Shown one piece after another: positions 1 to 37,688 of a DNA stretch of 37,688 bases (positions are counted from its first letter, which is position 1; every line of letters begins with the position of its first letter). The notes beneath the pieces were generated by a model, which saw only the letters and a program-made list of their open reading frames with translations, did no database searches and was not told where the DNA came from. A program made the translations under genes and the position numbers. This DNA is from Bacteroidota bacterium (GTDB taxonomy: Bacteria > Bacteroidota > Bacteroidia > M30B66). The stretch is taken from positions 1 through 37,688 of the forward strand of contig CANHIS010000028.1 of the NCBI GenBank assembly GCA_947460255.1, read 5' to 3'.

Positions 1-1
1 C

Positions 2-604
2 AACGTATCATTGATGGTTACAAATATCAATGGATGTTCGAATACCTACACTGTGAATTCTTTGATCACCGTGAATCCATCACCACAAGCTGCTTTTAAT
101 CTTTATCCTGGGAACATTCTTACCATTGCGGACCCTACGATTGAGATCAATGATCTTTCAAGCAATGCAAGTGATTGTTTTTACACAATTGGCACGGACT
201 CGCTTTTCAGTTTTAGCACCTATTATACCTTCCCAGATTCTGGTAATTATGAAGTTACTCAGTTTCTTTCGAATGAGTTTGGTTGCACCGATACTACAGT
301 GCAACTTGTTCGTGTAGACATCGGCTATAAAGTTTACATCCCAGGAGCATTTACGCCAAACGACGATGGGAACAACGATGTTTTCAAGATTTATGGAGAA
401 GACATTGCTACTGCGGAAATCAAAATCTTTAACCGTTGGGGTGAACTTCTTTACACATCATTCGATCCTGAAAATGGATGGGATGGAAAAACCAGATTGG
501 GAGACAAAATTGTGCCCGGTGGGATGTACTTATACTCTATTGACTTGTTCGATAGATTTGGGAACAAATATGACTACGACGGTACTGTTCAGGTTTTAAG
601 ATAA
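2..604 (+). CDS. T9SS type B sorting domain protein, 3' end only
   Basis: The reading frame is open from base 2, so the 5' part lies outside the window; about 200 residues are visible. The last ~95 residues are a gliding motility-associated C-terminal (CHU_C) domain, with the motifs AFTPNDDG, IFNRWGELLY, NGWDGK and PGGMYLY, ending in VQVLR. In known Bacteroidota this domain directs export through the type IX secretion system and surface attachment (type B). The stretch before it has PKD-like beta features (FPDSGNYEV, NEFGC). It closely resembles the C-terminus of the CUB protein at 12838-17448 (shared FPDSG, NEFGC, IGYK, NRWGELLY, NGWDGKTRL), so the two are paralogues at least in this part. 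Function of the missing N-terminal part is unknown. The next gene converges on it with an 8-bp gap. Confidence 0.9.
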   Translation, partial: NVSLMVTNINGCSNTYTVNSLITVNPSPQAAFNLYPGNILTIADPTIEINDLSSNASDCFYTIGTDSLFSFSTYYTFPDSGNYEVTQFLSNEFGCTDTTVQLVRVDIGYKVYIPGAFTPNDDGNNDVFKIYGEDIATAEIKIFNRWGELLYTSFDPENGWDGKTRLGDKIVPGGMYLYSIDLFDRFGNKYDYDGTVQVLR

Positions 605-612
605 ACGATACG

Positions 613-1380
613 TTATTCTTCTTCCGTTTCTGGTGAAGTAAAAATTTGATGATTATTGAGAAGCGCCTTCATATTTCTGAGGGCGTTTTCTTTTTGAAAC
701 AAGTGGGCAGAAACAATCCCATTCACACCAGTTTCATTCACTAGCCGCAAATAATCTGCATCCTCTGTAAAGCCTGCAGAAGCTAAAACTGGGAGTGAAG
801 TAGATGCTGTAACTTTAGAAAAAACATCAAAAACCAGTTCGTGATCACCACGGGTGATTGCGGAAATGAGTACTTCACTTCCACCGCGATTTTCGATCAT
901 CGCCATCCAATTGATTAAATCGATTTCTGTTCTCGATTTACCACCACTAAGGTACACCTTCCATGTTCCAAAAGTGTGTCTCGTATCCACAGCAACCAAT
1001 AAAGCCTGCTTCCCATAAGTGGATGAAACCTTGTTGATGAGTTCAGGATTTCTCACAGCGGCCGAATTCACATAAACGCGTGGAGCTCCATACTTGAGAA
1101 GTTCTTCTACATCTTTAACCGTATGAACTCCACCACCAAAGACGAAAGGTACAGTGAGTTTTTTATTCAGGTCTTTTAAAAAGCGTGGAAGATTTCTTCG
1201 GCGTTCAGAAATAGACGTTACATCCATTAAAATGATTTCGTCGGCACCCTGAGCCTCATAAATCAGCGCTTGCTCAAGCGCTTGATTGTAATCTTTCACA
1301 TGGCGCGTGTCGGCTGTAGTTGCCTGGCCATCAGCTGTATAAATACTAGGAACTATTTTCCTGATCGTGTTTGTTTCCAT
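613..1380 (-). CDS. HisF-like (HisA/HisF-related) TIM-barrel protein, divergent
   Basis: The protein of 255 residues aligns along its length with HisF, the cyclase subunit of imidazole glycerol phosphate synthase: GADEIILMDVT, FGGGVHTVKD, YVNSAAVRNPELI and LLVAVDTRH match strand motifs. The C-terminal Asp of HisF (Asp130 in Thermotoga) is kept in AVDTRH. The N-terminal catalytic Asp11 (PCLDVKDG in HisF) is not: the segment reads PSIYTADG, with Tyr in that place, and the DRDGT motif is replaced by TRGDHE. No hisH, hisA or other his gene lies nearby. The frame is open to 1437, but METNTIRK at 1380 matches the usual HisF start and a TATTTTTG promoter box lies just upstream. It may be a non-histidine paralogue, comparable to the HisF2/AglZ proteins of amidotransferase pairs in surface sugar biosynthesis. 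Family is sure, activity is not. Confidence 0.8.
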   Translation of the reverse strand: METNTIRKIVPSIYTADGQATTADTRHVKDYNQALEQALIYEAQGADEIILMDVTSISERRRNLPRFLKDLNKKLTVPFVFGGGVHTVKDVEELLKYGAPRVYVNSAAVRNPELINKVSSTYGKQALLVAVDTRHTFGTWKVYLSGGKSRTEIDLINWMAMIENRGGSEVLISAITRGDHELVFDVFSKVTASTSLPVLASAGFTEDADYLRLVNETGVNGIVSAHLFQKENALRNMKALLNNHQIFTSPETEEE

Positions 1381-1389
1381 CAATGGTTT

Positions 1390-1397
1390 CAAAAATA
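1390..1397 (-). promoter_or_regulatory. Bacteroidota -7 box (TATTTTTG) of the HisF-like gene
   Basis: TATTTTTG on the minus strand matches the TAnnTTTG consensus of the Bacteroidota housekeeping sigma factor. It ends 9 nt before the ATG at 1380, so the leader would be only a few nucleotides. No clear -33 TTG element was found. It supports 1380 rather than 1437 as the start. Confidence 0.4.
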
Positions 1398-1448
1398 ATG
1401 TATTTGTGCCACCTAAGCACTTATGCTCGTGGTTCATTGGCGATCAAT

Positions 1449-1462
1449 AATTGAAATCAATT
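1449..1462. promoter_or_regulatory. Perfect dyad AATTGA-AA-TCAATT in a divergent promoter region
   Basis: A perfect 6-2-6 inverted repeat lies between the divergent HisF-like gene and the first POT transporter. Position and symmetry fit an operator for a dimeric regulator. In AT-rich DNA a short dyad can also arise by chance, and no second copy was seen at the other POT genes. Confidence 0.25.
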
Positions 1463-1495
1463 GTATTACATTAGCGACATCAACCTTATTCGTTC

Positions 1496-3202
1496 ATGGC
1501 GCAAGCAGGCAAACACCCAAAAGGATTACCGTATTTATTTTTCACCGAAATGTGGGAGCGCTTTGGCTACTACCTCATGTTGGGCATTTTTGTTTTGTAT
1601 ATGATAGATGTGGAGAAAGGCGGTCTTGCCATTGCCGACAAAGCATCGTACGATATTTTCGGAACCTTCATAGCAATCACCTACTTAACGCCATTTCTTG
1701 GTGGTTTCTTGGCGGATAAGAAACTAGGTTACATTACCAGTGTTTACATCGGCGGGATTTTGATGGGATTGGGTTACATCGGACTTGGAATTCCGGGCTT
1801 AGCAGCATTTGGGATTGAGCTCAATGAAGGATTTGTTATGACCTCTTTTTGGCTTTCAATGTTTCTCATTGTGATAGGCAATGGATTTTTCAAGCCGAGT
1901 ATTTCTACCATCCTAGGAAATTTATATTCCACACCAGAATTTAAGGAAAAGAAAGATTGGGGCTACAATTTATTCTACATGGGCATCAACATTGGTGCAT
2001 TTCTCGGTCCGATCTTCGCTGCCTTTATGCGCAACAAATACAATTGGTCGGCTTCATTTGTAACCGCAGGAATTGGGATGTTTGTAGGATTGATTGTTTT
2101 CACGATCGGCTTAAAACACATCCGCCCCGGCGAAAGAAAAGTAGATGAGGCTCCTTCAGAGGAAGGCAAAGACAGTAGTTTGGCGCAAGTATTAACTTAT
2201 GTATTCCTCCCAGCCATTGGCGCAGGTTTGTTGGGTTGGTTTTTACCATCTGTACTCTTAGGAAGCACATTAATGGATTCGAAAAGCACAGATGCGTTTC
2301 TTTTTGCATCAGTGCCAGTAATCATCTTTTACATTTCACTATGGGTTCGTGCTCGGGCAAGTGAAAAGCGTCCAATCGCGGCACTTTTGGCCATTTTCGC
2401 TGTAAGTGTTGTTTTTTGGGCTGTGTTTAAGCAAAACGGAACGGCGCTCACAAACTGGGGGAAATACTACACTGATCGTGAAGTTCCAGCAGCGATTGAA
2501 GGGCTTTCACGTTCACTTTATCAAGTAGAAACGATGCAATCGAAACCCGATTCTGTAACGAGTTTCGATGATCAATTTAGGGCTATTAAAAAAGATGGGC
2601 AAACTGTTAAAACATACGGGCAGAATGCATATTTCAGAAATTTACCACCAGAAAAAGTCCCACAAGACGGCAAGCCCATATACTTGGCGAGCACAGAATT
2701 GTTTCAATCCATCAATCCGCTTTGGGTGGTTTTCCTTACGCCGCTAGTAATTGCAGTTTTTGCCTTCCTTCGGAAGAAGAAAAAAGAACCGACCACACCT
2801 GGGAAGATTGCGATTGGCTTGGTGATTTCAGCACTTTCAACATTGGTTATGGTTTGGGCAGTTTATGCGAGTAGCAACGGAGAAATGAAGGTTTCTCCAC
2901 TTTGGCTTGTTGGATGCTACGGCGTAATAACTGTGGGTGAACTTTGTTTAAGTCCGATGGGACTCTCGCTGGTAAGCAAGTTAAGTCCGCCGAGATTTAC
3001 CGCCTTAATGATGGGAGGTTTTTTTCTAAGCACATCGATTGGCAACAAGTTGAGTGGCGTTTTAGCTGGAATGTGGTATGGTTACGAAAACAAAGCGAAC
3101 TTTTTCCTTGTGAACTGTTTGTTGCTTTTGGCAGCAGGATTGGCGGCATTTTTAATGTTGAAATGGCTCAATAAGGTAATGGAAGAAAAGGGATTGCGTT
3201 AA
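1496..3202 (+). CDS. POT/PTR2-family proton-coupled peptide transporter (1 of 3)
   Basis: Inner-membrane MFS carrier of 568 residues that should import di- or tripeptides with protons. The POT signature ExxERFxYY is complete in helix 1 (EMWERFGYY, residues 18-26). The PTR2 signature appears as LFYMGINIGAFLGP (159-172), the conserved helix 4 lysine in FFKPSIS (K133), and the helix 10 glutamate in GELCLSPMGLS. Two oddities set it apart from the two POT genes downstream. The helix 7 motif that reads FWAxFEQ in both of them reads FWAVFKQ here (K312 for Glu). A hydrophilic segment of about 80 residues (about 322-402) sits between that helix and the next, probably outside the membrane. It starts at an ATG 115 bp from the divergent HisF-like gene. 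Substrate range cannot be told from sequence. Confidence 0.93.
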   Translation: MAQAGKHPKGLPYLFFTEMWERFGYYLMLGIFVLYMIDVEKGGLAIADKASYDIFGTFIAITYLTPFLGGFLADKKLGYITSVYIGGILMGLGYIGLGIPGLAAFGIELNEGFVMTSFWLSMFLIVIGNGFFKPSISTILGNLYSTPEFKEKKDWGYNLFYMGINIGAFLGPIFAAFMRNKYNWSASFVTAGIGMFVGLIVFTIGLKHIRPGERKVDEAPSEEGKDSSLAQVLTYVFLPAIGAGLLGWFLPSVLLGSTLMDSKSTDAFLFASVPVIIFYISLWVRARASEKRPIAALLAIFAVSVVFWAVFKQNGTALTNWGKYYTDREVPAAIEGLSRSLYQVETMQSKPDSVTSFDDQFRAIKKDGQTVKTYGQNAYFRNLPPEKVPQDGKPIYLASTELFQSINPLWVVFLTPLVIAVFAFLRKKKKEPTTPGKIAIGLVISALSTLVMVWAVYASSNGEMKVSPLWLVGCYGVITVGELCLSPMGLSLVSKLSPPRFTALMMGGFFLSTSIGNKLSGVLAGMWYGYENKANFFLVNCLLLLAAGLAAFLMLKWLNKVMEEKGLR

Positions 3203-3260
3203 GATTCTAATACTGTTTTTATTTAGCGGCCTGAAGTATTCAGACGTCTTTGCGATTTCT

Positions 3261-3268
3261 TACTTTTG
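3261..3268 (+). promoter_or_regulatory. Bacteroidota -7 box (TACTTTTG) of the ABC-F gene
   Basis: TACTTTTG matches TAnnTTTG exactly and lies 18 nt before the ATG at 3287. It shows that the in-frame TTG at 3266, which is inside this box, is not the start. Confidence 0.5.
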
Positions 3269-3286
3269 CGGGCCAAAATAGATTTC

Positions 3287-4924
3287 ATGATTACTGTCGA
3301 CAGCCTTGCAGTGGAATACAGTGGAAAAACGCTTTTCAGTGGAATTTCCTTTGCTATCAATCCAACCGATAAAATCGCCCTAATGGGTAAAAATGGCGCG
3401 GGAAAGTCGACCATTATGAAAATTATTGCGGGAGAACAAAAGGCCACTCGTGGTGCGGTTCGTGCTCCAAAAGAAGCTGTGATTGCCTATTTGCCTCAGC
3501 ATTTGCTTACCGAAGACAATGCAACAGTCTTTGATGAAGCAGCAAAAGCATTCAAGCAAGTATTCGAGATGCGTGACGAGATGGAAAAGCTTAACAAAGA
3601 GCTTGAAACGCGCACCGATTATGAGACCAAAGAGTACATGAATATAATTGAGCGTGTTTCTGATTTATCTGAAAAATACTACGCGCTTGAAGATGTGAAC
3701 TATGATGCAGAAGTAGAAAAGGCGCTAAAGGGATTAGGATTCAAACAGGAAGACTTATACCGACCAACAAGTGAGTTTAGTGGTGGATGGCGCATGCGAA
3801 TTGAATTAGCGAAAATCCTACTTCAAAAGCCAGATTTAATTTTATTGGATGAGCCTACAAATCACATCGATATCGAATCGGTGATGTGGTTAGAAGATTT
3901 TTTGGTAAACAAGGCCAACGGCGTTTTAGTTATTTCGCACGACAAAGCATTTATCGACAACATCACCAATCGCACGATCGAAATTACGATGGGTAAGATG
4001 TACGATTACAAGGCCAACTATTCTCATTATTTACAACTTCGAGGGGAGCGTCGAGCCCATCAATTAAAAGCTTGGCAAGAACAACAGAGAGAAATTGCTG
4101 ATCACATGTCGTTTATAGAGCGTTTCAGAGGCACTTACTCCAAAACGAACCAAGTGAATTCTCGTGAACGGATGTTAGAGAAAATCGTTCCAATTGAGAT
4201 TGATGAAGTAGACAACTCATCTATGAGATTACGTTTCCCTCCAGCACCTAGATCGGGAGAGCATCCTGTAACAGTTAACGATGTTTCGAAAAAGTATGGG
4301 GATCATGTGGTTTTTCATCAAGCTAGCATGTCGATCGTTAGGGGTGAAAAGGTGGCATTTGTTGGCCGGAATGGCGAAGGAAAATCGACCATGATCAAAG
4401 CGCTTCTTGGTGAAATTGATGTGGATGGAGAGGTGCAATTGGGGCACAACGTGAAGGTGGGTTACTTTGCACAGAATCAGGCTTCATTGTTAGACTCTTC
4501 ATTGACTGTTTTTGAAACTGTAGATCAAGTAGCTGAAGGTGATATTCGTACCCAGGTGAAGAATATTTTGGGTAGGTTCATGTTTAGTGGAGACGATATC
4601 AACAAAAAGGTGGGTGTGCTTTCAGGCGGGGAAAAAACACGTTTGGCGATGGTAAAACTATTGCTTGAACCAGTGAATTTGTTGATTCTCGACGAACCTA
4701 CAAATCACTTGGATTTAAAATCTAAAGATGTTTTGAAGGAGGCGCTGTTGGATTTTGAAGGAACTTTGATATTGGTTTCCCACGACAGAGCTTTCTTGAT
4801 GGGATTGGCTCAAAAAGTTTTCGAATTCAAGGACAAGCGTGTGATTGAGCATTTAGAAACGATTGATGAATTCTTAGAGAAGAATCGAATCAAGAATATT
4901 GCAGAACTAAACTTGAACAGGTAA
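3287..4924 (+). CDS. ABC-F family ATPase (two nucleotide-binding domains, no membrane part)
   Basis: Soluble protein of 545 residues with two ATP-binding cassettes in tandem. Domain 1 has Walker A GKNGAGKST (34-42), signature SGGWRMR and Walker B LILLDEPTNHID. Domain 2 has GRNGEGKST, signature LSGGEKTR and LLILDEPTNHLD. Between them is a charged helical linker (GERRAHQLKAWQEQQ and after), the P-site tRNA interaction motif region of ABC-F proteins. Family members bind the ribosome and act in translation or antibiotic resistance rather than transport, so the flanking peptide transporters are not its partners in any expected way. It resembles the YheS/YdiF-type branch of the family; the subfamily was not resolved. 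The start is the ATG below the -7 box. Confidence 0.92.
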   Translation: MITVDSLAVEYSGKTLFSGISFAINPTDKIALMGKNGAGKSTIMKIIAGEQKATRGAVRAPKEAVIAYLPQHLLTEDNATVFDEAAKAFKQVFEMRDEMEKLNKELETRTDYETKEYMNIIERVSDLSEKYYALEDVNYDAEVEKALKGLGFKQEDLYRPTSEFSGGWRMRIELAKILLQKPDLILLDEPTNHIDIESVMWLEDFLVNKANGVLVISHDKAFIDNITNRTIEITMGKMYDYKANYSHYLQLRGERRAHQLKAWQEQQREIADHMSFIERFRGTYSKTNQVNSRERMLEKIVPIEIDEVDNSSMRLRFPPAPRSGEHPVTVNDVSKKYGDHVVFHQASMSIVRGEKVAFVGRNGEGKSTMIKALLGEIDVDGEVQLGHNVKVGYFAQNQASLLDSSLTVFETVDQVAEGDIRTQVKNILGRFMFSGDDINKKVGVLSGGEKTRLAMVKLLLEPVNLLILDEPTNHLDLKSKDVLKEALLDFEGTLILVSHDRAFLMGLAQKVFEFKDKRVIEHLETIDEFLEKNRIKNIAELNLNR

Positions 4925-5229
4925 TTCGAAGGCTATTTCTAATGGAGGCATTCTTGATCTTAAGATTGTTGGAGTGTTTGTCGAATATAATTTGGGGAGC
5001 TTTTTATTCTTGTAAAATATTATTAATCAATATGTTAAATTAATGAATAAAGTAGCATTAGAAATAGATTGGCAAACAATTGTATTTCAGCACTTTACTT
5101 CAAAGCTGTACAATCTTATACAAGTTACGCGCTAAAAAGAAAAAATTCACATTTGAGTACAAGTGCTAACTAATTGAATATAATATATTTAACCTGAAAA
5201 ATCCCTACTACAAGAAATTATCCGATTTG

Positions 5230-5249
5230 AAACGGTTATAAACGGTTAC
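5230..5249 (+). repeat. Two direct decamers AAACGGTTAT / AAACGGTTAC
   Basis: Two abutting 10-bp units, one helical turn apart, preceded by TTG. An 18-nt string TTGAAACGGTTATAAACG (5227-5244) recurs exactly at 20581-20598, where there are three units. It is intergenic and in the same orientation at both sites. Confidence 0.6.
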
Positions 5250-5377
5250 AGCCGAATCATGTGATCGGCATCGACTAATTTTGCCAATGGAGGGAGGCTA
5301 GCGGCCGGCCCCTTTGATACGATATTTTTCCATCTTTTTGTATTCCGTGAGAGTATTTCAACTTTCATCATAAATCG

Positions 5378-5385
5378 TATATTCG
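5378..5385 (+). promoter_or_regulatory. Probable -7 box (TATATTCG) of the second POT gene
   Basis: One mismatch to TAnnTTTG, ending 15 nt before the ATG at 5401, a spacing similar to the better boxes in this window. Confidence 0.3.
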
Positions 5386-5400
5386 CCCAAAACCGACTGT

Positions 5401-7077
5401 ATGACTTCAACTACTATGTCTTCTAACAGCCATCCAAAAGGCTTATGGGTTCTATTTGGAACTGAAATGTGGGAGCGCTTCAATTTTTACGGTATGCGCG
5501 CTGTTCTCACGTTGTTTATGGTGAATTCACTAATGTTACAAGAGTCGAATGTGGCGCTGATTTATGGAGGATTCCTTGGACTATGCTACTTAACTCCTAT
5601 GCTAGGTGGTTTTGTATCAGATCGTTTTTTAGGCAATAGAAATTGCATTATGCTCGGTGGTATTCTGATGGCAATAGGTCAGATATTCCTTTTCGCTAGT
5701 GCTTCGTCGTTCAGTGCTAATTTACCCCTTGCCAAAACCCTAATGTGGGTAGCATTGGGCATTATAATTCTTGGAAATGGTTTCTTTAAACCAAACATTT
5801 CCAGCATGGTAGGCAGTCTTTACCCTGCCGAACAAAAAAACAAACTTGATAGTGCCTTCACGATTTTCTACATGGGAATCAACCTCGGAGCTTTGCTCAG
5901 TCAATATCTCTGTCCACTCATAGGTGATGTTAAAGACCCAATTACTGGAGTTCGCGACATTTTCGCTTTCAAATGGGCATTCTTAGCCGCTGCAATTGCT
6001 ATGGTTCTTGGAACCTTGATCTTTTATTTCCTGAAAGACCGTTATGTAGTTGATCCCGAAGGTAAAGCCATTGGTGCTAAACCCAAAAAAGCTGCCGAAT
6101 TGGCCGCTAATGATGAAATTCAAGCAAAGTTTACAAGTAAATCACTTATTGTTGGCGTATTTGCCTTTAGTGTTCTGATTTTCTTGATGTATTTCGTTTT
6201 TGATCAGAATATCATTTACTCGATCATCTATTCAAGTGGGATTACTTTGGCTGGGCTTATTCTCACCGATAAATCCTTAACCAAAGTTGAAACACAAAGA
6301 ATCTGGGTAATTTATATCATTTCATTTTTTGTGATTTTCTTTTGGGCAGCCTTTGAACAAGCAGGTTCATCGCTCACTTTCATTGCTGATAATCAGTGTG
6401 ACCGTAATTTTATGGGGTGGAAAATCCCTCCTTCCATGGTGCAGATTTTCAACGGGCTTTTTGTCGTACTTCTGGCATTTCCGTTTAGTTTCGTTTGGGA
6501 TAACCTGCGAAAACGCAATGCTGAACCCATATCACCAGTTAAACAAGCCATCGGTTTAGCCCTTATCTCACTCAGCTACCTTATAATTGCCAACAATGTA
6601 TCTGGCTTAGGGAACAGCGGTCTCCTTGCAGTAAAATGGCTGGTATTACTATATTTCATTCAAACTTGTGGAGAGCTTTGTCTCTCCCCAATCGGACTTT
6701 CACTCGTAGGTAAACTTGCTCCAAAACGTTTCGCGTCGTTACTTTACGGAGTATTTTTCCTTTCAAATGCTTCAGGATACGCACTCGCAGGAACATTAGG
6801 TTCAATACTTCCAGCTACTGGAGATAAATTTAAAAAGGCAGATGAATTGGGCGTTGACTTACAAGGTATTTTGGATAAGTCGATTGTTCCGACAGGAGAA
6901 CAACTCGCGCTTTTAGCGAAAAATCAGATACCAACAGCCTACCCCGAATTTGCAGGATTTACAATCCACAACCTTCAAGAATTTTTCATGGTATTTGTTA
7001 TCCTTTGCGGTGTAGCTGCATTAATTTTATTTGCCATTTCTCCGCTCCTGAAAAAAATGATGCATGGTGTTCGTTAA
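5401..7077 (+). CDS. POT/PTR2-family proton-coupled peptide transporter (2 of 3)
   Basis: MFS peptide carrier of 558 residues. Helix 1 has EMWERFNFY (22-30), the ExxERFxYY motif with Phe for the first Tyr. GNGFFKPNIS carries the helix 4 lysine, IFYMGINLGALLSQ is the PTR2 signature, FFWAAFEQ keeps the helix 7 Glu, and GELCLSPIGLS the helix 10 Glu. A hydrophilic stretch of about 50 residues precedes the last helix (GDKFKKADELG to FTIHNLQ). Together with the next gene it forms a tandem pair with a 109-bp gap, but the two are quite different in sequence, so this is not a recent duplication. A methionine five codons in is an alternative start. Confidence 0.93.
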   Translation: MTSTTMSSNSHPKGLWVLFGTEMWERFNFYGMRAVLTLFMVNSLMLQESNVALIYGGFLGLCYLTPMLGGFVSDRFLGNRNCIMLGGILMAIGQIFLFASASSFSANLPLAKTLMWVALGIIILGNGFFKPNISSMVGSLYPAEQKNKLDSAFTIFYMGINLGALLSQYLCPLIGDVKDPITGVRDIFAFKWAFLAAAIAMVLGTLIFYFLKDRYVVDPEGKAIGAKPKKAAELAANDEIQAKFTSKSLIVGVFAFSVLIFLMYFVFDQNIIYSIIYSSGITLAGLILTDKSLTKVETQRIWVIYIISFFVIFFWAAFEQAGSSLTFIADNQCDRNFMGWKIPPSMVQIFNGLFVVLLAFPFSFVWDNLRKRNAEPISPVKQAIGLALISLSYLIIANNVSGLGNSGLLAVKWLVLLYFIQTCGELCLSPIGLSLVGKLAPKRFASLLYGVFFLSNASGYALAGTLGSILPATGDKFKKADELGVDLQGILDKSIVPTGEQLALLAKNQIPTAYPEFAGFTIHNLQEFFMVFVILCGVAALILFAISPLLKKMMHGVR

Positions 7078-7105
7078 TTTTCAAAATCATATGAAGTTTT
7101 GAAAA
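7078..7105 (+). terminator. AT-only hairpin after the second POT gene
   Basis: TTTTCAAAA and TTTTGAAAA form a perfect 9-bp inverted repeat around a 10-nt loop, starting at the base after the stop codon. It is A/T-rich and lacks a following T-run, so it may stabilise the 3' end or weakly attenuate rather than terminate. Confidence 0.3.
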
Positions 7106-7186
7106 ACGGAGAGATTATTCCCTGTTTCGATTTTATTCATGCTTTTTTAATTCTTTTCTAATTTAAAACGCAATAAACTCACCAAT

Positions 7187-8710
7187 ATGAGTCAAATTCT
7201 TGATGACGATGCAATCCATCCAAAAGCTGTAGTGATTGATCCTGAATTAAATACCATCCGAAATTTCAACGGCCAATATCCAAAACAACTTTGGTACTTG
7301 TTCTTCTCGGAAATGTGGGAACGTTTCTGCTTCTACGGAATGCGTGGAATGCTAACAGTGTTTATGATCGATAAGATCGTTGGACTAGGAATGGCAGAAG
7401 ATACTGCCAATCTCCAATATGGGGCCACCCAAGCATTTGTGTATGCATTCACTTTCATCGGTGGCTTATTTGCAGATAAAATTCTAGGATTTAGAAAATC
7501 GCTCTTTTGGGGCGGACTTTTAATGATTGCAGGAAGCTTGATCCTTGCAGTAGACCCAAAAGAAATGTTCTTTATTGGAATTAGTTTCACCATCGTTGGA
7601 ACTGGTTTCTTCAAGCCTAACATTTCGACTATGGTGGGAGCTTTGTATCACCAAAACGACTCGAGAAGAGATGCAGGATTTTCTCTCTTCTATGCAGGTA
7701 TTAATGTTGGTGCACTTCTCGGAGGATATGCTTGTGTGGCCATTGCAAAATCTTACTCTTGGAATTTAGCCTTCGGACTAGCCGCTATTGTGATGACAAT
7801 TTCATTGCTCACTTTCATATTTACTCAGAAAAGCCTTGGCCCAATCGGCTTGACTCCTATAAAAGATGGCCGTAAAAAATGGTATGAATATGCCACCTAT
7901 GCGGGATCATTAATCGCCATTCCGGTGATTATGACTATGGTTGCCAAGACTGAATACACAGATTGGTTTATGTACATCATCGGACCAGCTACATTAGTGT
8001 ATCTCTTTATTGAAATGATGAAGTACTCCCGTGAAGAACAACGGAAGCTATTGGCAGCATTGGTGTTCATTGTTTTTTCTGTACTGTTTTGGGCATTCTT
8101 CGAACAAAGCGGCGGATCTCTCAACATCTTTGCAACCAATAACTTACACGGCTCACTGTTTGGCGTGAAAGTGGATCCAAATGGAATCAACAACTCCGCT
8201 AACTCATTCTTTGTGATTGCATTCGCTGCATTGGTGGGCTTGTTTTGGGTTTGGCTAGCAAAAAGAAAAAAAGAACCCAATACTGTAGTGAAATTTGGAC
8301 TGGGTTTTATCTTCCTGTCTTTGGCATTCTATACGTTTTATGCAACGAGATTTTTCGCCGATAGCAATGGTATGACCTCCTTGGAAATGTTCACATTAGC
8401 ATATTTCATCATCACATTCGGTGAACTGTGCTTATCGCCCATTGGACTGTCGATCATGACTAAATTATCCCCTCAACCTCTTCAAGGTGTTATGATGGGA
8501 ATGTGGTTTCTCGCCAGCGCCTACGGACAATATGTTGCGGGCTTACTTGGTGCTGGTATGACAGTTCCTGGCGAAAATGCAACAGCAACAGAAAAGTTAA
8601 TCTCCTATACAGATGGCTATCAACAATTAGCGATTTATGCAATAGTTTGCGGCGTAGTCCTTATCCTCATTGCGCCTCAGGTAAAGAAACTTATGGGCGA
8701 CGTAAAATAA
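7187..8710 (+). CDS. POT/PTR2-family proton-coupled peptide transporter (3 of 3)
   Basis: MFS peptide carrier of 507 residues with a longer hydrophilic N-terminus (about 33 residues before the first helix). Helix 1 motif is EMWERFCFY (42-50), followed by GTGFFKPNIS (helix 4 Lys), LFYAGINVGALLGG (PTR2 signature), LFWAFFEQ (helix 7 Glu) and GELCLSPIGLS (helix 10 Glu). All catalytic-type residues of the family are present, so it should be active. It lies 109 bp after the second POT gene in the same direction and is followed by a clear terminator, so the pair may share a transcript. Confidence 0.93.
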   Translation: MSQILDDDAIHPKAVVIDPELNTIRNFNGQYPKQLWYLFFSEMWERFCFYGMRGMLTVFMIDKIVGLGMAEDTANLQYGATQAFVYAFTFIGGLFADKILGFRKSLFWGGLLMIAGSLILAVDPKEMFFIGISFTIVGTGFFKPNISTMVGALYHQNDSRRDAGFSLFYAGINVGALLGGYACVAIAKSYSWNLAFGLAAIVMTISLLTFIFTQKSLGPIGLTPIKDGRKKWYEYATYAGSLIAIPVIMTMVAKTEYTDWFMYIIGPATLVYLFIEMMKYSREEQRKLLAALVFIVFSVLFWAFFEQSGGSLNIFATNNLHGSLFGVKVDPNGINNSANSFFVIAFAALVGLFWVWLAKRKKEPNTVVKFGLGFIFLSLAFYTFYATRFFADSNGMTSLEMFTLAYFIITFGELCLSPIGLSIMTKLSPQPLQGVMMGMWFLASAYGQYVAGLLGAGMTVPGENATATEKLISYTDGYQQLAIYAIVCGVVLILIAPQVKKLMGDVK

Positions 8711-8732
8711 ATTTCAATTCAACTCATTTTCC

Positions 8733-8774
8733 TACCGGATTGTGGTTTTATTCAACTGCAATCCGGTATTTTTA
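8733..8774 (+). terminator. Rho-independent terminator after the third POT gene
   Basis: TACCGGATTG (8733-8742) and CAATCCGGTA (8759-8768) form a perfect 10-bp stem with a 16-nt loop, followed by a T-run. It separates the transporter genes from the SPFH operon. Confidence 0.85.
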
Positions 8775-8793
8775 TATCCTATAAATTCAAGTT

Positions 8794-9735
8794 ATGCCAT
8801 CAGGTAGTCCATTTTTAATTTTACTCCTGCTCGGAGTGATTTTACTCGCATTCTCTTTCAAAACAGTACAACAAGGCACCATCGGCGTTGTAACCATCTT
8901 CGGAAAGTACCGCAGAATTTTACATCCTGGGTTGAACTTTATCATTCCATTTATTGAAATGATTTTCAAACGCGTTTCTACCCAAAATCGTTCTGTTGAA
9001 CTTGAATTTCAGGCAGTTACTGTAGATCAAGCCAATGTATATTTTAAAACAATGGTGCTTTTCTCTGTAATGGATGCAGAAGAAGAAACCATCAAAAAAG
9101 TTGCATTCAAATTCATCGATGAACGGAATCTTATGCAAGCATTGATCAGAACAATCGAAGGTTCTATTCGATCATTTGTTGCAACTAAGAAACAAGCGGA
9201 AGTGCTATCCCTTCGAAGAGAAATAGTAGAGCACGTTAAAGATCAAATTGATGCAAATCTCGAAGGTTGGGGTTACCATCTGCAGGATCTTCAGGTAAAT
9301 GATATCACTTTCGATGAAGCAGTAATGCGTTCAATGAGTCAAGTCGTGGCTTCAAATAACTTGAAGGCAGCAGCCGAGAATGAAGGTCAAGCCCTGTTAA
9401 TTACAAAAACAAAAGCCGCTGAAGCTGATGGTAATGCCATTAAAATTGCTGCTGCTGCCGAACGTGAAGCCGCTCAATTACGCGGACAAGGGGTCGCGCT
9501 TTTCCGCCAAGAAGTGGCGAAAGGACTTAACAATGCAGCCAATGAACTAAAACAAGCAAACCTTGATACATCAATGATCATGTTCAGCATGTGGACAGAA
9601 GCCATCAAAAACTTTGCAGAATATGGCAAAGGGAATGTGATCTTTTTAGATGGATCAACCGATGGCATGCAGAAAACCATGAAACAAATGATGGGAATGG
9701 ACAAGGTAATGGATCCTGAAAATAAACATCTATAA
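8794..9735 (+). CDS. SPFH / band 7 domain membrane protein
   Basis: Protein of 313 residues. A hydrophobic segment at about 6-20 anchors it, followed at once by the SPFH core (QQGTIGVVTIFGKYRRILHPG, then NFIIPFIE), as in stomatin, prohibitin and HflK-like proteins. Residues about 200-245 are rich in Ala, Glu and Lys (AAAENEGQA, AAAAEREAAQLRGQG) and predicted to form the coiled coil that lets family members assemble into rings. The C-terminus is methionine-rich (MKQMMGMDKVM). SPFH proteins organise membrane microdomains or regulate membrane proteases; the exact role here is not known. It is the first gene of a four-gene run and shares one base with the next gene (TAATG). Confidence 0.88.
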   Translation: MPSGSPFLILLLLGVILLAFSFKTVQQGTIGVVTIFGKYRRILHPGLNFIIPFIEMIFKRVSTQNRSVELEFQAVTVDQANVYFKTMVLFSVMDAEEETIKKVAFKFIDERNLMQALIRTIEGSIRSFVATKKQAEVLSLRREIVEHVKDQIDANLEGWGYHLQDLQVNDITFDEAVMRSMSQVVASNNLKAAAENEGQALLITKTKAAEADGNAIKIAAAAEREAAQLRGQGVALFRQEVAKGLNNAANELKQANLDTSMIMFSMWTEAIKNFAEYGKGNVIFLDGSTDGMQKTMKQMMGMDKVMDPENKHL

Positions 9736-10256
9736 TGAAAAATTTATCGCTTTTCATTCTTCTATTTCCTTGTTTTTTAAATGCTCAAACTGAAGAAATT
9801 CGATGGATGAGCTTTACCGATGCTATGGAAGCTTCAAAAAAAGAGAAGAAAAAAATCCTCATCGATTTCTATACCGATTGGTGCGGCTGGTGTAAAAAAA
9901 TGGATGCTTCCACAATGAAAGATCCCAATGTGGCCAAATTTATCAATGAGCACTTTTATGCTGTGAAATTCAATGCAGAAAAAGAAAGCCCAATCACCAT
10001 AAACGATACAACTTTTGCTATCGTCCCAAATGCCGGCCGTAATGGCACACATGGCTTAGCAATTACACTATTAAATAGCCGTTTAGCTTACCCAAGCCTT
10101 GTATTTCTTGACGAAAGTTTCAATTTATTAAGCCCTCTTGCAGGATTCCAAACAAAAGAACAAATAGAAGGGCCACTTCGTTATTTCGGAGAAAATCATT
10201 TTCGAAAGCAATCATGGGCAGATTTCTCCAAAACATTTAAAAATAGCTTCCCATAA
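9735..10256 (+). CDS. Secreted thioredoxin-like protein with a CGWC site
   Basis: Protein of 173 residues. An N-terminal signal peptide (MKNLSLFILLFPCFLNAQ) implies export to the periplasm. The thioredoxin fold follows, with the redox motif WCGWC at residues 49-53 (Cys50, Cys53) in the context DFYTDWCGWCKKM, typical of the thioredoxin_7/DUF255-like group common in Bacteroidota. The segment YPSLVFLDE carries the usual cis-Pro region. It probably reduces or isomerises disulfides of periplasmic partners; substrates are unknown. The start codon overlaps the SPFH stop codon and the histidine kinase follows after 5 nt, so translation of the three is probably coupled. Confidence 0.88.
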   Translation: MKNLSLFILLFPCFLNAQTEEIRWMSFTDAMEASKKEKKKILIDFYTDWCGWCKKMDASTMKDPNVAKFINEHFYAVKFNAEKESPITINDTTFAIVPNAGRNGTHGLAITLLNSRLAYPSLVFLDESFNLLSPLAGFQTKEQIEGPLRYFGENHFRKQSWADFSKTFKNSFP

Positions 10257-10261
10257 AGCGG

Positions 10262-11260
10262 ATGTCGAAACTTTCAACTTCCTCATTTTTTAAAAACACC
10301 CCTCGCCCACTGCTCGTTTTTTACGTATTGGTGATCTATGTGTTTCTGCAATTTATGTGGTGGTCGTATCTGTTGTTCGACCTCAATCAACAAATTTTCA
10401 CCCTTCGAAATGAACTCGCAACATTAAAAAATCAAGGTTTCGATGTAGCTGAAAATCTCCTTAAAGAAAAACTTACCCAAAAACGCTTAATGATTTTTGG
10501 AGAAGGAATGGTGTTTATCATATTCCTTTCTTTAGGAATTCTGCAAATCCGAAAATCCTTTAAAAGAGAAAGTCAGGTTGGTCGACAACAAAAAAACTTT
10601 CTAATGTCGGTAACACATGAACTCAAATCGCCAGTTGCAGCTGTAAAACTCTTCCTTCAAACTTTAGCGAAACATGAACTTGAACGAAGTCGCCAGCAAG
10701 AAATAATTCGTCGTGCAGTGGATGAAACCAATCGCTTGGATCATTTGATCGGAAACATTTTAATGGCCTCTCAACTTGAAAATCACGCCTTTGCAATTCG
10801 AAAAGAGCAAATCAACTTAAGTGAATTATGTCATCATTTTGCTGCTGGATTTAATGCTCGATTCAACAAAGAGATTCTTAAAACCGGAATTCAAGAAAAT
10901 ATATGGTTAGATGCTGACCAAGAAGCTATCAAATCTATACTCCTTAATCTCACCGAAAACGCTTGTAAATATGGCGCAGATGAAACTCCAATAGAATTAA
11001 ACCTTTCGGCGGATAAGGAATGTGCGGTTATTCAAGTGAAGGACCAAGGTTCAGGAATTTCGCAAGAAGATAAAAAACGGATTTTTGAGAAATTCTTCCG
11101 TGCAGGAAATGAAGAAACAAGACGAACAAAAGGAACTGGTTTAGGACTTTACATTGTTAGAATTCTCACAGAACTTCACCAAGGCCAGATACGTGTAATA
11201 AACAATCAACCAGAAGGAAGTATTTTTGAACTTCGATTGAAATTCAACCAACATGCCTGA
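10262..11260 (+). CDS. Membrane sensor histidine kinase (orphan)
   Basis: Protein of 332 residues with two membrane helices (about 17-39 and 76-96) and a short loop of about 35 residues between them, so little extracytoplasmic sensor domain. The dimerisation box has SVTHELKSPVAA with the phospho-acceptor His119. The ATPase domain has the N box LTENACKYG (Asn233), G1 DQGSGIS (261-267), the F region IFEKFFR and G2 GTGLGLYIV (291-299). No response regulator gene is adjacent, so its partner is elsewhere. The last 8 bp overlap the start of gpmI, and it sits 5 nt after the thioredoxin gene. With so small a loop it may sense membrane state or a protein partner, possibly its SPFH or thioredoxin neighbours (inference). 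Confidence 0.92.
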   Translation: MSKLSTSSFFKNTPRPLLVFYVLVIYVFLQFMWWSYLLFDLNQQIFTLRNELATLKNQGFDVAENLLKEKLTQKRLMIFGEGMVFIIFLSLGILQIRKSFKRESQVGRQQKNFLMSVTHELKSPVAAVKLFLQTLAKHELERSRQQEIIRRAVDETNRLDHLIGNILMASQLENHAFAIRKEQINLSELCHHFAAGFNARFNKEILKTGIQENIWLDADQEAIKSILLNLTENACKYGADETPIELNLSADKECAVIQVKDQGSGISQEDKKRIFEKFFRAGNEETRRTKGTGLGLYIVRILTELHQGQIRVINNQPEGSIFELRLKFNQHA

Positions 11261-12761
11261 AAAAAAAGTAGCACTACTCATCCTTGATGGATGGGGAATT
11301 GGAGATGGAACACATGCTGATGCCATCGCAAATGCGAATACACCTGTAATGAAAAGATTGATGCAGGAAAACCCTTGGTCTACTCTTCGAACTTCAGGGC
11401 TAGACGTAGGCCTTCCTGAAGGTCAAATGGGGAATTCAGAAGTTGGTCATCTCAACATTGGAGCAGGTCGAGTGATATACCAAGAGTTGGTAAAAATCAA
11501 CCATTCCACCGAAAATGGCGAAATGGCAGTAAATCCTACCCTGCAAGAAGCTTTTCGATTTGCTAGGGAAAACAATAAATCCGTTCACTTTTTTGGTTTG
11601 CTTTCGGATGGTTGCATCCACTCTTCCGACAAACACCTTCACCACCTCATCCAGCTTGCTGAGATTGCAAATGTTCCAATGTTCTATGTGCACGCTTTCA
11701 CCGATGGTCGTGACACCGACCCAAAAAGTGGAGCAGGTTTCATTCAATCATTGCTGGAAAAATTATCTGCCACAAAAGGAAAATTAGCAACGGTTGTTGG
11801 AAGATATTATGCTATGGACCGCGATAAACGCTGGGAACGTGTTAAAGTAGCTTATGACGTGTTGGTAAATGGGAAAGGAGAAATAAGCTCTGACGTATTG
11901 AAAACACTAAATGAACGCTATGATTCAGGCCAAACAGATGAGTTCATCCAACCAATTGTTGCTGATCAAGTGAATGGAAAAATCCAGCCTGGTGATGTGG
12001 TAATTAGCTTCAACTACCGAACAGATCGATGCCGAGAAATTACTGAAGTACTTACTCAACAAGCATTTCCTGAATATGACATGAGTCCCTTGCCTTTGTA
12101 TTATGTAACAATGACCAATTACGACGACAGTTACAAAGGTGTGAAGGTGATTTTTTCAAAGGATGATATGGAATTTACTCTCGGCGAGGTGATTTCAGCG
12201 GAAGGAAAAACACAATTGCGTATTGCTGAGACAGAAAAGTACCCACATGTTACGTTTTTCTTTTCCGGAGGCCGTGAATCAACGTTTGCTGGAGAGCGTC
12301 GAATTATGATTCCTTCTCCAAAGGTGCCAACCTACGATTTACAACCAGAAATGAGTGCTGAAGGAATCATGAACGCCGTAATTGAAGATATCGAAAGCAA
12401 CCAGCCCGATTTTATCTGTTTAAACTTTGCGAATCCCGACATGGTGGGGCATACAGGCGTATACACTGCAATTGTTAAAGCAGTAGAAACTGTTGATTTT
12501 TGCTTAGGGCAAGTGCTTGAAACACTTCTGAAGTTTAAGTATTCTTCAATCATTATTGCAGATCATGGAAATGCCGACTTCGTAGAAAATCCAGATGGGA
12601 GTCCGAATACAGCCCACACAACCAATCCTGTTCCTTGCATTTTGATCGATAATGAATGCAAACAAATTAGAAATGGGAAGCTCGCCGATATTGCACCAAC
12701 AATTTTACATCTGATGGGTATAAATATTCCTGAGCAAATGAACGGCGATATCCTCGTTTAA
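11253..12761 (+). CDS. gpmI: 2,3-bisphosphoglycerate-independent phosphoglycerate mutase
   Basis: Cytoplasmic glycolytic enzyme that interconverts 3- and 2-phosphoglycerate using two Mn ions and a phosphoserine intermediate. The 502 residues match the normal iPGM length. Visible signatures are LLILDGWGIG (metal ligand Asp12), GQMGNSEVGHLNIGAGR with the catalytic Ser62, HAFTDGRDTDP, FNYRTDR, NFANPDMVGHTG and IIADHGNAD. The start overlaps the end of the histidine kinase gene by 8 bp, so translation is probably coupled to a signalling gene, which is unusual for a glycolytic enzyme. A strong terminator follows. Confidence 0.97.
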   Translation: MPEKKVALLILDGWGIGDGTHADAIANANTPVMKRLMQENPWSTLRTSGLDVGLPEGQMGNSEVGHLNIGAGRVIYQELVKINHSTENGEMAVNPTLQEAFRFARENNKSVHFFGLLSDGCIHSSDKHLHHLIQLAEIANVPMFYVHAFTDGRDTDPKSGAGFIQSLLEKLSATKGKLATVVGRYYAMDRDKRWERVKVAYDVLVNGKGEISSDVLKTLNERYDSGQTDEFIQPIVADQVNGKIQPGDVVISFNYRTDRCREITEVLTQQAFPEYDMSPLPLYYVTMTNYDDSYKGVKVIFSKDDMEFTLGEVISAEGKTQLRIAETEKYPHVTFFFSGGRESTFAGERRIMIPSPKVPTYDLQPEMSAEGIMNAVIEDIESNQPDFICLNFANPDMVGHTGVYTAIVKAVETVDFCLGQVLETLLKFKYSSIIIADHGNADFVENPDGSPNTAHTTNPVPCILIDNECKQIRNGKLADIAPTILHLMGINIPEQMNGDILV

Positions 12762-12772
12762 AGAACAAGACT

Positions 12773-12820
12773 TCAAAAAAAATCCCCGTGTAGAATGGTC
12801 TTTACACGGGGATTTTCATT
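12773..12820. terminator. Bidirectional terminator between gpmI and the CUB protein gene
   Basis: AATCCCCGTGTA (12781-12792) and TACACGGGGATT (12803-12814) form a perfect 12-bp stem with a 10-nt loop. It is followed by TTCATTTT on the plus strand, and preceded by an A-run that reads as a T-run on the minus strand. It can therefore stop both converging transcripts. Confidence 0.9.
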
Positions 12821-12837
12821 TTAAAAACACTCTGATT

Positions 12838-15800
12838 TTATCTCAATAAGGTCAGCGTGCCTTCGTAAGTGTTTTTCAATCCGTTTCTATCGACTGCTTG
12901 AATCTTGTATATGTAGATTCCCCCAGGAAGTGTTTTGTTACTCAAACGCGTTTTACCATCCCAGCCATTCTCAATGTCGAAGGTACTGTAAAGTAGCTCT
13001 CCCCAACGGTTATAAATGTTCATGGAGAATTCAGCAACATCTTCACCAAAGGCTCTGAAAACATCATTGTATCCATCTTCATTTGGAGTAAAGGCTGTTG
13101 GCACATAAAGCTTGTATCCAATCTGCACGTATACAGTTCTTGAAGTGGAATCAAGACATCCAAATTCATTTATTGCAAGCTGCGTGATGGTGTACGATCC
13201 AGAATCAGGGAACATTGGTCTCGCGTTTCGCGTGTAAATCGTGTCTAACCCTTCAATTTGGTAGATGATTTCAGAAGCTCCATTCGAAACATCCAAAATC
13301 TCTGTGTACGGATTAATAATGTCGATCAAATCTGGACTTACACTAAATCCTGCTGCAGGAGTTGGATTAATGACAATCATATTCTCCATCCTGTAGGTAT
13401 TTGAGCATCCATACTCTGATGTAACTTGAAGCGAAACGGTATAACTTCCAGCACTGTTATAGAGTACAGTTGGATTGTTTTGCTCTGAGAATTTATCATT
13501 TCCGAAAGACCAGCCAATTGTTCTAACTGGATCATCTGATTCTGATAAATTATCGAATGAAATCAGTGCTGGCTCACATGCGGTATAAGCACTTGCATCA
13601 AAATTGGCAACTGGCATACGCCAAACCTGAACTGGGAATTGGAACAGGTTGCTCTCGCAGCCTTGATCGGTAATTCTCAGCGTTACATTGTTTAACCCAG
13701 TCGAACCAAAACTAATATCCTGAGGATTCTTATCGAAAGACGCTGGGATATTGGCTGATGGGCCAAATTGCCAATCGAATGTAGCCAATGGGCCAAATTG
13801 CCCGCCAGCATTAAAATCAAAAGAATTTCCTTCGAAGCACATTGGCGCAGGGCCTTCAAAATTTGCTATTGGCTGAGGAAGAACCGTAACAATTACAGTA
13901 TCGGTGGTTGAACAACCAAGGTCAGTTGTAACAACAATGTATTCCTTAATCATCGGCTCCAGCCCAACATTCGAGTTCGCAGCCAATGGGTTAGAAATAT
14001 TCGTGAAATTCAAACCTTCAAGTGGCGTCCAAACATAAGTGTAACCAGCTGTTGGAGTTGTTCCAATTTGGGCAGGCACTAAAGAACAAACTGTGAGATC
14101 TGCTCCTGCATTTGAGATTGGCAATGGCACAACTACCACATCAACAGATCCAACAGGCGATGAACAACCATTTTCGGTAATCACAAGCGTGTAGTTTCCT
14201 GAAATTCCCGGTTGAGCATCTATAAACTCAGGATTACGAATGGTTGAAGTAAACGTATTTGGGCCATTCCAACTGTATTGTGTGCCAACAATTGGTAAAG
14301 GTGCAGGACCAGAAATGTTCAATGTGTCTCCTTGGCAAACTGGCGAGTTAGTTGTAATCGCAGGAAGGGCTGGTATTGGGAAGATCGTTACAGCAGTTGT
14401 TGCAGGTAAACTCCAACATCCATTTACCTGAACACGTGCAGTGTAATTCCCCGACATCGCAGCTGTAGTATTGGCTATTTGAGGATTAAATAGTGCAGAA
14501 AAAATGGCTCCGCCTGGATTGGTCCATTCAAAAGTTCCACCAACAACGTCTGGTGTATTTAATTGTAGAAGATCACCCGCACAAAGAGGGCCATTGTTGG
14601 TTGGGGTTGGAGTTGAAGGATAAGGGTTAACTACAACATCAATTAATGCTGGTATAGAAGGACAACCATTCACTGAAACAACGCAGCTGTATTGACCATT
14701 TGCAGAAGCTGATGCTGCCGCAATTGAAGGATTTTGAACAGCAGAAGTAAATCCGTTCGGGCCAGTCCATGAGAAGCTTCCAGAGTTTACGTTTATTGCC
14801 GACAAGTTGAGTGCCGTGCCTTCACAAATTGGAGAGTTGCTCGATGGCACAGGCGCCAGTGGAGTAGGAAACACGAAAACATTGGTTGTTGCAATACTTT
14901 GGCAACCAGTTGCTGCTACTGTAGCTGTTACTGTATAAACACCTTGATCTAAAGCCACTACAGATGGGAACACTGGATTTTGATCTGTAGAAGTAAACCC
15001 GTTAGGGCCTGTCCATAAATAAGTTGCATCCACTATGTCTGTTGCATTAAGAGAAACGCTTTGTCCGATACATGCCGGACCTGAAGTTGAGGCGCCAACT
15101 GGACAAACAGAACATGACTCAGGAGCATTGTAGGTTTGAATGTAGGCGCATGTGTTATCGTCTGAAAACACAACGCTAATTTCTCCAACAGCCCCGTTTG
15201 AGGCCATGTTAGTAAAGTTGTAATTCACAATTGGATCGAATGGCGCAGTAAATTGAACAAAGCCTCCAAGAGAATTCGCAATTGTGAGTGTTCCTGTTTC
15301 TGGAGGATTGGTGAGCTCTATGTCACCAGTCATAGAAAATGTATTTGTTGCAGGATCACATGCTGTAGGGTTAACAGGCACATCAAGTTCACAAAAAATA
15401 CTGCAATCAGTTGAACCTGATCCTCCATCTTGTTGGAAGTTGATGTTGGTTGCCTGGTTGGAAAAATTGGTAAGCAACAACATATAATACTCTCCTGCTT
15501 GTGCGTTCGGAATATTGCAGTTTTCAATTGCTGCTCCAGAATAACTACAGTCAACAAAGTAAGAACCTGCACCAGCTGCACAGTCTTGATTTGGATCGGT
15601 GGCTTCTCCACAAATACCATTTTGCCATTGAAGTTCTGTAAATGGTCCCCAACAAATAAAGTCTACGTCAAATCCAGATGTAATCAAGATATCGATCGGC
15701 CCAGTTTCTTCAATTCGCATGAAGTACCAAGCGGGATTTGGTGTCGAACCTAAACAACAAATCCCACCGCCGAATTCAGAATTTGTTCCAGTTGCTGCAG

Positions 15801-17448
15801 GAAACGTAATACCTCCATCAACTTCAGTACAAAATGGTTGAGCATCGTCGCAAAAACCTGTTGGTGCATCAACTGGATCCTGGCATGTCACACATTGAAC
15901 AGTTGCTTCAAAGCCAATATTGGTAACGCTGCTGCTTGATGTAAAAACCAATGTCATGCAACCGCCTGAAGCAGTAGAGCTGCTTATTGGAGGAGGCATG
16001 GTAAAGCCCGAAAAAATCCCTAATAACTCGGCCGTGTTATCCGGACCATCGTATATCGTTAACCTGTCGAAAGTTGCTTCTGTAGTAAATTCTGTGAATG
16101 TCAAATTAATGCATTCAGCAGTGCCAGAACAGATCGTTTGAGAAACATTTAAGTCATTTGCATACTGACCAGGCCCGCCTGGATCCTGAAGAATTGCATT
16201 GCAAGTAGTAACCAAAGGACCTCCTTGTCCTAGAATTAAAATATCAGGTGGAGGTGGACATGGCAAACAGGAAAGTGTAGCACTAAATCCAGCGCTATTC
16301 GTGAATGCGTTCGTGATAAACTGAACCGTCATGCAACCTCCAGAATTGGTTGTACTTGTTACTGCAGGAGGAATATTAAAACCTGAAACTTCATCAATCA
16401 GTGCGGCGCCAACTGTAGCTCCATCATAAAATCTGATAAGGTCGATTGTATTTTCAGTTTGAACCTGGTTGAACGTTAACCGAACACAATTTCCAGCATC
16501 GGAGCAAAAAGTTTGAATTACGTTCAAATTTGGAGGATAATCACCAGATCCGCCTGGATCTAAAAGAGTTCCTCCACAGGTGTTGATTGTAGCTGGGCCT
16601 TGCCCGAGAATCATAACATTCTGCGGTGGAGCGCATGGAACACAATCTATTGTGGCTTTAAAGCCTTCGAAATTTGTTCCGCCGTTGCTCGTAAACTCAA
16701 GTGTTAAACAACCACCAGATTGATCGGATGTAATAACTGCAGGAGGAATTCCAAAACCTGAAGCGATATTGAGCAGTGGAGATGCTACGCTATTTCCATC
16801 ATAAAAACGTATAAAGTCGATACCTGACTCCATCTCGAACTCAGAGAAAGTTAACCGAACACAATCTCCAGTTCCTGAACAGAAGGTTTGAATTGTATTT
16901 GAATTGTCAGGATAATTGTTGGTTGCTCCTGGATCGCGGAGAATTCCACCACAGCCTGTGATAGTAGAACCACCTTGACCGAGCGTATAAATAATTGGGT
17001 CTGGAGGACATGGAACACAAGCAATTCCGATAGAAAAGCCGTCTCTTATCACCGAACCATCTGAAACAAAATTAAGTGTTATGCTTCCGCCTGAACCTAC
17101 AGTACCTGTTAAAACCATAGGAACCGCTAGAGCTTCTCCAGCATATTCAAGCAATGCCTCTCCAGCAGCAGCGGGGCCACTGTATACGCGGAGAAAGTCA
17201 AAATTTGCTTCAGTTGCAAATGAAGTTATAGTAAGCTGAATACATTCGCCTGGATTAGCAGATGTAAATGTTTGTGTAACGTTTAAGTTGTTAGCGTATG
17301 TTCCTGTTCCTCCTGGATCAAGAATAGTTCCTCCGCAGGTTACAATGTTTGCCCCACCTTGGCCAAGGATGTATTGTTGTGCAGCCAAATCGATCCCCGA
17401 AACAAGCACGGCGATCATGAGAAACAAATGGTAAAATCTGATTTTCAT
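12838..17448 (-). CDS. Giant secreted protein: four CUB-like domains, Ig/PKD repeats, T9SS type B domain
   Basis: Protein of 1536 residues. A signal peptide (about 1-24, ending LAAQ) is followed by four CUB-like domains of about 126 residues each (about 26-530). Each starts with a variant of LGQGG and a CGG...DPGG...Y segment, then a xFDxxRxYDG-type motif, and ends in a CxPCPP-type linker. A Cys-rich domain follows (PFCTEVDGG, WYFMRIEETG, CSIFCELDV; about 530-780). Next come five Ig-like repeats with WTGPNGFTS-type cores (about 790-1170), then PKD-type domains (DWQFGP, GWSFGND). The last ~95 residues are the CHU_C domain (AFTPNEDG, IYNRWGELLY, NGWDGK, PGGIYIYK), so it should leave through T9SS and be surface-attached (type B). 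CUB and PKD modules usually bind sugars or proteins; an adhesin or matrix role is inference. It lies 5 nt after a small secreted protein gene. Confidence 0.93.
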   Translation of the reverse strand: MKIRFYHLFLMIAVLVSGIDLAAQQYILGQGGANIVTCGGTILDPGGTGTYANNLNVTQTFTSANPGECIQLTITSFATEANFDFLRVYSGPAAAGEALLEYAGEALAVPMVLTGTVGSGGSITLNFVSDGSVIRDGFSIGIACVPCPPDPIIYTLGQGGSTITGCGGILRDPGATNNYPDNSNTIQTFCSGTGDCVRLTFSEFEMESGIDFIRFYDGNSVASPLLNIASGFGIPPAVITSDQSGGCLTLEFTSNGGTNFEGFKATIDCVPCAPPQNVMILGQGPATINTCGGTLLDPGGSGDYPPNLNVIQTFCSDAGNCVRLTFNQVQTENTIDLIRFYDGATVGAALIDEVSGFNIPPAVTSTTNSGGCMTVQFITNAFTNSAGFSATLSCLPCPPPPDILILGQGGPLVTTCNAILQDPGGPGQYANDLNVSQTICSGTAECINLTFTEFTTEATFDRLTIYDGPDNTAELLGIFSGFTMPPPISSSTASGGCMTLVFTSSSSVTNIGFEATVQCVTCQDPVDAPTGFCDDAQPFCTEVDGGITFPAATGTNSEFGGGICCLGSTPNPAWYFMRIEETGPIDILITSGFDVDFICWGPFTELQWQNGICGEATDPNQDCAAGAGSYFVDCSYSGAAIENCNIPNAQAGEYYMLLLTNFSNQATNINFQQDGGSGSTDCSIFCELDVPVNPTACDPATNTFSMTGDIELTNPPETGTLTIANSLGGFVQFTAPFDPIVNYNFTNMASNGAVGEISVVFSDDNTCAYIQTYNAPESCSVCPVGASTSGPACIGQSVSLNATDIVDATYLWTGPNGFTSTDQNPVFPSVVALDQGVYTVTATVAATGCQSIATTNVFVFPTPLAPVPSSNSPICEGTALNLSAINVNSGSFSWTGPNGFTSAVQNPSIAAASASANGQYSCVVSVNGCPSIPALIDVVVNPYPSTPTPTNNGPLCAGDLLQLNTPDVVGGTFEWTNPGGAIFSALFNPQIANTTAAMSGNYTARVQVNGCWSLPATTAVTIFPIPALPAITTNSPVCQGDTLNISGPAPLPIVGTQYSWNGPNTFTSTIRNPEFIDAQPGISGNYTLVITENGCSSPVGSVDVVVVPLPISNAGADLTVCSLVPAQIGTTPTAGYTYVWTPLEGLNFTNISNPLAANSNVGLEPMIKEYIVVTTDLGCSTTDTVIVTVLPQPIANFEGPAPMCFEGNSFDFNAGGQFGPLATFDWQFGPSANIPASFDKNPQDISFGSTGLNNVTLRITDQGCESNLFQFPVQVWRMPVANFDASAYTACEPALISFDNLSESDDPVRTIGWSFGNDKFSEQNNPTVLYNSAGSYTVSLQVTSEYGCSNTYRMENMIVINPTPAAGFSVSPDLIDIINPYTEILDVSNGASEIIYQIEGLDTIYTRNARPMFPDSGSYTITQLAINEFGCLDSTSRTVYVQIGYKLYVPTAFTPNEDGYNDVFRAFGEDVAEFSMNIYNRWGELLYSTFDIENGWDGKTRLSNKTLPGGIYIYKIQAVDRNGLKNTYEGTLTLLR

Positions 17449-17453
17449 ATCGC

Positions 17454-17840
17454 TTAGTGAGAATTTGAGTTGGTGTTTAATTCTTGTTCGATGCGGAGAA
17501 GTTCAGCATCTAACTCCTGAATAGACAAAAGATCTATGGGATGGCCAGGCACAGATTGATAATGCCTTGTTCTTTTATCAACTTGTCTTTGCAAAACACC
17601 CACATCAACCTTATTAAGATCAACCTCTGGGCATTCAGGACAAGGTTTATCGTGGTTAATAACGAATGACCTTTGGAAGATAAAGTTCACTTGTGCGAGC
17701 TTAACCGGGGTCATGTTGATGATGTCAGAATCAGCATAATACTTGCGTGCACGAAAATCTATCGCTTGAAGATTGTCGGCACTCTGTGCGTAAAAATCCG
17801 CTGAAAGCATTACAAATAGAGCAAAAAGGATGGTTTTCAC
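17454..17840 (-). CDS. Small secreted protein, GTG start, upstream partner of the CUB protein
   Basis: Protein of 128 residues that I do not recognise. A signal peptide (KTILFALFVMLSADFYAQ) implies export. The mature part is hydrophilic, with a Cys pair in KPCPECPEVD, and ends in a helical, Glu/Leu-rich segment (IQELDAELLRIEQEL). The start is GTG at 17840: it gives a complete signal peptide, and a perfect TATCTTTG promoter box lies 19 nt upstream, while the first internal ATG would leave too short a leader. It is 5 nt upstream of the 1536-residue CUB protein and surely co-transcribed with it, so it may help export, anchoring or folding of that protein, or be a partner subunit (inference). Confidence 0.8.
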   Translation of the reverse strand: MKTILFALFVMLSADFYAQSADNLQAIDFRARKYYADSDIINMTPVKLAQVNFIFQRSFVINHDKPCPECPEVDLNKVDVGVLQRQVDKRTRHYQSVPGHPIDLLSIQELDAELLRIEQELNTNSNSH

Positions 17841-17859
17841 AGGTTAAAGTATGATAAAA

Positions 17860-17867
17860 CAAAGATA
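17860..17867 (-). promoter_or_regulatory. Bacteroidota -7 box (TATCTTTG) of the CUB protein operon
   Basis: Exact match to TAnnTTTG on the minus strand, 19 nt before the GTG start at 17840. It is well placed to drive both the small secreted protein and the CUB protein. Confidence 0.55.
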
Positions 17868-18237
17868 AATAAATATGCAAGAAATCATCAGATTTGAAAA
17901 AATCATCAGGTCCTTTCAAAAACTGAGGGCAAAAGCATATTCATTAATTGTGATGGAGCATTCAATACAAACGCTGCACATCCAATAATTAAATAGATTA
18001 TAAATATATTAACTGCTGACATTCTGCATATTACGAAATATACAAACTACATTGCCAAATCAAGACTTCTACAAATCAAGTAACAATCAATATTGCACAA
18101 CAGCGCTTATCAAAAGCAATCTTTTTAGAATAGAATACCTAAAAAGTGAATTGGTAAAGCGTAACAATGGTCACGCAAGAATCTTAATCCAAGATGGACA
18201 GTTTTACACAACAAAGTAGCAGAAAAAGTTGAATGCC
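17868..18237. other. 370-bp AT-rich intergenic region with a possible gene remnant
   Basis: The region lies between two minus-strand genes. AAATCATCAG occurs twice close together (about 17881-17907). On the plus strand a frame is open for about 66 codons and ends with a TAG at 18217-18219 (peptide ends GHARILIQDGQFYTTK). It has no ATG start and no visible ribosome site or promoter. It could be a decayed gene end or chance; nothing else was seen. Confidence 0.35.
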
Positions 18238-20418
18238 TTACAAATTTTTAAGGATGAAATCAGTCATCATCGTGTACAGATGAAGTCGAGTATTTCCTCC
18301 ATAAATGCCATGATTCTTGTCGGGATAGAAGAACAAATCGAACTGCTTGTTGGCTTTCACCAAAGCATTGACCATCTCCACAGAATTTTGAAAATGCACG
18401 TTGTCATCGGCTGTTCCATGAATGAGTAAGTACTTTCCTTTTAATCTGGCCACATGATTAATCGGTGAATTGTCGTCGTAACCTGAACCATTTTCTTGTG
18501 GTGTTTGCATAAATCGCTCGGTGTAAATAGAATCATAATATCTCCAATTGGTAACAGGAGCCACTGCAATGGCCATCTTGAAAATATCTGCTCCCTTTGT
18601 AATGCACAAAGAACTCATGTAACCTCCATAACTCCATCCTTGGATTCCAATTCTTGATGGATCAACGTAAGGAAGCGTCCCCAAATATTTAGCTGCTGCA
18701 ATTTGGTCTTCCGTTTCTAATTTCCCAAGCTGTTTGTAGGTAGATTTTTTAAATGCTTCGCCCCGATATTGCGTTCCACGATTGTCGACAGAAACCACGA
18801 TGTACCCCTTTTGTGCCAACATTTGATGCCACAAATAATTACTTCCTTCCCATTGGTTTTCAACTGTATTGTGACCCGGACCACCGTAAACGGTCATAAA
18901 TACTGGATACTTTTTAGATGGGTCGAAATCGGGTGGGCGAATGATCCATGCTTCTAAATCTGTGCCTTGTCCGTTGGGGATTTTTAGAAATTCTTTGGCC
19001 GAAACTCGGTAGTTCTTCAGTTTATCAATTAAGCCTTGGTTGTCTTCCAACATCCTAACTTTTACTCCATCACTGTTGTAAAGTGCAAAAGATGTAGGCT
19101 GATCAGACTTGCTATTCTGCAAAATGAAGTAGCTGAATGTATTGCTAAACTCCGCGTTTTGATGGCCGCCGGGAATGATTACGCTCTTTTGATTTTTCCC
19201 ATTGAGTTTCACATTGAAAATTGTTCTGTCTGCTGGTGTTGGAGCCGCCGCTTGAAACCAAATTGAACCTTTTTTCTCATCTAATCCAAATACTTCAGTT
19301 ACATCCATTTCGCCTGAAGTAATCGCGTTCAAGCGCTTTCCGTCCATACTGTACAGATACAAATGGTTTCTTCCTCCTAGTTCACTCGACCAAACGAAAC
19401 GCTTTCCGTCATTCAAGAAAATCAGATTATCGTGAATATCGATGTATGTGGCGCTTTTCTCTTCCAAAAGCAACTTCGTCTCACCCGTTGATGGATCAGC
19501 TAACAAGAGTTCTAGGTGATTTTGCAGGCGATTCATTCGTGTGATACAAAGTTCATTTCCAGATGCCGTCCAGTTTAATCGAGGAATGTATTGTTCGGGA
19601 CTATCACCACTTTTCATTGTTTGAGTAACGCCAGAACGCAAATCATGAACTTTTACCGAAACCGATGAATTTTTCTCGCCCGCTTTAGGGTATTTGAATT
19701 TGTATTCACTAGGGTAAAGAGTGCCATAGATAGCCATGTTAAATTCTTTTACTTCTGATTCGTCAAACCTTAAAAAGGCCACTTTATCTCCATTGGGCGA
19801 CCAGAAAAAGGCTTGTGCTAATGCAAATTCTTCTTCATACACCCAATCAGTTGCTCCATTAATGATGCTGTTCTGTTTCCCATCGCTAGTGATTGCACTT
19901 TCTGCGCCAGTGATTAAATCTTTAATAAATAGATTGTTATCACGCACAAATGCCACCTTTTTCCCATCAGGAGAAAACTCTGCATACTGTTGCTTACCTC
20001 CAGCTTTGCTCAAATAATCAGCACTTCCTTTGGCCAAGTCAATGATTACAAAATCCGATTTAAACGAATGGCGATAAATTTGTTCAGATTCGGTAGGGAC
20101 GAGAAGCTTCGTTTCATCGGCGCTAAAGACATATTCATCGAAATTAATCACCGAACCATCAGTCAATTTCAATGATGAGCCAACGAAAATATCGGCCACT
20201 TTCTCACCATTTGAATATCTATATTTCTCAATTGAAATACCTTTATCATCCATTTTCATGGCAGAATAATGTAGACCATCATTCATGCTTTCCATTCCCA
20301 TCACAAATTGGGGTGCAAATTGACGAGATGCCCAAATGTCCTGTAGTGTAAAGTCTTTTTGCTGACTGAAAGCGTTGATGGAAAACAGAAAAAATAGAAA
20401 TGGAAGTAAATGTTTCAT
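18238..20418 (-). CDS. Dipeptidyl peptidase IV (S9B serine peptidase)
   Basis: Exported serine peptidase that removes X-Pro (or X-Ala) dipeptides from peptide N-termini. Numbered from the ATG at 20418 it has 726 residues, as usual for bacterial DPP-IV. It has a signal peptide (MKHLLPFLFFLFSINAFSQQ), an eight-blade propeller domain with the substrate N-terminus-binding motif DWVYEEEFAL (Glu run at 195-197), and an alpha/beta hydrolase domain. That domain has GWSYGGY (Ser596), HGTADDNVHF (Asp672) and KNHGIYG (His703) as the triad, plus the oxyanion segment VYGGPG. The frame is open to 20457, but the ATG at 20418 gives the signal peptide directly, and a TATTTTTA box lies above it. It would release dipeptides that the POT carriers could import. 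Confidence 0.95.
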   Translation of the reverse strand: MKHLLPFLFFLFSINAFSQQKDFTLQDIWASRQFAPQFVMGMESMNDGLHYSAMKMDDKGISIEKYRYSNGEKVADIFVGSSLKLTDGSVINFDEYVFSADETKLLVPTESEQIYRHSFKSDFVIIDLAKGSADYLSKAGGKQQYAEFSPDGKKVAFVRDNNLFIKDLITGAESAITSDGKQNSIINGATDWVYEEEFALAQAFFWSPNGDKVAFLRFDESEVKEFNMAIYGTLYPSEYKFKYPKAGEKNSSVSVKVHDLRSGVTQTMKSGDSPEQYIPRLNWTASGNELCITRMNRLQNHLELLLADPSTGETKLLLEEKSATYIDIHDNLIFLNDGKRFVWSSELGGRNHLYLYSMDGKRLNAITSGEMDVTEVFGLDEKKGSIWFQAAAPTPADRTIFNVKLNGKNQKSVIIPGGHQNAEFSNTFSYFILQNSKSDQPTSFALYNSDGVKVRMLEDNQGLIDKLKNYRVSAKEFLKIPNGQGTDLEAWIIRPPDFDPSKKYPVFMTVYGGPGHNTVENQWEGSNYLWHQMLAQKGYIVVSVDNRGTQYRGEAFKKSTYKQLGKLETEDQIAAAKYLGTLPYVDPSRIGIQGWSYGGYMSSLCITKGADIFKMAIAVAPVTNWRYYDSIYTERFMQTPQENGSGYDDNSPINHVARLKGKYLLIHGTADDNVHFQNSVEMVNALVKANKQFDLFFYPDKNHGIYGGNTRLHLYTMMTDFILKNL

Positions 20419-20440
20419 TTTGAGCTTTAGATTATCTGGG

Positions 20441-20448
20441 TAAAAATA
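20441..20448 (-). promoter_or_regulatory. Probable -7 box (TATTTTTA) of the dipeptidyl peptidase gene
   Basis: One mismatch to TAnnTTTG on the minus strand, 22 nt before the ATG at 20418. It favours that start over the one at 20457. Confidence 0.3.
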
Positions 20449-20583
20449 GGAATTCATGCGAATGAAATTCTTTTACAACGGATTTTTACGTTGGCATAAA
20501 AACGGAGTAAAATGAATGCGACAGCGCGTAGGCAATCTTTAATTATCTGAATATCTGTCCATTAAAAAATCACTCCTCTATTG

Positions 20584-20613
20584 AAACGGTTATAAACGAT
20601 TATAAACGGTTAA
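20584..20613 (+). repeat. Three direct decamers AAACGGTTAT / AAACGATTAT / AAACGGTTAA
   Basis: Three abutting 10-bp units with one internal change, preceded by TTG. It is the same motif as at 5230-5249, in the same orientation and also intergenic. The helical-turn spacing suggests a protein bound along one DNA face. Confidence 0.6.
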
Positions 20614-20958
20614 TCTTTGGCAAATCACTTTAAGAAATTTAAATTGCCCTTTGGGAAGGGGATAGTTGGGTTTTCCCAAAACATTTTCAATGTTAATACC
20701 AAATTAAGTTATAAACCGAGCTCCCAATAAATCTGCACAAATGGTACGTGTTCATTTACTTTCGGAATTATGCAATCAAACTGTTCTTCGAAGGTTCAAA
20801 GGGATACAAGGATAAAGCAATCTCAAAACCTGAATATTTTTGGTTGCACCTAGATTTATTGTTTCGATAAGCCTCTGTTTAAGAACATTATAAAGAGAAA
20901 TTAGATCTTACCGAAAAAAACATGAAGCACTTTAATTGCAAAATCTCTTTACTATCAC

Positions 20959-20993
20959 TCAATGAAAAGAGAAAATCTTTGTCTTTTCATTGA
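20959..20993. repeat. Perfect 12-bp inverted repeat
   Basis: TCAATGAAAAGA (20959-20970) and TCTTTTCATTGA (20982-20993) flank an 11-nt loop. No gene ends nearby on either strand and no T-run follows, so it is not an obvious terminator. It could be a small RNA element or a binding site. Confidence 0.5.
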
Positions 20994-21151
20994 ATACTTC
21001 AAGCTTGCATATTGTGGAAACAAGGAAGCAGAAAATTAAGAATCAAGTATTTATTACACTTTTCTGGCATAATGAATGGAGAAAAATATCAAATCAAAAA
21101 TGTAATTAAAAATGTGAATTGTTTCTTTATCCACTAACAATTGTGCAATAT

Positions 21152-21166
21152 AATTAAGGCTTAATT
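21152..21166. promoter_or_regulatory. Dyad AATTAAG-G-CTTAATT upstream of the epimerase gene
   Basis: A perfect 7-bp inverted repeat around one base, 20 bp before the epimerase ATG and overlapping the expected promoter (TCATTTTG at 21174-21181, one mismatch to TAnnTTTG). It could be an operator. Confidence 0.3.
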
Positions 21167-21186
21167 GCTTCCTTCATTTTGAAAAA

Positions 21187-22233
21187 ATGCCACTAAAATT
21201 AAATCACTTCGTTTCAACGCTTTCATTTGAGTATCCTTTCACCATTTCTGGCGGACGAACCAAAACGGTGCAACAAGCGCTTATTATCAAACTCGAAAGA
21301 AATGGATTCGTTGGATTCGGTGAAGCCCCAGCAATTTCTTACTACAACATCCCAATTGAAAAAATGATTGAGGATTTAATGTTTGTTCAAGATAAAATTG
21401 AAAATTTAAATTCTGAAACACCAGATCAGTTCTACTCCACCATTTCCTATTTTTTGCCCAATAACTCCTTCTTAAGATGCGCACTTGACATGGCTTTTTG
21501 GGATGCATTCGGAAAAGAAAATGCCCAACCACTTTACAAACTTTTTGGTGCAAATTGGTCGAATAATTTACCCATTACAGATTACACACTCGGAATTGAT
21601 CACATCGAAAAGTTAATTAGCAAAATGAATGCGCATCCTTGGCCCGTTTATAAAATAAAAGTGGGTTCGGGAAATGATCTTCAAAATCTAACTACTCTAA
21701 GACAAAACTCCACCAAACCGTTCAGAATAGATGCAAATGCAGGTTGGAAATTCGATGAAGCCCTCCTTCTGATTAATACGTTGAAGAATTTAAACATCGA
21801 ATTAATTGAACAACCTCTCAACGTATTAGACTTACATTTAATGCCTCAATTAAAAAAATTGAGCTCTATTCCACTTTTCGCCGACGAATCCTGCGTAGCA
21901 GAAAGTGATGTAGATAATTGTGTAGCTGGATTTCACGGTATTAATATTAAACTTACCAAATGCGGCGGAATTACACCTGCCTTACGAATGATCAAAAATG
22001 CACGCCAAAAAGGAATTCAAGTGATGATGGGCAGCATGAATGAAAGCTCTATTGGATCGGCAGCAATTGCAAATTTCCTTCCCCTACTCGACTTTGTTGA
22101 TATGGATGGCCCATTATTACTCACCTCTGATCTTGCAACTGGCCTGAAAATCAAACACGGAAAAATTGAATTATCTGGAGCCCCTGGCCTTGGTATTAAT
22201 GTAAGTGAAAATTCAATTTCAAGCAATAATTGA
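21187..22233 (+). CDS. Dipeptide epimerase (probable L-Ala-D/L-Glu epimerase)
   Basis: Enolase-superfamily enzyme of 348 residues in the muconate-lactonizing subgroup. It would convert L-Ala-D-Glu from murein to L-Ala-L-Glu, or epimerise related dipeptides. Visible active-site residues are the KxK pair in VYKIKVGS (Lys156, Lys158), metal ligands Asp182 (RIDANAGW), Glu208 (LIEQP) and Asp233 (FADES), the second base Lys255 (INIKLTKCGG), and the DxD motif of dipeptide epimerases in FVDMDGP (Asp305, Asp307), which binds the substrate amino group. The segment MMGSMNESSIGSAA also fits the family. The gene starts 768 bp from the divergent dipeptidyl peptidase and is followed by an oxidase gene with its own promoter. 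Exact dipeptide specificity cannot be set from sequence. Confidence 0.92.
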   Translation: MPLKLNHFVSTLSFEYPFTISGGRTKTVQQALIIKLERNGFVGFGEAPAISYYNIPIEKMIEDLMFVQDKIENLNSETPDQFYSTISYFLPNNSFLRCALDMAFWDAFGKENAQPLYKLFGANWSNNLPITDYTLGIDHIEKLISKMNAHPWPVYKIKVGSGNDLQNLTTLRQNSTKPFRIDANAGWKFDEALLLINTLKNLNIELIEQPLNVLDLHLMPQLKKLSSIPLFADESCVAESDVDNCVAGFHGINIKLTKCGGITPALRMIKNARQKGIQVMMGSMNESSIGSAAIANFLPLLDFVDMDGPLLLTSDLATGLKIKHGKIELSGAPGLGINVSENSISSNN

Positions 22234-22381
22234 TTGTCATCGAAATTTTAGACTTGCTTATTGTTTCTTGTCTGATCAATTTCTACCATTCACTGTTACT
22301 TTGACAGTAAATCTTCGCTTCCAATGCGATTGGATGTTGATGAAATGTTCACGATTGCGTAAAACAGCATTTATCAAATGA

Positions 22382-22389
22382 TAATTTTG
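22382..22389 (+). promoter_or_regulatory. -7 box (TAATTTTG) four bases before a start codon
   Basis: Exact match to TAnnTTTG, ending 4 nt before the ATG at 22394. Transcription would begin at or next to the ATG, implying a leaderless or nearly leaderless mRNA. A TTG at 22355-22357 might be the -33 element, with a rather long 24-nt gap. Confidence 0.45.
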
Positions 22390-22393
22390 TTTC

Positions 22394-23806
22394 ATGGGCA
22401 ACTACATAATTGATAGCACACATTTGAATTTCTTTAAATCAGTTCTTGGTGAACACTTCGTTTTTACTGATTCGGAAACCATTGAAGCCAACGCGCATGA
22501 TGAAACCGAAGACCTGAAATATTTCCCAGATGTGGTGCTGAAGCCCGGAAATACAGAAGAAGTTAGCAAAATTCTAAGCTACTGTAACGAACACAAAATA
22601 CCTGTAACAACCCGTGGAGGAGGAACTGGATTAAGTGGTGCAGCACTTCCAGTTTATGGTGGAGTTGTGCTGGCGATGAGCCGTTTCAACCGAATTGTCG
22701 AAATTGATGAAAACAACCTGCAAGCCACAGTAGAGCCGGGAGTTATTACCCAAGTTTTCCAGGAAGCAGTTATCGAAAAAGGCCTTTTTTATCCGCCAGA
22801 TCCTTCCAGCCGTGGCACATGTTTTATAGGAGGAAATTTAGCTCACTGCTCCGGAGGCCCTCGTGCTGTGAAATATGGTGTTACACGCGATTATGTACTT
22901 GACCTTGAAGTTGTTCTTGCATCGGGCCACATCATCCGCACTGGTGCGAAAGTGCTTAAAAACTCCACTGGGTATAACCTAACACAATTGTTTGTGGGAA
23001 GCGAAGGCACACTTGGTGTAATCACTAAGGTTGTGTTCAAATTACTCCCATTTCCTCGATTAAATAAAGTGCTTTTAGCCCCTTTTAAAAGTCCAGAAAA
23101 AGCCTGTGCTGCTGTATCGGCCATATTTCGTGCAGGAATTATCCCTTCTGCACTTGAGTTTATGGAACGTGATGCAATCGACTGGACTTTGAAATTCAGA
23201 CACGATATTCATCTGCAAATCGGACCAGATGAAATGGCTCATTTGCTTATTGAAGTAGATGGAAATGATGAAGATACCATCCTAAAAGACATCGAGAAAA
23301 TTGTTCCTGTTTTGGAATCTTTCAAATGTATGGATATTCATTTCGCTGAGTCGGAAGCCCAAAAGGCTGATCTGTGGAAACTTCGACGCAGTGTTGCTGA
23401 GGCTGTAAAATCAAATTCTACCTACAAAGAAGAAGACACCGTAGTGCCTCGCGCCGAGCTTCCCGTACTTTTAAGCGGTGTAAAGGAAATTGGAAAGAAA
23501 TATGGCTTCAGTTCAGTGTGTTATGGGCATGCCGGTGATGGAAATTTGCACGTCAATATCATCAAAGGAAATCTTACCGAAGAACAATGGAAAATCGACG
23601 TCACAAAAGGAATTCGAGAAATCTTTGAACTTGTTGTAAATCTTGGCGGAACGCTTAGCGGAGAACATGGAATTGGCCTTGTTCAGCAGCCATATATGGA
23701 CATTAAATTCCCGGAAATACAACTAGAATTAATGCGTAAAATTAAATTCGCATTTGATCCTGAAGGCATTTTAAATCCCGGTAAAATATTTAATGTTCCT
23801 CAGTAA
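22394..23806 (+). CDS. FAD-linked oxidase, GlcD / D-2-hydroxyacid dehydrogenase type
   Basis: Flavoprotein of 470 residues with the PCMH-type FAD domain first: VVLKPGNTEEV, then TTRGGGTGLSGAA (about 73-85), PPDPSSRGTCFIGGN, and KYGVTRDYVLDLEVV. The C-terminal cap domain has CYGHAGDGNLHVNI and the closing SGEHGIGL and FDPEGILNPGKIF motifs. The family oxidises D-2-hydroxy acids such as glycolate, D-lactate or D-2-hydroxyglutarate, passing electrons to a quinone or another acceptor. No glcE or glcF gene lies beside it, so it is a stand-alone D-lactate or D-2-hydroxyglutarate dehydrogenase type rather than part of a three-subunit glycolate oxidase. Substrate is undecided. Confidence 0.92.
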   Translation: MGNYIIDSTHLNFFKSVLGEHFVFTDSETIEANAHDETEDLKYFPDVVLKPGNTEEVSKILSYCNEHKIPVTTRGGGTGLSGAALPVYGGVVLAMSRFNRIVEIDENNLQATVEPGVITQVFQEAVIEKGLFYPPDPSSRGTCFIGGNLAHCSGGPRAVKYGVTRDYVLDLEVVLASGHIIRTGAKVLKNSTGYNLTQLFVGSEGTLGVITKVVFKLLPFPRLNKVLLAPFKSPEKACAAVSAIFRAGIIPSALEFMERDAIDWTLKFRHDIHLQIGPDEMAHLLIEVDGNDEDTILKDIEKIVPVLESFKCMDIHFAESEAQKADLWKLRRSVAEAVKSNSTYKEEDTVVPRAELPVLLSGVKEIGKKYGFSSVCYGHAGDGNLHVNIIKGNLTEEQWKIDVTKGIREIFELVVNLGGTLSGEHGIGLVQQPYMDIKFPEIQLELMRKIKFAFDPEGILNPGKIFNVPQ

Positions 23807-23896
23807 TCCATATTTCGAACTTGATCGTTGCTTGATAAAAGGAATGAAATTCAAGACATAAAATCGATCGTTTATTTAATCAATTCATTTACATCA

Positions 23897-23926
23897 GCAA
23901 AAAGGGCCACCAATTAGGCAGCCCTT
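23897..23926 (-). terminator. Terminator of the repeat T9SS protein gene
   Basis: On the minus strand AAGGGCTGCC pairs with GGTGGCCCTT (8 inner pairs with two G-U, plus A-T pairs) around a 5-nt loop, followed by a T-run. It lies 24 bp past the stop codon of the gene at 23950 and may also stop the converging oxidase transcript. Confidence 0.8.
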
Positions 23927-23949
23927 CTAATACTTGTATGCAGATTCGA

Positions 23950-26900
23950 TTATTTTTTCACAATTCGTCTCACGGCAGTCTTGCCATTTTCAAACGCTTG
24001 AATGAAATACAAACCTGCAGGAATGTCTTTTAAATCGAGTTCTATTGGTAAGGCCGGATTTACTTCCATCTGGCCAATATTTCTCACCAGTCTTCCTTGA
24101 AGATCTCGCAACTCGATGGTTGGGCGGCTAAATTGATCTGGATCAAGTCGGATACTGGCTGAATTAACAACCGGATTAGGCAACACGATAATTTCATTTT
24201 GCCATAAATTCGCCATTTCAACTACACGAATACCAGAATACATCACCTTACCGTCGAAATCTACTTGCTTCAATCTGTAATATGAAACCCCTGCGTGCGG
24301 TGTGTTGTCGTAAACCACGTAATTGAGAATCGCATTGCTGTTTCCTGCTCCAGAAACCTTGGTAACTTCTTCAAATTCTACTGCATCCTCACTCACCTCA
24401 ACAATAAAAAAATCATTATTGGTTTCTGATGCGGTAGTCCACTCTAATTGCACTTTCTCGTCTTTTGGAACCGCAGCAAAGTGAACAAGATTAACCGGAA
24501 GTGGGTTTTCGGTAGTACTCGAAGACAATGTAAACGGACTAAAGCTGCTGATTGCGCTAGAAGAAACAAGCGATCCAGAAACTGTATTACCCGATGTTCC
24601 GCCGTTTCCGTGGTCTTTCCACATGGAGCCATTCCAACGTGCCACGCGCAAATCTGCCAAATTTGTAACTCCACAACTGGTTGTATTCCAAGACAAGGTT
24701 ACCGATACAGATGATGATCCCGCATTGCGGTCTAAAGTCCAATATTCACAGTGGCTCAAATGATCCAATGAACCGTCTTTGCTGGCATGCGAATATGTTG
24801 CGTCAGAATCATCGAACAGAAAACGTGCGGTAAACTGGCTGCCTGTTGTTGCTGGAGCCGAAATCCCAATTGGGCGGTAAACTCCTGCAGCACCAATTGG
24901 GAATGTAAATGCATCATTCCCTTCTTTTCTGCATGGACCAGAAACGTGGCTGCTGCTTGATGCGCCGCTCACGGTTGCATTGTCTAAAACTGTTAGCAAA
25001 AAGGAACTTGATGAATTTATTCTTCCTGAAACAAAAGTGAGCAGATTACTTACTGTTATTGGCACTAACAAGGATACCCTGTTTGAAGCTTTATTGATTG
25101 TAAGGCCGCTAAAATCTGGAGGAGTAGAGATATCTCCAGAAATATTTTGATTGGCTGTTCCATCCATCACAACAGTTCCTCCTCCAGCGGCAAAATTAAC
25201 TACGGAAGAAGAGCCTGTTGTTGAAATTGATTTTGCAAATGTTGTACTCGAATTGTATGCAGGATACAAAGTAAATGCTGTGGTTTGGCGGAAACTCACG
25301 TCTTCATTAAAGTCGTCTGCAACAGATGTTCCCATGTACAATGCGCCACTTCCAATGGATGAAATGGTTGTTACACCATTAAATACATTTCCACCAGTGG
25401 AGAGATTTGGACCCGAGCCGTTTTTGGTGATCGTTGTCGTATTATTAAACGTAGTACCGTTCAAGTAAACACCCGGACAGATAAATGTTGCAGTTCCGTT
25501 TAAAGTTGTACCTGTTTCTAGATAGAGTTCAGTTCCAGTGCCGAATGTAGTAAGCGATTGTGCTGTAGTTCCCGTTTGTGTAAAGCCAGCCAAACGCAAA
25601 TCGCCAGAGGTAAATCCACCACTTCCAATTGTAATGACTTTGGTATTTGCAAGGGTTGATGTTCCACCATTCTGTCCGAATCGAATACCTGCTGCAGATC
25701 CAGTTGAATTCAATTCTATGTTTCCATTAAACTCATTGTCTGCAGAACCTTCAGCTAAATAAATTACATCCGAACCTGTGTTTTCTATTGTTAAATTGTT
25801 TGAAAAAACATCAGGAGAAGTACTTCCTAAAATCCATTCACCCGTTCCAGAATTTACCAACGAAACTGTTGAACTAAATACATTTCCTCCCAACGAATTG
25901 GATGAAATTGCGCCATTCTTTGTTAAAACAGCAGTTGAATTAAATCTCACACCATTCAAGTTAATTCCAGGAGCTGAAAATGTAACTGCACCGTTAAAAA
26001 CAGTGCCCGATTCGAGCTGTAAAAACGAACTGTTAGCGAAAGACGTAAGGCTCTGACTGGTTGACCCTGTTTGCGTAAAACCTCTTAAAATCAAGTCGCC
26101 AGTTGTGTATCCAAGTACCCCGATTGTTAGGGTTTTGGCATTCGCTAATGTGGAAGTTCCGCCCGATTGGCCAAAACGAATTCCCGAAGAAAAACCTGTC
26201 GAACTCACATTAACATTTTCATTGAACTGATGGCCCGATCCACCTTGTGCTAGCTGAAGCGTTGATGACCCAGTTGAGATTAAGGTTAAAGCTCCATTGA
26301 AAATATCGGCAGCTGAAGATCCTAAAATCAATGCACCCGATCCGCTATTGGTAATTGAGGTTGTTGATCCAAATGTATTTCCACCCGTTCCTGAGTTAGA
26401 TGTTGCACCGTTTTTTTCAAGTGTGGCAGTGCCTACGAATGTTGTTCCGCTCAAAAACAACTGCGGGAAATTGAAATTTACATTTGCATTAAAGGTGGTT
26501 CCGCTTTCCAAATATAAAGCGGCAGTTCCAGATGTAACTGAAATTGACTGAGCAGTAGATCCTGTTTGTGTGAAATTTCTCAATCTTAAACTGCCTGAAG
26601 AAAAGCCTGAAACTCCTATCTCGATTACTTTCCCTGTAGCCAAATTCGATGTTCCTCCGGCCTGACCGAAACGTACACCTCGCGCAGAACCTGTAGAATT
26701 TACAACAATGTTTTCGGCAAATGTTGTTCCAGCAGCTCCATGTGCAACAAATGTAGTTTGAGATCCTGTTTGATTAAATGTAACTATATCGTTAAAATCA
26801 TCAGGATTACTCACGCCAAGGATTAATTCTCCAGAACCTGAATTTGTGAAAGTTGCAGCACCGTTAAAGATGTTCCCTCCAATGCTTTGATTGTTTCCAG

Positions 26901-27864
26901 AACTAGACTTCGTAAATTCTGCAGTGGTTTGGTAAGTTGCTCCATCTAAGAAAAGTTGTGGGGAGGTAAAATTTACTGCGGCGTTAAAAACACATCCTGT
27001 TTCAATTGATAATGATGCAGTTCCACTCAAAGTTAAACTTTGCGCAGTGCTTCCAATTTGAGTTAAATTCTTGATGAATAAATCGCCTACTGAAAATCCC
27101 GTTCCGCCAACTTGAATCGTTTTTGTAGTTGCCAAAGTACAAGATCCGCCGCCTTGCCCTAAACGAACACCAGGACTTGATCCCGTTGAATTGAAAATCA
27201 CATTGCCTTGAAAACTTGTACCTGAAGCTGCATGAGAGGCAGAAATCCAGCCACTTCCAGAGTTCGTAAATGTTACATCTGTTTTATAGGTATCAGGATT
27301 CGTATTGCTTAATATTACCTCACCAGCACCCGAATTAATTAAGGTAAAAGTGCCATCGAATGTGTTGCCTCCGGCAGATGTTACACTTCCTGCGCCTGTT
27401 TTGGTTACCGTTACCGGCAAGCTGAATGTAGAACCATTAAACGAAACAGAAGTACTTGTTGCAGTAACTGTAGCATTTACTGATGTACCAGCAAAAATGG
27501 TGGTTCCCGAGCAGTTCAAGGCGCCATTCGAAATGCTTCCACCATTAAAATTGGATGCACCTGAAATGATCAATGTGAACCCCGAAAGATTCAACGACCC
27601 TGAATTAATAGTAAAATTGTTGAGACCTGAAATCTCCTCAAAAACAGGACTAAATGCGCCCGATTGAATAGTAACATCATCTCCAAAATCAGGAAAACCT
27701 GAAGATGGCGACCAGTTGGCTGAGTTGCCCCATTCATTCGAAACACCACCAATCCAAGTATAACTTACCGCTTTCGAAGCCAACGGAAGAAATGCCATCA
27801 GCAGAATTAAAATACGGAAGTATGTTGTTTTTGACGTTGATTTAGGTGTGTAGTGCGTTTTCAT
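23950..27864 (-). CDS. Large T9SS type A cargo protein with 165-residue tandem repeats
   Basis: Secreted protein of 1304 residues. A signal peptide (about 1-32, ending ASKA) is followed by a YTWIGG...NEWGNSANWSP segment typical of Bacteroidota autotransporter-like beta proteins. Four full tandem repeats and a fifth partial one follow. Each opens with GGNxF, at residues 165, 329, 494, 659 and 824, and contains a NSGSG, STGSxxGxRxGQxGG, TQTGSTxQS and FNxxVxF series, which suggests a long beta-helix or stacked beta solenoid. A FTFPIGAAGVYRPIGI domain comes next (about residue 1005 onward), then an FNIII-like segment (VQLEWTTASE) and a C-terminal type A sorting domain (LPNPVVNSASI, LRDLQGRLV, AGLYFIQA, ending RRIVKK). 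It should be exported by T9SS. Binding partner and role are unknown. Confidence 0.92.
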   Translation of the reverse strand: MKTHYTPKSTSKTTYFRILILLMAFLPLASKAVSYTWIGGVSNEWGNSANWSPSSGFPDFGDDVTIQSGAFSPVFEEISGLNNFTINSGSLNLSGFTLIISGASNFNGGSISNGALNCSGTTIFAGTSVNATVTATSTSVSFNGSTFSLPVTVTKTGAGSVTSAGGNTFDGTFTLINSGAGEVILSNTNPDTYKTDVTFTNSGSGWISASHAASGTSFQGNVIFNSTGSSPGVRLGQGGGSCTLATTKTIQVGGTGFSVGDLFIKNLTQIGSTAQSLTLSGTASLSIETGCVFNAAVNFTSPQLFLDGATYQTTAEFTKSSSGNNQSIGGNIFNGAATFTNSGSGELILGVSNPDDFNDIVTFNQTGSQTTFVAHGAAGTTFAENIVVNSTGSARGVRFGQAGGTSNLATGKVIEIGVSGFSSGSLRLRNFTQTGSTAQSISVTSGTAALYLESGTTFNANVNFNFPQLFLSGTTFVGTATLEKNGATSNSGTGGNTFGSTTSITNSGSGALILGSSAADIFNGALTLISTGSSTLQLAQGGSGHQFNENVNVSSTGFSSGIRFGQSGGTSTLANAKTLTIGVLGYTTGDLILRGFTQTGSTSQSLTSFANSSFLQLESGTVFNGAVTFSAPGINLNGVRFNSTAVLTKNGAISSNSLGGNVFSSTVSLVNSGTGEWILGSTSPDVFSNNLTIENTGSDVIYLAEGSADNEFNGNIELNSTGSAAGIRFGQNGGTSTLANTKVITIGSGGFTSGDLRLAGFTQTGTTAQSLTTFGTGTELYLETGTTLNGTATFICPGVYLNGTTFNNTTTITKNGSGPNLSTGGNVFNGVTTISSIGSGALYMGTSVADDFNEDVSFRQTTAFTLYPAYNSSTTFAKSISTTGSSSVVNFAAGGGTVVMDGTANQNISGDISTPPDFSGLTINKASNRVSLLVPITVSNLLTFVSGRINSSSSFLLTVLDNATVSGASSSSHVSGPCRKEGNDAFTFPIGAAGVYRPIGISAPATTGSQFTARFLFDDSDATYSHASKDGSLDHLSHCEYWTLDRNAGSSSVSVTLSWNTTSCGVTNLADLRVARWNGSMWKDHGNGGTSGNTVSGSLVSSSAISSFSPFTLSSSTTENPLPVNLVHFAAVPKDEKVQLEWTTASETNNDFFIVEVSEDAVEFEEVTKVSGAGNSNAILNYVVYDNTPHAGVSYYRLKQVDFDGKVMYSGIRVVEMANLWQNEIIVLPNPVVNSASIRLDPDQFSRPTIELRDLQGRLVRNIGQMEVNPALPIELDLKDIPAGLYFIQAFENGKTAVRRIVKK
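25395..27372 (-). repeat. Four tandem coding repeats of about 495 bp
   Basis: Repeat units of 164, 165, 165 and 165 codons begin at residues 165, 329, 494 and 659 of the protein at 23950-27864; a fifth, partial unit starts at residue 824. The spacing is almost exact while residue identity is only moderate, so the structure, not recent DNA duplication, keeps the period. Confidence 0.8.
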
Positions 27865-28194
27865 AATCGTCTCGCATTTAAGCTTTCTCCAGTGTAATAC
27901 TTATATAAGCATCCTGCAGTTGCGAAAAAGACCCTTCGAAAACGCGGTCTTCTTACAGATGTAAGAAAAACATTTGTTCGTATATCAATCTTAATGTAAC
28001 ACCTTGAAAACATTGGTCAATCTCAAACAAGAGACCATATCTAGTGGTTAACAATTTTGTAGAAAATCATCCAATAATCATTCTCTACAAATTCCTTTGA
28101 ATTAGCACCACTGAGCCGATTCTCGACTCCATTTTGGGAGCATCTTTTTTGTCTTCCCTCCGGGGAGAATGCGCCTCACAAAACCAATAAATCT
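27865..28194. other. 330-bp intergenic region upstream of the repeat protein gene
   Basis: It lies between two minus-strand genes. It holds a small hairpin TTCTTAC-agat-GTAAGAA (27950-27967), a short stem CTCC-attttg-GGAG followed by a T-run on the plus strand (about 28128-28151), and a palindromic CTTATATAAG (27900-27909) near the start of the repeat gene. No clear TAnnTTTG box was found for that gene, and no ORF or RNA gene was recognised. Confidence 0.4.
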
Positions 28195-30147
28195 TTAAAG
28201 TACTTCTGGGGCTTCAACCCATCTACCATGTTCCTTGATAAGATCAATCAGCTCATCAACAGCGTGTTCCGCGTCAACATTGCGCTTAACGACTTCCTTT
28301 CCTTTGTATAAGGTAATTTTGCCAACGCCTGTTCCTACATAGCCAAAATCTGCATCTGCCATTTCGCCCGGACCATTTACGATGCATCCCATAATGCCAA
28401 TTTTCAAGCCTTTTAAATGGTCGGTACGCTTGCGGATTCTGGCTGTGGTTTCCTGCAAATCGAATAGTGTACGGCCACATGATGGACAAGAAATGTATTC
28501 GGTTTTCGAAATTCTCACTCGAGCCGCTTGCAAGATTCCAAAGGATGTTTGGTTGATCATTTTTTGTTGTCCAACAGCACTGGTATTCGATATCCACACG
28601 CCATCTCCCAAACCGTCTGTAAGTAATCCACCAGCATCGGTGGCGGCATGCAGCTGTAGTGTACTTTCATCAGCAATCTGATACTTTCTGAAAATCACCA
28701 CAGGAACCTGCAACCTGTTGAGCATCAATTCAACAAACAAGCGTCTCAATTCTGGCATTCCGTGCACATTCGAAGTTTCTGCAACAAGCACCACAGTTGG
28801 GTCTTTTTCGATCTTTTGCAACAAGCTATCATCGAGATCCTGCAAACTGATACGCACCCAATTCAACTTCTTTGATTTCTGAAATTTATCTTCTCGATAA
28901 TCTTCAGAAGTAAACAGTGGATAAGCGTTCTTCAATTCTGGATTCCAACAATCGGCATCTTGAATCAAGCCCAATGTGCCCGGGATTTCAAAGTTGATCG
29001 TGTGTTGTCCTAAATAAACGTAATCGCATGCTTGATCGGCAATATTCCATTTGTCGAGCGGCACCGAATACGCATATCCAGCACGAAACAAGTGAGCAGG
29101 TTTCTCTGGAGCTTCAACCGAAAAATCGGCCACCACAACAGGCACCGAACTTCCACCAATATTCAAAACCGAGTGGGTTTCGCGGCGGCTATACTCAAAC
29201 GAATTGATAGGCCAAACCGGCGCTTCAGGTATCGGGTTGTGCACCGCGCGATTCGTGTATCGATCTGCAAGTGCTTTGGCAACAGGAATTTCGAATTCAG
29301 GCTCTTCGGTAAGTGAAACACGAATGGTATCGCCCAATCCGTCTTCCAGCAAAGTACCGATGCCCACTGCCGACTTTATTCTTCCATCTTCTCCTTCCCC
29401 AGCTTCAGTTACGCCAAGGTGAAGCGGATAATTCATGTTTTCATCCAACATTCTTTTCACCAACAAGCGATAAGCTTGAACCATTACTTGGGTGTTCGAC
29501 GATTTCATCGAAAGCACAATGTTGTAATAATTTAGGTCTTCAGCTATTTTCAAAAACTCCATCGCGGATTCCACCATGCCTTGTGGGCTATCACCGTAGC
29601 GACTCATAATTCGGTCCGACAATGAACCATGATTGGTTCCAATACGCATGGCGGTTCCGTATTCCTTGCAAATTTTCACCAAGGGCGTAAATCGCTCTCT
29701 AATCCTTTCTAGTTCAGCTTCATACGACAAATCCGTATAATCTATTGTCTCGAATTTCTTTTTGTCGGCATAGTTTCCAGGGTTAACGCGCACCTTCTCG
29801 ACAATTCGGGCGGCGACTTCGGCTGCATTGGGTGTAAAGTGTATGTCGGCTACCAGTGGAGTGGTGTATCCCGCTTTGCGGATTTCGTTGCGAATAAGTT
29901 CAAGATTCTGAGCTTCCTTCAGGCTTGGCGCTGTAATACGCACCAGTTCACATCCTGCTTCTATCATTCGAAGCGATTGTGCAACTGTGGCTGCAGTATC
30001 CATCGTATCGGTGGTTGTCATCGATTGCACACGAATTGGATTGTGCCCACCGAGCAAAAGGTCTCCAATTTTCACTTCACGAGTAAGGAAACGCTTGTAC
30101 TTAGTGGTAGATGAGCAATAAAGGCCGTCGGGAAACTGGGAATTCAT
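28195..30147 (-). CDS. ispG: 4-hydroxy-3-methylbut-2-enyl diphosphate synthase, long form
   Basis: Enzyme of the MEP isoprenoid pathway that reduces MEcPP to HMBPP using a 4Fe-4S cluster. The N-terminal TIM barrel starts with VKIGDLLLGGHNPIRVQSM and has ADIHFTPNAA, RVNPGN and RIGTNHGS. The C-terminal cluster domain has the three Cys ligands in SCPSCGRT (Cys554, Cys557) and MGCIVNGPGEMADADFGYVG (Cys588), with the conserved Glu595. At 650 residues it is the long form with an extra domain between barrel and cluster domain, known from plants, Chlamydia and Bacteroidota, against about 370 residues in Escherichia coli. A TATTTTTG box lies 15 nt upstream. Confidence 0.97.
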   Translation of the reverse strand: MNSQFPDGLYCSSTTKYKRFLTREVKIGDLLLGGHNPIRVQSMTTTDTMDTAATVAQSLRMIEAGCELVRITAPSLKEAQNLELIRNEIRKAGYTTPLVADIHFTPNAAEVAARIVEKVRVNPGNYADKKKFETIDYTDLSYEAELERIRERFTPLVKICKEYGTAMRIGTNHGSLSDRIMSRYGDSPQGMVESAMEFLKIAEDLNYYNIVLSMKSSNTQVMVQAYRLLVKRMLDENMNYPLHLGVTEAGEGEDGRIKSAVGIGTLLEDGLGDTIRVSLTEEPEFEIPVAKALADRYTNRAVHNPIPEAPVWPINSFEYSRRETHSVLNIGGSSVPVVVADFSVEAPEKPAHLFRAGYAYSVPLDKWNIADQACDYVYLGQHTINFEIPGTLGLIQDADCWNPELKNAYPLFTSEDYREDKFQKSKKLNWVRISLQDLDDSLLQKIEKDPTVVLVAETSNVHGMPELRRLFVELMLNRLQVPVVIFRKYQIADESTLQLHAATDAGGLLTDGLGDGVWISNTSAVGQQKMINQTSFGILQAARVRISKTEYISCPSCGRTLFDLQETTARIRKRTDHLKGLKIGIMGCIVNGPGEMADADFGYVGTGVGKITLYKGKEVVKRNVDAEHAVDELIDLIKEHGRWVEAPEVL

Positions 30148-30162
30148 TCTTCAGGTTTTTGG

Positions 30163-30170
30163 CAAAAATA
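30163..30170 (-). promoter_or_regulatory. Bacteroidota -7 box (TATTTTTG) of ispG
   Basis: Exact match to TAnnTTTG on the minus strand, 15 nt before the ispG ATG at 30147. A separate promoter for ispG means it need not depend on the secreted protein gene upstream. Confidence 0.5.
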
Positions 30171-30213
30171 ACCTTAAGAACACATTCTGCGGTTGAAATG
30201 TTGTAATTGTTTG

Positions 30214-30903
30214 TTATCGGTTCGATTTGATGATTTTCTGGCTGTAAATCTGCCCGTCATCAAAACGAAGTACAACGATATATATTCCAGGCAACAGAGC
30301 TGAAATATCGCCCATGTTGGAAGCCTCGAACGCTGAGCTCTTAAGGATTCGCCCGCTCAAATCGAGCACTTGAATTTGCTTTGGTTGTTTAGCATTTGCC
30401 ACCGACCGAACTATCAATTCATTGCCAGAAGGGTTATCGATCCTAAACTTGTTAGGAGAAAGATTTTCCAACATCAACGAACCATTAGGATTGAGTACAT
30501 AAACCTGACTCAAAAAAGGACTTTCTGGATCCAGCGGTTCGCCTACCATTGAAGGCCATATAACTACTGTATTACCTCCTTCGAGGAAGAAATCGGGCGT
30601 AACCGGGACTTCGATTTGAAAGGTTCTAACTTGCTGAGGAGCAAAAAATTGCAATGTATTGAGAAACCCACCGAGCGCAACCTGAACCGAATCATTGGTA
30701 GGATTTAGAAACCAAAATTGCAGATTCCCTTGGTGGCTTGAATCGTTGTCGTTCCAAACTGTGGCAGTTAGTGTAAAACTCGAACCAATGTAAAGTGTGT
30801 CGGGCAGGGTCGCCGATTGTACAATTAAACTTTGCGCCCTGGAGTTTATAGATAAAACCGTGCACACAAAAAACAAAACAACAGCAGCTAAACGCTTAAA
30901 CAT
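30214..30903 (-). CDS. Secreted protein with T9SS type A sorting domain
   Basis: Protein of 229 residues from the ATG at 30903, where a signal peptide starts directly (MFKRLAAVVLFFVCTVLSI, then RAQ). The mature N-terminal part (LIVQSATLPDTLYIGSSFTL, ATVWNDND, QIEVPVTPDFFLEGG) looks like a CARDB- or Ig-type beta sandwich. The last ~80 residues are a type A C-terminal domain (FRIDNPSGNEL, IQVLDLSGRILKS, LLPGIYIVVLRF, IIKSNR), the export signal for T9SS. The frame stays open to 30999 with another ATG at 30951; a TACTTTTG box at 30971-30978 allows either ATG. It is divergent from the helical repeat protein gene. Function unknown. Confidence 0.85.
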   Translation of the reverse strand: MFKRLAAVVLFFVCTVLSINSRAQSLIVQSATLPDTLYIGSSFTLTATVWNDNDSSHQGNLQFWFLNPTNDSVQVALGGFLNTLQFFAPQQVRTFQIEVPVTPDFFLEGGNTVVIWPSMVGEPLDPESPFLSQVYVLNPNGSLMLENLSPNKFRIDNPSGNELIVRSVANAKQPKQIQVLDLSGRILKSSAFEASNMGDISALLPGIYIVVLRFDDGQIYSQKIIKSNR

Positions 30904-30970
30904 CTGCGTTTTTGAATGGGCTATTCTTAAGATTTTATGTGTGGCTAACATGTTTAGTAATCTTGTTAAA

Positions 30971-30978
30971 CAAAAGTA
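30971..30978 (-). promoter_or_regulatory. Bacteroidota -7 box (TACTTTTG) of the short T9SS gene
   Basis: Exact match to TAnnTTTG on the minus strand, inside the longest open frame, so the first in-frame codon at 30999 cannot be the start from this promoter. Confidence 0.45.
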
Positions 30979-31003
30979 TTCATAAAAATTTGCTGGCATA
31001 ATC

Positions 31004-31011
31004 TATTGTTG
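31004..31011 (+). promoter_or_regulatory. Probable -7 box (TATTGTTG) of the helical repeat protein gene
   Basis: One mismatch to TAnnTTTG, 33 nt before the ATG at 31045, back to back with the minus-strand box at 30971-30978. Confidence 0.25.
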
Positions 31012-31044
31012 TACATTTCTTACCTAGTCAACTGCGATATTCAG

Positions 31045-32502
31045 ATGGATATTTTAAACCAAATCGTTGAAGTACTTAACAAAGAAGAAATCAGGTTCTA
31101 CAAACTGTTTGCACATCGCCAACAAGGAAATACAGAACGAAAAGATCTGTTTTTGTTAGATGCGCTTCGGAAGCATCCCGATGCATCGGATGAAAAAATC
31201 TTCCGGAAACTTTATCCCGACGGCGATAAAAACGCCTATTACCGCCTTCGAAATAGGTTATTGGAAGACATCAATCGATCGCTGATGCTGCAGCATTACA
31301 ACGATGAAGAGCTATTGGTGATTTTTCATTTGCTCACGATAGTAAGAATATACATTGCAAAAAATCAATATCAACTTGCCTTTCATTTTCTTCGAAAGGC
31401 CGAACAAAAAGCCCAGAAAACGGAGAACCACGAAATGCTCGACATCATCTATGGAGAGTTTATCCGGTTGTCGAACGAATTGCTCATTATCAACCCTGAA
31501 ACCTACGTTTCGCTTCGCCGCAAAAATTCTGAAACACTCAACCGACTTCGTGAGATGGACGATTTGCTGGCCATTGTTTCGTATCGATTAAAAATCACTC
31601 AAAACTTCGGCGAGAAGCAGAACTCCTTGATGGGCATCCTTGAAGAAACCACTAAAAGCTTTATGCAAGATGCGACATTGGCAGCGTCGCCGAGGTTCCG
31701 ATTTAAACTATATAGCTTGGTGAGCCAAATGCTTCTGCAAAAACAAGATTATTTAAGTCTTGAGGATTACCTGAGAAAAACAATTGCTGAATTCACTGAA
31801 GAACAATTATTTACAAGAAACAACCACGAAATCAAACTGCAAATGCTCACTTACATGGTGAACAGTTTGTTTAAAACTGGTAGAATAAAAGAATCGCTCG
31901 AATACTCCGAACAGCTTCACGACGCCATGCAGGAATTCAACAACTTGCATTTTGAACGGTTCGAGGTTTTCTACTTCAATGCTTTGGTAAACAACTATTC
32001 AACCTTCGACATTCCTCGAGCCATTGCTATTCTTCAAGATTTACTAAAAAACAAAAACCTTCGAAAAGTTCCATTTTACGAACTGTTCGTTTACCTCAAC
32101 CTTGCTACCAGTTACTTCGATTTACAGCAATACAACCAAGCGATTCGACACCTCAGCAAGGCTTACCTACTCGATTCTTACAAAAAAGCAGATGCTTCGC
32201 TGAAGTTTAAAATTGCCGTTGCAGAATTGATCATTCGCTACGAAAATGGCGATATTGATTTCTGGAATTACCGGAAAGACCAAGTTATTCGTGAAAATCA
32301 GAAGGAACTAGAAGACGATAAACACCTCAAAGAGAAAGAATTGCTTAGGATTCTCGAAAAGGCAACCACCGAAACTGATGGAATTCGCTCTCGGAAACTT
32401 CGATCTACTATAGAGTTGTATCTCGAAAAATGGGAAAACTCCGAACAGGAAGGTGAAGTGATTCGTTACCTCAATTGGTTACGCGAAAAAGTCAAGGCAT
32501 GA
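31045..32502 (+). CDS. Uncharacterised alpha-helical (TPR-like) protein
   Basis: Cytoplasmic protein of 485 residues without signal peptide or membrane segments. It is almost entirely helical. The first ~80 residues (EVLNKEEIRFYKLF, KIFRKLYPDG, NAYYRLRNRLLEDI) form a distinct charged N-terminal region, then helical pairs with TPR-like spacing follow (QYQLAFHFLRKAEQKA, GRIKESLEYSEQLHDA, LATSYFDLQQYNQAIRHLSKAYLL). I do not recognise a named family; similar TPR-type proteins of unknown role are common in Flavobacteriales. The start is the ATG at 31045; upstream in-frame TTG codons lie inside the promoter region. Its stop codon overlaps the cysteine desulfurase start (ATGA), so the two are translated together, which hints at a scaffold or partner role for that enzyme (inference). 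Confidence 0.85.
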   Translation: MDILNQIVEVLNKEEIRFYKLFAHRQQGNTERKDLFLLDALRKHPDASDEKIFRKLYPDGDKNAYYRLRNRLLEDINRSLMLQHYNDEELLVIFHLLTIVRIYIAKNQYQLAFHFLRKAEQKAQKTENHEMLDIIYGEFIRLSNELLIINPETYVSLRRKNSETLNRLREMDDLLAIVSYRLKITQNFGEKQNSLMGILEETTKSFMQDATLAASPRFRFKLYSLVSQMLLQKQDYLSLEDYLRKTIAEFTEEQLFTRNNHEIKLQMLTYMVNSLFKTGRIKESLEYSEQLHDAMQEFNNLHFERFEVFYFNALVNNYSTFDIPRAIAILQDLLKNKNLRKVPFYELFVYLNLATSYFDLQQYNQAIRHLSKAYLLDSYKKADASLKFKIAVAELIIRYENGDIDFWNYRKDQVIRENQKELEDDKHLKEKELLRILEKATTETDGIRSRKLRSTIELYLEKWENSEQEGEVIRYLNWLREKVKA

Positions 32503-33641
32503 TGCATAGTATTTATCTCGACAATAACGCCACAACGCCCGTCCATCCCGTTGTGCTCGAGCAGATGTTGCCTTATTTTAACGAACGCTTCGGAAATGCC
32601 TCCAGCAAGTTGCACCGTTTTGGTTGGCAAGCGGATGAAGCAGTACAGATAGCTCGTGAACAAATAGCCACTTCAATCGGATCCAGCACCCAAGAAATCG
32701 TTTTCACGAGTGGTGCCACAGAATCGATAAATCTTGCCATCAAGGGCGTTGCTCAAGCTTATCAAAACAAAGGAAAACATATTGTTGCTCTATCAACAGA
32801 GCACAAAGCAGTTCTCGACACATTAGAATTTCTAGGTTCTTTCGGGTTCGAGATCGAACTTGTTCCAGTAAACCGAGATGGTCTTCCCGATCTAAACTAT
32901 CTATCGAATATTGTTCGGAACGACACCATTCTTGTTTGTGCAATGTTGGCCAACAATGAAACAGGCGTGATTTTACCCATCAAGGAAATTGCGCAAATCG
33001 TTCACTCCAAAAACAGTTTACTGCTGTGCGATGCCACACAAGCTTGTGGGAAAATACCAGTCAATGTGGATGAGCTTGGCGCCGATCTCTTGGCGCTTTC
33101 TGCACACAAATTCAATGGACCGAAAGGCATAGGAGCGTTGTATGTGCGCAGGAAAAAGCCTAGAGTTACCTTGCTTCCACAATTACATGGCGGCCAACAT
33201 GAATCTGGTTTGCGCTCAGGAACACTTAATGTTCCGGGAATTGTGGGGCTTGGTGCAGCAGCCAAATTATTCCTTACGAATCCAAACAATTTTTCAGAAC
33301 ACTGTTTGCCATTGCGGAATGAATTGGAAAAAAGCCTCTCAAATGCTGGTTGTAAAATAACAGCGCAAACATTAGAGAGGCTTCCAAACACAGTGCATGT
33401 TTTGCTTCCTGGAATTAAAGCAGATCGTTTAATTGCCATAGTTCCAAACTTGGCATTTTCGACTGGTTCGGCTTGTAGCTCAGCTTTGGCAGCACCTTCA
33501 CATGTAACCTTGGCAATGGGCTTTACCGAAGCAGAAAGCTATACATCTATTCGGCTCAGCCTCGGAATTTTCAACACCAAAGAAGAAATCAAACAAGCTG
33601 AAAGTACCATCATTGCAGCTTGGGAAAAACTTCGGTCGTAG
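32499..33641 (+). CDS. Cysteine desulfurase (NifS/IscS-like, class V aminotransferase)
   Basis: PLP enzyme of 380 residues that takes sulfur from cysteine as a persulfide for Fe-S clusters, tRNA thiolation or other uses. Visible residues: YLDNNATTPVHP at the N-terminus, STEHKAVL (His102), the PLP-contacting CDATQACGK (Asp178, Gln181), the Schiff-base Lys204 in SAHKFNGPKG, HGGQHESGLRSGT, and the catalytic Cys326 in STGSACSSA. The loop around that Cys is of the longer IscS/NifS kind. Two ATG codons in a row (32499 and 32502) overlap the stop of the helical protein gene. No iscU, sufU or other Fe-S assembly gene is adjacent. The stop codon abuts that of the converging gene with no gap. Confidence 0.93.
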   Translation: MMHSIYLDNNATTPVHPVVLEQMLPYFNERFGNASSKLHRFGWQADEAVQIAREQIATSIGSSTQEIVFTSGATESINLAIKGVAQAYQNKGKHIVALSTEHKAVLDTLEFLGSFGFEIELVPVNRDGLPDLNYLSNIVRNDTILVCAMLANNETGVILPIKEIAQIVHSKNSLLLCDATQACGKIPVNVDELGADLLALSAHKFNGPKGIGALYVRRKKPRVTLLPQLHGGQHESGLRSGTLNVPGIVGLGAAAKLFLTNPNNFSEHCLPLRNELEKSLSNAGCKITAQTLERLPNTVHVLLPGIKADRLIAIVPNLAFSTGSACSSALAAPSHVTLAMGFTEAESYTSIRLSLGIFNTKEEIKQAESTIIAAWEKLRS

Positions 33642-34025
33642 TTACATTACCTTCATCAGGTATTCTAGGAATTCTTTGCGTAGTTCATAGAATGTTGTTC
33701 GGAATTGTCCTACTCTATCATTCAAATCAATCGGCGTTTCATGGCGGCGATGATCCGCTGCAATTGGATTGCTCTGAATTTCCTCGGTGATTTTATCTTC
33801 CAAATGAACGATCTCACCCTGCATATCAAGCAAGTGATTTTTTTGAATGATCATTTGATTTTGGAAGTGTTCGGCATTGGCCAAAACTTCAACAGCTGTA
33901 TTTTTCGATACAACTTCTGCAATGCGTTTTTCCATGATCATCAATTCATCCTGATAGAATGAAATGAGGTTAAGCCATTCGCGGTTCGTGCGGTGGATGT
34001 CGGTAATTAATGAGGTCTTGATCAT
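33642..34025 (-). CDS. Small helical, coiled-coil protein of unknown function
   Basis: Protein of 127 residues with no signal peptide. It is mostly alpha-helical with heptad-like stretches (SFYQDELMIMEKRIAEVV, NHLLDMQGEIVHLEDKITEEI), and ends RTTFYELRKEFLEYLMKVM. A His/Arg-rich patch ADHRRHE interrupts the helices. I do not recognise the family. A GACTTTTG box (34051-34058), one base off the promoter consensus, lies 25 nt upstream, so it may have its own promoter downstream of the LysE gene. Confidence 0.7.
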   Translation of the reverse strand: MIKTSLITDIHRTNREWLNLISFYQDELMIMEKRIAEVVSKNTAVEVLANAEHFQNQMIIQKNHLLDMQGEIVHLEDKITEEIQSNPIAADHRRHETPIDLNDRVGQFRTTFYELRKEFLEYLMKVM

Positions 34026-34117
34026 AATTCGGGTTTCTTAGGGTTCCATACAAAAGTCCGACAGGATAACACCCTAAAAAATGACAAGCGTCAGGATAAA
34101 CTATGACTTTTCGCAGA

Positions 34118-34747
34118 TCAAATGGAATTCAATATCAAGTATAAACCAAAGAGCATAATGATGAATCCTGAAACGCGGTTCACAACCAATAAACCTGCAG
34201 GATTAAGGAAACGCTTCAATTTCAAGGCGAGATAAATTTTCGCTATGTCGATTCCAAAATAGGTAACAAGAGTAACCAAAAAGAATACTGCTACCGGAAA
34301 TTTCTGTCCATGAAACGTGGCAAAAGCAACTGTAGCAGCTCCAAACCAAATGAACAAGACAGATGGGTTGAGTAAGTTGATAAAAAAGCCCTTCAAAATT
34401 AGCCCAGTGGGATTTAGCTTCCCAACTGCTTGCATTTCGCTATCTACAGGGTGTGTGTTTTCTTTAGGTGGATTCACAAACGGAAGTAACCCAAATACGA
34501 TTAAAACGATGCCTCCAATTAAGCCAATCCAATCTTTATACGTTTCGTTTTCTAGAATAATCGAAGCGCCAAAGAATGCAACAACAATGTACAGTAGATC
34601 GCTGAGCAATACGCCCAAATCAAAAAACAATGCGTGCCGAACTCCTTTGCGGATGCTGGTTTGGATTAACAGAAAAAAAACCGGACCGAACGACATGCTC
34701 AGCCAAACTCCTGTGAGAAATCCTTTCCAGATCGCGCCAGTTATCAT
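34118..34747 (-). CDS. LysE-family exporter
   Basis: Inner-membrane protein of 209 residues with about six helices. It shows the LysE/RhtB pattern: WLSMSFGPVFFLLIQTSIRKGVRHAL at the start of the N-terminal half, and GFFINLLNPSVLFIWFG at the start of the second half, with the helix-breaking NPSVLFIW motif. Family members export amino acids and derivatives with the proton gradient. Its ATG overlaps the stop of the GH3 gene by four bases (ATGA), so the two are translationally coupled. The exported substrate is unknown; an amino acid or the product of the GH3 enzyme is a natural guess. Confidence 0.88.
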   Translation of the reverse strand: MITGAIWKGFLTGVWLSMSFGPVFFLLIQTSIRKGVRHALFFDLGVLLSDLLYIVVAFFGASIILENETYKDWIGLIGGIVLIVFGLLPFVNPPKENTHPVDSEMQAVGKLNPTGLILKGFFINLLNPSVLFIWFGAATVAFATFHGQKFPVAVFFLVTLVTYFGIDIAKIYLALKLKRFLNPAGLLVVNRVSGFIIMLFGLYLILNSI

Positions 34748-36279
34748 GCATTTACCGACTTAACAAATTCTTCCCAATCAGCTAATTGCTCTTTCTTCAA
34801 CACTCTTGGAAATTTATTTTGACCGCCTTCTTTGCCCATTTTGCGCATCCAATCGTAAAATAAATCTACAGGGAGCACTTCCAATTTCATTTCTTTTAAT
34901 GCAGATCTACGCTCAACTTTATAATCGTCGTTTAAATCCTTGATGGCTTCATCGAGTCGCACTCTAAACTCTTCTGCATCAATTTCCTGATCACAGCCAA
35001 TAAACCATTTGTGTCCGAAAACCTTGTCGTCTATAAATCCAGCCACACAAAATTCAGGAATTGCCACTCCGAAATGCTCAGCAGCTTTCAATATTCCGTG
35101 GTTCATGTTGTCTACACTCATGTGTTCACCACAAATGCTCAAGTAATGTTTGGTGCGGCCGGTGATGATGATTTCACACGCATCTAAATTGGTAAACCTG
35201 ATTGTGTCTCCAATCATGTAACGCCAAGCGCCAGCACAAGTAGACAATAAAAGCGCATAATCAACTCCTTCTTTTACTTCATCTAAAGTGAGCACTTGGG
35301 CAGATGAACTTAGCGAGCCATCCGAATTGAAGTTGGCTTCATTAAACGGTATAAATTCGTAGAAGATGCCGTTGTTGAGCACCATTTCCATAGAAGTTTT
35401 GCCATTATCACTTTGTAAAGCGATAAAACCTTCTGATGCCAAGTAAGTTTCGATGTAGTGAATCGGCTTGCTCAGAAGATTGTCGAAACCCTTTTTATAG
35501 GGTTCGAAAAACACTCCACCATGCACATAAATCATCAAATTAGGCCAGAGATCGTGAATTGTTTTTAGGTTATAATGCTTGATGATTCGTTCAATTACAA
35601 TTTGAATCCAAGCAGGCACACCAACGATAATTCCAATGTCCCAATCTTTGGCAGCCAACACGATTTCTTCTAGCTTCGATTCCCAATCGCGTTCGCGGGC
35701 AATCTTCTTACCCGGTTTGTAATGCGCTTGAAACCAAAATGGGATTTGTGTGGCATTGATTCCACTTAAATCGCCTTCGTAGTAACTACTTCGCTTTTGA
35801 AGATCTGTGGATCCACCAAGCATGAAGATTCCTTTTTCGAAAAGTTCAGGTGGAAGATCATAGTAAGCCAGCGATAAAATCTGACGAACTGAGGTTCTTC
35901 GCATGCTTCGAATCATAGCCTGAGTTACCGGGATCTTCTTGCTTGGAGCTCCTGAAGTTCCTGAGCTCAATGCGAAATACTGCACCTTTCCTGGCCAAGT
36001 AACGTCCTCTTCACCTTCCAACATTCTGAACCACCAATCGCGGTGGATAGAATCATAGTCGTAAACAGGAACACGAGACTGAAACAGTGCAATTGGATTG
36101 TTACTATCGAGGATTTCTGAAAATCCAAAATGTTCACCAAACGCTGTATCCTGGGCCTTCTTGATTAATTTGAGGAAGGTCTTTTCCTGTTTTTTCACAG
36201 GAGATTGACGTCTTCTTACAATGTTGAGCGTCTTTTGTAAAGTGAGCGCTCGTTTAATTGCTTTCCCAATGAATGCCAT
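34744..36279 (-). CDS. GH3-family acyl-adenylating enzyme
   Basis: Protein of 511 residues in the GH3 family, best known from plants where it links amino acids to auxin or jasmonate by an acyl-AMP intermediate. The three ATP/AMP motifs are seen in order: SSGTSGAPSKKIPVT (105-119), the YASSE-like ETYLASEGF (277-285), and YMIGDTIRF (354-362). The closing helical C-terminal domain (KHYLSICGEHMS onward) is also present. Bacterial members, frequent in Bacteroidota, have no settled substrate. It starts 17 bp after the pseudouridine synthase stop and overlaps the LysE exporter gene by four bases. An acyl-amino acid synthetase feeding an exporter is a reasonable but unproved reading. Confidence 0.9.
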   Translation of the reverse strand: MAFIGKAIKRALTLQKTLNIVRRRQSPVKKQEKTFLKLIKKAQDTAFGEHFGFSEILDSNNPIALFQSRVPVYDYDSIHRDWWFRMLEGEEDVTWPGKVQYFALSSGTSGAPSKKIPVTQAMIRSMRRTSVRQILSLAYYDLPPELFEKGIFMLGGSTDLQKRSSYYEGDLSGINATQIPFWFQAHYKPGKKIARERDWESKLEEIVLAAKDWDIGIIVGVPAWIQIVIERIIKHYNLKTIHDLWPNLMIYVHGGVFFEPYKKGFDNLLSKPIHYIETYLASEGFIALQSDNGKTSMEMVLNNGIFYEFIPFNEANFNSDGSLSSSAQVLTLDEVKEGVDYALLLSTCAGAWRYMIGDTIRFTNLDACEIIITGRTKHYLSICGEHMSVDNMNHGILKAAEHFGVAIPEFCVAGFIDDKVFGHKWFIGCDQEIDAEEFRVRLDEAIKDLNDDYKVERRSALKEMKLEVLPVDLFYDWMRKMGKEGGQNKFPRVLKKEQLADWEEFVKSVNA

Positions 36280-36296
36280 ATTAAAACACGTTCTTA

Positions 36297-37688
36297 TTAG
36301 CTCATTCTGAGCATGATCACTTCTTTTTCGGTTAGGAAACGATAATTTCCTCTTGGTAGATTTTTCTTGGTTAATCCTGCGAATCCTGTTCTATCGAGTT
36401 TCACAACTTCATAACCGAGATGTTCGAATATACGGCGAACAATCCTGTTTTTACCCGAGTGTAAAACAATACCAACTTCATTTTTTGTTTCTTGGGCCGC
36501 CCACGAAATTTCATCCACTTCAATAAACCCATCTTCAAGTTCGAAACCTTCGGTAATCTTCTTCAAATCTAAAGCTTGCAGATTCTTATCGAGAGTTACA
36601 TGGTAAATTTTTCTCACTCCGTGGGATGGATGCGTCAGTCGTTTTGCCAGCTCTCCGTCGTTGGTCATCAACAACAATCCAGTAGTAGATCTGTCTAAAC
36701 GCCCCACAGGATACAATCGCTCCTTGCAAGCTCCTTTAACAAGATCCATCACAGTTTTGCGACCTTCTGGATCATTTGAAGTTGTGATGAAATCTTTGGG
36801 CTTGTTCAGCAACAAATACTGCGGAGATTCTCTCGACAATGTTTGTTCGCCGTATTGGATTTTATCGATTGGGCTTACACGGAATCCTAATGTGGTAACA
36901 ATTTCTCCGTTTACTCGGATAACGCCACTTTCAATCAGTGCATCGGCTTCACGGCGGCTGCAAATTCCTGCATTCGAAATATATCTGTTGAGACGGATTT
37001 TTCCGTCCAACTCTTCAAGTTTCGTTTTTTTCTTTCCTGGCCTTCTTTCTGGCCCTTTGTAAGTAGCGCGCACAAAATCAGGTCGATAACCGCCTAATTC
37101 ATCGCCCTTTTTCTCAGGACTTCCACCAGCACGTTTCAAAATAACTTTATCCAAATCTTGTTTGAAATCTTCTGGATCTAACCATTCGCCTTTTTCGCTG
37201 AACGAATCGTCGTTTTTATTATTCCGTCTTACTGGTCCGCTTCTGCCAGAATATCCGCCTCTACTGGCTGGCTTTTCGGCACCATCGCGCTTAAATGGTT
37301 TTGCATCTTTATCGTCGCGCGATCTTCCACGAAATGGCTTATCACCAAATTCTTTCGGTTTGTCGAAGCGCGGTTTGTCGTCGCTATTAAATTTCCCAGC
37401 TTCTCCCGATTCGGTTCTTGGCCTTCTTCCTCTTACTGGTTTATCATCGCCAAAACGACCTCTTTCTTTGTTGTAGGCTGGGCGGTCGGATTTGAAATCT
37501 GGTTTCGAGCCAAAACCTTCGCCATCCTTGCGTGGACCGCGACGAACTGGTTTTTCATCTGAGAATCGTCCACCTTCTTTTTTGTAAGCTGGACGGTCGG
37601 ATTTGAAATCTGGTTTCGAGCCAAAACCTTCGCCATCCTTGCGTGGACCGCGACGAACTGGTTTTTCATCTGAGAATCGTCCACCTTC
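36297..37688 (-). CDS. RsuA/RluB-type rRNA pseudouridine synthase with long repeated disordered N-terminus, 5' end missing
   Basis: The frame is open to the end of the window (463 residues seen, start outside). The C-terminal ~240 residues are a normal enzyme: an S4 RNA-binding domain (IRLNRYISNAGICSRREAD, IRVNGE) and the catalytic domain with YPVGRLDRSTTGLLLMTNDG (nucleophile Asp) and KNRIVRRIFEHLGYEVVKL. It isomerises a uridine in rRNA, probably of the large subunit. Before it are at least 215 residues of Arg, Lys, Asp, Glu, Gly and Pro with almost no hydrophobic residues. The outer part consists of two nearly identical 37-residue repeats (GGRFSDEKPVRRGPRKDG, then EGFGSKPDFKSDRPAY), followed by degenerate copies. 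Such tails occur in other Bacteroidota homologues and may bind RNA or ribosomes. It heads a run with GH3 and LysE. Confidence 0.92.
   Translation of the reverse strand, partial: EGGRFSDEKPVRRGPRKDGEGFGSKPDFKSDRPAYKKEGGRFSDEKPVRRGPRKDGEGFGSKPDFKSDRPAYNKERGRFGDDKPVRGRRPRTESGEAGKFNSDDKPRFDKPKEFGDKPFRGRSRDDKDAKPFKRDGAEKPASRGGYSGRSGPVRRNNKNDDSFSEKGEWLDPEDFKQDLDKVILKRAGGSPEKKGDELGGYRPDFVRATYKGPERRPGKKKTKLEELDGKIRLNRYISNAGICSRREADALIESGVIRVNGEIVTTLGFRVSPIDKIQYGEQTLSRESPQYLLLNKPKDFITTSNDPEGRKTVMDLVKGACKERLYPVGRLDRSTTGLLLMTNDGELAKRLTHPSHGVRKIYHVTLDKNLQALDLKKITEGFELEDGFIEVDEISWAAQETKNEVGIVLHSGKNRIVRRIFEHLGYEVVKLDRTGFAGLTKKNLPRGNYRFLTEKEVIMLRMS
37471..37688 (-). repeat. Near-identical 111-bp tandem repeat in coding sequence
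   Basis: Copies at 37471-37577 and 37582-37688 are offset by 111 bp. Ninety-five bases (37483-37577 and 37594-37688) are identical; the only changes seen are two transitions near the low-coordinate end. The unit is 37 codons, so gain or loss keeps the reading frame. The array runs out of the window. Confidence 0.9.

Follow-up and report, generated by a model that had tools for sequence, protein, structure and literature searches.

The window analysed here, 37,688 nucleotides of a Bacteroidota genome (contig CANHIS010000028.1 of assembly GCA_947460255.1), carries two intact, overlapping genes, one for a GH3-family enzyme with the conserved motifs and predicted fold of plant acyl-acid amido synthetases and the other for a LysE-family exporter, and the pairing of these two genes recurs across the class Bacteroidia. 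The mechanism that fits this arrangement best, and to which we give an even chance when it is taken as a whole chain, is that the GH3 enzyme makes an N-acyl amino acid and that LysE exports or flips the same product.

Organization of the locus

The GH3 gene (34744..36279, minus strand) runs from ATG to TGA and encodes a protein of 511 amino acids; the lysE gene (34118..34747, minus strand) encodes 209 amino acids. Both open reading frames are uninterrupted and, as read directly on the coding strand, the stop codon of the first and the start codon of the second share the four bases ATGA (34744..34747, minus strand), which confirms the initial annotation of a complete GH3 gene running into the start of lysE. 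Such an overlap is consistent with translational coupling of the two genes.

The co-directional gene located 17 nt upstream of the GH3 gene (36297..37688, minus strand, the open reading frame being cut by the contig end) encodes an RluB/RsuA-type S4/pseudouridine synthase and is probably the first gene of the operon. The N-terminus of the synthase is extended by a long series of repeated units rich in Arg, Lys, Asp and Gly (37155-37688, minus strand), itself truncated by the end of the contig. Downstream of lysE an open reading frame of 127 amino acids (33642..34025, minus strand) has no family match, is conserved only within the family to which the window belongs and probably lies outside the GH3-LysE system. 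The source genome (4.13 Mb in 246 contigs, 97% complete) encodes two more GH3 proteins on other contigs.

Conservation of the GH3-LysE gene pair in Bacteroidia

A first survey covered GH3 orthologues in 40 related genomes and found LysE encoded directly downstream at nearly all loci of the same family and at most of the more distant ones. Cultured relatives with the linked pair include Algoriphagus, Rhodonellum and Chryseosolibacter. From a scan of 84,980 species genomes the best-scoring 80 named Bacteroidota/Chlorobiota loci were taken; two lay at a contig edge, and at 67 of the 78 evaluable loci LysE adjoined GH3, either downstream on the same strand (59) or convergently (8, an arrangement of Spirosomataceae-type genomes), with the remaining 11 being without it. 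An even sample of the class comprised 197 genomes, 104 with a GH3 of the window type and 93 without. LysE was encoded directly downstream of GH3 in 69 of these 104, distributed over 22 of 37 families, elsewhere in the genome in 26, and was absent from 9. Since this LysE subfamily is usually represented by a single-copy gene, its position next downstream in 69 of 104 genomes puts the gene order far beyond chance. The initial annotation had regarded the coupling as a useful clue to function, one that would lose its value if LysE were rarely adjacent to GH3 in Bacteroidota; the pairing survived the survey of gene order, which gives this clue strong support.

Clustering of the neighbours at 115 GH3 loci placed LysE adjacent at 87, followed by YggS (30/115), RluB (17/115) and others in smaller numbers, each of them lineage-bound. 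The retention of LysE at so many loci, set against neighbours bound to particular lineages, indicates that the pairing is not simple synteny. RluB is such a lineage-specific neighbour, and its presence at those 17 loci only ruled it out as a component of the GH3-LysE system. Among same-strand pairs of a wider locus set the exact overlap of 4 nt was found in 25/78 and gaps of 30 nt or less in 69/78. The GH3 and LysE distances in linked pairs were correlated (r = 0.75, n = 78; none of 1000 permutations gave a value as high), as expected from joint inheritance, and a correlation of this kind also follows from shared descent. No LysE gene was adjacent to Bacteroidia GH3 paralogues among those scanned of the 28 other GH3s. 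Judged by the lengths of their open frames, none of the GH3 matches is a GH3-LysE fusion; long GH3 frames in two genomes (G068 and G171) were rejected as fusions, having the look of spurious open reading frames of G+C-rich DNA.

In the GH3 tree the window clade has LysE-linked members down to its deepest branches, which makes the linkage look ancestral in that clade and separated later on repeated occasions; well-supported branches require the unlinked state to have changed at least 13 times within the clade. Of the 93 sampled genomes that lack a window-type GH3, 40 encode a member of the LysE subfamily, which in some orders of the class is nearly universal and persists where that GH3 is missing. 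Flavobacteriaceae-type genomes carry lysE between unrelated genes resembling those for RNase R and FolB. At one Cyclobacteriaceae-type locus (L149, genome G112) with the usual YggS-GH3-LysE order GH3 is missing, and YggS and LysE are still in place. This locus and the GH3-free genomes rule out a strict dependence of LysE on a window-type GH3. Because LysE is found apart from GH3 or without it, the partnership is common, not obligate. LysE thus either has a role of its own where a window-type GH3 is lacking or finds a partner in another GH3 group, the latter being conceivable because the other two groups are near-universal in the class. The neighbours looked at beside unlinked lysE genes included no replacement acyl ligase; they resembled RNase R, FolB, PurF, a PaaE-type reductase, MtgA and others (all judged by eye except MtgA).

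The GH3 protein is predicted to be an acyl–amino acid ligase

The window GH3 exceeded the cut-offs of 23.6 bits of the three Pfam models for the family (PF03321/PF23571/PF23572), with scores of 102, 58.8 and 46.6 bits for the N, M and C models. Its three nucleotide-binding motifs are SSGTSGAPSK (residues 105-114), ETYLASEG (277-284) and AGAWRYMIGD (349-358). In an alignment of 23 orthologues, 41–88% identical to the window GH3, these motifs are kept as SSGTSxxxSK, ETYLASEG and AGAWRYxIGD, and the serines S106 and S282 are invariant. An AlphaFold2 model (pLDDT 80) gave plant GH3s as its first 28 matches in the PDB (E from 1e-22 to 9e-15, TM about 0.6), the top one being JAR1 (4epl, E 1e-22), and a profile search of the PDB with the same protein likewise returned plant GH3s only. 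The window GH3 thus has the fold and motifs of the plant acyl-acid amido synthetases (JAR1, GH3.12, GH3.5 and others), from which it differs in sequence (14–17% identity); the plant enzymes act on plant hormone substrates and have no exporter partner.

The statement of the initial annotation that no function is settled for the GH3 proteins of bacteria now holds only in part. OlsH of Singulisphaera acidiphila, a GH3-like lyso-ornithine-lipid synthetase characterised in 2025, makes N-acyl-ornithine from a free C14–C18 fatty acid, ATP and ornithine (PMC12493201; NCBIfam NF052613). OlsH and the window GH3 have in common their family, their length, the three nucleotide-binding motifs and the essential serine: S106 aligns with OlsH S115, which is essential there, and S282 aligns with S293, which tunes OlsH activity (PMC12493201). 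An ATP-dependent acyl-amino acid ligation like that of OlsH would therefore be expected of the window GH3, and the best reading of the protein, drawn from these relatives, is an ATP-dependent acyl–amino acid ligase. It was rejected as an OlsH itself, with 359.9 bits against the cut-off of 620 of NF052613; two more bacteroidal GH3 groups that were tested scored 405-446 bits with this model, above the window GH3. The genetic context differs as well: OlsH shares its operon with OlsI and OlsG, and the window GH3 is flanked by RluB and LysE. The OlsH paper contains no mention of LysE or any other transporter (PMC12493201).

Bacteroidia have three groups of GH3, of which the window GH3 represents one; in the tree a branch with 100% support sets its clade apart from the 28 other GH3s. 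A second group includes the GH3s of loci L029, L031, L032 and L001; at the first three of these the gene lies next to a deoxynucleoside kinase gene and one for a conserved beta-propeller-like protein, a conserved context distinct from that of the window GH3. Two records labelled as plasmids, of Bacteroides finegoldii (NZ_OY725904.1, L219) and Parabacteroides distasonis (NZ_OY725756.1, L220), bear acpP-fabF-rnc-pfkA-GH3 together with further housekeeping genes and look like chromosome fragments carrying plasmid labels.

The transporter belongs to no substrate-defined LysE subfamily

The LysE protein of the window matches the Pfam family PF01810 (80.7 bits, cut-off 25.6), as do all 45 linked relatives (45/45, E up to 0.001), and its structural model is that of a helical transporter (pLDDT 86.7); a search of the PDB with this model found no structural relative. 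Like the LysE/RhtB and GAP/SfLAP exporters, it is a small, all-helical membrane protein. None of the cut-offs of the NCBIfam models for RhtC, LysE and ArgO (288, 214 and 298 bits) was reached, the scores being 42, 22 and 14 bits, respectively, so that the nearest curated models, those of threonine/homoserine exporters, are matched at scores far under their cut-offs. The score with the SfLAP model (PF11139) was 34.6 bits, the cut-off being 35.0, and 5 of the 45 linked relatives matched it. GAP family lipid exporters belong to the LysE superfamily (PMC4608589). By these sequence comparisons the window transporter is a LysE family member that falls in no substrate-defined subfamily. Free amino acid export would be possible, since its nearest models are threonine/homoserine exporters and most linked LysEs have no SfLAP match.

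Lipid context of the GH3 genes

Four lines of evidence favour a lipid acyl substrate for the window GH3, the first being the analogy with OlsH. The second is a protein of 848-849 amino acids in which an OlsE-type fatty acid/ornithine-lipid hydroxylase and a GH3 are naturally fused; three Bacteroidia genomes, from two families, encode it (loci L180, L181 and L182 in G024, G320 and G232; also L177:299-2845). The OlsE part scored 200 bits with NF052566 (cut-off 475), the GH3 part is complete and of a lineage different from the window clade, and the fusion is a candidate single-chain amino-lipid enzyme.

The third line is the distribution of other aminolipid genes in the even class sample. OlsF-type genes, assigned by length as open frames of at least 500 amino acids, occur in 2 of the 104 genomes with a window-type GH3 and in 50 of the 93 without, a near-exclusion with a raw p of 3e-18 and a family-level p of 3e-4. 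GlsB-type genes show the opposite distribution (62/104 with and 14/93 without). As a control for kinship an IspG tree of 141 genomes was used, from which genomes lacking IspG, including the exceptions G089 and G280, were left out. On this tree 10 independent pairs contrasting OlsF and GH3 gave no pair in which the two changed in the same direction and about three in which they changed in opposite directions, as exclusion would have it, without reaching significance (median p 0.25), so that as a proof of replacement the near-exclusion fails and is a lead only. The OlsF contrast is weakened by shared ancestry and, as evidence for a lipid acyl substrate, is suggestive only. Independent pairs for the co-occurrence of LysE with GH3 pointed in the same direction as the raw counts (median p 0.25), as did GlsB and GH3 after phylogenetic control, there too without significance. 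Single in-frame stops were seen within the IspG (gcpE) matches of G190, G271 and G291, all three of family f68, and of G203, G219, G252 and G279. Frameshifts or mis-set ends could account for these stops, or they could be genuine.

The fourth line is an absence: the domain PF13444, which we take to be the N-acyltransferase domain of OlsB, GlsB and OlsF, is missing from the genome of the window and from five other sampled genomes of the same family, so another enzyme must start such lipids there, if they are made. The glycine-lipid synthases GlsB/GlsA and the ornithine-lipid synthase OlsF of Bacteroidota presumably yield the same class of product as the window GH3, N-acyl amino acid lipids, but they are acyltransferases unrelated to GH3 and use another chemistry.

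Proposed mechanism and alternatives

In the mechanism that we propose GH3 would activate a carboxylic acid with ATP to an acyl-adenylate, as reasoned from OlsH and the plant GH3s; the acid would most likely be a fatty acid or a fatty-acyl compound, a donor to which the lipid context points. An amino acid would then receive the acyl group on its amine, which would yield a lipoamino acid (N-acyl amino acid). LysE, produced from the same message by translational coupling, would carry this product out of the cell or across the inner membrane to its outer side. The weakest step is the one that makes this product, and not a free amino acid, the cargo of LysE. The initial annotation had proposed that the pair makes and exports an acyl-amino acid, and this stands as the best-supported mechanism, in which we infer both substrates and the cargo of LysE. 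Its second suggestion, that an excess acid is cleared as a conjugate, found no positive evidence here.

The weakest step is where the main alternative departs. The aminolipid made by GH3 would stay in the membrane, and LysE would be an overflow valve for the free amino acid substrate, co-expressed with the enzyme without having its product as cargo. The RhtB-type threonine/homoserine exporters that are the nearest curated families of LysE speak for this alternative, as do the near-universal occurrence of LysE in some orders, its persistence without a window-type GH3 and its location between unrelated genes in Flavobacteriaceae-type genomes; however, it does not readily account for the tight linkage, in a wide range of contexts, of a substrate exporter to an enzyme that uses up that substrate. 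We regard it as doubtful, though with an appreciable share of the probability.

A conjugation of small or aromatic carboxylic acids by GH3, with LysE expelling the conjugate in detoxification or signalling, appears unlikely. The GH3s of solved structure, which are the best structural matches of the window GH3, all come from plants and have auxin, jasmonate or benzoates as substrates. The nearest known precedent for the gene arrangement, iaaL–matE of Pseudomonas, places the gene for an acid-amino acid synthetase (the IAA-lysine synthase IaaL) beside an exporter gene (PMC4544800, PMC7074806). The likeness is in the synthetase–exporter arrangement; MatE is a MATE transporter, of a family unrelated to LysE, and the hosts are plant-associated bacteria. 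Against a small-acid substrate, none of the neighbours at the 115 loci indicates aromatic or auxin metabolism, and OlsH, the sole characterised bacterial GH3, takes fatty acids. That the adjacency is inherited synteny of little functional meaning is likewise unlikely: the two genes are separable, as the forced changes in the tree and the occurrence of each without the other attest, but the other flanking genes have all been exchanged several times with LysE retained, even convergently in Spirosomataceae-type genomes, and RluB, equally close in the window, has been kept at a small minority of the loci.

A further reading concerns the Gly-Ser lipodipeptides, which include flavolipins, lipid 430/654 and doreamides. 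The GH3s of Bacteroidota may include a ligase that adds serine as the second amino acid to N-acyl-glycine, the window pair being a version that makes such a lipodipeptide or a lipoamino acid and flips or exports it; we consider this improbable as it stands. According to a paper of December 2025 the serine ligase gene is not known and is probably located outside glsAB, and a search of six peptide-bond Pfam families gave no candidate, GH3 (PF03321) being outside the six (PMC12746155). The co-occurrence of the window-clade GH3 with GlsB-type genes and the presence of a GH3 paralogue in Bacteroides and Parabacteroides are in favour of this idea; against it, GlsB is absent from the genome of the window itself, where acyl-glycine would therefore need another source.

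Significance

No prior description of the GH3-LysE pair was found in the literature searched, which consisted of open-licence papers. Bacteroidota hold almost 90% of the bacterial homologues of OlsH (PMC12493201), and although GH3s are abundant in this phylum, the one bacterial GH3 known to be characterised is that of a planctomycete. The bacteroidal GH3s are candidates for missing steps of amino-lipid synthesis, such as the serine ligation in flavolipins. A GH3 subgroup tied to an exporter across the class offers a handle both on the products of these enzymes and on the way in which lipoamino acids may leave the inner leaflet.
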